From Candidatus Zhuqueibacterota bacterium (lineage in GTDB: Bacteria > Zhuqueibacterota > Zhuqueibacteria > Residuimicrobiales > Krinioviventaceae), in the NCBI GenBank assembly GCA_016934825.1, contig JAFGSB010000041.1, positions 1-64,000 on the forward strand: a DNA stretch of 64,000 bases, given 5' to 3'. Below the pieces are notes generated by a model that did not search any database, was not told the DNA's origin, and was given only the letters and a program-made list of their open reading frames with translations. A program made the position numbers and the translations under genes. Every line of letters begins with the position of its first letter. Within the stretch, counting starts at the first letter, position 1. Positions 1-64,000 of this stretch are shown here, in pieces.

Positions 1-78
1 AACAATTTAATTTCTACATACAAGTTAAATAATGATCTCATATCTAAAACTTTAATAAAAGAATATATTAAAAGTATC

Positions 79-100
79 GTGTCCGGGTTTAACCGGACAC
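79..100. repeat. Palindrome GTGTCCGG-GTTTAA-CCGGACAC (dispersed intergenic palindrome, copy 1)
   Basis: Direct reading: 8-bp perfect arms around a 6-nt spacer. The 22-bp string recurs exactly at 34466-34487. Confidence 0.85.
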
Positions 101-205
101 TGGTGTCATAAAATTCGTTTTATCGGATTTACGGTTCTTAATTATACAAATTTATTGATTTTAAATTGAAATGCAAGAATAATACAAATGCATTAAATGC
201 AAAAC

Positions 206-239
206 AAAAAAAAAGCCCCGTATTATTAAATAGCGGGGC
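206..239 (-). terminator. Intrinsic terminator of the TPR lipoprotein gene
   Basis: Minus strand has GCCCCG...CGGGGC (215-220/234-239) followed by a T-rich run (complement of aaaaaaaaa at 206-214), downstream of the stop at 263. Confidence 0.85.
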
Positions 240-262
240 AATATCATAAATGTTATATCTAC

Positions 263-1357
263 TTATTTATTTTGTAATTCTTCGGCTTTTTTAAAACATT
301 CCTCACCCTTTTCCTTGTTACCGATTTGAATATAAGCAATACCGAGATTATTCCATATATTCACACTGTCGCCTTTGATAGCAATCGCTTTTTCCAGGTA
401 AGGAATTGATTGATTATAAAAAGAGACCAACTTGTCTTTTTCATCCGGGGTTACTTCTTGTCCATTATTTTCTTTTTCAACTAATACTTTGCGCAGATTA
501 TCAGCCATGCTCAGAAAAGCATTTCCGACATTAACGTTTGCGTCAAAATCATCCGGTTTTGAGCTGATAACTTTACCGAATAATTCTATGGCTTTTTCAT
601 ATTCTCCGTTTAAATAATGGAGTCTTGCAAGATTAAACAAAAGATCAGCATCATCAGGATTCATGGCAAGTGCCTTCTCGTAAGTTTCACGCGCCAGTTG
701 TTTTTCTCCCAAAAAATCATATGCAAGAGCCAGGTTAGCAATGGGATCCGTATTGGTCGGATCAAGTTCCAGCGCTTTGTTTTCCAGTTCGACAACTTTA
801 TTATATTCTTTAGAATCAAAATACAAAGCAGCAAGAGCCTGAATTACTTCAACATTTTCCGGCTCGATTTCCAGGGCTTTTTGGTACATACTCTTGGCTT
901 CATCGAACTGTTGCTTTTGTGTTAATGCAATTGCCAGGTTACGATAGGCTCCAATTTTCTGGGAATCTATCAAAATACAAGTTTGAAATTTTTCAATAGC
1001 ACCGTCTAAATCTTTACCATTGATTCTGTTTACTCCTGAATTAAAAGTGGTAACCCAATATTTTTCACGTGTACTTTTTATTTGTTGATCAAATTGTGGC
1101 GAAAGTTCCAGGGATTTTTTGAACATCTGATTCATCCCGTCCCAGTTGCCCTGATTGGCATATCCTTCTCCAAGTAAATAATGAGCTTCGACGTCATTAG
1201 GATATAATTTAATTGCGTTTTCCAATTGTTCAATAGCTTTTTCCCAGTTGTCTTGCTGAATATATACCTTCGCTGAAGTTACTTCTTTTGTTTGACATGC
1301 CATAATAGAAAGTATTCCAACAAGTAACATAATTACTGCCACATAACGGATTTTCAT
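263..1357 (-). CDS. TPR-repeat lipoprotein
   Basis: Multiple TPR motifs (e.g. NLAIALTQKQQFDEAKSMYQKALEIEPENVE); signal peptide with lipobox-like IMAC. Confidence 0.85.
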   Translation of the reverse strand: MKIRYVAVIMLLVGILSIMACQTKEVTSAKVYIQQDNWEKAIEQLENAIKLYPNDVEAHYLLGEGYANQGNWDGMNQMFKKSLELSPQFDQQIKSTREKYWVTTFNSGVNRINGKDLDGAIEKFQTCILIDSQKIGAYRNLAIALTQKQQFDEAKSMYQKALEIEPENVEVIQALAALYFDSKEYNKVVELENKALELDPTNTDPIANLALAYDFLGEKQLARETYEKALAMNPDDADLLFNLARLHYLNGEYEKAIELFGKVISSKPDDFDANVNVGNAFLSMADNLRKVLVEKENNGQEVTPDEKDKLVSFYNQSIPYLEKAIAIKGDSVNIWNNLGIAYIQIGNKEKGEECFKKAEELQNK

Positions 1358-1425
1358 TACAATCTCCTCAAATTTTCTTCAAAAAAAACAAATTTCGAAT
1401 AATATACAATAATTATCATTTTTAA

Positions 1426-2475
1426 TCAAGTTTTATTTTTTGCCAGCCTGGCAATGTTTTCAAAAAAAGGTGGTTTAATAATTCCTTTCTCCGTAACAAT
1501 TGAATGTATTAAATAATGTGGTGTTATATCAAAGGCAGGGTTATATACTTTTACATCTTCTGGAGCGACAAGTTTTGAGCCGCATCGGATGACTTCTTCG
1601 GCAGCCCTTTCTTCAATGGGAATATCACGACCGCTTTCAAGTGTAAAATCAAATGTGGACAAAGGGGCGGCGACAATAATGGGGATATTATGATGCCGTG
1701 CCAGTACGGCCAATCCATAGGTACCGATTTTATTGGCGACATCTCCATTCCGAACGATACGATCGGCGCCAACAATAATCATATTAATCATTGATTGCTG
1801 CATCAGAAATGCTGCAGTATTATCACATACCAGGGTCACATCGATCCCGTCTTCCAATAATTCAAAGGTTGTTAACCTGGCGCCCTGCAACAGGGGCCGG
1901 GTTTCATCCGCATAAACTTTGATCTTTTTACCCGCTTCAACCCCTGCGCGAATAATCCCCAGGGCAGTTCCGTAATCACCGGTAGCCAGTGAACCCGCAT
2001 TACAATGGGTCAAAATATTTGCGCGATTGGGTAAAAGTTCCGCCCCGAGTTTTCCGATGGTTTTACATGTTTTAATATCATCACTTAATATCTTTTCCGC
2101 CTCTTTTAACAGGGCGGATTTAATTTCCCGGATTGACTTGTTTAAATTGCCGGACAGGCAATTTCTCATCCTCTCAAGCGCCCAGAACAAATTCTTGGCC
2201 GTCGGGCGCGTTGCTTTTAATTCATCAATGGCTTTGTTCGCCTTTCCGAGAAATCCGGGCCGGTCAGATTCACCGGCATTCCAAATGGATAAAACAACAC
2301 CAAACGCGGCGGCAATGCCGATTACCGGGGCGCCTCGTAAATTCATATTTTTAATCGCATTGACTATACCGTGATGATCGGAAATCTCCAGCAACACCAA
2401 TTCTTCCGGCAACTGGGACTGATCCAAAATTCTTACTTTACCGTTTACCCATTCAATGGTTTTAATATCTTCCAT
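1426..2475 (-). CDS. mtnA: S-methyl-5-thioribose-1-phosphate isomerase / eIF-2B alpha-like
   Basis: Family motifs LRGAPVIGIAAAFGV, THCNAGSLATGDYGTALGIIRA, YADETRPLLQGARLT, GADRIVRNGDVANKIGTY. Confidence 0.93.
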   Translation of the reverse strand: MEDIKTIEWVNGKVRILDQSQLPEELVLLEISDHHGIVNAIKNMNLRGAPVIGIAAAFGVVLSIWNAGESDRPGFLGKANKAIDELKATRPTAKNLFWALERMRNCLSGNLNKSIREIKSALLKEAEKILSDDIKTCKTIGKLGAELLPNRANILTHCNAGSLATGDYGTALGIIRAGVEAGKKIKVYADETRPLLQGARLTTFELLEDGIDVTLVCDNTAAFLMQQSMINMIIVGADRIVRNGDVANKIGTYGLAVLARHHNIPIIVAAPLSTFDFTLESGRDIPIEERAAEEVIRCGSKLVAPEDVKVYNPAFDITPHYLIHSIVTEKGIIKPPFFENIARLAKNKT

Positions 2476-2520
2476 ATATTCCGGACATTCTCCTTGCTTT
2501 ATTTCCCGTAACTTCTTCTC

Positions 2521-3849
2521 TCAACAATTCTCTATAATATCAACTATTTTCCTGGACGCGCCTGTGTTTGACAGAATAAAATCCCGTGCCTTTTCTCCGA
2601 TCGCTTGAATTGATTGCGGATTTGTAAACATCATGTTTAGAAATTGATCCACATTCTTTTCAAATTCGATAACTTTGCCGCCGCCGTACTGTAATAATAA
2701 TTGTGGCTCGATGGAAATCGTGTTCCGCGGCCCAAAAAGTACTGCACATCCATGGGCGGCAGGTTCAAGTACATTATGCACTCCCGGCCCGAATCCGCCT
2801 CCCACATATGCCAATTCACCGAGTGAATATAAATTGGCTAACAGGCCGATACCATCAATTAATAAAATCCTGAAAGACCACTTGAAAATTTTGTCAAGTT
2901 CGGAATACCGTATACTTTTAATATTCCGTTTATCAAAAAATCCTTCAATTTGTATTAAATGTTCTTCAGTTGGTTCATGAGGTGCGATAATCACCGTGAA
3001 TTCCGGAAATCTATCTATTGCTTCGGTTATTGCGGGCAATAATATTTTTTCATCCGATGGCCATGTACTTCCGGCAACGAATGTGTTCCGGCGATTAAAA
3101 TAACCTCTTTTTATTAAAAATTCAATCTTTTGATTATTCTGACTTCTTTGAAGAACCCTGTCATATCTTGTGTCACCAAGCACCTGAATGCGTTCCGCCT
3201 CAGGATATACCATTTGATATCGTCTGGAACTTTCCTCCGATACGGTAAGTATTCTTGTAAAAGTTCCGATCACACTGCGAATGGGTACCCTGAATATTTG
3301 ATATAATGTTTTCCTTTTATCTGTAATACTGGCATCTATTAATAAAGATGTGATATTTTTCTTTTTCAGATACCAATGAAAATTAGGCCAGATATCATGA
3401 CGTACGGTAATCGCAATATCGGGTTGGATAATATCAATGAATTTCTTTACATGCCAATAGGTATCAACGGGTATATACGTAACGAAAATATTTTTATCCT
3501 GAATATGAATATTTTCATAGGCAGAAGGTGAAAATATTGATAGAATAATTTGTACAACCGGCATTCTCGATCTTATTTCATCAATTACAGGTTTGGCCTG
3601 TTCAAATTCACCCAATGAAGAGATGTGGATCCAAATCTTTCGATTGTTATTTGAACCATTAGCAATATGTTTTTCTAATTTTTCAAATAATCCTTTTCGA
3701 CCCGTTATACCACGTCTGATTTTATGATGAAACAATCCTGCAAAATGTACAAGAACAAAAAAAAGCGGGATAAAAAGAACATTATATACGAAAAAAAATA
3801 TTTTTGACATTATGTGTGTGCGGTTTCGTTCTGACTTTTGGATCATCAA
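2521..3849 (-). CDS. waaA: 3-deoxy-D-manno-octulosonic acid (KDO) transferase
   Basis: KdtA/WaaA motifs: IWIHISSLGEFEQAKPVI, GDTRYDRV, AGSTWPSDE, GGFGPGVHNVLEPAAHGCAVLFGP. Confidence 0.92.
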   Translation of the reverse strand: MMIQKSERNRTHIMSKIFFFVYNVLFIPLFFVLVHFAGLFHHKIRRGITGRKGLFEKLEKHIANGSNNNRKIWIHISSLGEFEQAKPVIDEIRSRMPVVQIILSIFSPSAYENIHIQDKNIFVTYIPVDTYWHVKKFIDIIQPDIAITVRHDIWPNFHWYLKKKNITSLLIDASITDKRKTLYQIFRVPIRSVIGTFTRILTVSEESSRRYQMVYPEAERIQVLGDTRYDRVLQRSQNNQKIEFLIKRGYFNRRNTFVAGSTWPSDEKILLPAITEAIDRFPEFTVIIAPHEPTEEHLIQIEGFFDKRNIKSIRYSELDKIFKWSFRILLIDGIGLLANLYSLGELAYVGGGFGPGVHNVLEPAAHGCAVLFGPRNTISIEPQLLLQYGGGKVIEFEKNVDQFLNMMFTNPQSIQAIGEKARDFILSNTGASRKIVDIIENC

Positions 3850-4379
3850 CGGAGAGATTTGTATATTTTTAATGATTCATAATCAGAGCCTATGATCAGG
3901 GTGATATCAGAATCGTTCTCATCATTTTTTATAGGATAAACAAGCTCATCGGAGATACCGATTATTTCTCTGAATTTATCGATATCTTTTTTATCCCGGC
4001 GCTCTCTGTTTATAATAACAGTATTTTCGTAATCCCAGGTCGGGGCGTTTCCGACTTCAACAACATCATATCTTTGCCGTTGCAGGTATTCTGAAAATTC
4101 ATTGGCTATCCCGCTAACGCCGCAGCCGTTCAATACTTGGACCCTGACAGGATTGATAATCGGCGTAGTCGAAATAATATCAGGAACTTGTTGAGGTGTA
4201 ACAATTTTATGAATAAACGAAGAAATCAGCACCGCATTAATAACCACCAACCCCCAGATGACCAATAGATTGACTTTTTGTTTTATCGTTGCAAAAGCAG
4301 ACTTATTTTTAGTGGTTGATCTTTTGTAGACAGGGCTTTTTACTTTGATTTTTTTCTTTTTCGTGACTCTCCTGTTCAA
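3846..4379 (-). CDS. LytR C-terminal domain-type protein, single N-terminal TM
   Basis: VRVQVLNGCGVSGIANEFSEYLQRQRYDVVEVGNA resembles the LytR_C domain; ATGA overlap with waaA. Confidence 0.7.
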   Translation of the reverse strand: MNRRVTKKKKIKVKSPVYKRSTTKNKSAFATIKQKVNLLVIWGLVVINAVLISSFIHKIVTPQQVPDIISTTPIINPVRVQVLNGCGVSGIANEFSEYLQRQRYDVVEVGNAPTWDYENTVIINRERRDKKDIDKFREIIGISDELVYPIKNDENDSDITLIIGSDYESLKIYKSLR

Positions 4380-4440
4380 TCTACTTTCCTTTATTGATAT
4401 TGGGTAATGGGAAACCGGTTATTATATTGTATTCTGTATC

Positions 4441-4911
4441 TTAGTATCGGCGAAAGCGGTCATTATAATACCAGGAATTATATCCATAAGGATTTTGACT
4501 ATATTCGACTTCCAATACCGTATTTTCGGTCGGTTTGTATCTGAACTGAGCGCCTGAAATAAAAGGTCCGCTTTTTAGGAACGGGGCGTCATTAGAACCC
4601 GCAAAGGGCTGGTGCGCCATACCCCATTGAAAGCTCAATGTCATCGGCAGTTTAAAATGATATGTCATGGTATTTAAATAAACACCCTGCGATATTCCCT
4701 GGCCTCCCATCGACATATAGCTCATTGTGTAGGATTGAGAAATATCCAGGCGGGAAGGATCCAGACCCAATATACCCAGGGCGCTTTTTCCCGCATTTAC
4801 CGGTGTCCTTAATGCTGTGGAAATATCCACCGGGCCGGTATCTGATTTATATTGTCCAAACACCAAACAGGGCATTAATATCAGCAATAATATTTGTATT
4901 CTCGTCTTCAT
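4441..4911 (-). CDS. Small exported hypothetical protein
   Basis: ORF with signal peptide from internal Met (MKTRIQILLLILMPCLVFG); no family recognised. The track start at 4950 is probably too far upstream. Confidence 0.6.
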   Translation of the reverse strand: MKTRIQILLLILMPCLVFGQYKSDTGPVDISTALRTPVNAGKSALGILGLDPSRLDISQSYTMSYMSMGGQGISQGVYLNTMTYHFKLPMTLSFQWGMAHQPFAGSNDAPFLKSGPFISGAQFRYKPTENTVLEVEYSQNPYGYNSWYYNDRFRRY

Positions 4912-5025
4912 ATCATCTACCCTTATTAATATAGTTAAATTATATAACACAAATTAAAAAAAATTGTAATAATGTCAATAAATATTTTATTGTTTTATAT
5001 AGACCAGAGTTAAAAATTTTTTTTA

Positions 5026-5868
5026 TTATATATTTATTAATTTGTTGTCTATCAACCTGGTCTTGCCGATATAAACAGCAACCGCGATCAGAATATTTCT
5101 CTCTACATTATGCACTACTTTCAGATTTATAGCGTCGACAATGTCCACATAATCTATACGGGCTCTTTTTGCTTTATTGATTATACCGGTCATTTCATCG
5201 ATCAATACCTGTCTGTTTCGTTCACCCTGATTAATCATGTCCTCCGCCGACTGTAAAGCCCGGTATAGGGCCGTCGCGTCCTGTCTTTCTTCGGCCGATA
5301 GATATTTATTCCTTGAACTCATTGCCAGCCCGTCATGTTCCCGGATTATCGGCCCGATGATGATATCGATATCAAAATTCAGATCATCAACCATTTTTTT
5401 GATGACTATTGCCTGCTGGGCGTCTTTTTGTCCGAATACCGCGATATGCGGTTTGACGATGTTGAATAACTTGCCGACAATGGTCGTAACGCCCTGAAAA
5501 TGCCAGGGACGTGAAGCGCCGCACAAACCGGCTGTCAGTTCTTTTACGTTAACAACAGTTTGCGGGTTGCTCATGTACATTTCAATATCATCGGGAACGA
5601 ACAGAATATTCGTTCCGCTTTGGTACGCCAGTTTTTTGTCCCGCTCAAGGTCGCGCGGGTACTCATCCAGGTCCTCATTCGGACCGAACTGGGTTGGATT
5701 GACATAAATACTGGTAACAACGACATCGGCTTTTTGCCTGGCGATTTTAATCAGACTCGTATGTCCATCATGTAAATAACCCATTGTGGGTACAAGTCCG
5801 ATCCGCTTTCCTTCCGTGCGCATTTTATCCGCAAGCGCCTGCATTTCACTGATTCGGGTGACGATCAT
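5026..5868 (-). CDS. panC: Pantoate--beta-alanine ligase
   Basis: GLVPTMGYLHDGHTSLI, VVTSIYVNPTQFGPNEDLDEYPRDLERD, FGQKDAQQ, GLAMSSRNKYLS. Confidence 0.96.
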   Translation of the reverse strand: MIVTRISEMQALADKMRTEGKRIGLVPTMGYLHDGHTSLIKIARQKADVVVTSIYVNPTQFGPNEDLDEYPRDLERDKKLAYQSGTNILFVPDDIEMYMSNPQTVVNVKELTAGLCGASRPWHFQGVTTIVGKLFNIVKPHIAVFGQKDAQQAIVIKKMVDDLNFDIDIIIGPIIREHDGLAMSSRNKYLSAEERQDATALYRALQSAEDMINQGERNRQVLIDEMTGIINKAKRARIDYVDIVDAINLKVVHNVERNILIAVAVYIGKTRLIDNKLINI

Positions 5869-5877
5869 TTTACTCTC

Positions 5878-6696
5878 TTAAAAACTTTCTTCCTGGGACG
5901 GAAATTGACCGTTTTTAACATCCAGTGAGTATTTTTGACAGGCCTCCCTTACTTTTCCGGCAAGTTCCGCATAACGGCGAACAAATTTCGGTTTAAACTG
6001 TTCGAACAGGCCCAGCATATCATAAATAACCAGTATTTGCCCGTCACAGTCCGGCCCGGCGCCGATGCCGATTGTCGGTATGCTTAATTCCTCACTGACT
6101 TTTTTCGCCAGACCGCCGGGTATTTTTTCCAGTACAATCGAAAAAGCCCCTGCATCCTGAAGCGCTTTGGCGTCATTCAACAATTGCTGAGCACCCTGTT
6201 CGGTTTTCGCCTGTACTTTATAACCGCCAAATCTTTTAACGGACTGCGGCGTGAGTCCCAAATGTCCCATAACCGGCATCCCGGATTTCACAAGCCGGCG
6301 GACGGTCTCGGCGACCTCCTCGCCGCCTTCCAGTTTGACCGCGTCGACTGCGGTTTCTTTAAAAAATCGTCCGGCGTTTTTGATTGTTTCTTCGACGCTG
6401 ACCTGAAACGACAAAAAGGGCATATCGCCGACAAGCAGTGCTCTTTCCACACCGCGGCTAACGGCATTGCAGTGATATATCGCTTCGTCCATAGTATAGG
6501 GTAACGTTGTGGGATGACCCGCAAAAACCATCGAGCCCGAGTCGCCGACCAGTATCAGATCGAGTCCCGCCTGGTCCAGCAATGCGGCAAATATAAAATC
6601 ATACGCCGTCAGCGCGGCAATTTTTTCATGCTTTTGTTTTTTTCCGACAATATCGGGTACCGATAATTTCTTTTGTGCAACAGAATTTTTTTTCAT
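5878..6696 (-). CDS. panB: 3-methyl-2-oxobutanoate hydroxymethyltransferase
   Basis: ALTAYDFIFAALLDQAGLDLILVGDS, VMGHLGLTPQSV, PTIGIGAGPDCDGQILVIYDMLG; adjacent to panC. Confidence 0.96.
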   Translation of the reverse strand: MKKNSVAQKKLSVPDIVGKKQKHEKIAALTAYDFIFAALLDQAGLDLILVGDSGSMVFAGHPTTLPYTMDEAIYHCNAVSRGVERALLVGDMPFLSFQVSVEETIKNAGRFFKETAVDAVKLEGGEEVAETVRRLVKSGMPVMGHLGLTPQSVKRFGGYKVQAKTEQGAQQLLNDAKALQDAGAFSIVLEKIPGGLAKKVSEELSIPTIGIGAGPDCDGQILVIYDMLGLFEQFKPKFVRRYAELAGKVREACQKYSLDVKNGQFPSQEESF

Positions 6697-6791
6697 TTTA
6701 TATCGAATTATTATTAAATGATTGTTTTATCTGAAAGGAAACTCGAACGGTTTTCTTCAAATAACGGGCAGGCCGGATAATCAGTTTTTTG

Positions 6792-7715
6792 TTAAAAATG
6801 ACTTGATATTGTAAATCTGTTCAAACTTCCAAGCACGCCGTATGATGTATAGGAATAGTCTATCTTGATTTGTTTCCATAAAAAACCCAGTCCGATTGCC
6901 GCGCCGGCAAAGGTATCGTCGGATGCGTCCACATGCATTTTCCGGCCGATAAAATCGTACCCGAGCCGCAGCAGGACATAATCCGAAAGTGTAAATTCAC
7001 CGCCAATAGCGGCCTGCCAAGCTTCATCACTATATTTGTAGGCGTTCGCACTTAATAACAGAGGCAAATGGGCCAGCTTTTTGGAAAAACCCGCCCGCAA
7101 ACACAAAGGCAGATCATCCTTTGTCTCAACAAAGGCTGATGTTGCGGTACCCAGGTTATAAATCCCGGCGGCAAAGGTCAACTCGTGTTTCGGCATAACA
7201 TACATAACACCCGCGTCAAGCGCCACGGCATCCGCGGAATAGTTTTCAATCGATGCGCGTATATATTTCCCGGTTGCGCCGATGTACAGGTTTTCCGCCG
7301 CGGTGATTGCGTATGACGCGTTCAGGGAAATACTGTTTGCGCCGAATGTACCCATTTCCTGGCCGTACTGGTCCATCTTGTCGAATTGACCGTAATCCTT
7401 GTACAGCACGCTGAATCCGAAATTACCCAAACCCATTCGCGGGTGAACATAACCGATAAAACCGGAGTTAAAATCGAGCAGATCGTTCAAATAGGTAAAA
7501 CTGGCCGTTCTTTTACCGATAACGGCAATACTGGCGGGATTATAATATAAAGAATTGACATCGCCGGGAACGGCGACAAAAGCCCCGGCCATCCCTGCCG
7601 GCCTGGCGCCGACCTGCGTCCTTAAAAATTGAAATCCCGTTGTCGATGGCGAGTACGCATGCGTTGTGATTGAAAAAACCAGGAGTATAACAGCAACTAT
7701 TCTGTATATTTTCAT
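6792..7715 (-). CDS. PorV/PorQ family outer-membrane beta-barrel protein
   Basis: Signal peptide, then TGFQFLRTQVGARPAGMAGAFVAVPGDVNSLYYNPASIA, typical of PorV/PorQ (UPF0164-like) proteins; barrel-like C-terminus. Confidence 0.8.
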   Translation of the reverse strand: MKIYRIVAVILLVFSITTHAYSPSTTGFQFLRTQVGARPAGMAGAFVAVPGDVNSLYYNPASIAVIGKRTASFTYLNDLLDFNSGFIGYVHPRMGLGNFGFSVLYKDYGQFDKMDQYGQEMGTFGANSISLNASYAITAAENLYIGATGKYIRASIENYSADAVALDAGVMYVMPKHELTFAAGIYNLGTATSAFVETKDDLPLCLRAGFSKKLAHLPLLLSANAYKYSDEAWQAAIGGEFTLSDYVLLRLGYDFIGRKMHVDASDDTFAGAAIGLGFLWKQIKIDYSYTSYGVLGSLNRFTISSHF

Positions 7716-7753
7716 ATTTTAAAACCCGTTTGAATATCCGTTCATAAAAAAGA

Positions 7754-7825
7754 GCCACCTGTCGGAATCGAACCGACGACCTGCTCATTACGAGTGAGCC
7801 GCTCTACCATCTGAGCTAAGGTGGC
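7754..7825 (-). tRNA. tRNA-Thr (anticodon CGT)
   Basis: Reverse complement GCCACCTTAGCTCAGATGGTAGAGCGGCTCACTCGTAATGAGCAGGTCGTCGGTTCGATTCCGACAGGTGGC folds as a cloverleaf: 7-bp acceptor, anticodon loop CTCGTAA, T-loop TTCGATT. CCA not encoded. Confidence 0.95.
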
Positions 7826-7850
7826 TTGAACAAAAATTTAGCTATTTATA

Positions 7851-7877
7851 GTGTGATAATCAAGAAAAATATCACAC
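7851..7877. repeat. Perfect inverted repeat GTGTGATA-N11-TATCACAC
   Basis: Direct reading; lies just upstream of the minus-strand tRNA-Thr. Confidence 0.7.
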
Positions 7878-7901
7878 CCGGTTCATATAAAATGCTCTGT
7901 T

Positions 7902-8249
7902 CTATTCAGCAGGGTCCGCGGTAACGTTTTTCATCATTTCATAAGCGTACAAACCGATAAACAAAGCAATCGCGCCAACCAGAATAGCTATAAAAGTCAC
8001 TGCGCCGACCGTGACAAGCAGCTCCACGTATTTGTTTTTATTCTCTCTATGACGATATGTGTCATAAAAAATATCGTAAAACAATTTGCCGATATATAAA
8101 ATAAACAGCAAAATACCCGCCATCATCCGCGGAAAACTCATCCGGCTCTGCATGCTGTAGGTAATGGGCCAGATCAACCAGACTACCAGGCCCCATTTTG
8201 CCACTTCTTTTATATAATAAAAAACTTTGGAATCTTTTTTTTGTTCCAC
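7902..8249 (-). CDS. Hypothetical membrane protein (about 3 TM segments)
   Basis: 115-aa ORF with hydrophobic segments; no family recognised. Confidence 0.6.
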   Translation of the reverse strand: MEQKKDSKVFYYIKEVAKWGLVVWLIWPITYSMQSRMSFPRMMAGILLFILYIGKLFYDIFYDTYRHRENKNKYVELLVTVGAVTFIAILVGAIALFIGLYAYEMMKNVTADPAE

Positions 8250-8260
8250 CTTTTTACCCT

Positions 8261-8632
8261 TTATTCTAACCAGAATGCGTTTTCGATGTGTTTTATCTGC
8301 TGTGTCGTATTAAAAAAAATTATGGCGACCACATCAAACCGGCAGTCCACGTTTTCAATATTGTTTAATTGTAAATACGACTCTGCGGCCATACCGATCT
8401 TTTGCTGTTTTTTCACATCCACCCATGTTTCCGGCTCCCCGAAATCCTTCTGCCTGCCCGCCTTGACTTCCACAAAAACCAGGATTTCGCCCGTTTTCGC
8501 GATTATATCAACCTCACCCTCACGGGTGTGGTAATTCCGCTCCAGTATCTCGTATCCTTTTGCGGACAAATACCCGGCGGCTTCGTCTTCGCCTTTTTTC
8601 CCTGTCCGGGCGCGGTTATTCGAGGCTGTCAT
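8261..8632 (-). CDS. UPF0102/YraN family putative endonuclease
   Basis: ARTGKKGEDEAAGYLSAKGYEILERNYHTREGEVDIIAKTGEILVFVEVKAG; start refined to MTASNNRA (8632) so the overlap with rnhB is short. Confidence 0.88.
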   Translation of the reverse strand: MTASNNRARTGKKGEDEAAGYLSAKGYEILERNYHTREGEVDIIAKTGEILVFVEVKAGRQKDFGEPETWVDVKKQQKIGMAAESYLQLNNIENVDCRFDVVAIIFFNTTQQIKHIENAFWLE

Positions 8633-9272
8633 AATAGTCCAGCAATACTTTGGGTTTAAACGACCTCCGGTGAATGGGACAAACGCCGTGTTCCCGTATG
8701 GCCTGTATATGATTATACGTGGGATAGCCCTTATGTTTCGCAAAATCGTACAACGGATACAATTTGTCGTATTCTACCATCATTTCATCCCGGGTAACTT
8801 TGGCTATTATTGATGCGGCGGCAATGGACATGGACAGCGAATCGCCCTTCACCAGACAGCGGGTTTGTTTATTTATTTTCGGATCCCGGTTGCCGTCGAT
8901 CAGCAAATAATCCGGCGGCTTTTTTAAAGATTCAACCGCCAGCCGCATGGCCTTGAATGTCGCGCCCAGGATGTTCAGTTCGTCGATCTCCTCATGGAAC
9001 ACGATACCGATGCCGACATCGAGCGCCTTGTGCTCGATGACAGCTTTGACGGTTAAACGCTGCCGCGGGGACAGCTTTTTCGAGTCGTTTATGCCGTTTA
9101 TGTATTTTTGCCCGGCCGGAAAAACCACCGCGGCGGCCACCACAGGTCCTGCTAAAGGCCCGCGCCCGGCTTCATCAACACCGGCGACGTGTGTAAAATC
9201 CTGTTCCCAGAGTTCGGTTTCGATACTCAGCACATCCGTTTCCTTTGATTTGAAAGAAATATTATGTGTCAT
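8616..9272 (-). CDS. rnhB: Ribonuclease HII
   Basis: VAGVDEAGRGPLAGPVVAAAVVF, INDSKKLSPRQR, LLIDGNR, VKGDSLSMSIAAASIIAKVTRDEMM. Confidence 0.95.
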   Translation of the reverse strand: MTHNISFKSKETDVLSIETELWEQDFTHVAGVDEAGRGPLAGPVVAAAVVFPAGQKYINGINDSKKLSPRQRLTVKAVIEHKALDVGIGIVFHEEIDELNILGATFKAMRLAVESLKKPPDYLLIDGNRDPKINKQTRCLVKGDSLSMSIAAASIIAKVTRDEMMVEYDKLYPLYDFAKHKGYPTYNHIQAIREHGVCPIHRRSFKPKVLLDYYDSLE

Positions 9273-9351
9273 TCCCGCGAAGGAAGGAAACCATTGTTTT
9301 TCATATACTTATTCCACATTATAATGGATGCCCGTTTGCACGGGCATGACA
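9267..9351. repeat. REP/MITE-like inverted-terminal element (TGTCATtCCCGcG ... CaCGGGcATGACA)
   Basis: Left end tgtcattcccgcgaagg and right end gcccgtttgcacgggcatgaca are imperfect inverted repeats about 85 bp end to end. Confidence 0.6.
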
Positions 9352-9402
9352 ATCTATATGAGTATTTTACAATTAAATCTGTGATGATGCTTTTTTATCT
9401 TC

Positions 9403-9430
9403 CTTTGCGTTCTTTGCGCCCTTGCGTTTT
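9403..9430 (+). repeat. CTTTGCG-type 28-bp repeat, copy A
   Basis: ctttgcgttctttgcgcccttgcgtttt; 23/28 identical to the copy at 9808-9835. Confidence 0.6.
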
Positions 9431-9552
9431 AACAATAGGACAAAACCGGCAAAAGGTGAAAATGGCATATATTCATTTACAAAGTAAAATAATTAAAGGA
9501 TTTACCAAAATCAATGTTAATTACATGACCTCCGGGAGATAAGAATTGGAGT

Positions 9553-9615
9553 GCTGTCCCTTTATGGACAGCCGCGAGTCGAGGGCCTCGCAGGAAATAT
9601 GAGGACATCCTGTCC
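9553..9615. repeat. Cluster of short stem-loops (GCTGTCC-N6-GGACAGC; GCGAG-N8-CTCGC; GGACA-N3-TGTCC)
   Basis: Direct reading of three consecutive perfect inverted repeats in intergenic DNA. Confidence 0.65.
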
Positions 9616-9656
9616 AATTATTAGCCACAGATTGATACCGATCAAACAGAAATTTT

Positions 9657-9686
9657 ATCCGCGTTTATCCGCGTCCATCCGCGGTT
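9657..9686 (+). repeat. ATCCGCG microrepeat, exact 10-bp period
   Basis: ATCCGCGTTT-ATCCGCGTCC-ATCCGCGGTT. Confidence 0.75.
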
Positions 9687-9807
9687 TATACGCGCTCGCC
9701 CTGGATCGGAGATCCGCCTTTGGCGGAAATTTTTCCAGGGCAGACAATAGATCGGAGCATATGCCCCCCTCAATCCTGATACAAAAAATCTTTATTTATT
9801 TTGTTTT

Positions 9808-9835
9808 CTTTGCATCCTTTGCACCCTCGCGTTTC
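9808..9835 (+). repeat. CTTTGCG-type 28-bp repeat, copy B
   Basis: ctttgcatcctttgcaccctcgcgtttc; all five differences from copy A are transitions. Confidence 0.6.
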
Positions 9836-9837
9836 CC

Positions 9838-12231
9838 TCACCTCCACCTCTCCACCACTCTCCCGTCGGTGAAAAACACCACCGCGCCGTTGTCGTCGGT
9901 GCGGATGACATCTATCCCCTGACCCCGCATGTCCTTTAGCAGGGACGTGTCCGGCAGGCCGAAGCGGTTGAACCGGCCGACGGACACCACCGCATAATCC
10001 GGGTAAACCCGCTCCCGGAAAGCGGCGGAGTTTGCCGTGGAACTGCCGTGGTGTCCCAACTTCAGCACGTCCGCTTTTAACAGGCGGTTGTAACACATCA
10101 TTTCCTCTTCCGCGCCCTGTTCCGCGTCCCCCGGCAGCAAAAACGACCTGCGCCCGTAGATCAGCTTGAATACCACCGAGGTATTGTTGAGAAAATCCGA
10201 CTCGTTCCGTTTTTTGTTTATATATTCATCATCAGGATGCAGGATCAGTATGGCCGTGTTGGCAAAACCGGACAGGGTATCGCCGCTTTCCACAAATTGC
10301 TGTTTGATGTGATAGAGCATTGCCAGGCTGTCCACCGCGGTCTCAAGCGGCGAATGCGTGTTCACCTTTGAGCGGACGATGCGGCCGACTTTTACATGCC
10401 CGAGCAAATACGGCGCGCCGCCGATATGGTCGGAATGCGGATGCGAAATCAGCAGCACGTCGATCTTTTTGATGTTGTTCCGCTGCAGATAGGGCGCGAT
10501 GACCTGCCGGCCCCTGTCGGAATATTCGTTCCGCTCCCCGGCGTCCACTAACAGGATTTTCTTGTCCGGGAACTCGAACAGTATGGAATCGCCCTGTCCG
10601 ACGTCGAAAAAGGTCACTTTCAGTCCCGGTTTATGACCCAAAAACGAGGACCAGACGATCACATTCAATATCATCAGCAAAAATAACAGTGCGCTTTTCC
10701 TGGCTTTCCTCTCCCGCCAGACCAGAAATATAATAATAACCGTAAAATACAATACAATGAACATCACCGAAAGCCGCGGGACAACAAAATAGGAAAACGG
10801 AACCTTTTCCGCGAATTGGACCAGGTCAATCAACCCGGACAACAGCAAACTAACCGTATTCAGAAAAATGCCGCCAAGCGGCATATACAAAACCGCGAAA
10901 ATAACCGCGACAAATCCCAGTCCGACGATCAAACCCGCGGCCGGTACGACCAGCAGGTTGATAAAGACCGAGACAACGGAAATCCGGCCGAAATAATACG
11001 CCGTCAGGGGCAGAGTGGCAATTTGCGCGGACAGGGATACCAGAAACAGTTGTAGAATAAATATCCTGAAATCATGCCCCTTTTCATACCAGCTGCTGAA
11101 AATATTTCCGCATATTGCGTGCAGTTTTTGGTAGATCAGCACGATACCCAGCACGGCGGTAAAGCTCAACTGGAAACCAGGCTGGAACAGTTCCAGCGGA
11201 TTGACAAGCAGAATGACCAGCGCGGCGATGGACAGCGTATTGAAAACGCTGTTGCGCCGCTGAATGGCCACACCCAGCAGGTATATGCCCGCCATCACCG
11301 AAGCGCGCACCACCGGCGCGTTGCCGCCGGTCAATGCCGCATAAAACACAAGTCCGGCGATGGTGAACAACGCCTGTAAACCCCGCGGCAGGCCAAGACT
11401 TTTGCATATATACATCAGACCGAACAAAATAAACCCGACATGCAGTCCCGATATCGCCAGAATATGCACGATGCCGACGTTGGCGAATTTCTGCCGCAGT
11501 TCATCATCGATGTCCTCCCGGGCGCCGACCAGCAGTCCCTTAAGCAGCGCCGCCTGCTGTCCTTTCATTCGGGTGTCGATCAGCCTGGTGATAAAATCAC
11601 GGACGGGATACACGGTTGTCTGTAATAAACCCTGTCCCTCTCCGCTGTTCAAAATCACAATATTGTTTTGTGATTGAATATTCAGCATCGCGAAAATACC
11701 TTTGGAGGCCAGGTAGCGGCGGTAATTGAATTCGCCGGGATTCCTCTCCCCGGCCGGACTCCGCAAAAATCCCCGCGCCGCGATCCGGTCGCCGTAGCTG
11801 AACTGTCCCAGCGTATCGTAAACAGAACAAAGCACCCTGCCGGTGACCGCGAACGGTTCATAATCCACCCACACCGTATCGACATCAATAGTCATAGTCT
11901 GCCGGTTTTGCCGCCTGACCGGCGGACTCTTGATCACGCCTTCCACGGCAATACTTTCGGACAGGTCGTTATATATCGCAATATCGGTTTTTGCGGGACG
12001 ACTTTTGGATTGAATGAATAAAACACCCAGAACAAAAAACACCGAAACCAACAGGTACAATGGTAAATATTTACGAACGGGTTTATAAAATAAAAAAAAC
12101 ACCCCCGTCGGTAAAAAAATGATCAACAGATACAGCAGGTTTACCCCGGCTGGCAGGTACGAACCGGTCAATAATCCCAGAACATAAGGAAATAACAGCT
12201 TGAGCGCGGGTGCATATTTGAGTTTACGCAT
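9838..12231 (-). CDS. comEC: ComEC/Rec2-type DNA internalisation protein
   Basis: Competence core (HILAISGLHVGFILFGLMYI ... GIYLLGVAIQRR) plus C-terminal metallo-beta-lactamase-like domain (FFDVGQGDSILFEFP, LLISHPHSDHIGGAPYL, LKLGHHGS). Confidence 0.92.
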   Translation of the reverse strand: MRKLKYAPALKLLFPYVLGLLTGSYLPAGVNLLYLLIIFLPTGVFFLFYKPVRKYLPLYLLVSVFFVLGVLFIQSKSRPAKTDIAIYNDLSESIAVEGVIKSPPVRRQNRQTMTIDVDTVWVDYEPFAVTGRVLCSVYDTLGQFSYGDRIAARGFLRSPAGERNPGEFNYRRYLASKGIFAMLNIQSQNNIVILNSGEGQGLLQTTVYPVRDFITRLIDTRMKGQQAALLKGLLVGAREDIDDELRQKFANVGIVHILAISGLHVGFILFGLMYICKSLGLPRGLQALFTIAGLVFYAALTGGNAPVVRASVMAGIYLLGVAIQRRNSVFNTLSIAALVILLVNPLELFQPGFQLSFTAVLGIVLIYQKLHAICGNIFSSWYEKGHDFRIFILQLFLVSLSAQIATLPLTAYYFGRISVVSVFINLLVVPAAGLIVGLGFVAVIFAVLYMPLGGIFLNTVSLLLSGLIDLVQFAEKVPFSYFVVPRLSVMFIVLYFTVIIIFLVWRERKARKSALLFLLMILNVIVWSSFLGHKPGLKVTFFDVGQGDSILFEFPDKKILLVDAGERNEYSDRGRQVIAPYLQRNNIKKIDVLLISHPHSDHIGGAPYLLGHVKVGRIVRSKVNTHSPLETAVDSLAMLYHIKQQFVESGDTLSGFANTAILILHPDDEYINKKRNESDFLNNTSVVFKLIYGRRSFLLPGDAEQGAEEEMMCYNRLLKADVLKLGHHGSSTANSAAFRERVYPDYAVVSVGRFNRFGLPDTSLLKDMRGQGIDVIRTDDNGAVVFFTDGRVVERWR

Positions 12232-12254
12232 TCAATAATTTAATTCAGGTTTTT

Positions 12255-12863
12255 TTACCTTTTGGTAAACAATTGATGCAGCTGGTTCACTTTTTGTTTC
12301 AGAATTTCTATCGTTTCCGTATTTTCGATGATAAAATCAGCCTGTTGTAACTTTTCCTCCTGTGACAACTGGGATTCGGTCATCCGAACGGCCTGCTCCC
12401 GGTCTATCCCGTGACGCGTGCACAATCTGTTTATGCGCACCGAAAGCGGTGCGCCGACGGTAATAACATAATTCAGTTCACTGTCCAGTTTCAGTTCGAA
12501 AATCAACGCGGCGTCAAGAATAATATAGGGCAAAATATATTTATCATTCCGCGCCCGTAAAATTAACTGCCTGACACGGTTAATCATGAACGGGTGGACA
12601 ATGCGGTTGAGTTTTATCAGTTCCTTTTTATCGGCAAAAACAATCCCGCCCATTTTGCGTCGGTCCAGTTCCCCGGTCGCCAAAAAAACGCCGTCCCCGA
12701 ACTCCCGGCGTATATTCCTCCTGATGAGGGGCATATTGTCCACAACCCAGCGTCCGGCTTCATCCACATCGATCACCGGTGCGCCTAATTCTTCGAACAT
12801 GCCTGATACGGTGCTTTTGCCGCAACCCGGGCTGCCCGTTACACCCACAACTAATTTGGTCAT
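12255..12863 (-). CDS. coaE: Dephospho-CoA kinase
   Basis: VGVTGSPGCGKSTVSGMFEELGAPVIDVDEAGR, ILDAALIFELKLDSELNYVITV. Confidence 0.94.
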   Translation of the reverse strand: MTKLVVGVTGSPGCGKSTVSGMFEELGAPVIDVDEAGRWVVDNMPLIRRNIRREFGDGVFLATGELDRRKMGGIVFADKKELIKLNRIVHPFMINRVRQLILRARNDKYILPYIILDAALIFELKLDSELNYVITVGAPLSVRINRLCTRHGIDREQAVRMTESQLSQEEKLQQADFIIENTETIEILKQKVNQLHQLFTKR

Positions 12864-12873
12864 GAATCAAACC

Positions 12874-15800
12874 TCATCTTATAATTGCAAGCTTGCCAAA
12901 AACCCGCTCTTCGCCGTTTGTGACCTGGTAAATATATATACCCGACGCGACCGGATTTCCATCTTTGTCCCGCAGGTCCCAATCGACCCCGCCGTCGCCG
13001 TTCATCTCGCTGATCGTGCGCACAGGAAGACCCATCTCCGTCATGATACGGATTTCCGCGGTTTTGGTGAGATTGGCAAATGTGATCTTTTCTTCCCCGA
13101 ATCCGGGATGATACGGGTTCGGGAATGTCATCACCTGCGACAGGTCGTTTTTAGAGAATATCAGTTGTAAATAATCGCCTCGTCCCGGTTGAATGGCTAC
13201 ACCCGATTGGCTTTCTACATTTTTCACCTTGACATAATAACTGTTACCCAGTGCGCCGAACACTTTATCTGTATCCAGTTCAAGGAGCACCCTTTCACGG
13301 CTGCCGGAGACAAAACCGGCCGAACGGACCGATATATTTTCACCCAGATCATAATTTCCGGTATTTTGTATACTTGTTTCCGACAAGGCTTCGCTGAAGA
13401 TCAGTTCCAGGCTGTTACGGCCTTTTAACAGCCCGTCCACCAGGTAAGGGACGCTCGGCGCAAATTCAACATAAAATTCGGCCTTGTTTTTGATCGTGTC
13501 CAGGGGAGTATTGTCAAGGTCGGCCAGATCAAAACAACTCACCTCGTAAAGGCCCTCTTCCGGGAAAACTGCGCCCAGAGTCAGCAGCGCCTGGCTGCCG
13601 GAAGCGTCCACCGCGGCGGAGGTCGGTCGGCCGATATCATGGTCCAGAAGATAATTCGATACGTTTTTCGCGCTCTGATTCAACGGTTCGCTGAAATAAA
13701 GCCGCACGGCCGCAGGGGATTCCATCACCGCTTTTTGCAGATACGGTCTCGCTCCCGGACGGGCAAATATAATTTCAGAACGCCCACCGGTCTGGGGTGT
13801 TTTCTCATGATCCACGGCTTCAACGGCATACCAGTATCCGGCCCCGGAGACAACATTCTTATCAAGATAAAAAGCGGAGGAACTTATCACATAAGGCGTC
13901 AGCAAAAGTTTATCCGTTCCCCGGAATATATGATACATATCTGCGCCTTCCACTTCTCGCCAACTCAAAAACACACGAGACTCATCAAGCGGGACCGCAG
14001 AGAGACCCACGGGTGTTGCCGGACCGGTTCCGCTCCCGGTTCCTTCGAATGACATTGTGAGATCGTTATTGCCGATCCAGAACTCGTTTTTGCCGTTGTT
14101 GTCCGCGTCGGTTATAACGGCCGCATTGCTCATCGCCGTTTTATAATAATATTTGATCTCATACTCATTCTGGTTTGTGTAATCCAACACATACAAATCC
14201 GGGAATACGGTTAAAACGATCTCGTCGCTGCCGTCTTTGTCGATATCCCCGGACGACACGCCGCTCGGGAAATCCTTGGTTGATTCATAACCGAAAAATA
14301 TCCATTCCGCCCGCGATTCAAAATGATTATCTCCATCTGCATCATAGATCCGGTACAGCCAGTGCCGGGCGTCGTAATAATGTTCCGTGTTCAAATTAGG
14401 ATCGGAGTGACATCCGGCAAAAAATTCAGGGTTCCCGTCCCCGTCAAAATCACCGGCATTGATAAAGTCGATGCTGTCCAGCAGGGGCAGAGAATCCTGC
14501 CACGTATTTTGAAACGTATTATTGCCGGTATTCTCATAAATATACAGGTCACCGTCGCTGTCTCCCAGCAGTATTTCCGTCCGGCCGTCACCGTCAAAAT
14601 CGGCTATTTCGCAGTGCGGGACGCCGTTTATATTTTCTCCCCCGGTTGGATTGGGGAACGCCGCTGTAAAAGCAAAATTGCCGGTTCCGTTATCCTCCCA
14701 CACCTCAAATCGGTCTGTATCCTCTGATGTGCCGGAATTCACTACCCTCATAATCACTTCGTACGATCCGTCCCTGTCCAGGTCGGCCAGCCGGCTGGCC
14801 CAGTACTGGTTGTTGCCGTCGCCTTCCCAGGTTTTTACCAAATCGGATGGAAACATCCCTGCGGACGGACTCTTGAGTAAATAACTTGAGAATCCGAATC
14901 CGCACAGCAATTCCGGGATACCGTCGCCGTCCGTATCCAAAAGGTCGCGGGGAATGATATTCCTATCGGTCGAGAACACCTGACTCATTGCGGAACCATC
15001 AAACTCGTAAAGACCGATATTGCCGATAGCGTTGTTTTGTTCTTCCGATAAAATCAGTTCCGGCAGGCCGTTATTGTTATAGTCAAAAGTTTTATTCAGT
15101 AAATATCCGGCGGGCATGGACATGGAAACGGGACTGAAATTGGTTACATTCAAAGGAGCGCCACTCAGATTTACCCTGTAAAAGTTGCCGTCGTTATCAT
15201 CCTCGGTTACAAGCCCGGAACCGTTTTTAGCCTGTAATTTTATATCCAGCAGGCCTTCCGCTTCCTGCTGCGTCAGTACGTATCGCAGTTCGTTAGTCCT
15301 GAACGCCAGCACGGCCTCCTGAAATTTTTTCTGCGAACCGGCCGGCCGATAAAATACGGAACCCTCACACAAATCATCCGTCTCGAACCGGATCAGTACG
15401 GCATGCCGGTCGCCGGTTATCATCGGCAGGAATTCAACGGAAGAAATTTCGGGCGGCGTGTTATCCAAAAACACGCGAACAAAATCGGCCGAGGATGTAC
15501 CGTCCCTGTTTTCAATCCGCAGCCGGATTGTATAGGCGCCCTCTTCCGCCGGTAAAGTGTCCCAGGTGCCGAGCAGGCCGTCGATTACCCGCAGATTGTC
15601 CTGACTGCCGATTTCAATCCATGTGTCGGGATTGTCTCCCGCGCCGTAAGTTAACGAATAACTCTCCAGCGCCGGACTCCAGGCGGAGCCGTAGATATCC
15701 AGGCTCGTTCCGCCGATACCCTGGTCGAGCAGGGGCAACGTGATCCTGACAATCGTATGCACCGGTGCGGACAATAATTTATATACATTCAGGCGTCCCG

Positions 15801-17088
15801 CGCCATAATAACTGTCGATACCTTTCTCGCCCAGGTCGTCGACGGCGCCCTTGATTAATCCTTTCACAACCCCGGCCGACAGGTCCGCTTCACGTGACAG
15901 TAATAACGCCGTCGCTGCAGAAACATACGGCGCGGAAAAAGAGGTGCCGCTCATCGGGCTGTATTTATTTTCCAGATCGGTGGTGAGGATGTTCACGCCC
16001 GGAGCAACCAGGTCGATCCCCGGTCCGTAATTTGAAAATCCTGCCAGATTATCGTTCTCGTCGGTGGCGCCGACTGAAATGGTCCCTTCAAATTCGGAAG
16101 GATAGTGTATTCGGTCCGTGGACGAATTCCCGGCAGAGGCGACCATCACAACATCCCGGGAGGCGGCGTAACGGATGACATCATCCAGCAAACGGGTGAC
16201 AAATACATCGCCCCAGCTCATATTGATCACCCGGGCGCCGTTATGAACGGCATATAATATCGCCGAGGCGACATCGTCCTCCTCGCCGTTACCGCCGGTC
16301 GTAAACGCCCTCAGGTTCATGATCCGGCAGCCGGAAGCCAGGCCCGCGATTCCGGTTTGATTATCGGTCACCGCCGCAATAATCCCGGCAACGCCGGTTC
16401 CGTGGCCCCGTTCATCCATGGGATCGTTGTCCCTGTCCAGGTAATCACCGCCGTCCGGGTAATTGGGCGCGTCGGTAAAATCCCAGCCACGGATATCATC
16501 CGTAAACCCGTTCGCGTCATCATCGATGCCGTTAAAATCTTCCGGATCGACCAGGCCGTTGCCGTTGATATCTTCGCCGGAATTCAGCCACATATTCCCG
16601 GCGAGGTCGGCATGTTCATAATCGACCCCCGTATCGATAACGGCAACCGGTATATCCGCCGAGCCCCGTTCCACATCCCAGGCGGCAAACGCATCTACCT
16701 TTGACAGGGCATATTGCTCGTTCACTCTCGGGTCATTGGGAATATAATGCAGTTTAAAAGTATGGTTCGGCTGCGCGGCAACAACCTCGGGCAGGTCCCG
16801 GAACTTTTCGATAATAGCTTGACCGTCGCTGTCGCCGGGGAATTCGCATTTGACCCATACGTTGAGTTCTTTAAACTCATGCACATCCGAAAAATTCTCA
16901 AACACGGGTTTTACTTTCCGCACATCGTATGTATTCAGGATCTGATCGACTCGGGAAAAACCGGTCCGGTTAACATTCTTTTTATACAGATTCCCGGGAG
17001 AGTTTTGCAGTTTAACCAGGATCACGTTATCTCCGGCAAATCCGGCGCCGGTCATAAATAACAGAAAAATATAAATCAGGTTTTTCAT
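12874..17088 (-). CDS. Secreted S8 subtilisin-like protease with FG-GAP-like repeats, Fn3-like region and T9SS-type C-terminal sorting domain
   Basis: Catalytic triad contexts AVIDTGVDYEHADLAGN, DERGHGTGVAGI, SGTSFSAPYVSAATALL; D-rich FG-GAP-like units (DFDGDGRTEILLGDSDGD); end FPNPYHPGFGEEKITF...GNPVASGIYIYQVTNGEERVFGKLAIIR. Start refined to the signal-peptide Met at 17088. Confidence 0.9.
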   Translation of the reverse strand: MKNLIYIFLLFMTGAGFAGDNVILVKLQNSPGNLYKKNVNRTGFSRVDQILNTYDVRKVKPVFENFSDVHEFKELNVWVKCEFPGDSDGQAIIEKFRDLPEVVAAQPNHTFKLHYIPNDPRVNEQYALSKVDAFAAWDVERGSADIPVAVIDTGVDYEHADLAGNMWLNSGEDINGNGLVDPEDFNGIDDDANGFTDDIRGWDFTDAPNYPDGGDYLDRDNDPMDERGHGTGVAGIIAAVTDNQTGIAGLASGCRIMNLRAFTTGGNGEEDDVASAILYAVHNGARVINMSWGDVFVTRLLDDVIRYAASRDVVMVASAGNSSTDRIHYPSEFEGTISVGATDENDNLAGFSNYGPGIDLVAPGVNILTTDLENKYSPMSGTSFSAPYVSAATALLLSREADLSAGVVKGLIKGAVDDLGEKGIDSYYGAGRLNVYKLLSAPVHTIVRITLPLLDQGIGGTSLDIYGSAWSPALESYSLTYGAGDNPDTWIEIGSQDNLRVIDGLLGTWDTLPAEEGAYTIRLRIENRDGTSSADFVRVFLDNTPPEISSVEFLPMITGDRHAVLIRFETDDLCEGSVFYRPAGSQKKFQEAVLAFRTNELRYVLTQQEAEGLLDIKLQAKNGSGLVTEDDNDGNFYRVNLSGAPLNVTNFSPVSMSMPAGYLLNKTFDYNNNGLPELILSEEQNNAIGNIGLYEFDGSAMSQVFSTDRNIIPRDLLDTDGDGIPELLCGFGFSSYLLKSPSAGMFPSDLVKTWEGDGNNQYWASRLADLDRDGSYEVIMRVVNSGTSEDTDRFEVWEDNGTGNFAFTAAFPNPTGGENINGVPHCEIADFDGDGRTEILLGDSDGDLYIYENTGNNTFQNTWQDSLPLLDSIDFINAGDFDGDGNPEFFAGCHSDPNLNTEHYYDARHWLYRIYDADGDNHFESRAEWIFFGYESTKDFPSGVSSGDIDKDGSDEIVLTVFPDLYVLDYTNQNEYEIKYYYKTAMSNAAVITDADNNGKNEFWIGNNDLTMSFEGTGSGTGPATPVGLSAVPLDESRVFLSWREVEGADMYHIFRGTDKLLLTPYVISSSAFYLDKNVVSGAGYWYAVEAVDHEKTPQTGGRSEIIFARPGARPYLQKAVMESPAAVRLYFSEPLNQSAKNVSNYLLDHDIGRPTSAAVDASGSQALLTLGAVFPEEGLYEVSCFDLADLDNTPLDTIKNKAEFYVEFAPSVPYLVDGLLKGRNSLELIFSEALSETSIQNTGNYDLGENISVRSAGFVSGSRERVLLELDTDKVFGALGNSYYVKVKNVESQSGVAIQPGRGDYLQLIFSKNDLSQVMTFPNPYHPGFGEEKITFANLTKTAEIRIMTEMGLPVRTISEMNGDGGVDWDLRDKDGNPVASGIYIYQVTNGEERVFGKLAIIR

Positions 17089-17121
17089 TCTATCACTAAA
17101 AAAAATGAACTGTATTACCAA

Positions 17122-18033
17122 TTAAGACTTTTGCGAAACAGCGGCAAATAATAATCTCGGCAATGTCGACAATAATAATAAAAAATAAATCAAAGCCGTA
17201 TAGACCCTGTCAAAAAAAGTTAAGTCATATTTATGAAAAAAATCCACAAATGAACGGTGCGAAGAAACGATCATATCGGACCGCTGTTGGTAGACGCTGG
17301 CACCCTTTAAGTGACAGGCAAAAGTGTCCGCGCAGAAATAGATGGAACAGTTGTTCCTGACTGCCCTGTAACACCAGTCGACATCGCTGAAAAACATCGG
17401 AAAGCGTGTATCAAACAAACCGACTTTTGAGAAAACTTCTTTTGTGGTCAGCAGAAACGCGCCCTGCGGCTGATCGACAAAACGCGATTCCCGATGGGTA
17501 AAATCCGCCATTTTCCAATTGTTGAATACGGCGCTTTGACTGAACAACTTTGTCAAACCGGTCATTTCGAATATAACATCCTTTTTTTGGGGGAACCGGC
17601 GGCATGACTTTTGTATTTGACCGTCGGGATACCGTAACTGAGGGGCCGCCGCTCCGATCTTTTTGTCGCGGAACAGGTTCAGTAATACCGACAGCGTATC
17701 GGACTGTAGAAAAACATCGGGATTAAGTAACAAAATATAATCGCCCTGAGATTGTCGTAATCCCTGGTTGACCGCGTATGTAAAACCGGCATTTTTGTTG
17801 TTTAATATCACGTTTAGCCCGGAAAATTCAAATTCCGCGGACAACTCTTTGCGGTTTAAATATTCTGCCGTTCCGTCGGTACTGTGATTATCGATAATCA
17901 AGACCTGGGCCGGGTTTCCGTGCAATGCCCGCGACAGGCTGCGGAGACAATCCACGATAAAACCAATATTATTAAAAGTAACGATAATGACTGTAATGCG
18001 ATAGGAATCAAACCCGTTATTTTTCGTACTCAT
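17122..18033 (-). CDS. Glycosyltransferase family 2
   Basis: ITVIIVTFNNIGFIVDCLRSL, LIIDNHSTDGTAEYL, GDYILLLNPDVFLQ, GAFLLTTKEVFSKVGLFDTRFPMFFSDVDWCYR. Confidence 0.9.
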   Translation of the reverse strand: MSTKNNGFDSYRITVIIVTFNNIGFIVDCLRSLSRALHGNPAQVLIIDNHSTDGTAEYLNRKELSAEFEFSGLNVILNNKNAGFTYAVNQGLRQSQGDYILLLNPDVFLQSDTLSVLLNLFRDKKIGAAAPQLRYPDGQIQKSCRRFPQKKDVIFEMTGLTKLFSQSAVFNNWKMADFTHRESRFVDQPQGAFLLTTKEVFSKVGLFDTRFPMFFSDVDWCYRAVRNNCSIYFCADTFACHLKGASVYQQRSDMIVSSHRSFVDFFHKYDLTFFDRVYTALIYFLLLLSTLPRLLFAAVSQKS

Positions 18034-18050
18034 ATCTTTACTTGATAAAA

Positions 18051-18090
18051 AATAAGGCCGTTAAATTATTATTTATCAAACGACCTTATT
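18051..18090 (-). terminator. Intrinsic terminator of the acidic TPR gene
   Basis: Minus strand AATAAGGTCGTT...AACGGCCTTATT (one G-T wobble) followed by TTTTTTATC. Confidence 0.75.
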
Positions 18091-18115
18091 TTAATTTCAA
18101 ACCTGTAAAAAAAGC

Positions 18116-20017
18116 CTAATTATTTGTTTCATCCAACTTTTTTTTCAAATATTCCAGCTTGGTTTTATAATATTCATTGTCAGGTTGTTTTTCCTGCAAC
18201 AATTCAAATACATTAATGGCTTTTGCATATTGACCCTGTGCCGCATAAATCTCGCCCAAGGTCGGTGTTACAAACTTGTCCTTGGGAGAGGTACTTGGTT
18301 CCGGTTCGGTTCTTACCGCTTGTGACTCCTTTTTTTCAACTTCCGGCTGTTCGGGTGTCAAATCCGGAAATTCCGTTTCCTCCGGTTCCGGCTGTTGAGA
18401 TTCTTTTTGTTCTGCCGTTGCAGCCGCAGTATCTTCTAAAATATCATCATATATAGCTTTATGTGCCTCCGGTTCTTCCTCCTCATCCGATTCACCCAAA
18501 CCGGCTAAAAACTGGCCCAATTTTTCCTCTTCCTCATCAAAATCTTTCTGATCATAATCCTGCATATGCACAACGCCGGTTTCCAGGTCCTCACCGGATT
18601 CATCTTCCTCAAATGCTAAAAAACCTTCGGGAATTTCCGGTTCTTCTGTAGATTGCTCGGTCAATTCGTCCTCCCGCTGTATGGATATTCTCTCCGCTTC
18701 ATCCGCTCCGTTTATAATCATGTCCTCAGGAGTAAGATCCGGAATATTTTCTTTTTCACTTTCATCTTCATACTGCGACATGATCTCATCGGAGACGTCA
18801 TCCATTTCTTCTTCAGGTATACTGAAAATATCATCGTTTGTCTCTTCATCTGCAATAGGAATTTCCGGTTTTTCCTCCTGTTGTTCCAACTGGCTGCGGG
18901 TCTCCATTTCTTTTCTTTCATCTTCGTCCATACCCGGACTGAAAATTCCATCCAATATATTCGAATATCTTTCTTTTTGTTCCTGATATTTTTCCGGTGA
19001 AAAATCCGGTTCTTTTGCTGCCTTTGTAAATGTATCGAGATCGATTTCATCTGCCGGTTCGTTATCTTCCTCTACAACTTCGTTTGTACCGGGGAACCCG
19101 GAAATTTCGGCGTCCTCGTCCGCTTCTATGGTATCAATTTCTGCCCCGGCAGATTCATCCTGTTCTATTGTCGTGCCGCTGTCACCGGCGAAACCAAAAA
19201 CCGATTCATCTTCCTCACCCAGGGAAAATGCATCCGATCCCATATCGCTTTTTTGTTCTTGTTTTGTATCTGCAATTGTATCATACTGTTCTTCCTGATC
19301 ATACTCATCGGACTCACCGGCCCGGCTTTGTTCATCGACAAAGGATTCAAATGAGGTATCGCCCTCAGGTTCAAACAAAGCGTCAACGGTTTCATCCGAT
19401 AATCCGCTTTCAATGGCTTTTTCCTGTTCATCCGGCTCGTATGAATCGGTTACGTCCTCTTCAAAATTACCAGCGAACAGAGATTCGATCTCCTCATCTG
19501 TTTCCTGAGTGTTAAGATCGGATTTGAATAAATTCTCAATAGAATTGTCATTTATCTCCAGTTCGGATTCAGTTTCTGACGCTGACATCCCGGGAGTATC
19601 ATGCTCTTGTTTCCCGGTTTGAGTATCCGGGCTTACTGACCGAACGTGCGTTTCAAGAGGATCAATTTGATGTATTTTTCTGATACTTGATTCCGCGGTT
19701 TTACTCCACCCCAATTGCGCCATTAATTCGGCAAACATCTTGTGGGCCAATAAATATTTCGGATCGATGGAAAGTACTTTTTTTAATTGTTTTTCCGCAT
19801 GTTCAAATTCTTCTTTTTGGAAAAAACATTTTGCTAGGATTAAGTAACCCGTGGAATAATTGGGGTGAAATTCCAGCCCCCTGTCACATATTTGAATGGC
19901 CTGATCGACATTATTATTTTTTAAATAATTTTCAGCCAATCGTGCAAAAAGTATGGAATTGGGATTATCACCCATACGTCTTTGCAGCCATTTTATTTCA
20001 TCTGTATTGTTCTTCAT
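18116..20017 (-). CDS. TPR protein with a long acidic low-complexity linker
   Basis: N-terminal TPRs, about 400 aa of E/D-rich sequence, C-terminal TPR (TPTLGEIYAAQGQYAKAINVFELLQEKQPDN). Confidence 0.8.
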   Translation of the reverse strand: MKNNTDEIKWLQRRMGDNPNSILFARLAENYLKNNNVDQAIQICDRGLEFHPNYSTGYLILAKCFFQKEEFEHAEKQLKKVLSIDPKYLLAHKMFAELMAQLGWSKTAESSIRKIHQIDPLETHVRSVSPDTQTGKQEHDTPGMSASETESELEINDNSIENLFKSDLNTQETDEEIESLFAGNFEEDVTDSYEPDEQEKAIESGLSDETVDALFEPEGDTSFESFVDEQSRAGESDEYDQEEQYDTIADTKQEQKSDMGSDAFSLGEEDESVFGFAGDSGTTIEQDESAGAEIDTIEADEDAEISGFPGTNEVVEEDNEPADEIDLDTFTKAAKEPDFSPEKYQEQKERYSNILDGIFSPGMDEDERKEMETRSQLEQQEEKPEIPIADEETNDDIFSIPEEEMDDVSDEIMSQYEDESEKENIPDLTPEDMIINGADEAERISIQREDELTEQSTEEPEIPEGFLAFEEDESGEDLETGVVHMQDYDQKDFDEEEEKLGQFLAGLGESDEEEEPEAHKAIYDDILEDTAAATAEQKESQQPEPEETEFPDLTPEQPEVEKKESQAVRTEPEPSTSPKDKFVTPTLGEIYAAQGQYAKAINVFELLQEKQPDNEYYKTKLEYLKKKLDETNN

Positions 20018-20146
20018 TACATTAAGCTCCCCTTAATATACAGGGCTAATCATGTGTATCGCTTTATATTTGACAAATTTAATTTACAATTTACTGATTA
20101 ATTTTACAACATATTTAACAATATTATGATAAATTCCCGCAAATTT

Positions 20147-20662
20147 TTACCAACCGGAAACCGTTTTATTTAAAATCTCTTCACTAATTTTTTCTATCGC
20201 TTCGCTGACTGCATCGAGACGGCCGTCAGCGCCCGCTGACGGATCATATGTTCCAAATTGTGTCAATCTTTCATCCCACATGGTTTGTCGTTTCACCTGG
20301 TCGGTACACTTGACTTTTACAGTTAAATATATTTTTAAATCCTGCACCTCTTCCTGACGGGTAAATGCGCCGGCGCGGTCATCAATACGAATGATCGAAC
20401 CCTCCAGTACCACATCAGCCCCGCTTCTGTCCGCAATTTTTAATGATCCGTCTCTGTTAAATTCTTCTATAACCATATCCGTCAATTCTTCGGATATGCC
20501 GAATTCAGCGGTTCTATTGTCAAACAGGGGGACGGCGACTGTTTTCAAATGCGACGGCAGCGAACCCGAAAAAGAATAAAAACCGCATTCTAAGAACAAA
20601 AGACAAATTGCACATAATGTGCCAAAAACACATACATTTTTTTGATTTTTACAGGTCCTCAT
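20147..20662 (-). CDS. lptE: LPS-assembly lipoprotein LptE-like
   Basis: Lipoprotein signal (LFLECGFYSFSGSLPSHLKTVAVPLFDNRTAEFGISEELTDMVIEEFNRDGSLKIAD), typical LptE layout. Confidence 0.8.
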   Translation of the reverse strand: MRTCKNQKNVCVFGTLCAICLLFLECGFYSFSGSLPSHLKTVAVPLFDNRTAEFGISEELTDMVIEEFNRDGSLKIADRSGADVVLEGSIIRIDDRAGAFTRQEEVQDLKIYLTVKVKCTDQVKRQTMWDERLTQFGTYDPSAGADGRLDAVSEAIEKISEEILNKTVSGW

Positions 20663-21851
20663 TCCTCAGCCCGTATTGATTAATTTTCCGATATAATGTT
20701 CTTTCACTCAATCCCAATATCTTTGCGGCTTTTCTTTTATTGCCGCCGGTTTTGTTCAGGGTGGTTTTGATCATCTCTTTTTCCATATCGGCAACAGATT
20801 TTTCAGATTCCGAACCGTTACTATTCTCCTGCATATGGAAATATTCATTCGGCAGTTCTTCCCGCCACGCGCCGAGGCGGTAGCGGCTTGACGTACCGGA
20901 TAAAATTAACTCGCGCAATTGCGCGATCTCACTTTTGATCTCAAGCAGTACCCGGATTAAAAATTCCCGTTCAACATCATCCTTTGGCTTTTGTAGCGGA
21001 ACCGGTAAACGTTTATCCATTGGTTCATGAAATTTAATGTACTTTTCCAGGGTATGTTCGTTAATCCGTTTACCCCGCTCAAGCACGATCATCTTTTCCA
21101 CTAAATTTTTCAATTCACGAATATTTCCCGGCCAGTGATATTCCTGCATCAGGAACAACGCATCATCGGTAAAACCTTCAAATTCAATCAAATTTTCCCG
21201 GCTAAAATCCTTTGCAAACCTGGGGACCAAAACACGAATATCCTCACGGCGTTCTCGCAGACTCGGTACGGGGACATGAAGCGCGTTCAACCGGTAATAT
21301 AAATCCTCGCGGAAATTTCCATTTTTTACTTCTTTCTCAAGGTCCCTGTTCGTTGCCGCAATAAAACGTATATCCACTTTGTGAAGCTGCGAGCCTCCAA
21401 CCCTTAAAAATTCCCTTTCTTCCAGTACCCTTAATAGTTTAACTTGAATTGATGTCGGAAGTTCACCAATTTCATCCAAAAAAATACTGCCCGTATCGGC
21501 CAGTTCAAAATATCCCTTTCTCGGACCAATCGCGCCCGTGAAAGATCCTTTTTCATGGCCGAACAATTCCGATTCCAGGATACCTTCCGGTATTGCCCCG
21601 CAATTTACCGTGATCAGCGGGGCGTGACTTCTTTTACTCAGCATATGTACCGCTTTGGCCACAAGTTCCTTGCCGGTCCCGCTTTCACCCGTAATCAAAA
21701 CGGATATATCGGTGGTCGCGATCTGCTCAATCGTTTCGATCAACTGCCGAACCCGATCGGAATTACCAAGAATTCCCACCTTCTGCTGTATTTCACGCCA
21801 GGTTTCGTAACGGGAATAATCTTCTACTATAACGTTCCGGGATTCAGACAC
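20649..21851 (-). CDS. Sigma-54-dependent transcriptional activator (AAA+ and Fis-type HTH, no receiver)
   Basis: GESGTGKELVAKAVH, GSFTGA loop, FLDEIGELP, RFIAATNRDLE, C-terminal KRKAAKILGLSERTLYRKI. Confidence 0.93.
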   Translation of the reverse strand: MSESRNVIVEDYSRYETWREIQQKVGILGNSDRVRQLIETIEQIATTDISVLITGESGTGKELVAKAVHMLSKRSHAPLITVNCGAIPEGILESELFGHEKGSFTGAIGPRKGYFELADTGSIFLDEIGELPTSIQVKLLRVLEEREFLRVGGSQLHKVDIRFIAATNRDLEKEVKNGNFREDLYYRLNALHVPVPSLRERREDIRVLVPRFAKDFSRENLIEFEGFTDDALFLMQEYHWPGNIRELKNLVEKMIVLERGKRINEHTLEKYIKFHEPMDKRLPVPLQKPKDDVEREFLIRVLLEIKSEIAQLRELILSGTSSRYRLGAWREELPNEYFHMQENSNGSESEKSVADMEKEMIKTTLNKTGGNKRKAAKILGLSERTLYRKINQYGLRNEDL

Positions 21852-21874
21852 GTTTTTTCTCCAGGTTTTTATCG

Positions 21875-22801
21875 TTATTGTAGTTCATATTTTTTGAAAT
21901 AATCTATCGTTTCTTCAAGTCCTTTTTCCAGGGTGTATGAAGGTTTCCAACCCAGTTCTTTTTCTGCTTTTTTATACGAAATCACGCTTCGGAATTGTTC
22001 TCCATCCTTTGCCGGGCCATGTTTTGCTTCAATTTGACTATTTGCCGCCTTGCGCAAACTGTCATATAATGTATTGACGGTTGTTTCCCGGGAGGTCCCG
22101 ATATTGAATATATTAGATTCTTTTTGCTGCAAGGACAACAAACTACCCTTTACCACATCCTTTACATAGACAAAATCGCGTGTCTGCTCACCTGAACCGT
22201 TTATGACCGGCTGATGATTCTCCAGTATCATTTTGGTAAAAATGGCCACAACACCCGCTTCGCCAAACGGATTTTGCCTTGGGCCGTACACATTTGCGTA
22301 TCTTAATGCGGTATATTTTATTCCATAATTCAACGCGTAAAAAAACAAATATTTCTCACCCACAAGCTTTGTAATGCCGTAGGGACTGTAAGGCTGGAGT
22401 TTATGTTCTTCATCAGCGGGGAAATAATCCTGCTCTCCGTATATAGCACCACCGGAAGAAGAAAATATGACTTTTTTCACTCCATATTTAACAGCATTTT
22501 GCAGAATATTAATAAAACCGATTACATTGTTCCTGGCGTCAAAAATAGGGTCTTCCACGGATCTGCGCACATCCATTTGGGCCGCCTGGTGATTGACCAC
22601 ATCAAATGAATGACGCTGAAAAACCTCCTCAACTTCGGCATCCTGAATATTGGCGCATATAAATTCTGCGCCGCGGTTAACATTCTGTATTCTTCCCGTT
22701 GAAAGGTCATCAATGATTACAACATCATGCCCCGCGTCAATATAAGCGTCAACGATATGTGAGCCTATAAATCCCGCGCCTCCGGTTACGAGTATTTTCA
22801 T
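21875..22801 (-). CDS. NAD-dependent epimerase/dehydratase (UDP-glucose 4-epimerase-like)
   Basis: MKILVTGGAGFIGSHIVDAYIDAGHDVVIIDDLSTG, SSSGGAIYG, YGITKLVGEKYLFFY; ATGA overlap with purD. Confidence 0.9.
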   Translation of the reverse strand: MKILVTGGAGFIGSHIVDAYIDAGHDVVIIDDLSTGRIQNVNRGAEFICANIQDAEVEEVFQRHSFDVVNHQAAQMDVRRSVEDPIFDARNNVIGFINILQNAVKYGVKKVIFSSSGGAIYGEQDYFPADEEHKLQPYSPYGITKLVGEKYLFFYALNYGIKYTALRYANVYGPRQNPFGEAGVVAIFTKMILENHQPVINGSGEQTRDFVYVKDVVKGSLLSLQQKESNIFNIGTSRETTVNTLYDSLRKAANSQIEAKHGPAKDGEQFRSVISYKKAEKELGWKPSYTLEKGLEETIDYFKKYELQ

Positions 22802-24081
22802 TCTGATCTCCTCCAATTTGCAAGTGCCCGTGCAGCAATATCTTTACGGTAATATGCGCCGTCAAAGGCAATTTTCCCGACCGCCCTGTAAACGGTATCG
22901 ACGGCGCTTTTTATATCCGTCCCCATCGCGGTCACACCTAAAACCCGGCCGCCCGATGTAACAATCCTGTCGTCATCCCATTTTGTGCCGGCATGAAAAA
23001 CAATGACATCTTCTTCGATTCTGCCATCCAGTCCGAATATTTGTTTTCCTTTTTCATATTTTTCGGGATACCCGCCCGAAGCGATTACCACGCAAACAGC
23101 CGCACCGGATTCATTTTCCCAGACAAAATCCTTCAAAGTTCCGTCTCTGGACGCCATCATGGCTTCGAGCAGATCGCTTTTTGCCAGGGGTAAAACCGCC
23201 TGAGTTTCCGGATCGCCGAAACGGCAGTTATACTCCAATACTTTCGGCCCCTCGGATGTCATCATCAGCCCGGCATACAAAACACCCTTATAGGGACGTC
23301 CTTCCAGTGCCAGCCCCTTTATTGTGGGCTCCATTATTTCTTTTTTTATCCGCTCCATCATCGCCTGACTGATGTGCGGAGTGGGTGCGTATGCGCCCAT
23401 GCCGCCCGTATTTGGGCCTTCATCATTGTCAAAAATTCTTTTGTGGTCCTGTGACGGCACCAGGTAAACCAGGGTTTCACCGTCGGCTATGGCCAGAACA
23501 GAAACCTCGTAACCGGTCAGGCATTCTTCGATAATCACTTTACGTCCGGCCGCGCCGAATGCGTTTTTTTTCATGATGAGATCAAGCGCTTCATAGGCCT
23601 TTTCCCTATCATTACAAACGATCGCACCCTTGCCTGCCGCGAGCCCGTCCGCCTTGACGACAATAGGTATATCGGCATTTTTTAAAAATTTTTTAGCTTG
23701 TTCATAGTCTACAAACTCACGGTACCCGGCTGTCGGAATATCATATTTATTCATAATATATTTGGCAAACGCCTTGCTCCCCTCCAATTCGGCTGCTTTT
23801 TTGCTCGGGCCGAATATCGGCATGCCGTTTTTTTCAAATTCATCAACTACCCCGTTTACAAGCGGAACCTCGGGACCCACAACGGTATAATTTATGTTTT
23901 CCTTAACGGCGTACTTTAATAACCCGTCAAAATCCGTTACCGGGATATCTTCACATACCGCGTCCCGGGATATGCCCGCATTGCCCGGCGCGCAATAAAC
24001 TTTTGTCACCAGTTTACTTTGTTTTAATTTCCATACCAGCGCGTGTTCACGTCCTCCTCCGCCTATGACCAATACATTCAT
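22798..24081 (-). CDS. purD: Phosphoribosylamine--glycine ligase
   Basis: MNVLVIGGGGREHALVWKLKQS, VKADGLAAGKGAIV, GGMGAYAPTP, VLEYNCRFGDPETQAVLP; start refined to 24081. Confidence 0.96.
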   Translation of the reverse strand: MNVLVIGGGGREHALVWKLKQSKLVTKVYCAPGNAGISRDAVCEDIPVTDFDGLLKYAVKENINYTVVGPEVPLVNGVVDEFEKNGMPIFGPSKKAAELEGSKAFAKYIMNKYDIPTAGYREFVDYEQAKKFLKNADIPIVVKADGLAAGKGAIVCNDREKAYEALDLIMKKNAFGAAGRKVIIEECLTGYEVSVLAIADGETLVYLVPSQDHKRIFDNDEGPNTGGMGAYAPTPHISQAMMERIKKEIMEPTIKGLALEGRPYKGVLYAGLMMTSEGPKVLEYNCRFGDPETQAVLPLAKSDLLEAMMASRDGTLKDFVWENESGAAVCVVIASGGYPEKYEKGKQIFGLDGRIEEDVIVFHAGTKWDDDRIVTSGGRVLGVTAMGTDIKSAVDTVYRAVGKIAFDGAYYRKDIAARALANWRRSE

Positions 24082-24152
24082 TTTTTTCCCTTTATCATTT
24101 TTCTTCTTCCGGAATTCATTCACCGGTTTTATATTGTGCCGGCTGCCGGTGT

Positions 24153-26243
<2,091 letters not shown>

Positions 26244-26296
26244 AAATAGTCAATTTTGTTTATTTCGTATTAAAAAATGATTAAAACTATGCCGAC

Positions 26297-26325
26297 AATA
26301 TACTACAGATATGACAAATTGTCAA
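26297..26325 (-). promoter_or_regulatory. Sigma-70-type promoter for uvrB
   Basis: Minus strand TTGACA-N17-TATATT, 54 bp upstream of the uvrB start; the -35 box is embedded in TGACAA-A-TTGTCA (26312-26324). Confidence 0.6.
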
Positions 26326-26621
26326 GCATGAAAAAGGTGTGACATGGTTAAATGTCCGCATAAATACTTTACACAAACAAAGTCGATTAAATTTAATATA
26401 TAAAAAAATTCCCTAATTTCCCCGGGAAAAATCAAATACCCGGATTTTTTTATTCTACCGGCAGTTTATATATTTCATTCGAACCGGTTGGATGTATTTC
26501 GCACGTAAAAAGAATGAAAAAAATAAAAAAGTGTTGTATGCTAATCAGCAAAATATTATATTTTTTTATTTACACCCTCTAAAAAATATCTCTTTTCTTG
26601 TATATAAACAGCAATAATTTA

Positions 26622-26638
26622 TTGGCACATTCATTGCT
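26622..26638 (+). promoter_or_regulatory. Candidate sigma-54 (-24/-12) promoter
   Basis: tTGGCACattcaTTGCT: GG and GC separated by exactly 10 bp; about 110 bp upstream of the CDS at 26751. Confidence 0.6.
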
Positions 26639-26750
26639 AATAGCTATATAATATCTTGAAATTTTTTAAATCGATGAGCTATAAACATTTCGTCATTTTT
26701 AAGCACTTCCTAAGTATAGAATTATAATATATATATAACCCAGTATAATT

Positions 26751-29111
26751 ATGCGCTTTGATCACAGATTTTTCTTCCTGATTCATTCATTTATCCTTTT
26801 TACTTTTTTCCCACTACAGAACCTTTTTCCCCGGGATGAAGGACAAACAAGGGCGCTCTGGATAACACGCTGGGATTATCAAACCCCCTCGGATCTGCAA
26901 AAAATAATCACAAACGCCAAAGAATTTCATTTTAATGTTTTACTTTTCCAGGTACGCGGTAATGCAACGGTATCCTATCCGTCAAAAATTGAACCCTGGT
27001 CGGCGGAATTTGAATTTCAGAATCCGGGGTGGGACCCGCTGCGGATTGCGATAGACCTTGCTCACGCCCAGGGTATTGAATGTCATGCCTGGATAAATGT
27101 TTTCCCGGGCTGGAGGGGACAGGAACTCCCGGCCCCGGCGCAGCAGCTTTACAATACACACCGCGACTGGTTTATGATGGATGAATACGGAAATTCCCAG
27201 CAATTAAACAGTCATTATGTCTGGCTGTCCCCGACACATCCGGAGGTACAGGAATATCTACTCAAAGTATGCGCCGAAATTTACCGGAATTACGACATTG
27301 ACGGTCTGCATCTGGATTATATTCGTTTCCCTGGCACCGGTTATTCTTACGACCCTCTTTCGCTGAGATTATTCAAAGTCCAAACCGGTTTCTCACCTGC
27401 TGAACAACCGTTTTCCTGGAGCAACTGGAGGCGCGAAGCGATCAACTCCTTTATCAGCACTTTATACAACGCGTTGAAAAATCATAATCCGGATATAATT
27501 TTGAGCGCTTCCGTAGTAGGCGATTATTACCGGGGCAGCCGGGTGCTGTTGCAGGACAGTCATGGCTGGTTGGCGCGGGGTATTATTGATGTCATTTATC
27601 CCATGATCTATACAACCGATAATGTTCTCTACAAACGTGAACTTTTGGAGCACCTTTATAACGCGCATAACCGGCATGTTTACCCGGGAATAAAATGTGA
27701 GAATTCCGACCAGCTTAAATCACAACTGGTGCTGGCCTCCGAATTGGAATGTCCCGGTGTTGCCGTTTTTTCTTACAGCCTGCTTTTCCCGAACCATTTT
27801 CCGGATTATTCCCTGACCAGCGCCATTTCATCCGTATGGGGCAATACAGAAAATACATCTGCGCTTCCCTGGAAAAAATATGTGGGCGATTCGCAGGGGC
27901 CAACAATCACCGAAGTAAAAACGGTGCCCGCAAATCTGAGAACGAATAATCAATTCAAAATCGCGGCCCATATTATCGACCCGTCCGGCGTTTATGATGA
28001 CAATACCGGCTCGGAGGGTAAGGGGATATATCTGATTTACGATAAAAACTGGCCCCCGGCAGACGGAATTGAAATTAAAATGAGCCCGGTTAAAAATTCC
28101 AAAGACTGGTACATAACCGACAAACCCATTCCCCCCCAAAATATCGGTTTGAACTATCGGTGCCGAATTTTCGCCTGGGATAACTTTTTTGTATCATCCG
28201 AGCATCCGAAAAGAAATTTGGGATATAGTGATATCTGGTCATTTTCAATTCTGCTGCCCGGAGAAAACTTTATCTCCGCGGGACAGTTTGGCCCCGTACT
28301 CTGGCAGCCTTCCGATATTCTTGTGGACGCCGATTCAAAAATTTGGGTCGGCTGCGCACTTAAATATCCGCTTGTTGTTGTTCTGCCAAATGGATACGAG
28401 TCCGACTTATCACCCATCACAAAAGGACGCGATGAAAAAGGTGAAGAACTGTTTCTGAACGCCGTTTCAAGCCTGGCGCTCTCACCGTTGGGCTTTATCT
28501 GCGCCGTTGATCCGCAGAATCCGTATCTCATTTACCGTTTCGACGAAAAAACCGGCAAATCCCTTAACGGAATAAAAATAAATTTTCCCGCCGGTGCAAT
28601 AGACTGCGACGGAAACGGAAACATATTTATAATGGAAAGAAGTTCGACCCGCTGGCATATACTCGATAAAAACGGCAAAGAGTATAAAGGCGGGCCCTTT
28701 GGAGGAGGTCATATCGGCAATGATATAGCCGTGCTTGATGACGGCGTCTCGGTATTTATCAGCAATAAAAGCACAAACAGTATTCAACTCTGGCACGGCG
28801 CCATAGCTGGTAACAGTGCGAGATTCTGGCGCGGTACGGATCCCCCGGCTGTTGACGTCGGTCTTGGGCAAATCCAGATCCACAAATCGGATTATGTTCA
28901 TATATCACACAGTCGACGCGGAATTATCACCATATTTGACCGCACCGGATATCCGGTCGAACATCTGGCCGGCGGCGATCCGCCGCTAAATGCGCCCAAA
29001 AATATCGGTATAAATCAGAATAATGATACCCTTTATGTTATGGAATCATCCGGCGTCGGACCGACGAGGCTGATAAAATGGGTGAAAAAAAACAATAAAG
29101 AAGAAAAGTAA
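26751..29111 (+). CDS. GHL10 (DUF187-like) glycosyl-hydrolase-like protein with C-terminal propeller-like region
   Basis: TRALWITRWDYQTPSDLQKIITNAKEFHFNVLLFQVRGNATVSYPSKIEPWS, WINVFPGW, DGLHLDYIRFPG; C-terminal NHL-like repeats. Confidence 0.82.
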   Translation: MRFDHRFFFLIHSFILFTFFPLQNLFPRDEGQTRALWITRWDYQTPSDLQKIITNAKEFHFNVLLFQVRGNATVSYPSKIEPWSAEFEFQNPGWDPLRIAIDLAHAQGIECHAWINVFPGWRGQELPAPAQQLYNTHRDWFMMDEYGNSQQLNSHYVWLSPTHPEVQEYLLKVCAEIYRNYDIDGLHLDYIRFPGTGYSYDPLSLRLFKVQTGFSPAEQPFSWSNWRREAINSFISTLYNALKNHNPDIILSASVVGDYYRGSRVLLQDSHGWLARGIIDVIYPMIYTTDNVLYKRELLEHLYNAHNRHVYPGIKCENSDQLKSQLVLASELECPGVAVFSYSLLFPNHFPDYSLTSAISSVWGNTENTSALPWKKYVGDSQGPTITEVKTVPANLRTNNQFKIAAHIIDPSGVYDDNTGSEGKGIYLIYDKNWPPADGIEIKMSPVKNSKDWYITDKPIPPQNIGLNYRCRIFAWDNFFVSSEHPKRNLGYSDIWSFSILLPGENFISAGQFGPVLWQPSDILVDADSKIWVGCALKYPLVVVLPNGYESDLSPITKGRDEKGEELFLNAVSSLALSPLGFICAVDPQNPYLIYRFDEKTGKSLNGIKINFPAGAIDCDGNGNIFIMERSSTRWHILDKNGKEYKGGPFGGGHIGNDIAVLDDGVSVFISNKSTNSIQLWHGAIAGNSARFWRGTDPPAVDVGLGQIQIHKSDYVHISHSRRGIITIFDRTGYPVEHLAGGDPPLNAPKNIGINQNNDTLYVMESSGVGPTRLIKWVKKNNKEEK

Positions 29112-29127
29112 TAAGGGTAACTTTAAA

Positions 29128-29985
29128 TCAGCGGGTCATTAATATGGAACAGGGTAAATTTTGTAAGGCCAGTTCAAGGTTATGAGGGAACAGCCTGTCC
29201 CACAGATCGAGCTTGCTTCTGGGACCATGCAAAATAAACAAATCGGCTTTTATTTCGCGCGTAAAATCCAGGGTAACGGAACGTGATTTCTCATACAAAC
29301 ACCGGGTATTATAAGCAATACCGGAAAAATCAAATTGCGACAAAAACTTTTTGAGCTGATAATCCTCTTTTTTATAAATATCCTTTATTTTTTGCGTATT
29401 ATTGAACATCCCCTTTTTATCTTCCAGTTCCGGTTCACGGAATGTATGTGTAAAATACAGGTCCTTGGTGCCGACTTCCATACCGATATCGATCGCGACC
29501 TTAACCGCAAGCGAAGCTACCTGATCATATTCAACCGCGCAATGGATCTTTTGTATGGGCTGGGGTTTGACCTGCGGATCGGTCATTAATAAAACAGAGC
29601 ACGGCGCGTTCCGCGCAATGGTCCTCGCAACCGATCCGATATAGTATTTTAAAAATCCCTCTTTTTTCAAAGCCCCGGCTACAATCAGATCAGCATTATA
29701 TTCATTGGCAACATCGATCAATACGTCTGCCGGATGCCCGTTCCTCACAAAACAGATGGGCGGATGATCCCGAAAATCCGACCGATCTATCGCCTCCTCG
29801 AGTTTACTGCGTTCGGACGGGGTTTCTTCGCCGACATGAATGATGATCGGCCATGTGCCCAGCAGTTTCAATAAACGATACGATTCATTTAACACAGCCG
29901 TTAGACGGGGTGAAAAAGCCGCGGCAACAACCGCTTTTTTAAAAACAGGCTCGCTGTATTCGCTTTGTATTTTATTGCTCTTCAT
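29128..29985 (-). CDS. Tandem universal stress protein (UspA-like)
   Basis: YNADLIVAGALKKEGFLKYYIGSVARTIARNAPCSVLLM and second-domain end IKADLFILHGP...LPCSILMTR. Confidence 0.8.
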   Translation of the reverse strand: MKSNKIQSEYSEPVFKKAVVAAAFSPRLTAVLNESYRLLKLLGTWPIIIHVGEETPSERSKLEEAIDRSDFRDHPPICFVRNGHPADVLIDVANEYNADLIVAGALKKEGFLKYYIGSVARTIARNAPCSVLLMTDPQVKPQPIQKIHCAVEYDQVASLAVKVAIDIGMEVGTKDLYFTHTFREPELEDKKGMFNNTQKIKDIYKKEDYQLKKFLSQFDFSGIAYNTRCLYEKSRSVTLDFTREIKADLFILHGPRSKLDLWDRLFPHNLELALQNLPCSILMTR

Positions 29986-30576
29986 TCACTTTTCTTATGA
30001 GATGTACAAATACCGGGTTGCCGATTATTCATTTAATTCAGAACAAATTTCAATTTAATAACATAAATAAAGATGATGGAAAAATCAAGTTATAAAAAAT
30101 AAATTTTTGAGGTTATATACATACTCTTTCAATATACAAATAAAACATATTATGAAATATTTTCAAAAAAATTTTAATACCGGTTCATTTAATTCAAATT
30201 TGAAAGGGGTATTAACTTCATAATTTATAAAAATATAAATCAGTATACCTGCCCGTTACTGAAAATGTTTGGCGTTGCTACCGGAGATAGCCGGACACAA
30301 ATGTCAAAGGAATTAGAGTTATAAATATTTTTATATAATATGGTCTGATAGTTGCCGTCTTTATAATGAATATTTGAAAAAATTTTTTCGGCCCTAAATA
30401 TATTTGCTTTAATTTATTACCAAACAATAACTTGCAGCAATTTCAAAGTTGAAATTATTTGTCGTAAACTGTGGCAAATATGGGTCAGTATCGAAGACAT
30501 TGTTGCATATATTTAAAAGTATAAAATTCAGGAAATAAAATTATAGTAAAATCAGGTTTTATATTATTTAAAATAA

Positions 30577-33500
30577 ATGGAATCATATTTTATGGCCGCC
30601 AACAGTAACATTATCACAAAAAATTCTAAAATAGCATGGATGAACAATTTCAACGACTTGTACCGCACGCTATTTGAAAACGCAAACGACGCCATTTTCA
30701 TCGAATCGGAAAAAGAAGAAATTATTAAAGTAAATAAAAAGGCATGTGAGCTGACCGGCTATAGCATTGAAGAACTGATCGGGAAAAAAACCTGGGATTT
30801 AAAATCAAAAGAACGAAAAAATGATCCGTGCCAGCAAATATATTCCACTCCTGATAAATTCAATAACTATAAATTTGAAAGCGAAATTGAACGGTCCGAC
30901 GGTACTATTATACCGGTGGAAATTACAATCGCATCGATAAAGCATGAAGAGAAAGTACTATTTGTCTCAATTGTCCGGAATATTACGGAAAGAAAACAAT
31001 ATGAAAAAATACTGCTGCAAAATGAAGAAAAATACAGAACCATATTCAATACAACCGGTTCAGCAACCCTGATAATCGATGCCGATAACACGATACTATT
31101 GGTTAATGCGGAATTCGAAAAGCTTTCCGGATATAAAAAAAGACAAATTGAAAACATAAAAAAATGGCAGGAATTCATTACACCTGTCGATTTAAAAAGA
31201 TACAAAAAATATTACATTAACAGATTTAAACAGACACCCCGCTCTCACCGGAATTTTGAATTCAAGTTTGTTGATAAAAAAGAAAATTTTAAAGACGTTT
31301 GCCTCACTGCGGAAATCATTCCGGGAACCACACGGACCGTCATTTCCCTGTTGAATATTACCAGTGGTAAACAAACGGAAAAAGCACTCAAAGAAAAAGA
31401 AGAACACTTTAAAGCGGTCGTTGATTCCGATCATACCGGTATATTGTTGTATAATTCCGAAAATATAATCACTTTTGTGAATAATGCGGTTACCAACTCG
31501 TTGAACTTGAAAAATGAAGACCTGGTCGGGAAAAAACTAACAGACCTTATCTTTCTCAATGCAAAAGACGAACCGGGTACGTTTGACCTTTTAAACAGCG
31601 ATGAACTGGTATTGAAAAATAAATATGGATCACTCAAATATTTTATCTTTTCCACATCTCAATTACGTAAACGCAAGGGCAAACTCAAAGAGACCATGCT
31701 CATCCTGACTGAGATTACGGAACGCAAACAGGTGGAAAAAACTCTTGCAATCGAGCAAACGCTAATAAATTCCCTGATAGATAACGTGCCCGATACAATA
31801 TACTTTAAAGATAAAAAAGGGCATTTTATAAAAATTAATAAAGCGCAAACCAAAGTACTGGGCTTAAATAGACCGGAAGATGCAATCGGAAAAACAGACT
31901 TTGATTTTTTCACCCGTGAACACGCGTCGGATGCTTTTAACGATGAACAAAAAATAATCGAAAACGGCAAACCACTAATTGGGAAAATTGAAAAAATCAG
32001 GCATGCCAACGGCGAATTCCGATGGGTTTCGGCTACCAAAATCCCCCTGGTCATTAATGGAGAAACCGTCGGTATCGTCGGTATTTCCAGGGACATAACC
32101 GAACTCACCGAAATGAGTAATGAACTGAAACAAAAAAACAAACAACTTGATATAGCCCTGGCAAAAGCGGAAAGCGCGACCCTCGCAAAATCCAATTTCC
32201 TTGCCAACATGAGTCATGAAATTCGCACGCCGATGAACGGTGTGATCGGCATGACGAACTTGCTCCTGGAAACGGAACTCAGTAAAGAGCAACAGGAATA
32301 CCTTGAGACTATTCGAAACGGCGGCAACGCGCTGCTGGTACTGATTAATGATATTCTTGACTTTTCAAAAATCGAATCGGGAAAATTGGAACTTGAAAAT
32401 CAGGAATTCGACTTAAGAGACAGGATTGAAGAATCCCTGGATTTGCAGGCCGCAAACGCCACTCCAAAAGGTATTGAACTGGCATATCTGATAGATGACA
32501 ACACGCCAACCACGATGATTGGCGATGTAACGAGGTTAGGGCAGATATTGAACAATTTATTAAGCAACGCCGTAAAATTCACCAAAGAAGGAGAAGTCAT
32601 CATTTACATCTCTGCCAGGGAAATTTCATCAAGATATTATGAATATAAATTTGCCATTAAAGATACAGGAATAGGTATTCCAAAAGACCGAATGGACCGT
32701 CTGTTCAAGTCTTTCAGTCAGGTTGACATGTCGACAACACGAAAATATGGCGGTACAGGTTTGGGCCTGGCGATCAGCAAACGTCTGTGTGAATTGATGA
32801 AAGGTAATATGTGGGTTGAAAGTCAGGAAAATGTTGGTTCAACCTTTTATTTTACTATTCAGACGAACACTGCGCCTCCAAGACCAAAGATCATTATCCG
32901 CAGTACCAACTCTATATTAAAAGACAAACGGGTTCTGATTGTTGATGATAATGGAACCAACAGGCGAATATTAACCCTTTTAACTCAAAGTTGGAAAATG
33001 CTTTCCATGGAAGCGGCATCCGCTGTTGAAGCCTTAAATCTGATAAACAAAGGAACCCCTTTTGACGTTGCCATACTGGATATGCAAATGCCCGAAATGG
33101 ACGGATTAGAGTTGGCAAAAGAAATTCGTAAAATTCCGGCTACAAAACTTCTGCCACTGATTATGTTGTCTTCCATTGGCTGGCAGGAAAAATATTTTCA
33201 AAAATCCGGCCTTAACTTTGCGGGGATTATGACAAAACCTGTAAAACATAATATGCTTTACAATACATTGATTTCTATATTTAAAGGCAAAACCGATAAC
33301 ATTGATTACAATGTTAATCGTAAGAACAGCATTGATCCGCAAATGGCAAAATGGCTGCCGCTGAAAATATTGGTTGCAGAAGACAATGTCATTAATCAGA
33401 AATTGATATTACGATTGTTAAAAAAGATGGGTTACGATGCCGATATCGTCAGTAACGGTATCGAAGTCCTCATTGCGTTGGAAAGGAAAATATATAATGT

Positions 33501-33732
33501 GATTTTGATGGATGTACAAATGCCGGAAATGGACGGGCTGGAAACTACCCGGATAATTTGCAAAAAGATCGACCGCGATAAGCGGCCGCAGATCATCGCG
33601 ATGACGGCAAATGCCATGCAGGGGGATAAAGAAAAATGTATTGAGGCAGGCATGAACGATTATATTAGTAAACCGATAAATGTTAACGAACTTTTAAAAG
33701 TCTTATTTAAATGTAAAATTTCAGTTAATTGA
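30577..33732 (+). CDS. Multi-PAS hybrid sensor histidine kinase with two receiver domains
   Basis: Several PAS/PAC units (each ending ITERKQ-like), HisKA FLANMSHEIRTPMNGVIG, HATPase_c DTGIGIPKDRMDRLFKSFSQVD...GGTGLGLAISKRL, REC1 VLIVDDNGTNRR/ILDMQMPEMDG, REC2 ILVAEDNVINQKL/ILMDVQMPEMDG. Confidence 0.95.
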   Translation: MESYFMAANSNIITKNSKIAWMNNFNDLYRTLFENANDAIFIESEKEEIIKVNKKACELTGYSIEELIGKKTWDLKSKERKNDPCQQIYSTPDKFNNYKFESEIERSDGTIIPVEITIASIKHEEKVLFVSIVRNITERKQYEKILLQNEEKYRTIFNTTGSATLIIDADNTILLVNAEFEKLSGYKKRQIENIKKWQEFITPVDLKRYKKYYINRFKQTPRSHRNFEFKFVDKKENFKDVCLTAEIIPGTTRTVISLLNITSGKQTEKALKEKEEHFKAVVDSDHTGILLYNSENIITFVNNAVTNSLNLKNEDLVGKKLTDLIFLNAKDEPGTFDLLNSDELVLKNKYGSLKYFIFSTSQLRKRKGKLKETMLILTEITERKQVEKTLAIEQTLINSLIDNVPDTIYFKDKKGHFIKINKAQTKVLGLNRPEDAIGKTDFDFFTREHASDAFNDEQKIIENGKPLIGKIEKIRHANGEFRWVSATKIPLVINGETVGIVGISRDITELTEMSNELKQKNKQLDIALAKAESATLAKSNFLANMSHEIRTPMNGVIGMTNLLLETELSKEQQEYLETIRNGGNALLVLINDILDFSKIESGKLELENQEFDLRDRIEESLDLQAANATPKGIELAYLIDDNTPTTMIGDVTRLGQILNNLLSNAVKFTKEGEVIIYISAREISSRYYEYKFAIKDTGIGIPKDRMDRLFKSFSQVDMSTTRKYGGTGLGLAISKRLCELMKGNMWVESQENVGSTFYFTIQTNTAPPRPKIIIRSTNSILKDKRVLIVDDNGTNRRILTLLTQSWKMLSMEAASAVEALNLINKGTPFDVAILDMQMPEMDGLELAKEIRKIPATKLLPLIMLSSIGWQEKYFQKSGLNFAGIMTKPVKHNMLYNTLISIFKGKTDNIDYNVNRKNSIDPQMAKWLPLKILVAEDNVINQKLILRLLKKMGYDADIVSNGIEVLIALERKIYNVILMDVQMPEMDGLETTRIICKKIDRDKRPQIIAMTANAMQGDKEKCIEAGMNDYISKPINVNELLKVLFKCKISVN

Positions 33733-33764
33733 TCTAATAAAGATGTATTTTTTAGGAGTGAAAA

Positions 33765-34121
33765 ATGCAAACAGTGGACATTATCAACAACGAAGAGCTA
33801 TTTGCACGGGTGGCCGGTGATGAGGAACTGCTTCATGAAATAGTAGAACTATTTATGGAGGATCATCAAAATCATCTTTTTAATATTAAAAATGCTCTTA
33901 ACAAAAAAGATGCCGCGCAACTCGTCAGGGCAGCACATACATTAAAAGGAGCCGTAGCTACGTTTGCCGCCAAAAGCGCAACCCAGGCGGCTTTAAAACT
34001 TGAACTTATGGGCAGAAGCAGGAACTTTAACGGCAGTAGTGAAGCATACATGTCTCTTGAAAAAGAGATAGAATTATTAAAACAGGCATTGACAAGTTTC
34101 TGTTCAACACCGAACCATTAA
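33765..34121 (+). CDS. Histidine phosphotransfer (Hpt) protein
   Basis: LVRAAHTLKGAVATFAAKSATQAALKLE, Hpt signature; aggagtg RBS; directly downstream of the hybrid kinase. Confidence 0.9.
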   Translation: MQTVDIINNEELFARVAGDEELLHEIVELFMEDHQNHLFNIKNALNKKDAAQLVRAAHTLKGAVATFAAKSATQAALKLELMGRSRNFNGSSEAYMSLEKEIELLKQALTSFCSTPNH

Positions 34122-34201
34122 AATAACTTTTGGTGAACAGTTGGTTTGTGTATCACCCGGTAATGAATTATTGAATTACAATTGAATATTTTCAGCATAG
34201 A

Positions 34202-34218
34202 TGTCCGTTTTCCGGACA
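34202..34218. repeat. Palindrome TGTCCG-ttttc-CGGACA (family copy)
   Basis: Direct reading, convergent intergenic region. Confidence 0.75.
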
Positions 34219-34327
34219 CCATATAATGAACAGTTTTCATAAATCCGGGGGAAAACCATACAATTTATTTGACCTGCCTCATCACGGATTCGGATTGTTT
34301 TAATTAAAATGTATTATTACATACACA

Positions 34328-34348
34328 GGTGCCCGGTCAACGGACACC
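34328..34348. repeat. Palindrome GGTGcCCG-gtcaa-CGGaCACC (family copy, one mismatch)
   Basis: Direct reading, convergent intergenic region. Confidence 0.7.
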
Positions 34349-34463
34349 GCCCGCTAATCAGATTTTCAAGTTCAATAAAATCAATTAATATAATTATCAA
34401 AATTCAATTTTTACATAAAATCAAATAATGAAAATATGAAAACTTAAATATAATAGTAGAATA

Positions 34464-34489
34464 CCGTGTCCGGGTTTAACCGGACACGG
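34464..34489. repeat. Palindrome CCGTGTCCGG-GTTTAA-CCGGACACGG (10-bp arms; core identical to 79-100)
   Basis: Direct reading, convergent intergenic region. Confidence 0.85.
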
Positions 34490-34516
34490 CTGTATTACAT
34501 ATTCAATTCAATAATA

Positions 34517-34678
34517 TTAATTTTCTGCTTCATCCTGCTCTTCGGATACCTGCCGGGTAAAATGTTTGTAAAGTATATATGCAACAAAAAATGAAATTGC
34601 AAAAATAAAAGCCGGAATTATGTAACCCAAAACAGGAGATCCGATTCGGGTGGTCGTTTGTGCAAAAAAAGCGGTCAT
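34517..34678 (-). CDS. 53-aa single-TM small protein (not in ORF track)
   Basis: Manual translation: MTAFFAQTTTRIGSPVLGYIIPAFIFAISFFVAYILYKHFTRQVSEEQDEAEN, with TM segment and charged C-tail; tightly linked to the SSS operon. Confidence 0.65.
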   Translation of the reverse strand: MTAFFAQTTTRIGSPVLGYIIPAFIFAISFFVAYILYKHFTRQVSEEQDEAEN

Positions 34679-34681
34679 ATC

Positions 34682-34819
34682 TTATATCTCCTGTTTTTTA
34701 ATTCCTGTTTCATTCTTTTTTTTATTCTTTTTATAATAAATCCAGGCAAAAATCAGTCCGGCCAGCGAAAATAAATAGGAAATCGACATACCGATTACAA
34801 CAGACAGTCCGTTCTCCAT
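34682..34819 (-). CDS. 45-aa single-TM small protein (not in ORF track)
   Basis: Manual translation: MENGLSVVIGMSISYLFSLAGLIFAWIYYKKNKKKNETGIKKQEI; 2-3 nt intergenic gaps on both sides; upstream ggaggag-like RBS. Confidence 0.65.
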   Translation of the reverse strand: MENGLSVVIGMSISYLFSLAGLIFAWIYYKKNKKKNETGIKKQEI

Positions 34820-34821
34820 AA

Positions 34822-35112
34822 TTACTCCTCCCACCTTTGTATTTTTTCAAGGTTCTTTAAATATTCCCTTTGTTTCTTTTCATATCCTTCGGATACGGAT
34901 TTCAATTTGGGATCAATAATGTAAAACATAATAAAAGTCAACACAATGCCGATGCCCAGCAAAATAAATCCCAGTGGTAATAAGAACAGCGACATTGCAA
35001 GTCCAAGGGTTATCAACACATAACTGAATGGCGAGATAATAATGGCATACCAGTCTTCTTTGGTCCATTCATCCGCCTCATCAGATGTCCAGTTTCTTTT
35101 TATTAATGGCAT
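34822..35112 (-). CDS. Small two-TM protein in SSS operon
   Basis: 96-aa ORF with two hydrophobic helices (YAIIISPFSYVLITLGLAMSLFLLPLGFILLGIGIVLTFIMFYII), 9 nt from the SSS stop. Confidence 0.75.
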   Translation of the reverse strand: MPLIKRNWTSDEADEWTKEDWYAIIISPFSYVLITLGLAMSLFLLPLGFILLGIGIVLTFIMFYIIDPKLKSVSEGYEKKQREYLKNLEKIQRWEE

Positions 35113-35121
35113 TTTAACCTC

Positions 35122-36735
35122 CTATTGATCTTGTTCTGCCGCTTTACGGTCGAACTCGTGCAAAGCTTTTAACAAGCCGCGCCGTTCGGCTTCCCTTTTT
35201 ACCGGTCCCCAAAAACCGATGGGGCGTGTCTGTACGTACAACTTGACCAGTCGGTCCATATCATCCGGTTTTGTTAACAGTGTTACAGGAACATAAATAA
35301 CAGCGACCAAAATGATCAACAACCAGAATTGCTGGTAATCCGGCAGTTCAGGTATAATGCCAAAGGCGGGGAGAATCCAGACAACCAGCCAGCAAATACC
35401 CAGGTTAGCGATCCAGGCGGACAGGTATCCCCATGCATTGAACCGCCACCAGATAACCTGCAGGATATTCGGCAGCCAGGTACCCGCTACCATCAGCCAT
35501 AAAGCAAAAAATAACCAGTCAATCACATTTTTGCCGATCATCAATCCAAAAAAGAATGAACCCAGCAGCACAACCACTGTCATAAGTCGTCCAAACCAGA
35601 CTACTTCTTTTTCAGTGGCTTTTGGTTTTAAATAGTGATGATAAAGGTCCCGGGTGGCATACATTGAACCCAAATTTAAAACACCGGCAACAGTGGATAT
35701 GTGAATCGCAAGGATCGCGGCAAAAAAGAATCCGACCATACCGACCGGAAAATATTTAAAACCGATGATGAACCAGGCTAACTGGGATTCCTCTGCGGTA
35801 AAATTACCCTTTGATATAACAAAAAGGGCGAGTACGGCAAGCGCCCAGATAGAGTTCCTTACCAGTACAACCGCGGTCCCCCACCAGATACTATAGGAAG
35901 CATCCCTGACGTTTCTTGCGGATTGAATACGCTGCGCCTCAACAAACCAATCAAAATGTGTAGCCATGCCGAATCCGCCCAAAAATGGAACGGCGATCAT
36001 GGTGATCATCCAGAGTAACGGGTAATCGCCCGAAATAAAACCCGAACTGCGGAAGGGATTGAGCATTTCTTCCTGACCCATCTGCTTCAACGAGGCGACA
36101 ATTTCTGCGGGGCCGCCTGCTGCGATTGCAGCCCAAATTGACACCAGAACAATAACGATCAACATGGTAATACCCTGCTGCACATCCGCAATAATCACTC
36201 CCCAGTAACCGGACGCAATAACGTATAAACAGCATAATGTTGAAAAAATGACCAGGCCATACCACAGAGGCCAATGAAACACATAATTACACACATTACC
36301 CATCGCTATACCGACCCAGCCCGCAATGAACATGGTCATCGCGACCTGCCAACCGGCAATCCAGCCGCGAAGCATTTCACTTCCCAGACCGCTGAATCTT
36401 AAGGTTTGCCATTCGGCCTGCGTCCCGGCAAGCGAACGCCGGAATATCCGGGTGGATACCCATGCGCTGATCGCGCACCAGCCCGCAAACAATGAATACC
36501 ACATACCATATAAACCCTTTTGATAAACCAGCCCGGAAAACCACATGGGCGTATCGGTCGCGGTATGGGTCGCAAAATTTGATGTCGCCGGTAACCACCA
36601 GGGGAGTCCCCGTCCGGCCAGGAAAAAATCGGAACCCGACCGTTTTCCCAGTTTGTAAAATATGGCGCCACAACCAATCATTAAAATCAGGTAGGCAATT
36701 GTCCAAAAGTAATCCAACCAGGCAAAATGAACCAT
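35122..36735 (-). CDS. Sodium:solute symporter (SSS/SLC5 family)
   Basis: FFLAGRGLPWWLPATSNFATHTATDTPMWFSGLVYQKG, many TM segments. Confidence 0.92.
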   Translation of the reverse strand: MVHFAWLDYFWTIAYLILMIGCGAIFYKLGKRSGSDFFLAGRGLPWWLPATSNFATHTATDTPMWFSGLVYQKGLYGMWYSLFAGWCAISAWVSTRIFRRSLAGTQAEWQTLRFSGLGSEMLRGWIAGWQVAMTMFIAGWVGIAMGNVCNYVFHWPLWYGLVIFSTLCCLYVIASGYWGVIIADVQQGITMLIVIVLVSIWAAIAAGGPAEIVASLKQMGQEEMLNPFRSSGFISGDYPLLWMITMIAVPFLGGFGMATHFDWFVEAQRIQSARNVRDASYSIWWGTAVVLVRNSIWALAVLALFVISKGNFTAEESQLAWFIIGFKYFPVGMVGFFFAAILAIHISTVAGVLNLGSMYATRDLYHHYLKPKATEKEVVWFGRLMTVVVLLGSFFFGLMIGKNVIDWLFFALWLMVAGTWLPNILQVIWWRFNAWGYLSAWIANLGICWLVVWILPAFGIIPELPDYQQFWLLIILVAVIYVPVTLLTKPDDMDRLVKLYVQTRPIGFWGPVKREAERRGLLKALHEFDRKAAEQDQ

Positions 36736-36802
36736 TCTTCAGTCTCCTTTCAGTTACGAACTCTAAATTGGATACCTAAAATAAAACCGTTATTTATTTT
36801 AT

Positions 36803-37918
36803 TTAATTTTTATCCAGCATATGTAACGCGAATGCGTATGCGCCTAAACTTACAGATCTGCTTGTGCCAAGTCTGCTTATACCGACGCCCACTCTTTTAA
36901 GCGGGTCATAAAGTATTTTTTCACCCGTAACCGGGACTTTAATTTCTTTCACATCTCCCCTTATAAATGCCGCTTTGTCATTTATATCTTCCAGATTGAA
37001 GGCTTTTGATTCCATTCGATTTATATGTTCGCCGTCATATGTTTCCATAAAACCGTTCATTTCGCTGATAACGGCGGGTAAAAATAATTCGCATGCACCC
37101 GCCAAACCGCCGCCGATCACAACAAGTCCGTCAATCAAAGCAGTCGCGCTTGCCAGTGCATCTCCCACTATTTCGCCAAACTCCCGGAATGCATCTATGG
37201 CGGAATTTTTATTTCCGGGTAATTTACCAAGTCCAATCGTGTAAATATCTATTGGCTCCGGGACTTTTTTAATATCCATGCCGGATTTTTTTGCATATGA
37301 TCGCTTAATACCTCGTATACTGGCCCCTTCTTCGGCAAATGAATGCGTGTTTATTTTGTTACGTAGGGTCCATATTTCGGCTCCGGCGGCGTTGTCGCCG
37401 ATAAATAACTCACCGTTACGGACTATTCCCGCGCCAAACCCTGTTCCAAGGGTCACGCCGAATAGATTATGATAACGTTTCGGACTGCCGGCAATTTCCA
37501 GTTCCTCGTTTATATATGGCAGCAAACCGTCGATAGCCTCCCCATATACAAACAGATCCCCGTCATTATTTATATATACCGGGATATTAAAAACACTTTT
37601 TAACATGGGGCCTAACGCGATCCCGCCGCGAAAACAGGGCAGGTTTCCAAGGTCCCCTATAATACCATTCGGATAATCAGCGGGACCGGGAAAGGCGAAA
37701 CTGATCGCCACAGGTTCCCCCCTTATATCTTTTTTCACTTTATTAAAACCGTCAATAATTGTTGAGATGCAGGCATTCAGATCATTCGCATTGGATGGCA
37801 GAATAATCTGACCTGAAATTTCCTCATTCCCCTGTATGGCCGAAAACACAAAATTGGTACCGCCCGCATCCAGTGTCATCACAATTCTTTTATCAGCATC
37901 ATACTCCATGGATATCAC
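36803..37918 (-). CDS. ROK family sugar kinase
   Basis: VMTLDAGGTNFVFSAIQGNEEI, YINNDGDLFVYGEA, GVTLGTGFGAGIVRNGELFIG, VVIGGGLAGA. Confidence 0.9.
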   Translation of the reverse strand: MISMEYDADKRIVMTLDAGGTNFVFSAIQGNEEISGQIILPSNANDLNACISTIIDGFNKVKKDIRGEPVAISFAFPGPADYPNGIIGDLGNLPCFRGGIALGPMLKSVFNIPVYINNDGDLFVYGEAIDGLLPYINEELEIAGSPKRYHNLFGVTLGTGFGAGIVRNGELFIGDNAAGAEIWTLRNKINTHSFAEEGASIRGIKRSYAKKSGMDIKKVPEPIDIYTIGLGKLPGNKNSAIDAFREFGEIVGDALASATALIDGLVVIGGGLAGACELFLPAVISEMNGFMETYDGEHINRMESKAFNLEDINDKAAFIRGDVKEIKVPVTGEKILYDPLKRVGVGISRLGTSRSVSLGAYAFALHMLDKN

Positions 37919-38150
37919 TTTCTTCAGTTATGGCCGCATCTGCTTTGTACAAGGCCATAGAGAAACAAATCACCCCGGAATTTTTGTCCGATTTTTTTAC
38001 AGACTCTATTAATGAAAAGATCGGAGGTTTAAACCGTCACACCAAATATTGGGAAAACTGGAATTATCTTGAATTTCATTGTTGTAAAAACACCAAACAT
38101 TTTAAAATAAATTAAAAATCTGATTATTACAAGGATATTTTCTAAAAAAA

Positions 38151-38495
38151 TTATTTTAAAAAATCCTGTCGTACCGGCGTAAAAGTATCAAAAATCAGGG
38201 CATCCGTATCGCCAATCACCACGACACCATGCGGTACATTGGGCGGCACCAGGTAGCCTTCACCGGCCTTTAAAATTTTTTCGTAATTTTCGACGGTAAC
38301 TTTTAATGCGCCCTGAAGGATGTAACCGGATTGTTCATGGGGATGCCGATGGATCGGCGCTGCCGCACCGGCTTTTATTTCTACCAGCACATGCATAATA
38401 TTCCCCATCCATATTTGTTTACGCCGAATGTTTTCATCCACAACAATCCACTCCAGTTTTTCCCAGTTAAAAAATGGATTCCTTAAGTTTTTCAT
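38151..38495 (-). CDS. Cupin-domain protein
   Basis: HVLVEIKAGAAAPIHRHPHEQSGYILQGALKVTVE...GYLVPPNVPHGVVV. Confidence 0.88.
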   Translation of the reverse strand: MKNLRNPFFNWEKLEWIVVDENIRRKQIWMGNIMHVLVEIKAGAAAPIHRHPHEQSGYILQGALKVTVENYEKILKAGEGYLVPPNVPHGVVVIGDTDALIFDTFTPVRQDFLK

Positions 38496-38518
38496 CGTAC
38501 TGCCCGTTTTTGATTATT

Positions 38519-40873
38519 TTATTTTGCTTCAGTTGCTTTACGTAATTCCATCGTCCGATTGTAAAATTCGTCCGGCTGCATTTCTTTTATATAAACAAGG
38601 CCATGACATGCCCGTAATCTGGGATGAGTGCTTTGATAAAAAAACTCGCGTCCCAGGCAGGTTTTAATATCAAGGTACTGGTCCACCATTATTTTTCTCG
38701 CCAGCCTCGAAAATGGCCCGTCCAGCTCATAACTGGGAAAAGACGCGTTGCGCTGCGAACCGAAACATTTGTCAAATGCGTTTTCCAGAACAGCCAGGGA
38801 ATTCAGGGAAACAGGTACCATGATATCCGCTTCGGAAGCGTTAAAACGGTACCAGACATTTCTATATCCCCATATTTTTATATCTTTGCGGCCGGTTTTT
38901 TCCTGGTATATCTTTAACGCCTCGCTAATGATCTGCAATACCTTGTAATGGGTATCCGGGCCGCTCGCTTCCGGGTCCAATGCGACCGTAATGGTGGTCG
39001 GTTTTACTTTTTCCAGCAATTCCAGAACCGGCGGGACGTCCCGCTCAACGCTGGGTTCTTCCGTGAATATATCGCCTTTATAGAATCCCAGGCGTAAATG
39101 AAATACATTTTTATTACTGAATCCCAGGTAACCCCACAACAGGTCCGCTTCCCATTCCCTGATCATACCCTTAAACTGCTGAATATAGGGAAGATCTTTT
39201 TTACCGGGATATTGTGTTTCAAAATACATAATGAGTTCGCGGACCCTGTTTTTGAGCTGTTTGGGACTGGTTTCCTCGAATAAAAACATTAAATTCCGTA
39301 AGAGTCTTCTGGCTTCCCCGTCTTCCTGCATGGTCCTCCTGTGCGCGGCCACACCGTCCAGGTATCGATACACATCCCGGTTTCTGGCGATCTCATCCGA
39401 AGGATCAAAATACCCGGTATCCATGAATTGTTGATAAGCGGGCGTATCCAGATGCTTTAATAGAATATTCAATAACTCATGGACGTAGGCGTTCGTTACG
39501 GCGTTAAAGCCGCTCGTCATATACGCAAAATGATGAATATTTAACGGCGTTCGGGTAAGATGCATAATATAAGCCCAATATCCCAGCATGATATCATCGT
39601 GATGCGGGGCCGTATGTAAAAATCGTTCGTTTTCAATCTGCGCCAGTCCCCGTTCTATTTTAGCTTTCAGCGAATCCCGGCTGGTTTGGATCATTTCAGG
39701 TATTGTATAAGTTCCCGCTTTCGCAATAGACCGCGCGGAACGGGTGCTATCAAAATCAGCCGCTTTTAAATCCTGAATACTTTTATTCTGCCTGACGGCC
39801 AAATCGATAATGATCTTTTCAATTGTCTGCCGGGGAAGGGAATCGTTTTTTTTCAGGTCCTCACATTGCCGTTCAGTTAATAACAGGGCCGCCCCTTTGG
39901 TCAAATAAAAACGACTGTTTTTCAGTTTCTGTAAAACTGTTGCCGGGTAAAGATTGGATATTTCACTTTCCACCGCTTCCTGAATCACTTTTGCCTTGGA
40001 TTCGCCGGCTGCGATGATTATTGCAACCGTATCGGGATTTTGGGTAATTGTTGACAGCCCGATGGTAATCACCAGCCTGTTTCGGGCAATTTCAATGCCG
40101 CCCAGGTCGACTGCTGCTGCGGCCTGGGTTTCATAATTTGTCGCCGTTAACCGTGTCGTTGAATAATGGTCCGAGCCGTGCACATTAAAACCGATATGGC
40201 CGTCCGGGCCGATACCGCCGATAAAAAAACCGATCCCCCCCATATCCCGGATGCGTGTTTCGTATTCCGTACAATACTGGTCGACGCGTTCAATAACGGA
40301 TTTTTGCAGACGCTCAAGGCTGTTGCGCTCAAAACGTGTACGCAAACTCAAATCCACAATGTTATCCGGGAAAATTTCTTTTATCAATGAATTCTCCGGG
40401 ACGCCGGTGGTCCAGGCGTTTATTAACAGCGCTTTTTTTATATCAAGTCCCAGTGAATCAATATAGAATTTTTTTATATAATAAGAAAAACTGTTGCTAT
40501 GGGTCGGATTGATCGGGTAAAACTCGTCAATCTGAACAAATCGCAGTAAATCCATCCTGGGGGTGATCTTTGTATCCAGACCGAATTCTTCAAGTTCGGC
40601 CGCGACTGCTTCTTTACCCCAGTTTTGAATATAGTGTTTGACCCATTTAATAAAATGTTCCGGGGTTCTCCCGGTAGGCAGTGAAATAACTCCCTCAGGG
40701 TTGTATTGCACCCATTCTAAAAAACGCATGGCGGTCAGTTTCCCAAGCGCGGGGAAATTGTCCACCTCTATGACGGCAATTTTTTCGGTTGGCTGATACA
40801 TAAACTGACGACCGCTCTTTTTTAACGCGGTTTGTTCAACTTTGGATTCCGGTAAAGTCATAAAATTTTCCAT
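38519..40873 (-). CDS. Glucosamine-6-phosphate deaminase-like (NagB) domain fused to a PIG-L deacetylase-like domain
   Basis: NagB-like SLPTGRTPEHF, QIDEFYPI, GGIGPDGHIGFNVHGSDH; C-terminal TAPHHDDIMLGYWAYI (PIG-L/LmbE-like). Confidence 0.88.
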   Translation of the reverse strand: MENFMTLPESKVEQTALKKSGRQFMYQPTEKIAVIEVDNFPALGKLTAMRFLEWVQYNPEGVISLPTGRTPEHFIKWVKHYIQNWGKEAVAAELEEFGLDTKITPRMDLLRFVQIDEFYPINPTHSNSFSYYIKKFYIDSLGLDIKKALLINAWTTGVPENSLIKEIFPDNIVDLSLRTRFERNSLERLQKSVIERVDQYCTEYETRIRDMGGIGFFIGGIGPDGHIGFNVHGSDHYSTTRLTATNYETQAAAAVDLGGIEIARNRLVITIGLSTITQNPDTVAIIIAAGESKAKVIQEAVESEISNLYPATVLQKLKNSRFYLTKGAALLLTERQCEDLKKNDSLPRQTIEKIIIDLAVRQNKSIQDLKAADFDSTRSARSIAKAGTYTIPEMIQTSRDSLKAKIERGLAQIENERFLHTAPHHDDIMLGYWAYIMHLTRTPLNIHHFAYMTSGFNAVTNAYVHELLNILLKHLDTPAYQQFMDTGYFDPSDEIARNRDVYRYLDGVAAHRRTMQEDGEARRLLRNLMFLFEETSPKQLKNRVRELIMYFETQYPGKKDLPYIQQFKGMIREWEADLLWGYLGFSNKNVFHLRLGFYKGDIFTEEPSVERDVPPVLELLEKVKPTTITVALDPEASGPDTHYKVLQIISEALKIYQEKTGRKDIKIWGYRNVWYRFNASEADIMVPVSLNSLAVLENAFDKCFGSQRNASFPSYELDGPFSRLARKIMVDQYLDIKTCLGREFFYQSTHPRLRACHGLVYIKEMQPDEFYNRTMELRKATEAK

Positions 40874-40982
40874 TATAGATTATCGGGTTAACAGATCAAC
40901 CGAAAGTCATCCGATTGATTTGAACATTAATTGTTTATTAAAACCAGGACTTACCTGACGCTTGCAAAAAAATAAATATTCC

Positions 40983-43328
40983 CTACCCTGTTTCCGGTTT
41001 ATGAACGGCGGGGGCCGTATAACTGAATTTTCTGCCAAAACCGCACAAATATATTAAAAATACCAATCCGAAAACAGCCGCAAACAATAACGTTTTTGTA
41101 AAACCGTACAGGGGGATAAAAAAACCGCTGATCACTATGGACCCGCATGCGCCGCCGATCAGGTCCGCTGCATAAACGGTACCGGCCCTGTGTCTGCCTT
41201 TAATCCGACAATATGAAACACAGACAAGCGGGAAAATACCGCCCGTTAAAGCGCCGGCGCAAAACAATAAAATAAAAAATAATAAAAATGAACGCGAAAC
41301 AAGCACAAATTGTAATAACGGTGTTAAAAACAGCAGCAATAAAATCAATAGCGTTAAAAACAAAACAAGTACAAACCTGTTGGATATTTTTTCAAGTTTA
41401 TGATTTATGATCAAACTCATCAAAGCCATACCCGTCATAAACACACTTAGGGCCAGTCCGATCCATTCATAAATATAACCAAAAATTATCTGGAAAAAAA
41501 GCAGCAATAATACATTCATGGTAATACTGGCAAAGCCAAAATAGGCCGTTAAACCGGGTATAAAGAATAAAAAAACCGTTTTTTTATCATGAAGAATAAA
41601 AGAAAAAATAACAAAGCATATTAATATTATTATCGGAAAAATCAATGTAAATTTGTAATCCAGCCGGGATATTTGCACAAACAGCCCGCTATGGCCGCGA
41701 ACAAGTTTGTTCCACAGAACAAAATCATAATAATAGGAAACCGGCGCAAAATCACGATTGACCCGGTTCACATCGGCACTCTCCAGCGTCTCCTGGATAA
41801 AATTCAACCTTTCCGGGAAATAGTATTGCCAGAACATGTGCGAATAAAAATAATCGCATTGTACCCCGCTGCTGATGAATCTTTCAGCCAGCAATTGTGT
41901 ATTAGTAGTGAGACCATTATTTTCTATCGACGCGAAATAAATGGCCGCGTCTCCCGGAATAACGACCACATCATTAAACTGTTGTCTTAATTGCGAATAA
42001 AGTCCGGCGTTGAGCTGTAAAAGTTCAGGGCCAAAATAATTTTCAGCCGAGGGGAAACCGCAAACCGTAAAAATGCCGCCCCGTTTTAATTTGCTTTTGG
42101 CCAGTCTGAAAAATTCCCCGGTAAAATACCTGTTGTTGGACGCTGTTGCCGGTCTGCCGACATTGACGATGATGATATCAAATTTTTTTTGACTTGCGGA
42201 TAAAAAATAACGGCCGTCCGTAAATACCATTTTCAAATTGGATTTACGGAATAAATTCAGATAGACGCTATCCTGATGTGATAAACACAATTCACAGGCT
42301 TCCCTGTCAAGTTCGACATAAACAATATCGCTGTTTTCATACTTTGCCAGTTCCCCGGCCAGTCCCCCCAGTCCGCCGCCCAAAAGTAAAATATCCCGCG
42401 GCCCGGGATGCTGGGTCATGACCAGCGAAGCAAGTTCCTGCGAACCGACCGGGTCCGGAACTATAGTTTGCTTTACGCCGTTGACATATAAACTTTTCTC
42501 GCCCCCCCAGTCGACAAGGGCCAGTTCCCCAAATTTCGACTGCCGCCAGTCGATCAATTGCATTTGTTTATCGAACGATTGCCAGTATTGCCGCAGCAGA
42601 ACAGTTTGGATTTTTTTTGACAGCGGGGAAAACAGCACCAGTAATAAAACGACAGCGATGAATATTTTCCACAATGCTTTTTCAACAAGAAAAAGGAAAA
42701 ACAATAACATGGCGACCAGCAATAGCAGGACTTCCATGTTGCTTAAAAAAGAAAAAGCCGCGAGGCTGACTACAAATCCGGCAAAAGCGCTGCCGAATGC
42801 TTCAAATATATAAATCCTTGAAGCGGGATCGCCCCGCAAGTGATGACCGGCGCCGGCTCTCCCGGCAAGAAAGGAAAACTGGAATCCGATCAGCAAACAC
42901 GGACCAAGCAAAACCAAAAAGGCGAATAAGGTCAATTCGATAAACGAAACATACTCTCCGTAAGGTATATCAAAAAGGACCCTTACATATTTGATCGCGA
43001 TAACGGCCAAAATACTGGTCAGAAAAAGTAAAAACTGTAAAAAGGAAAATATTGTGATCTTTTGAAAACAGGATTTTCGGATCAGAACTGTGCCCAGCCA
43101 GCTTCCCGATGCCACCCAGAATAACCAGACGGACAATAAAATTCCTATACATAATTCATTTCCGTAAAATACGGCCATGAATTCCCGCATCAGGATAATT
43201 TGTATCGTAATGGAGGCGATACCCAGACATAACGCGTAAATATGAAGAGAAAATCTGGAAAACATACCCGCCCGTAATTTAAATTTGACCGGTTTCTTGA
43301 AAATAAAAATGATTTTTATCATTATCAA
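40983..43328 (-). CDS. Membrane-embedded spermidine-synthase-like methyltransferase-fold protein (fused MFS/spermidine synthase type)
   Basis: N-terminal TMs, then GEYVSFIELTLFAFLVLLGPCLLIGFQFS, SAM-fold DILLLGGGLGGLAGELAKYENSDIVYVELDREACELC, C-terminal TMs. Confidence 0.82.
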   Translation of the reverse strand: MIMIKIIFIFKKPVKFKLRAGMFSRFSLHIYALCLGIASITIQIILMREFMAVFYGNELCIGILLSVWLFWVASGSWLGTVLIRKSCFQKITIFSFLQFLLFLTSILAVIAIKYVRVLFDIPYGEYVSFIELTLFAFLVLLGPCLLIGFQFSFLAGRAGAGHHLRGDPASRIYIFEAFGSAFAGFVVSLAAFSFLSNMEVLLLLVAMLLFFLFLVEKALWKIFIAVVLLLVLFSPLSKKIQTVLLRQYWQSFDKQMQLIDWRQSKFGELALVDWGGEKSLYVNGVKQTIVPDPVGSQELASLVMTQHPGPRDILLLGGGLGGLAGELAKYENSDIVYVELDREACELCLSHQDSVYLNLFRKSNLKMVFTDGRYFLSASQKKFDIIIVNVGRPATASNNRYFTGEFFRLAKSKLKRGGIFTVCGFPSAENYFGPELLQLNAGLYSQLRQQFNDVVVIPGDAAIYFASIENNGLTTNTQLLAERFISSGVQCDYFYSHMFWQYYFPERLNFIQETLESADVNRVNRDFAPVSYYYDFVLWNKLVRGHSGLFVQISRLDYKFTLIFPIIILICFVIFSFILHDKKTVFLFFIPGLTAYFGFASITMNVLLLLFFQIIFGYIYEWIGLALSVFMTGMALMSLIINHKLEKISNRFVLVLFLTLLILLLLFLTPLLQFVLVSRSFLLFFILLFCAGALTGGIFPLVCVSYCRIKGRHRAGTVYAADLIGGACGSIVISGFFIPLYGFTKTLLFAAVFGLVFLIYLCGFGRKFSYTAPAVHKPETG

Positions 43329-43396
43329 ACCATTTTTGCACCGGACCCCATAAAATGTTCCCGTGGCCTCCCCTGTTCGGCAAAAATCTAAAAAAA

Positions 43397-43422
43397 AAGC
43401 CCGTCGAAAAAAAAACGGGCTT
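43397..43422 (-). terminator. Intrinsic terminator of the thioredoxin-fold gene
   Basis: Minus strand AAGCCCGT-N10-ACGGGCTT followed by TTTTTT. Confidence 0.85.
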
Positions 43423-43445
43423 AATTAATACAAGGTATATGAAAG

Positions 43446-43985
43446 TTATAATTCCTTTTTGCCGCAATCCTTGTTTTTCAAAAAATCTTCAAAAGATACT
43501 TCCTTTTCCCAGCATCGGGCATCAATATAATTCAATATATTTATGAAATTTTCCGGGGGTACATATCCCGGAACAAGCGTAATAACATCGCCGTTGGAAT
43601 CCAGAAAAGCAAGCGAGGGAAATCCGGTTACGCCAAACGCCCGGGTTAATTGCGGGTTACTATAAGTTTCATTTCTATAATTGACTTTGGACCCTGCATC
43701 TTCAGCGTCCAGTTTTATGGTTACAAATCTTTCCTGCAGTTTTTGGGCTACCTGCTTATCCTGAAAAGTCTTTTGATCCATCACCTTGCACCAGTGACAC
43801 CAGTCTGCGTAGAAATCGATCAGAATCATTTTATTTTCTTTATCCGCCTTTTCCAGGCCTTCATTAAAAGAGTGCCATTTATTATCGGCGGCAAAGTTGA
43901 CGGAAGCGAAAACCAAAAGTGTAACAAGTATCAATCCCTGAAAAATGTAATTTTTATTTATTTGTTGTCTCATAATAATCTCCAC
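43446..43985 (-). CDS. Thioredoxin-fold exported protein
   Basis: ILIDFYADWCHWCKVMDQKTFQD, WCHWC motif; signal peptide. Confidence 0.88.
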   Translation of the reverse strand: MEIIMRQQINKNYIFQGLILVTLLVFASVNFAADNKWHSFNEGLEKADKENKMILIDFYADWCHWCKVMDQKTFQDKQVAQKLQERFVTIKLDAEDAGSKVNYRNETYSNPQLTRAFGVTGFPSLAFLDSNGDVITLVPGYVPPENFINILNYIDARCWEKEVSFEDFLKNKDCGKKEL

Positions 43986-44228
43986 AAAATTAATAATTTT
44001 TGTAAATAATCATAATTGTTAATTAGATGCATGAAATCGTAAAAAGTTCAAAAAAAATTTAAGAAAAATACAATATAAGCCTTTAAAAAATTTAGATATA
44101 CAACAAATTTTACTTGCTAAAAATTCCGTTTCATATTATATTAAATTGTTGTTCTCATGTGTTAAAAATATATATAAAAACCATAAATATCAAATCAATA
44201 CATATAAATTCATCAAATCAGGCATATT

Positions 44229-45602
44229 ATGCGTAAAAAAAATTATTTTTTGTCTCTTTTCTTGTTGACCGCTGTACTATTTTCCTGCGCGCCGGTTCCT
44301 CAAACAAGAGACATATCCGATTATCGACAGGAATTAATTGAATTATCGGCTAAAATCAAAGCAGATCCCAGGGATTCGGAAGCCTTCCGGGATTTGGGGA
44401 TTATTTGTATCAACACGGAAAAATATCGTCAGGCGGAAGTCTTTCTGTCAAAATCATATAACTTTGATCCCGGGGATAATAAAACAATGTTTTATTACGG
44501 GTTAAGCCTTGAATTCAATCAAAAGGACGATGAGGCGTTTAAGGTATTTCGCCGCTTTCAGGAGATCTCCAGGTTATCTCCATATCGAAAATTAATGGAA
44601 AGTCATTACAATATTCTGAACCGTAAAGTTGCCAGAACGGAAGTCAGGCAGTTGATGCAGGCCGAAAAAGACATTGCGCCGGAAAAACTCTCACCCAATC
44701 TTGTTGCCATATTTCCGTTAAAGTACCGGGGACAGAACCTCGAATATGAAAACCTTGGAATCGGTTTGGGAGAAATGATGATCACCGACCTCAGCCAGGT
44801 ACCGGGTCTCAACATTGTTGAACGGATCCGGTTAAATACATTAATGCAAGAGGTCGCACTGGGACAATCGGGACTGGTTAAAGAAGGGACTTCACCGCAA
44901 TACGGTAAACTGCTGGGCGCCGGAAGAGTCATCACAGGTTATTATGATATTTTTGAAAATAAAAATTTAAGAATGAACATGGAATATTGGGATTACATAA
45001 ACCAAAAACCGCCGCTCAATGCCAACAGTTCAAACACTCTTGAAAATCTGTTCTTGATGGAAAAAAGAATGGTGCTCGGAATTGTCTCCACAATGGGTAT
45101 TGAGCTCACACCGGAACAAAAAAAGGAAATCTTATATATTCCGACCAAAAACATACATGCGTTTATTGCCTATTGTAACGGCATGGAAAGGCAGGATGCC
45201 GGACAGATCGAGCAGGCTACCCAATTCTTTCAACAGGCCCTGCAGCTTGATCCCAAATTCGAACAGAGTAAAGAAAAATTAATGGAAAATGAAACCACCG
45301 TTTTGATGGAAAGTTCAAACCGGAAAAAAATTCTGGCTTCGGTTGACAATATTGGAGGCGGTTCCGGTACGACACCCGGATCAACCGAAAATTCGGGCGC
45401 GCAGGACAAGATCAATAACAGGCTGCAGTCCCTGTCGAATAATATCGGTTCCCAGTTTATACCGGGGCAGGAAACACGGAAAACCACCGAAGAAACGGTG
45501 TCGTCCGGGGCGAATGTGGGTTTGGAAGTAAATCCCAATCTGCCTCTGCCGCCGACAACTCTGGATGTGCTGCCGGATCCGCCAAAACCGCCGGTGCGAT
45601 AG
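44229..45602 (+). CDS. TPR/CsgG-like lipoprotein
   Basis: Lipobox LFSCAP; TPRs; CsgG-like VAIFPLKYRGQNLEYENLGIGLGEMMITDLSQVPGLNIVERIRLNTLMQE...GAGRVITGYYD. Confidence 0.78.
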   Translation: MRKKNYFLSLFLLTAVLFSCAPVPQTRDISDYRQELIELSAKIKADPRDSEAFRDLGIICINTEKYRQAEVFLSKSYNFDPGDNKTMFYYGLSLEFNQKDDEAFKVFRRFQEISRLSPYRKLMESHYNILNRKVARTEVRQLMQAEKDIAPEKLSPNLVAIFPLKYRGQNLEYENLGIGLGEMMITDLSQVPGLNIVERIRLNTLMQEVALGQSGLVKEGTSPQYGKLLGAGRVITGYYDIFENKNLRMNMEYWDYINQKPPLNANSSNTLENLFLMEKRMVLGIVSTMGIELTPEQKKEILYIPTKNIHAFIAYCNGMERQDAGQIEQATQFFQQALQLDPKFEQSKEKLMENETTVLMESSNRKKILASVDNIGGGSGTTPGSTENSGAQDKINNRLQSLSNNIGSQFIPGQETRKTTEETVSSGANVGLEVNPNLPLPPTTLDVLPDPPKPPVR

Positions 45603-45645
45603 AATAATACGTTTATTATCGGGATATTGTGATAAAGGAAATAAT

Positions 45646-48600
45646 ATGAGAAAAATATCAGGTCATTTTATATTATTAAAAGTCTTAAAATTGCTTCTTT
45701 TTATACTTTTTATCGGCATACTAAATGTCGGCGCCGGTTTTGCGCAGGTCCTGTGGCAGCAGACAAACGGTCCAGCCGGGGGAAACGTACCCAGCCTGGC
45801 CATTAATAATACCTCCGGCGCGCTATTCGCAGGCTGTGAAGCAGGGGTTTTTCGTTCCGAAAATAACGGGGATACCTGGACGTCCGTCAGCGCCGGTTTA
45901 CCCGCGACCACGGTTCTCAATATTGCCGTCAATTCAAGCGGACATATCTTTGCCGGTAGTTATATGAGCTCGCTTTACAGGTCAATGGATAACGGGGCAA
46001 CATGGGAACTCAAAAACACCGGACTGCCGCCGGATTTTGATATAAATGCTTTGGTCATAAACCCGGCCGGGATCATTGTCGTCGCCTCCTTTAACGGTAT
46101 TTACCGTTCCACGGATAACGGGGAAAACTGGACTATGGCTATAACACCTACGGGGGGACCGGCCGAAGGTATGGATGTTCTATACGTCACCCCAAACGGA
46201 AACGTTATGGGCGGAAATTATAACGGCGTCTTTGAAGCCGCCAATAACGGCGATAGCTGGAGCTTAATCCATCAAATCGGTTCCGTATATGCCATGGGGG
46301 TCAATTCTGCCGGGGACATATTTACCGGTTCATATAACGGCGTACAGCGATTATTATTCGGCCAGCAAACCTGGGAATATGTAAATACGGGCCTTCCGAC
46401 AACCGTCGATATTAAACGGATCTCGATTAACAGCTCCGGCGTATTGTTCGCCGGAACTTATGACGGTCTTTACCGGTCCACCGATAACGGTAATAACTGG
46501 ACATCGGTAAATACCGGACTGACATCGACCAATGTGAACGCAATTATATTCAACTCAACCGGCGCAACTTTTACGGCAACATCAGGCGGCGTCTTTAGTT
46601 CGGCCGATAACGGCAATAACTGGACGCGTAAAATAAACGGGCTGGTCAATTCGACGGTCAGAGTACTCAATGTCGGCCAAAACGGTAATTTTTATGCCGG
46701 CACCTCCTCCGGATTATTCAGATCAACGGATACCGGATCAACCTGGAACGAAATCCCGACGCTTGCGGGTAAAAGCGTTAAATATATTATATTCAATACG
46801 GCAGGCAATGCTTTTGCCGGAACGGAATTTTCAGGCGTTTATCGTTCCCTGGATAACGGGGTGACCTGGGCACTGGCGAATACCGGACTGACCAGCCTGG
46901 AGATCAGGGCTATGACCATAAATGCGACCGGTCAGCTTTTTGTCGCAACCTATACCGGTTTGTTCAGGTCCACCGATAACGGCGCCAACTGGACCAATAT
47001 TAATAATACACTGTCCGAACCGTCTTCCCTGGTTGTCGACAGTGACGGTGATATGTTTGCCGCGACATACAACGGCATCTATCGCTCGGTCGATAACGGC
47101 GTCACATGGAACATTGCCAACGCCAATATGAGCAGTGTAAATTTTCTTAAAATCAGACCGGACGGCTATATATTTGCCTGTACATCTATGGGAATATCTG
47201 TTTCCGACAACAAAGGGGTGACCTGGATTGACAAAAATAACGGGCTCACCGATACGCAAATCCAGACTTTATACATCAGCAGAAAGGGCCATCTGTTCGC
47301 CGGTACCCGTATCGGCGGTCTGTTCCGGTCTACCGATTTAGGCGACAACTGGATTGCCGCAAATAACGGGCTGTCGAATCCCAGTGTGCATGCTTTGGTT
47401 ATGAATAACGCCGGTGATTTTCTTGCCGGAACTATGGGCAGCGGCGTTTTCAGCAGTCAGTATGATAACAGTATTCATTCGGTTTCCCCGACTGCCATCG
47501 ATTACGGCAATGTTCGGACGAATACGACCCGGACCGATTCCGTTGTTGTGACCAATACGGGTTATCAAATTTTAAATGTCAGCCTGTTTAACATGAGCGG
47601 CCCCAACGCGGCAAATTTTGTCGTGATGACAGCGCCGTTCCAATTATCACCCGGAGAGTCACGGGCGGTACAAATAGATTTCACGCCGGGAAGCAGATCG
47701 ACACATACCGCGTCGCTGGACATTGTGACGAGCGGCGGAACTTCCACCGTATCCCTTACCGGAACCGGCATTGCCCCGGTAATGTCCCTTTTAATGACAA
47801 CTTTTGATATCGGACTTGTGAGAAGCAATACAACACAACAAATCGACTCGTTATATCTCATCGCCAATGACGGCGACGATTCGCTTTTGGTTACATCGGC
47901 TGGTTTCACAGGTACCGACGCGGTCAACTTTGCCGTAACGGACCATATAAACAAGACCGCGCCGGGAGAAGACGGCTGGTTCTCTTTCTCATTTACTCCG
48001 GACCGGACAGGGCCTTTTACCGCCCAACTTTCAATTCAAAGCGACGGCGGTTCCGGTGATGTCACAATAACAGGTACAGGAACCGCCCCGGTATTGGAGG
48101 TGACGCCCCTATCGATTGACTTCGCCGATGTAGCGATTGGAGCGTCAGCCCTAGATACAATTCTGGTCAAAAATACCGGTACCGACATCCTGAACGTGAG
48201 TTTAATTTCCGTTGGCGGTACAGATGCCGCATACTTTACACTAAATACGACGCCGTTCACTCTGGGCCCCGGTGACAGCACGGAATTGCAGGTTTCGTTC
48301 ACACCGGAAAGCCAGGGAACCTTTTATGCGGAGGTTTTAATTGAAAGCGACGACGTCAACGCGATCGTCGAACTGTTTGGGACCGGCGCTCAACCCGTAT
48401 TGTCATCGGATCAGGGAACGATCGATTTCGGTGAGTCGCAGGTCGGAGCTTTCCGCGACAGAATACTGGGCGTGACAAATACCGGCGACGGTTCACTGAT
48501 CATCAGCGACGTCTCCATAACCGGACCGTATGCCGAAGAATTTTATGTTCTCGAAAATACAACCAATCTGCAGCCGCTGGCTTCGCTAGCAAGACTTGAT

Positions 48601-50325
48601 CTGACCGTTAATTTTTTACCGACAAGTATTGGTGAAAAGTACGCTTACCTTATATTTACCAGTAATTCCACAACCAGCCCGGATACGATTTTTCTGACCG
48701 GGACCGGCGCTCAAACGTATACCGTTGATGTCCAGCACGACTCTGCCGTCGGGGGAAGTCCGTTGACCATCGCATTTACGTTTTCGGATATACCGACCAC
48801 AAGCAGACAAATCATGTATTACAGAAACGCCGGTCAAATTGATTATCAATCGACGAACTTGCAGGGCTCGGGCCCAACTTTTACCGGCGTAATACCCGGC
48901 ACATACGTCAATCTCCGTGGAATCGAGTATTATATCCTCATGACGGTTGACGGTGTCGATTACACCTATCCGCCCTCAGATCCGCAATACAATCCGCTGA
49001 CGGCGCGGGTCTTTTATAAACAATACAAACCGCCGATCACTTTAACGCCCATGAAGTACAAAATGATATCGGTTCCCGGTGAAGCGCCGGATGAAGACGC
49101 GGAAACCGTCCTTGCCGATGATTACGGACCATACGATAAACGATATTGGCGGTTAAGTTATTATTATCCGACGGCAACTTCAGATTATATCGAATACCCC
49201 TTTATGTCGGATTTTGAATACCAGTATGGCATGGCGTTCTGGTTGATCACGCGTTCCGGCACGCTGTTCGATGTTGATAATTTGTATTCAATGCCCTCCG
49301 ATGACTCGTTATATGTCACGTTCCGCCCCGGCTGGAACCAGGTCGGATGTCCCTTTGCGTTTCCGGTATCGATATACGATATGGTCTCTAACGGCGAACT
49401 CGATTATCCGGTATATTATGATAATTCCATTAATGATTACAGGTACCAGATAGAAATTCTGCAGCCGTGGGAAGGTTATTTCGTCTATAACCGGGAAACG
49501 GTTCCGGTGACGATTGCCATACCGCCGGTGGAAGCCCACGGGACTCTGCCGAAAAGCAAAACCCCTTTTACCATTCAGAATTCATCGGAATATGTTTTGC
49601 AGCTCTCGGCACGAATCCCCGATACAGACTATCAGGATTCGCAAAATTATCTCGGTATGCTGTCCGAGTCCAGTGAGGACCTGGATGGGCACGATTTCTA
49701 CGAAGCCCCGCCGATTGGCGATTATATTCAGCTTTCCGTTTTTGACGACGAAAACAGGTTCGCCGGAAACTTTAAACCGGCTTCCGCCGACGGTCAGAAA
49801 TGGGACCTGTTGCTGAACTCATCTTTTAACGTGAAGAAAAATATACGGGTCTCCCTGACTGAAAAGGGTACTCTCGGCGATAGTCTGAACCTGTATATCC
49901 TTGATAAAGATTACAACGCCGTTATCCCGGTCAAAGACGGGGGATTTGAAATAGACCTAAATGCAGGGTCGGCACGACACCTCGCTGTGATTATCGGTAC
50001 CGGCAGTTATGCGCAAAACAACAGCAACGGGATACCCCTTGTTCCCTATGCTTTCAACCTCGAACAGAACTATCCCAATCCTTTCAACCCGGAAACGACC
50101 ATTCAGTACCAGTTAGCAAGACAAAATCACGTCAAACTGGAAATTTTCAATACGCTCGGACACAAGATCAGGACGCTGGTCGACGGTGTGCAAAACACGG
50201 GTGAGCATAGAGTGGTCTGGGACGGCTTGAACGACGCCGCTTACCGTGTGGCGGGAGGCCTTTACTTTTACCGCCTTTCCTCGAACGATTTGAATTCAAC
50301 TAAAAAAATGATACTAATACGATAA
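45646..50325 (+). CDS. Giant secreted protein: Ycf48/BNR-like propeller repeats, choice-of-anchor-D/ASPM-like Ig repeats, T9SS C-terminal domain
   Basis: Repeated GVFRSTDNGxxWTxxNTGL motifs; repeats of TIDFGxVxVG...TGTG type; C-term NYPNPFNPETTIQYQLARQNHVKLEIFNTLGHKIRTLVD. Start refined to 45646 with signal peptide. Confidence 0.88.
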   Translation: MRKISGHFILLKVLKLLLFILFIGILNVGAGFAQVLWQQTNGPAGGNVPSLAINNTSGALFAGCEAGVFRSENNGDTWTSVSAGLPATTVLNIAVNSSGHIFAGSYMSSLYRSMDNGATWELKNTGLPPDFDINALVINPAGIIVVASFNGIYRSTDNGENWTMAITPTGGPAEGMDVLYVTPNGNVMGGNYNGVFEAANNGDSWSLIHQIGSVYAMGVNSAGDIFTGSYNGVQRLLFGQQTWEYVNTGLPTTVDIKRISINSSGVLFAGTYDGLYRSTDNGNNWTSVNTGLTSTNVNAIIFNSTGATFTATSGGVFSSADNGNNWTRKINGLVNSTVRVLNVGQNGNFYAGTSSGLFRSTDTGSTWNEIPTLAGKSVKYIIFNTAGNAFAGTEFSGVYRSLDNGVTWALANTGLTSLEIRAMTINATGQLFVATYTGLFRSTDNGANWTNINNTLSEPSSLVVDSDGDMFAATYNGIYRSVDNGVTWNIANANMSSVNFLKIRPDGYIFACTSMGISVSDNKGVTWIDKNNGLTDTQIQTLYISRKGHLFAGTRIGGLFRSTDLGDNWIAANNGLSNPSVHALVMNNAGDFLAGTMGSGVFSSQYDNSIHSVSPTAIDYGNVRTNTTRTDSVVVTNTGYQILNVSLFNMSGPNAANFVVMTAPFQLSPGESRAVQIDFTPGSRSTHTASLDIVTSGGTSTVSLTGTGIAPVMSLLMTTFDIGLVRSNTTQQIDSLYLIANDGDDSLLVTSAGFTGTDAVNFAVTDHINKTAPGEDGWFSFSFTPDRTGPFTAQLSIQSDGGSGDVTITGTGTAPVLEVTPLSIDFADVAIGASALDTILVKNTGTDILNVSLISVGGTDAAYFTLNTTPFTLGPGDSTELQVSFTPESQGTFYAEVLIESDDVNAIVELFGTGAQPVLSSDQGTIDFGESQVGAFRDRILGVTNTGDGSLIISDVSITGPYAEEFYVLENTTNLQPLASLARLDLTVNFLPTSIGEKYAYLIFTSNSTTSPDTIFLTGTGAQTYTVDVQHDSAVGGSPLTIAFTFSDIPTTSRQIMYYRNAGQIDYQSTNLQGSGPTFTGVIPGTYVNLRGIEYYILMTVDGVDYTYPPSDPQYNPLTARVFYKQYKPPITLTPMKYKMISVPGEAPDEDAETVLADDYGPYDKRYWRLSYYYPTATSDYIEYPFMSDFEYQYGMAFWLITRSGTLFDVDNLYSMPSDDSLYVTFRPGWNQVGCPFAFPVSIYDMVSNGELDYPVYYDNSINDYRYQIEILQPWEGYFVYNRETVPVTIAIPPVEAHGTLPKSKTPFTIQNSSEYVLQLSARIPDTDYQDSQNYLGMLSESSEDLDGHDFYEAPPIGDYIQLSVFDDENRFAGNFKPASADGQKWDLLLNSSFNVKKNIRVSLTEKGTLGDSLNLYILDKDYNAVIPVKDGGFEIDLNAGSARHLAVIIGTGSYAQNNSNGIPLVPYAFNLEQNYPNPFNPETTIQYQLARQNHVKLEIFNTLGHKIRTLVDGVQNTGEHRVVWDGLNDAAYRVAGGLYFYRLSSNDLNSTKKMILIR

Positions 50326-50347
50326 ACCGAAAAAAAATGGACAGAAT

Positions 50348-51439
50348 ATGAGTACGATAAAAAAAATATGTGTATTATTATTGCTTTTTAATATAGCCAG
50401 GGCGGATGACATATTTATCATTTCGCAAAACCGTTTTATCAGTTTCTTCCCGGTGGCGCAGTACTGGTCAAACGATAACGGCGCGTCCTTTTCGGAGGTA
50501 TCGCTTCCGGTGTCAGCATATGTGCCGGTCAATCAGTCTTTGGGTATTAATTTCAGAACGAATCAGGCGACGGTAAGCGGGGACGGCGTGACCACACTGG
50601 CCGGATTCACCGATTCCCAGATCGGGTTTTCCTATTATATGAGGTCTCTCGGGGCCGTATTCAACCTGGGATTAAATATTCCAAGCGGTAAAAAAGAACT
50701 GACACTCGATGAATATTCAACATCATATCTCATCAGTTTTAACCATTTTAATTTATATTCGCCTAATTTCGGGCAGGGATTGAATGTTTCACCGGGATTA
50801 AACTGGGCGCATCAATTAAGCGAAAAGTTTGTGATCGGTCTTGCGGCGTCGTACCAGTATAAAGGCGAATTCAAACCGGTCGATTTTATCACGGAAGCCT
50901 ATAAACCCGGCGATGAGATCATTTTAAACGCCGGTCTTGATTTTACCATCAACGAAACCAGCACACTGTCGGCGGATTTTATCTATACGAATTATTTTAG
51001 TGATAAAATAGAAGGCGAGGATGTTTTCGCGTCAGGGGATAAATTTGTAGGTTATCTGCACTATCAAAATAACATGGGATTCAACCACTTGTCCATTATT
51101 GCGCGGTTCAGGAGTAAAGCGAAAAACAGCATACCGGTGCTGGGGGAACTGGTTGAGGAAGTCGAAAAGTCTTCCCCGGATCAGTATGAATTGTACGGCA
51201 GATATCGATTGAGAACGAATAATCAAACTTATCTGACCTTTACCGGAGAGATACGTATTTACGATGAAACCATGGTTTACAGCGGCGTGTACCTGTTAGG
51301 CGCGGGACTTTTACCGCAATACAAACTGTCACAGGTAATGACTTTGAACGGACAAATAAAATATCTGCGCGGCTCATACTCCACCGGTCAAAACCTGACC
51401 GGTTACGAAGTTGGCGTGGGACTGCAATATAATTTTTAA
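50348..51439 (+). CDS. Outer-membrane beta-barrel-like hypothetical protein
   Basis: Signal peptide (CVLLLLFNIARA), alternating beta-strand pattern, C-terminal aromatic F (VGVGLQYNF). Confidence 0.7.
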   Translation: MSTIKKICVLLLLFNIARADDIFIISQNRFISFFPVAQYWSNDNGASFSEVSLPVSAYVPVNQSLGINFRTNQATVSGDGVTTLAGFTDSQIGFSYYMRSLGAVFNLGLNIPSGKKELTLDEYSTSYLISFNHFNLYSPNFGQGLNVSPGLNWAHQLSEKFVIGLAASYQYKGEFKPVDFITEAYKPGDEIILNAGLDFTINETSTLSADFIYTNYFSDKIEGEDVFASGDKFVGYLHYQNNMGFNHLSIIARFRSKAKNSIPVLGELVEEVEKSSPDQYELYGRYRLRTNNQTYLTFTGEIRIYDETMVYSGVYLLGAGLLPQYKLSQVMTLNGQIKYLRGSYSTGQNLTGYEVGVGLQYNF

Positions 51440-51476
51440 GCTACCCCGTTACTCCTGAATTCTATATATTTACGGA

Positions 51477-52517
51477 TCAAAAACGGAATGATCCCGATAT
51501 CCGGTGCGTGTTGGCAAGATCATGGGAAATAAACGCGTAATCGACGGCATAACCCCGGAATGAAAAACCGGCCCCGGCGGAAAAATTTTCCATATAATAC
51601 CCGCCACGCACCGATAACAGATCAAAAAACGTTATTTCGCCGCCCGCCCGGATATCATCGTAGAACCCGAATTCTTTGTCAAATGTTAATGTTACCCTTG
51701 TCCTGATAAAAGGCATATAATGCGAGGCGGCCGCACCTGTTTGCCAGATTGTCTGTACAAGGTCATGATGCTGCGATTCGGTATTCCACGTTATACTGGT
51801 GCGGGAAAGATCATGGGCGGTTACGCCGATACCGAACCATGAATTGGCCTGCCCCTTTGTATATTTATCACTGACGAGCCGCAGCATAAAACCGGCATCC
51901 AGACCCTGTCCGGTGCCGGAATATGAATCCAGGTTATGCAGGATGTATTTCCCGGATATGCCGATATAAAATTCCAGTGGTATCCGGTATTGATTGATGC
52001 CAAAGTTGAACAACAGGTCAAAATAATCGGCGCGGCTGATTGTAAACATAAAAGCGTTTTCGTTATTACCGAAAAAACCTTCCGGTTCGCCGGTTGAACG
52101 GAACTTTGGATTGGTCAACCGTTCGAGCCGTGTACCCTGCAGTTCGCCATAGCGGGGGATGTCGTCCTCGCCATGCCTGATCCAGCTTAATCCGATCGAC
52201 ATATTGCGGTTCAGGCCCATGGAAAAATTCGCCGTATTGAACTGGGCCAGACCGTCGAACATGGGCACATGATCGACATGAATGACCATTTTTTTCACAC
52301 TGGCAAGCCCCGCCGGGTTCCAGTAAAATGAGGTCGCGTCATCCGCCAGGGCCGTAAAAGCGCCTCCCATGGCCAAAGCGCGCGCGCCCACACCGATACG
52401 CAAAAAATCCGCGGCGTATTCGCCCGCCTTAACACCCGGCGCGACGATCAATATATATAACAGCGCACAGACCAGGTATTTTACCGGAAAACTTTTTATA
52501 TTTACAATACTCATCAT
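51477..52517 (-). CDS. porV: PorV/PorQ family outer-membrane protein (T9SS)
   Basis: AADFLRIGVGARALAMGGAFTALADDATSFYWNPAGLA; immediately downstream of the C25 peptidase. Confidence 0.8.
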   Translation of the reverse strand: MMSIVNIKSFPVKYLVCALLYILIVAPGVKAGEYAADFLRIGVGARALAMGGAFTALADDATSFYWNPAGLASVKKMVIHVDHVPMFDGLAQFNTANFSMGLNRNMSIGLSWIRHGEDDIPRYGELQGTRLERLTNPKFRSTGEPEGFFGNNENAFMFTISRADYFDLLFNFGINQYRIPLEFYIGISGKYILHNLDSYSGTGQGLDAGFMLRLVSDKYTKGQANSWFGIGVTAHDLSRTSITWNTESQHHDLVQTIWQTGAAASHYMPFIRTRVTLTFDKEFGFYDDIRAGGEITFFDLLSVRGGYYMENFSAGAGFSFRGYAVDYAFISHDLANTHRISGSFRF

Positions 52518-52523
52518 ACTTTA

Positions 52524-55500
52524 TTATTTTAACCTGGCCATCTTTTCTATCCGTTCGATCTTTTTATCACCCTTTTTCGCGGTGAATTTCAAATAGTACA
52601 CGCCGTTGGCGACTTGATTACCGTAACTGTCCAGCCCGTCCCAGTCCTGTTCCATATAACCCGCAATATCAAAATATTCAAAACTCCGGATCAACCTGCC
52701 CGAAACGGTATAAATATTCAGCGATACGTCATCCGCCGCATCGGTCAATGTAAACGCGATGATCGTTTCATCCGCAAACGGATTCGGATGGTTGGCAATG
52801 GTGGTTAACGCAAATTCGCCGGTGACCGAAAAAGAAACCTCCCCTACTCCGATGTTGCCGTTAATATCCTGCGCTTCAACTTTGATCCGGTGTTCCCCGG
52901 CCGGCAGTTCAGGAGAATAGGTGGCGGTGACCTGTCCTTTTGTGTTGTCGGCTTGAAAAAGCCGGATCAGCTCTTTGTCCACGTCAAGATCGTTCAGGCT
53001 GATCCTGATCGGGGACATGCCGGTATCAAAACCACTCGAATCCTCCGCGACAATCGTAAATGCCGGATTCGGGCTGATAATGTCACCTTCGGCAAAATGC
53101 TGACCCTCAATACCGATTTTAATAACCGGCGGGACCACATCATCGCTGGCCATCAGGCCGAATATTCTGCTTTCGACGGGCAGTTCCGCCGAAACAAACC
53201 GTTCCTGCCTGTTGATTGTGCTTTCAATGCCCTGCCACGTATTTGTTGCCGTATCCCAGACAAATATCTTCAGAGCGTTTTGATCCAGATAAAATGTTGT
53301 CAGCGAATCATTTTTATCAAAAAAGGCATAAACCGTTACCGGTTTATTGATGATAATTGACGAATCGGCGAAACTGAACTGAAAAGCGCTCCACGACGTA
53401 TCACCGGCCGGATGTATAAAGATCAGATCGGCCAAAACAGCGGTATTTTTATAAATTTCATCGTATTCCCGGGTCAGTTCAACGGAGGTATTTTTATTGA
53501 TACCTCCGGCCGGGATCTTGATGGAAAAAGGATCGTTTTCATAGTATATCTCTCCGGCCGTTCCCTGTGTGATCGTTGCAACCTGTAATTTTTTTGTGGT
53601 CCGGTTGTTAAGCTCGTTCTGTTCGTCAACCTGGTCTTTATCATCCGTACGAAATATAATATCATGCTCGCCGGGCCGGCTGTTGGGCCATATAAACGCG
53701 ACGTCCGTTTCGGACGACGCCCCCAAACCGGAGACATATAAAGAAGGAGAAATTTTCATGACATCGCTGGTATCCGGGGCCTCATAAACGCTGACCTCGA
53801 ACGGGCCGCTGTCGGTAAATCCCTTGTTTTTAATGACGGCCGAGATAAAAGTCTGATTTTCTCCGTACACTTTAATGGATTCCTGTTCAATAGTAAGGTC
53901 CGGCCTGTAGCCGATCTGTAAATTTTTAACCTCGCTGACATTGACCAGTTGATTATTCACCAGCGCGGCTACCTGATATGTAATATCAATTCCCTCCGGT
54001 TTTTGTAATGTGATCCCTGTCTTCCAGAAACCGGCCGTCTGTTCGCGCAGGCCAAGGTAGTTCCATGTGGCCCCGTCTTCAGACCAGCGGATCATTAACG
54101 AATCCACCTGTCCTATGGTTGCCGTCAGGTCTCCCCGGTTCACACTCACAACAAAATAAAAAGGGACCATATGCGTGGGATATTCCGGCTGTGTGTATAA
54201 ACCGGAAATATATGGCTTATCAACGCTGAACAATACAGCGCTTGCGCCTTCGGTATTGCCGTTTTTGAAATAAGCCCTGACGACGCCTTTTCCGCCCTTA
54301 TCCCCCCAGGAACGCCGTGTCTGCTGATTCAGGCTAAACAGGTTCACGCTGAATGCGCCGTTCTGCATACTCACATCCTTACTGACGATCAGGGAATCAA
54401 AATCATTATGGGCGGATATGATCAACGAACCGTCATTAAATCCCGCCACACTCCCCGTCACGAAAAGCTGATTGTTCTCGATCAGCGTATTGGAGGACAA
54501 CTGCAGCCGGATATTGTCTTCCGGCAAAACGATCCGCAGTGCCGGATCGCCCAGTAAATTATAACTTTTAACGTGGTCCCAGAAACCTCTTGTTTTTCTG
54601 ATCATTTCCAGCTTGCCCATGGTCGAAATTTCCCCCATGGAACGCCGGTTTTGTGCAAAGATCACATCGAATATCGCGTTGTTCAGGTATGTATCGCCCT
54701 GCAGGAACGCCCTGCCCGATGAACCGAAACTGCCCACGATTCCCTTGTCCGGCGCGGACAGCAGTTCCTCCGCCAGCGAGGGACTCTCGGGATTATCAAA
54801 ATGGCCGATAAAACATGTCAGGCTGAACATCATCGGGTATTTCTGCTTGTTGGTCAACCTTTGAATATCTTCGATCTGGAACAATTCAGCGTCGGAAAAA
54901 ACGCCCCCGCCGCCATGACCGACAAAATTGACGATTGTCTGTCCCGCATTAAAAAATCCGGCCACATCCTCGGTACTGCCGAAATAACGCGACGTATCCA
55001 GCGTGGATACCCTGTTGGCCAGAATTCGTTCGGGTACATGGTCCTGTACCAGCGCCCTGGTGCTTTCTTCAAAATATTCGTCCACTCCGGTCAACATGAG
55101 TATATTGCGCCGCCATTCTCCGGCCGTGGTTTCGGATTCATGTTCAATGGTCTTGTTGACCATGATTTCAGCCTGCTCCGGCGTATTGACCGGCAACCGC
55201 CCGATAAATATATCCGGCAGATCGTCATCACCGTTAACACAGGCAAAATAGTTATCACTGGAACTCATTCCCCATGTATTGGTATACTCCATCATGGTCG
55301 GAACAAATGAGGCAAGTTTTTCCTGTCGGGCAACCTGCTTGTCCAGTTTATGTGTGATGTCTCCGAATAACAGAATATACAAAGGCGCGGGCTTTTGCCA
55401 CTTGCTATAGGCGTATTGAAGGAACCGTTTGATGGCCCGCGGATCATAAATTCCATAACTGAAATCGTCGAACACCTGCTGGATATCCACCAGCTTACTG

Positions 55501-57383
55501 CGCAGGCCGCGTGAGGTTCTGAAATCGACCAGTCTTTGCGCCTCTTCCATAAAATCCGGGTGGGTGATCAGGATGTAATCGGCGCCGTTATTCAGATTTT
55601 TAAGGTTGGATGTCTCCGCCGGTATAATATTTTTTACTCTTTTCAATTTATCTTTCCCGGCGATGGTAAATGCTGCCGGTAAAAAAGAATGATTCATAAA
55701 AATAAAATCATAACCGGCCGGTGTCCTAATTTGCTTGACATCGATAATCCTGTTGCCCGTATTGGTGAAAACATAAACCTCCGGAGAGGTAAAACCGGAC
55801 ATCCGGATAAACTCCTTTCCGGGATTTTGATCGATAAATGTTAATGTATCGTTACGGGCCTGAAGCCTTTTCCGGAATTCTATTTCCAGCCAGTTCAAAT
55901 AGATTCTGTCAACTTCCGCACCCGGGAGATCGCCCGGAATATTCAGGGACAAAATATTCTCCGGCGCGTTCGCCGTAAAATCGATATAGCCCGTATCAAA
56001 AATATAGGGCGTCTGGTTGTCCCACGTCGCTTCGCCTATTATTTCTTCATTAAATTTGATCAAAACATGATGGTCCGGCGTGACCACCGGATGGGTTAGC
56101 CCCTGCATTCCGGCTTTTACCCTGAAACTGCCCTCCTGGATCAACCCCTGATCCGGTATGGAGAACCGGCATTCCTGTCCCTCTCCCATCAACTGCCATA
56201 ACCAGTGGTCGGCGCTCTCATCCGGCATGGAAACCAACCGGTCGTATAACAGGTCCTTTTCCATGTGGATTACCGCCGGTTTATAGGACAATGTATCGAC
56301 TGCTCCGGCATCCGGGGCGCCGCTTATCTCGGCGTAACGCGCTCCCGTACCGCTACCCCATGTCAACCAGTAGACATTCGTTTCGGAAAACAATGAAAAA
56401 TATGTGCTGTCGCCGGTATTATGTTTTCCCGTAAAAATGATACGGTCTTTAGCATCGAACGAACCGTCGGCTTCGCCCTCCACCACGATGGGAACAGTTC
56501 TGCCCTTATTATATAGCGTCAGGGTGGGTATGGTAATGGTATTCAGTTCGGCTCCCGCTTTGGCCAATTCCTCGCCGCTGACGGTATAAATACCATCCTG
56601 CTCGACAAGTATCTTGTAACGATAAGGGGCGGTTTCCGCTATTTTGTTCAATGGTGCCGGCGCGTTTTCCGATATGACGGAACGCCACATTTTACTTTCT
56701 TTATAATTGGCGACAAGTGACCGGTAATACGGTTCAAATTCAGTCTCGGCATTGACCGTTTTGACTGTGCTTAACGCTTTGGCCGCGGACGATTTCCCCC
56801 CTCCGGAAAAATCAACCGATAAACGCAGGGAACGGACGATTTGCGTCATCCCGGAATCAAAAAAGTACCGGACCGGGTGCAGCTCGATCTGGAGTATTCT
56901 CTGGTCCCGAAAAAATCCGGTCACGCCCTTTTCCACAATATTGCCGGGGAACACCTGTAGGGATAACGGCCTTTCGGTATACGGTTCGGCCGGAGATGCG
57001 TCGTTTGCGACTGATTTTACGGCTGTAATCTCTCCCAGGTCCCGGGTCACGGAATTTTCGCTTAACACGGTCAGGCGCGGTTCGCCGTAAGGCGGGATCC
57101 CTAGAACAATACTTGTCACGGGTACCCGGGGCAGATTCTCCCTGTCCGTATAGGAGCACCCCGGAAAGGAAATTTCACTGCTCCAGGACGGACCTGTTTT
57201 TTTTTGGATTACAATTACGGAATCAAATCTTATATCACAAACAAGCCTGTTGTTATTGCTTTCAAGGATATGAAGAGAATACCCCGATTCTTCCGCTTTG
57301 GAATTTATAAACAGAATAAATATTATAACTATTGAAAAAACATACTTAAAAATTCTAACCATCCAAAAATCTCTGTAAGACAA
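52524..57383 (-). CDS. porU: C25 gingipain-like peptidase, PorU (T9SS sortase)-like, with C-terminal sorting domain
   Basis: Putative catalytic His NFVGHGGGGVFSD and Cys MFSLTCFIGHFD; gingipain-type DIFIGRLPVNTPEQAEIMVNKTIEHE; C-term NHPNPFADETIIAFTL...NGVYYLKFTAKKG; paired with porV-like gene. Confidence 0.8.
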   Translation of the reverse strand: MSYRDFWMVRIFKYVFSIVIIFILFINSKAEESGYSLHILESNNNRLVCDIRFDSVIVIQKKTGPSWSSEISFPGCSYTDRENLPRVPVTSIVLGIPPYGEPRLTVLSENSVTRDLGEITAVKSVANDASPAEPYTERPLSLQVFPGNIVEKGVTGFFRDQRILQIELHPVRYFFDSGMTQIVRSLRLSVDFSGGGKSSAAKALSTVKTVNAETEFEPYYRSLVANYKESKMWRSVISENAPAPLNKIAETAPYRYKILVEQDGIYTVSGEELAKAGAELNTITIPTLTLYNKGRTVPIVVEGEADGSFDAKDRIIFTGKHNTGDSTYFSLFSETNVYWLTWGSGTGARYAEISGAPDAGAVDTLSYKPAVIHMEKDLLYDRLVSMPDESADHWLWQLMGEGQECRFSIPDQGLIQEGSFRVKAGMQGLTHPVVTPDHHVLIKFNEEIIGEATWDNQTPYIFDTGYIDFTANAPENILSLNIPGDLPGAEVDRIYLNWLEIEFRKRLQARNDTLTFIDQNPGKEFIRMSGFTSPEVYVFTNTGNRIIDVKQIRTPAGYDFIFMNHSFLPAAFTIAGKDKLKRVKNIIPAETSNLKNLNNGADYILITHPDFMEEAQRLVDFRTSRGLRSKLVDIQQVFDDFSYGIYDPRAIKRFLQYAYSKWQKPAPLYILLFGDITHKLDKQVARQEKLASFVPTMMEYTNTWGMSSSDNYFACVNGDDDLPDIFIGRLPVNTPEQAEIMVNKTIEHESETTAGEWRRNILMLTGVDEYFEESTRALVQDHVPERILANRVSTLDTSRYFGSTEDVAGFFNAGQTIVNFVGHGGGGVFSDAELFQIEDIQRLTNKQKYPMMFSLTCFIGHFDNPESPSLAEELLSAPDKGIVGSFGSSGRAFLQGDTYLNNAIFDVIFAQNRRSMGEISTMGKLEMIRKTRGFWDHVKSYNLLGDPALRIVLPEDNIRLQLSSNTLIENNQLFVTGSVAGFNDGSLIISAHNDFDSLIVSKDVSMQNGAFSVNLFSLNQQTRRSWGDKGGKGVVRAYFKNGNTEGASAVLFSVDKPYISGLYTQPEYPTHMVPFYFVVSVNRGDLTATIGQVDSLMIRWSEDGATWNYLGLREQTAGFWKTGITLQKPEGIDITYQVAALVNNQLVNVSEVKNLQIGYRPDLTIEQESIKVYGENQTFISAVIKNKGFTDSGPFEVSVYEAPDTSDVMKISPSLYVSGLGASSETDVAFIWPNSRPGEHDIIFRTDDKDQVDEQNELNNRTTKKLQVATITQGTAGEIYYENDPFSIKIPAGGINKNTSVELTREYDEIYKNTAVLADLIFIHPAGDTSWSAFQFSFADSSIIINKPVTVYAFFDKNDSLTTFYLDQNALKIFVWDTATNTWQGIESTINRQERFVSAELPVESRIFGLMASDDVVPPVIKIGIEGQHFAEGDIISPNPAFTIVAEDSSGFDTGMSPIRISLNDLDVDKELIRLFQADNTKGQVTATYSPELPAGEHRIKVEAQDINGNIGVGEVSFSVTGEFALTTIANHPNPFADETIIAFTLTDAADDVSLNIYTVSGRLIRSFEYFDIAGYMEQDWDGLDSYGNQVANGVYYLKFTAKKGDKKIERIEKMARLK

Positions 57384-57398
57384 CCTGTTTAATTTTGG

Positions 57399-57683
57399 TT
57401 ACTTGTTCCAGTCACTTTTATCACCGGATTTTTGTTCCTGATTATAATTAGATAGCAATTCTAATACCAAATCGGACAATTTATGAGAATAATATTTCAC
57501 CCTGGATAATAATTCTTTTTCCTCGTCATCCAGTTTATCATCTATCTCCTCTACTAAGATGGAAAGATATCCAAGCAGACCATGAGATATCGATCGGATT
57601 TCATGGCTCAGCTTGCGTTTTTGCTCATCATCCGGTTTCAATGTGCCGCCGGGTACTCTTTTGTCGTATCCAAAATCTTCCAC
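57399..57683 (-). CDS. Stand-alone HisKA/DHp-like domain protein (no ATPase domain)
   Basis: RKLSHEIRSISHGLLGYLSILVEEIDDKLDDEEKELLSRVKYYSHKLSDLVLELLSNY matches histidine-kinase DHp layout with H-box; 94 aa only. Confidence 0.7.
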   Translation of the reverse strand: MEDFGYDKRVPGGTLKPDDEQKRKLSHEIRSISHGLLGYLSILVEEIDDKLDDEEKELLSRVKYYSHKLSDLVLELLSNYNQEQKSGDKSDWNK

Positions 57684-57686
57684 TGC

Positions 57687-59003
57687 CTACTCCTTGGCTT
57701 TCCGTGATGAGTTCGATATTTTTTCCATTCTGTTGAAAACATAACCGGTATTTGATTTGAAAATGAAAAATAATTCGTTTTTGCATTTATAAAAAACTTC
57801 TTTTAACCTGAATAACGTACTGGCTGCCATCATAATCAAGAAGACATCCAGGGGCAGCCGGAATCTGACCTTGGAAATAAAAAACGCGTGTAACAGGGTA
57901 AAAAACAGTATATAATAAATCCATAACATAATCTGTTTTCGTCTTTCCGGGGTTGTAAAAACAAATCCCGTCAGGGCCAGTAAAAATACCGGCCCGAAAC
58001 TCAAAATACTTGACCAGTATAAAAACAGGTGTTGTTGTCCGTAACCGCCCGTTGTGGGGGACGGCGTCCACCGCCAGAATCCAAGTCCTTTCTGAATTGT
58101 AAGTAAAATGAATTTACCGGGATGATTGACAATAAAATTTTTGGCCTCATCAATATATATTTTTTCCGCGTTTGTTTCCGATCCGGCAAGATCGATTTTC
58201 CGCTCAAGAAAATTACTCATTTTTATGCTGCTCCCGGTATTCGCCGTCGACAATGGGTTGTTCCCAAGCCATAAATTTCTGCCCATGTTCGTTGTCAGGA
58301 CCGGAGTATCCAATTTAACATAATTTCTGATCATCCACGGGGTAATAGTCAATAAAACGGTTACCGCAAACAGGACGGCATAAATTAACCTTTTCCGGGA
58401 ATCCTTCATAAATACATAAACCAGCCAGGCGACAACCGCAACAACAAATGTTATGGCGGAAGGTTTTGTCAATACGGCCAGACCCATAATAAAACCGCCC
58501 GCGCATACCATACCCAACCTGTATTCCATAACCGCTTTATGCAGGACCCATGTCGCCAGCAGGATCAAACCGGTCAATAAAGTCGCCGCCAGTATCGTTC
58601 CGGGCATATAAATATAATACGGGTAAATCGCTGTAACAAAAGCTGCTGTTTTTCCTGTTTTCCGGTCGAATATCTCCCTGCCAAGCATATAAACCAGCCA
58701 GATGATCAGTGTGCCGAGATAAACCTGTACCAAACGAATACCAAACGGGTCGCGAAAACCGGCGAATCTCAACACGGACAAAAATACCGGGTAACCGGCA
58801 GCCCTGAAGGCGGTCGGTGTTCCGTCCGTGTTCACAAATCCTTCGCCCGCGGTAATTTTTTCGGACAATGCCATATAATCGGCCTCGTCCTCCCAGGAGA
58901 TATTGTCGTCCAATGTCATCACCCAGAAAAAACGCAGGGCAAAACCCAGACAGAGAATAAAAACGAGCGACAAATTCGCTCTATGTAATATTTTATTATT
59001 CAC
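57687..59003 (-). CDS. Glycosyltransferase family 39-like (PMT/ArnT type) membrane protein
   Basis: DDNISWEDEADYMALSEKITAGEGFVNTDGTPTAFRAAGYPVFLSVL and multiple TMs. A GTG start at 59003 overlapping the upstream stop (GTGAATAA) is proposed. Confidence 0.78.
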   Translation of the reverse strand: MNNKILHRANLSLVFILCLGFALRFFWVMTLDDNISWEDEADYMALSEKITAGEGFVNTDGTPTAFRAAGYPVFLSVLRFAGFRDPFGIRLVQVYLGTLIIWLVYMLGREIFDRKTGKTAAFVTAIYPYYIYMPGTILAATLLTGLILLATWVLHKAVMEYRLGMVCAGGFIMGLAVLTKPSAITFVVAVVAWLVYVFMKDSRKRLIYAVLFAVTVLLTITPWMIRNYVKLDTPVLTTNMGRNLWLGNNPLSTANTGSSIKMSNFLERKIDLAGSETNAEKIYIDEAKNFIVNHPGKFILLTIQKGLGFWRWTPSPTTGGYGQQHLFLYWSSILSFGPVFLLALTGFVFTTPERRKQIMLWIYYILFFTLLHAFFISKVRFRLPLDVFLIMMAASTLFRLKEVFYKCKNELFFIFKSNTGYVFNRMEKISNSSRKAKE

Positions 59004-60036
59004 CGTACCTGAAAATCCCTTCACTAACCGTTCCCGCATAGATAACCGGATTATCACTTCCGGCAATCCCTAATGTTTTCATTTGTTTTGTGGTCAATCC
59101 GTCATTAAATTCGGCCCATTTTTCTCCGCCGTCAACACTGAGCATTACGCCCAGGTTCAATGTTGCGGCCCATACCTTTTGGGGATTAGACGGGTCCACC
59201 GCGCTGTGTACCACTTTAAAATCGCTCAAATCTTCGGGGTACTGCGTCCATTTCTCACCGTTGTTGATCGTTTTATATATATCAACCGAACCGGTGCTCA
59301 AAAATATTGTGGATGGCTGTACCGGATCAAAGGCGAAATTATTTGCGGCCAGAATACCGGAGGAACTGTTCTTATCGCCATATATTCCGTTGTTGATGTC
59401 CTGCCAGTTGTTACCGTTGTCGATGCTTTTAAAATTCCCCCTGTATTCCACACCGATAAAAATTTCCCTGGGATTTTCGGGATTGGCGGCAACGGACAGC
59501 ACATTGCCATCGGGATATGACTTTTCCCAATTTTCACCCTGATCGGCACTTTTGTACAGACCATTTCTCGTCCCTGCCCACAAAAATCCGTTGCCGCCGT
59601 ACGTGATATCATATATTCTCGGGTCCTGCCCGCTCTTCCATATATATTCCCAGGTTTGTCCGCCGTTTGCGGTTTTGAACACGCCGCTCCCCCAGGTGCC
59701 GCAAAACACCAGATTGCCGTTTGCCGGGTTCACCGCAAGACATTTGGTGTCATATGAAGTCAGACCGGTATTCGCCTGCGTCCAGTTCCCGCCGCTGTTA
59801 ACCGTTTTGAAAACGCCGTGCAATGTACCAGCATATAAAGTCCCCGCCGAACCTTTGACCGGCGCTATGCACTGTATCGTCAGACTTGTTAACCCATTAT
59901 TTACCGGGACCCATTTTTTGGTTTTTTCCGCTTCCGTAGGATTCTTCCCGGCGCACATGACAAATAAAGTAACGGATAATAAAATAAAATTAATTTTCAA
60001 AGCTTTGTATTTCATTTTTCTCTCTATTATTGACAA
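58996..60036 (-). CDS. Ycf48/BNR-repeat lipoprotein
   Basis: Lipobox LFVMCAGKN; repeats GVFKTVNSGGNWTQANTGL, GLYKSADQGENWEKS. Confidence 0.8.
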   Translation of the reverse strand: MSIIERKMKYKALKINFILLSVTLFVMCAGKNPTEAEKTKKWVPVNNGLTSLTIQCIAPVKGSAGTLYAGTLHGVFKTVNSGGNWTQANTGLTSYDTKCLAVNPANGNLVFCGTWGSGVFKTANGGQTWEYIWKSGQDPRIYDITYGGNGFLWAGTRNGLYKSADQGENWEKSYPDGNVLSVAANPENPREIFIGVEYRGNFKSIDNGNNWQDINNGIYGDKNSSSGILAANNFAFDPVQPSTIFLSTGSVDIYKTINNGEKWTQYPEDLSDFKVVHSAVDPSNPQKVWAATLNLGVMLSVDGGEKWAEFNDGLTTKQMKTLGIAGSDNPVIYAGTVSEGIFRYGE

Positions 60037-60057
60037 GATATAGACAATTACATCATA

Positions 60058-61389
60058 TCATTTCCTGCAGGTAACAACCGGGTTTACAATCCGTTGAGTG
60101 GCCTGCTTTTCATCGCTTGTTATTCTTCTCTTTGCGGAAAAAATCCTTTCCAAAACTTTAACTGCGGATAATTCATGCGCAGTTTTTTTTTGCTTTTTTA
60201 AAAACAGATATTGATACGCGTCTTTCAGTGATTTATTCGTGTGGTTCCAGCACAACTTGTTCCGAACCCGTTGTTGCCCGTAAACTCCCATTTTTGCCCG
60301 GCGTCCGGGATTGTCAAGCAATTCGACAATTCCCTCGCCAAACCGGGCCGTATCGTTCGGTTCGATATACAGCGCCGCGTTCTGTGCGGAATATTTTGTT
60401 TCGACAAGATTATAGCAGACGATGGGTTTGGCAAAAACCATGTATTCCAGTACCTTGTTCATTGTGGAATAATTGGACCATTCCGTTAGCGGATCGGGAT
60501 CAACGCAGACGTCGGCGGTTGAAAGATACGCGCACAGTTTTTCATCCGGCAGTCTGCCGGTAAAATGAACAAAGTCGGACAAGCCCATCTCTTCGCTTTT
60601 CCTTTTGAATGCCGGCTGCGCCGGACCGCCGCCGATCAGGGTAAACTGCACGTCATCCCGGCCCAGTTTGTTGTGGATATATTTTACCGACTCTAACAAA
60701 TAATCCACACCGTCCTGCGGGCACATCTCGCCAAGATAACATACCAGGTATCTGCGGTTACTTTTAAGACTCTCGTCAACAGGGACCGGTTTCAGACGTT
60801 TCAAGTCCGGGCCGGTCCGGAGCACAAATACATCATCCGAATTTTTATGGGCTCTTTTTACGCTAATTTTTTTGTAAGACTCGTTTGTCGTCAACACAAT
60901 ATCAGCGGTGCGTAAACTCAACCTTTCCAGAAATAACAGTCCCCTGTATAATAATCCTCCCATTTTGTTATATTTCACCAGGTACATTTCCGGAGCAAGA
61001 TCGTGATGATCGAATATAAATTTTTTACCGATTAATTTATATAAAAGTCCCAACAGAAAAAAAGTGTCCGGCGGATTACAGGACTGCACAATATCAAATC
61101 CCTCCCTCAGCAGAACTTTAACAGATAATAGAGCGGTAACAAGCCAGGCATAGGTAAATTCGAAAAAATAACTCAATACCCCATCGGCTTCAACCGGCAT
61201 TTTATAACGATAAACAGCAATATCGTCGATTCTTTCAAAACTTTCCGGGTACTCTTTGGATTTGGGGCATATTATGGAAACGTGATGGCCGCAATCCCGC
61301 AGTGTTTGCGCCTCGAGCCAGACCCGCCGGTCAAATGGCACCGGTAAATTTTGCACGATAATAAGTACTTTACCAGCAGATGCCTTCAT
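60058..61389 (-). CDS. Glycosyltransferase family 4
   Basis: VLIIVQNLPVPFDRRVWLEAQTLRDCGHHVSIICP, CYLGEMCPQDGVDYLLESV, STADVCVDPDP...NKVLEYMVFAKPIV. Confidence 0.9.
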   Translation of the reverse strand: MKASAGKVLIIVQNLPVPFDRRVWLEAQTLRDCGHHVSIICPKSKEYPESFERIDDIAVYRYKMPVEADGVLSYFFEFTYAWLVTALLSVKVLLREGFDIVQSCNPPDTFFLLGLLYKLIGKKFIFDHHDLAPEMYLVKYNKMGGLLYRGLLFLERLSLRTADIVLTTNESYKKISVKRAHKNSDDVFVLRTGPDLKRLKPVPVDESLKSNRRYLVCYLGEMCPQDGVDYLLESVKYIHNKLGRDDVQFTLIGGGPAQPAFKRKSEEMGLSDFVHFTGRLPDEKLCAYLSTADVCVDPDPLTEWSNYSTMNKVLEYMVFAKPIVCYNLVETKYSAQNAALYIEPNDTARFGEGIVELLDNPGRRAKMGVYGQQRVRNKLCWNHTNKSLKDAYQYLFLKKQKKTAHELSAVKVLERIFSAKRRITSDEKQATQRIVNPVVTCRK

Positions 61390-62692
61390 AATCGACCTCG
61401 TCTTTATTAAAATCACCCGACTTGTTCAATATGGATAAATCCAGGATCTTTTTCCCTTCGGGCATTTTTTTCAACGCTATTTCATAATCCTGCACCCGGT
61501 TGCCGATCACAATCATATCACTTTCCGCAATGACCTGCTCCACGGAATCACACAACAGGTTCCCGATTTGAGGTATGGTCTTTTCAATGAATTCCCTGTT
61601 GGAACCGACCAATTTTGACAATTCCACGTTTCTGTCATATATTTTTATATTAAAATTGTCCGCCAGCAGATAATTTGCCAGGCTGACATAGGGACTCTCG
61701 CGCAGGTCGTCCGTATCGCTTTTAAAACTCAAACCAAGGAACCCGATATTCTTTTTACCGCTTTTCCAAATCAACCGATACGCGTATAATATATGTTCCT
61801 CGTTGCTTTTTAATACGGACTTTAACAGGGGCAATTCCACATTCTTCTCCCCGGCTTTGCAGGTCATTGCCCGTAAATCCTTGGGTAAACATGAACCGCC
61901 GAACGCAAAACCGGGCTGCAAGTACAGCGGCGATATATTCAGCTTTTTGTCGCGAAGGAAAATATCAAAAACCGCCCGGGTATCCACATTCAGTTCCCTG
62001 CACAGTCGTCCGATCTCATTGCCAAATGTAACCTTTACGGCATGGAACGCGTTATCCACATATTTAATTAATGAAGCCTCTTCAAAACCCGTGAATATAA
62101 TATTTTCGTCTATTGCTTTATAAAGTTGTTCCATCACATTTTTCGATTTTGTGTCCCCGGCGGCAACAACCGTTTTCGGCGGATGATAAAAATCATACAC
62201 CCCGGAGCCTTCACGGAGAAATTCGGGATTCAACACAAAGCCGAAATCCATGCCGGCCCTTTTCCCCGAATTCAACTCCAGCGCCGGAAAAATAATGTTC
62301 TTTGCGAAACCAGGTAATATCGTACTGCGGATCACGATTGTCACAAATTCCTGTTTATCTCTGAGGGCGTCGCCAATATCTCCGCACACACGTTCAATCT
62401 GTTTATAATCTATGTCGCCAAAACCGTTATCCGGGGTTCCCACACAGACCAGGATCACTTCGGAAAAACCGACGGCCTGTCCGGTATTCTGTGTTGTTTT
62501 GAGCCTGCCGTTATTCACCTGCTCTTTTATTATGTCGTCCAGTTCTTTTTCCACGATGGGTGAAATTCCATTCTCGATTAATTTCACCTTTTTATAACTG
62601 ATATCGACGCCCAATACCTGGTGTCCCAGTTGCGCAAGGCATGCTGCGGAAACACAGCCTGTATATCCAAGTCCGAATACTCCGATTTTCAT
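61370..62692 (-). CDS. UDP-glucose/GDP-mannose dehydrogenase family
   Basis: MKIGVFGLGYTGCVSAACLAQLGHQVLGVDI, STILPGFAKNIIFPALE, NPEFLREGSGVYDFYHPPKTVVA, FAFGGSCLPKDLRAM. Confidence 0.94.
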   Translation of the reverse strand: MKIGVFGLGYTGCVSAACLAQLGHQVLGVDISYKKVKLIENGISPIVEKELDDIIKEQVNNGRLKTTQNTGQAVGFSEVILVCVGTPDNGFGDIDYKQIERVCGDIGDALRDKQEFVTIVIRSTILPGFAKNIIFPALELNSGKRAGMDFGFVLNPEFLREGSGVYDFYHPPKTVVAAGDTKSKNVMEQLYKAIDENIIFTGFEEASLIKYVDNAFHAVKVTFGNEIGRLCRELNVDTRAVFDIFLRDKKLNISPLYLQPGFAFGGSCLPKDLRAMTCKAGEKNVELPLLKSVLKSNEEHILYAYRLIWKSGKKNIGFLGLSFKSDTDDLRESPYVSLANYLLADNFNIKIYDRNVELSKLVGSNREFIEKTIPQIGNLLCDSVEQVIAESDMIVIGNRVQDYEIALKKMPEGKKILDLSILNKSGDFNKDEVDYEGICW

Positions 62693-63966
62693 ACCGCCTG
62701 CCTTTCAAAAGTACCACTCGAAATATTCACTTTTGATACCACGGATTTGAATTTTCCTCTTCCGCCCCTGGGAATATCGGACATTCGTTCTATTTCAAAC
62801 AGCATTTTTTCACCCAGTCTTTTCTGCAGGTTGTTCAGGATCTTTTTACCGTCCTGTTCCCGGTAAGATTTATCCGGCACGATGCGAAGGACGATATGTT
62901 CACGGTCGGGTTGATAGAGCTGGGCCTGTATGACATTTGATATCCCCTTGAAAATATGGTCCAGCCGGCCGATCAGTTTGCCGCTTGGAGTAACGATATA
63001 ATCGTCCATCCGGCCGATGATCTTTTCCACAACCGGATAATTACGGCAGCAGGGACAAAAAACGGGATTTTCCGGTGTCTTGATGATATCGCCTGTTCGG
63101 TAACGAATGAGCGGCATAGCGAAATTTGTTAGGGATGTGCCGATGATCTCATAATAATCACCGTTATCATTGTCACAGTTTAACAGTTCGACATAACCGT
63201 ATTCGGGAATGATATGATACTGTCCGTATTCGCAGGTGTGAATGGCGGCGACGCGTTCGGCCATCCCGTAATAATCTATCGCACGACAGGCAAAAACATA
63301 TTCTATGACCTGTTTCTGGGAGGTCAACAGCGTTTCCGATGAGGTGAACACGGCCTTTAACGGGATTCTGATATTCTTTTCCAGCATCAATTTTGCCAGT
63401 GCATAAAGTGACGACGGGTACCCGTCAATCGCGACCGGGTTAAAACGTTTTAACGCTTTAACATACATTTCTACAGTATTTTCGGAAATATGATACGAAG
63501 ACATAACAAGCCTGTTTTCAGCGGAGCTGTAAGTCCAGTACTGCTCCTTGTCAATTTTACTGTCCGCGATCAACTCCCCCTTAAGGGTAGCAATCCGCTC
63601 CCAGGGTTGGATCCCCCCCCAGGCGTATTGACGCATGATCAGCGCATGTTCAAATCCGACATTGTGCAGGTTCCGGTAAAGAGTTATCGGTTTTCCGGTT
63701 GTTCCGCTGCTGTTGCATCGGTATAAAACGGGGATGAACTTTGTTTTGGCGACCATATCTTTATGGTTTAGGCGTATATCCTCTTTTTCCAGGATCGGAA
63801 TCCGGTTAATGTCCTTTAAAGAACGGATATCCTCCGGTTTTACGCCGTTTTGATCAAACAATCTGCGATAATAGGGAACATGATAATAAGCGTAATGAAT
63901 CATATTGCGTAATTTTTTAAACTGATATTGCCGCAATTTGTTTTCCGGCCACCATTGCGATTTCAT
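62689..63966 (-). CDS. Phenylacetate-CoA ligase (PaaK/CapK)-family adenylate-forming enzyme
   Basis: CNSSGTTGKPITLYRN, DYYGMAERVAAIHTCEYGQYHIIPEYGYVE, LIRYRTGDII, GRMDDYIVTPSGKLIGRLDHIF. Confidence 0.88.
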   Translation of the reverse strand: MKSQWWPENKLRQYQFKKLRNMIHYAYYHVPYYRRLFDQNGVKPEDIRSLKDINRIPILEKEDIRLNHKDMVAKTKFIPVLYRCNSSGTTGKPITLYRNLHNVGFEHALIMRQYAWGGIQPWERIATLKGELIADSKIDKEQYWTYSSAENRLVMSSYHISENTVEMYVKALKRFNPVAIDGYPSSLYALAKLMLEKNIRIPLKAVFTSSETLLTSQKQVIEYVFACRAIDYYGMAERVAAIHTCEYGQYHIIPEYGYVELLNCDNDNGDYYEIIGTSLTNFAMPLIRYRTGDIIKTPENPVFCPCCRNYPVVEKIIGRMDDYIVTPSGKLIGRLDHIFKGISNVIQAQLYQPDREHIVLRIVPDKSYREQDGKKILNNLQKRLGEKMLFEIERMSDIPRGGRGKFKSVVSKVNISSGTFERQAV

Positions 63967-64000
63967 CAGAAACCTGCGGTATCTGCCATAGGGACTTAAA

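Follow-up and report, generated by a model that had tools for sequence, protein, structure and literature searches.

The intergenic DNA at positions 34202–34489 of the window raises the question of what its palindromes are and how they arose. The window comprises bases 1–64000 of contig C86 of the draft genome G000 (5.39 Mb, 179 contigs). The original prediction listed three related palindromes at 34202–34218, 34328–34348 and 34464–34489, and each of them was present where it had been placed. Also confirmed was the 22-bp core GTGTCCGGGTTTAACCGGACAC, which is identical at positions 79–100 and 34466–34487. The pattern GTGTCCGG-N3-8-CCGGACAC occurs twice in the window, but in none of 100 dinucleotide shuffles. 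Genome-wide, TGTCCG-N3-10-CGGACA was found 97 times, compared to five matches of the reversed pattern used as a control, while the stricter pattern GTGTCCGG-N2-6-CCGGACAC yielded 22 matches and none when reversed. These values are well above chance, in line with the predicted dispersed repeat.

Alignment of the flanks revealed that the palindromes are paired about 150 bp apart around a constant interior. The consensus unit is a 180-bp element, which extends from CACTGGTGTCCGGTTAACGGACACCG to CGCGTCCGGGTTTAACCGGACACTGGTG and has the ends CACTGGTGTCCGGTTAA, inverted over 13 bp or more. A BLAST search with one copy as query gave at least 43 hits across the genome, with scores obtained for 40 of 221 first-look candidates. 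An HMM identified 90 elements, 59 of them near full length, in about 264 kb of DNA; these counts rest on stretches picked around palindromes and MITE matches. The mean pairwise identity of 31 aligned copies is 78%. Directly outside the paired ends, 9-bp direct repeats with at least 7/9 identical positions were observed in 32 elements of 130–200 bp. In the size class of 90–260 bp, the duplication is 9/9 in 18 elements and 8/9 in 11.

The element is hence short, non-coding and multi-copy, features terminal inverted repeats and has a target-site duplication with a constant length of 9 bp. An autonomous transposon with common ends is also present, namely the IS at C159:1–1273, with the ends CATTAGTGTCCGGTTAA. 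Each MITE end, composed of the end and an inverted copy of the same end, forms a palindrome of its own; the two ends are therefore not only inverted but also direct repeats of each other. We conclude that the feature is, very probably, a non-autonomous IS4-family MITE with palindromic ends.

In the window, a decayed copy of 169 bp (consensus 180 bp) is located on the plus strand at positions 34324–34492. It was matched from end to end (E = 1.4e-31) by an HMM from whose building it had been left out, and the five shuffled windows searched with the MITE HMM gave no match. Directly outside the element lie the left (34315–34323) and right (34493–34501) target-site duplications TATTACATA, which are identical at 9/9 positions and, like the palindromes, have no strand. 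The palindromes at 34328–34348 and 34464–34489, the second and third of the original prediction, align with the left and right ends of other copies, respectively. Given the HMM matches and the exact TATTACATA duplication, both are therefore the ends of one insertion. Of the claim of three related copies, the palindromes themselves proved genuine, but two of them are the two ends of a single 169-bp element.

Positions 1–105 hold, on the plus strand, the right-hand portion of a further MITE copy, matching HMM positions 76–180 (E = 6.7e-21). Palindrome 79–100 is therefore the right end of this other copy, which is truncated by the start of C86. A contig start or end also falls inside a MITE copy in C33, C59, C73, C155 and C166, which is expected because near-identical repeats break assembly. 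The remaining palindrome (34202–34218; 34196–34224 with the expected tips, no strand) gave a weak HMM match at 34199–34270 (E = 0.47), and its flanks, compared by eye, agree at 5/9 positions only. It is possibly a decayed MITE end or a decayed single hairpin.

A search of genome G000 for DDE_Tnp_1 yielded the above-mentioned IS (L127), which is 1273 bp in length and carries CATTAGTGTCCGGTTAA at both ends. Its uninterrupted 382-aa frame encodes a protein with DUF4372 and DDE_Tnp_1 domains, which scored 269.7 bits against the NCBIfam IS4 model NF033592 (cut-off 115). The YREK motif, Y-(2)-R-(3)-E-(6)-K, was located in this protein by eye as YKARWEIELFFKTIK. Both the DDE transposase and the YREK motif of the IS4 family are thus present. 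Of 82 genomes of the phylum, 17 (G000 counted) contain homologues of the transposase, and many of these homologues have CACTGCTGTCCGGTT-type ends. Exact 9/9 duplications flank six homologue loci (L221, L222, L225, L226, L229 and L230), in agreement with the length known for IS4 (about 10 bp; 8–10 bp for IS4Sa). The copy in G000 begins exactly where contig C159 begins, a position which suggests that more than one copy was collapsed in the assembly.

Members of the IS4Sa subgroup are 1150–1750 bp in length, with CA------T ends and 8–10-bp duplications (PMC2266710). The system described here resembles IS4Sa-like IS with DUF4372 and DDE_Tnp_1 in its CA......T ends, in IS lengths of about 1.2–1.4 kb and in duplication size. 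The MITE ends CACTGGTGTCCGGTTAA match the IS ends CATTAGTGTCCGGTTAA, and 9-bp duplications are common to both. Unlike the IS, the MITE contains no gene, and its ends feature an inverted inner copy which the IS lacks. From the common ends and the duplication length we infer that an IS4-family transposase with DUF4372 and DDE domains moves the MITE. In such a mechanism, an IS that shares the MITE ends would supply a DDE transposase with N-terminal DUF4372. This enzyme would cleave the CACTGGTGTCCGG-type ends of the MITE, and insertion by a 9-bp staggered cut would create the 9-bp target duplications. It counts against this assignment that the IS ends in G000 are not identical to the MITE ends (CATTAG against CACTGG). 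Furthermore, no DUF4372 transposase was detected in the draft genomes G017 and G015, although both contain numerous MITEs and hairpins whose target duplications are almost perfect; the source IS is therefore lost, absent from these assemblies, or different.

Bacterial MITEs have been described before, e.g. QMITE1 of Coxiella with 39–400 bp, and Chunjie (reviewed in PMC10969869). The 180-bp family is similar to these in being non-coding, in its terminal inverted repeats and target duplications, in its many intergenic copies and in its variable size. Unlike in the MITEs of that review, however, a discrete class of 29–34 bp exists, below the 39-bp minimum and made up of two back-to-back ends only. 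The MITE itself belongs to a known class; it is this discrete class of hairpins that sets it apart.

The single hairpins are more frequent in G017 and G015, which belong to the same order but to a different family, than in G000. Many strict palindromes of these relatives are solitary and 29 bp long, with the structure CACTGGTGTCCGG-NNN-CCGGACACCAGTG. In a first set from both genomes, 14 hairpins had, precisely at the register of the ends, 9-bp flanking repeats of at least 7/9 (9/9 in nine cases), in a register test that is illustrative, as the hairpins had been chosen at that same register; unrelated flank pairs reach at least 7/9 with P = 0.0013. Single hairpins of G000 measure either 29 bp, their loop being that of the left MITE end, or 30–32 bp, with a loop resembling that of the right end; a few on this list have 2–3 core mismatches and could be chance matches. 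Tips and arms of single hairpins covary, with none of 500 shuffles, which disregard relatedness, reaching the covariation scores. This is the arm covariation among relatives that had been named as a check on the prediction. The tip variant CACGAG/CTCGTG occurs in single hairpins, and no MITE seen has it at both ends. A search with the 30-base hairpin against plasmids gave no match. Taken together, a dispersed, intergenic, hairpin-forming repeat with limited lineage distribution, as originally proposed, is upheld.

At L093, comparison with the orthologous region of G015 revealed conserved neighbouring genes and no palindrome in G015, with strongly diverged intergenic DNA. Near several hairpins of G017 and G015, a second dispersed, imperfect palindrome was observed, roughly GGATTC(T/G)GT..AACAGAATCC (L103 at about 585, L106 at about 520, L094 at about 380; also L254 and L255). 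In L103, a 29-bp hairpin lies within one copy of this second palindrome, and comparison with L106 offers a paralogous site, approximately matched, that is empty of the hairpin.

Identification of the MITE and of its IS4 affiliation is far more secure than any account of how the single hairpins arose. We favour, with slightly better than even confidence, that they are inserted MITEs which collapsed between their palindromic ends. Replication slippage between the MITE ends would remove the interior, so that only one hairpin of 29–34 bp stays behind within the original target duplication. Slippage between the inner-left and outer-right arms, or between the outer-left and inner-right arms, would yield precisely the two loop classes that were observed, and in either case the outer tips and the duplication would be kept. 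We regard the hairpins as by-products of transposon ends and not as regulatory sites.

Several observations support such a collapse. The loops of one class match the left end of the resident MITE, and those of the other match its right end. If single hairpins come from MITEs, hairpins with the right-end loop of their own MITE are therefore expected in G017 and G015 as well, and this class was indeed found; it is 34 bp long with GTCGTTCGAC-type loops and includes 16 hairpins with duplications of at least 7/9. Lengths are discrete, since elements with duplications of at least 8/9 measure either 29–34 bp or 138–183 bp, the lone exception being 82 bp. In addition, L102 and L103 correspond exactly to both ends of an L095-type MITE joined with no sequence in between, and the unusual CCAATA tip is present as well. 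Support for collapse is weakened by the covarying tips, including variants rare in MITEs, because these need a further step. The covariation could result from hairpin-templated correction, from source elements with symmetric ends, or from the hairpin moving as a unit.

Precedents exist for parts of this collapse. The nearly precise excision of Tn10, for which a copy-choice account has been given (PMC12524634), likewise deletes the interior between short repeats near the ends. For Tn10 the excision was seen experimentally, whereas here it is deduced from the end products. Some REP singlets have been suggested to be former doublets that underwent a deletion between their two REPs (PMC3116915), and REPINs and REP singlets resemble the present family in forming hairpin doublets and singlets. 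In the model of PMC3116915, however, REPINs are moved by RAYT, while DDE-type ends and 9-bp duplications are found here.

Movement of the hairpins themselves is the strongest alternative, although we regard it as less likely. In this case, the 29–34-bp units of two back-to-back ends would be transposed in trans by an IS4-family transposase, and the 180-bp MITE would be a composite of two hairpins. Such an origin would account for the target duplications of single hairpins in G017 and G015, which are as perfect as those of MITEs and, at a level of at least 8/9, are seen in 25 hairpins compared to eight MITEs (at loci picked by palindrome). The covarying arms also fit, as does the IS, which lacks the inverted inner copy present at the MITE ends. 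On the other hand, the tips of L102 and L103 match the outer tips of the resident MITE, and in G000 the duplications of hairpins are more decayed than those of MITEs. Ends only 3–8 bp apart are, moreover, hard to synapse on one molecule, and to our knowledge the known DDE transposases are hardly able to do so. Small dispersed repeats of cyanobacteria, reportedly described by Elhai and colleagues in 2008, are said to be about 20–30 bp long and are thought to be mobile; they are similar to the hairpins in size and presumed mobility, a comparison made by description only.

Very improbable is a primary role of the palindromes as functional sites, i.e. as terminators, processed RNA hairpins, nucleoid-binding or chromosome-organising sites. 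None of 46 duplication-bearing copies lies inside an ORF (simple ORF calls, approximate), and the window copy, as RNA, folds better than shuffled sequences (z = −4.2), two observations in favour of such a role; good folding is, however, expected of any element with two palindromic ends. The sites differ among relatives, and the copies are decayed and bear insertion scars. No intrinsic terminator, i.e. a G + C-rich stem followed by a T run, was found in 34100–34560, so that the original judgement of simple terminators as a poor fit stands, and no Rfam family reached the gathering score. The suggested preference for convergent regions was not borne out, as convergent gaps hold only 4 of the 41 copies that could be classified from simple, approximate ORF calls. 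No result points to the proposed nucleoid or chromosome-organising role. Some copies may have been co-opted secondarily.

Mobilisation of REP/REPIN-type palindromes by a RAYT (Y1 tyrosine transposase), the sense in which the repeat had been called REP-like, would suit intergenic hairpin repeats in doublets and singlets and the seven Y1 transposase domains of G000, but is scarcely credible, given that the ends and the 9-bp duplications match an IS4-family IS of the DDE type and that none of the seven Y1 loci bears MITE-type ends. As regards membership of the RAYT/REPIN group, none of these seven loci has the repeats on either side of its Y1 gene, and duplications of the DDE type, which should be absent from that group, flank both MITEs and hairpins. 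One of the Y1 (IS200/RAYT-type) domains is located past the window on the same contig (G000:C86:70962–71330), the other six elsewhere.

REP-like intergenic palindromes are thereby given a concrete origin that does not involve RAYT, namely as DDE transposons reduced to their ends or as minimal forms of such transposons, and the 9-bp scar is a mark by which such DDE-derived hairpins can be recognised. If direct transposition of the hairpins were true, these units of 29–34 bp would rank among the smallest pieces of mobile DNA that carry a target duplication. They would also challenge the minimum spacing thought to be needed between transposon ends. If the single hairpins are collapsed MITEs, as we favour, they would represent bacterial counterparts of solo LTRs, and transposons would seed short hairpins in intergenic DNA.
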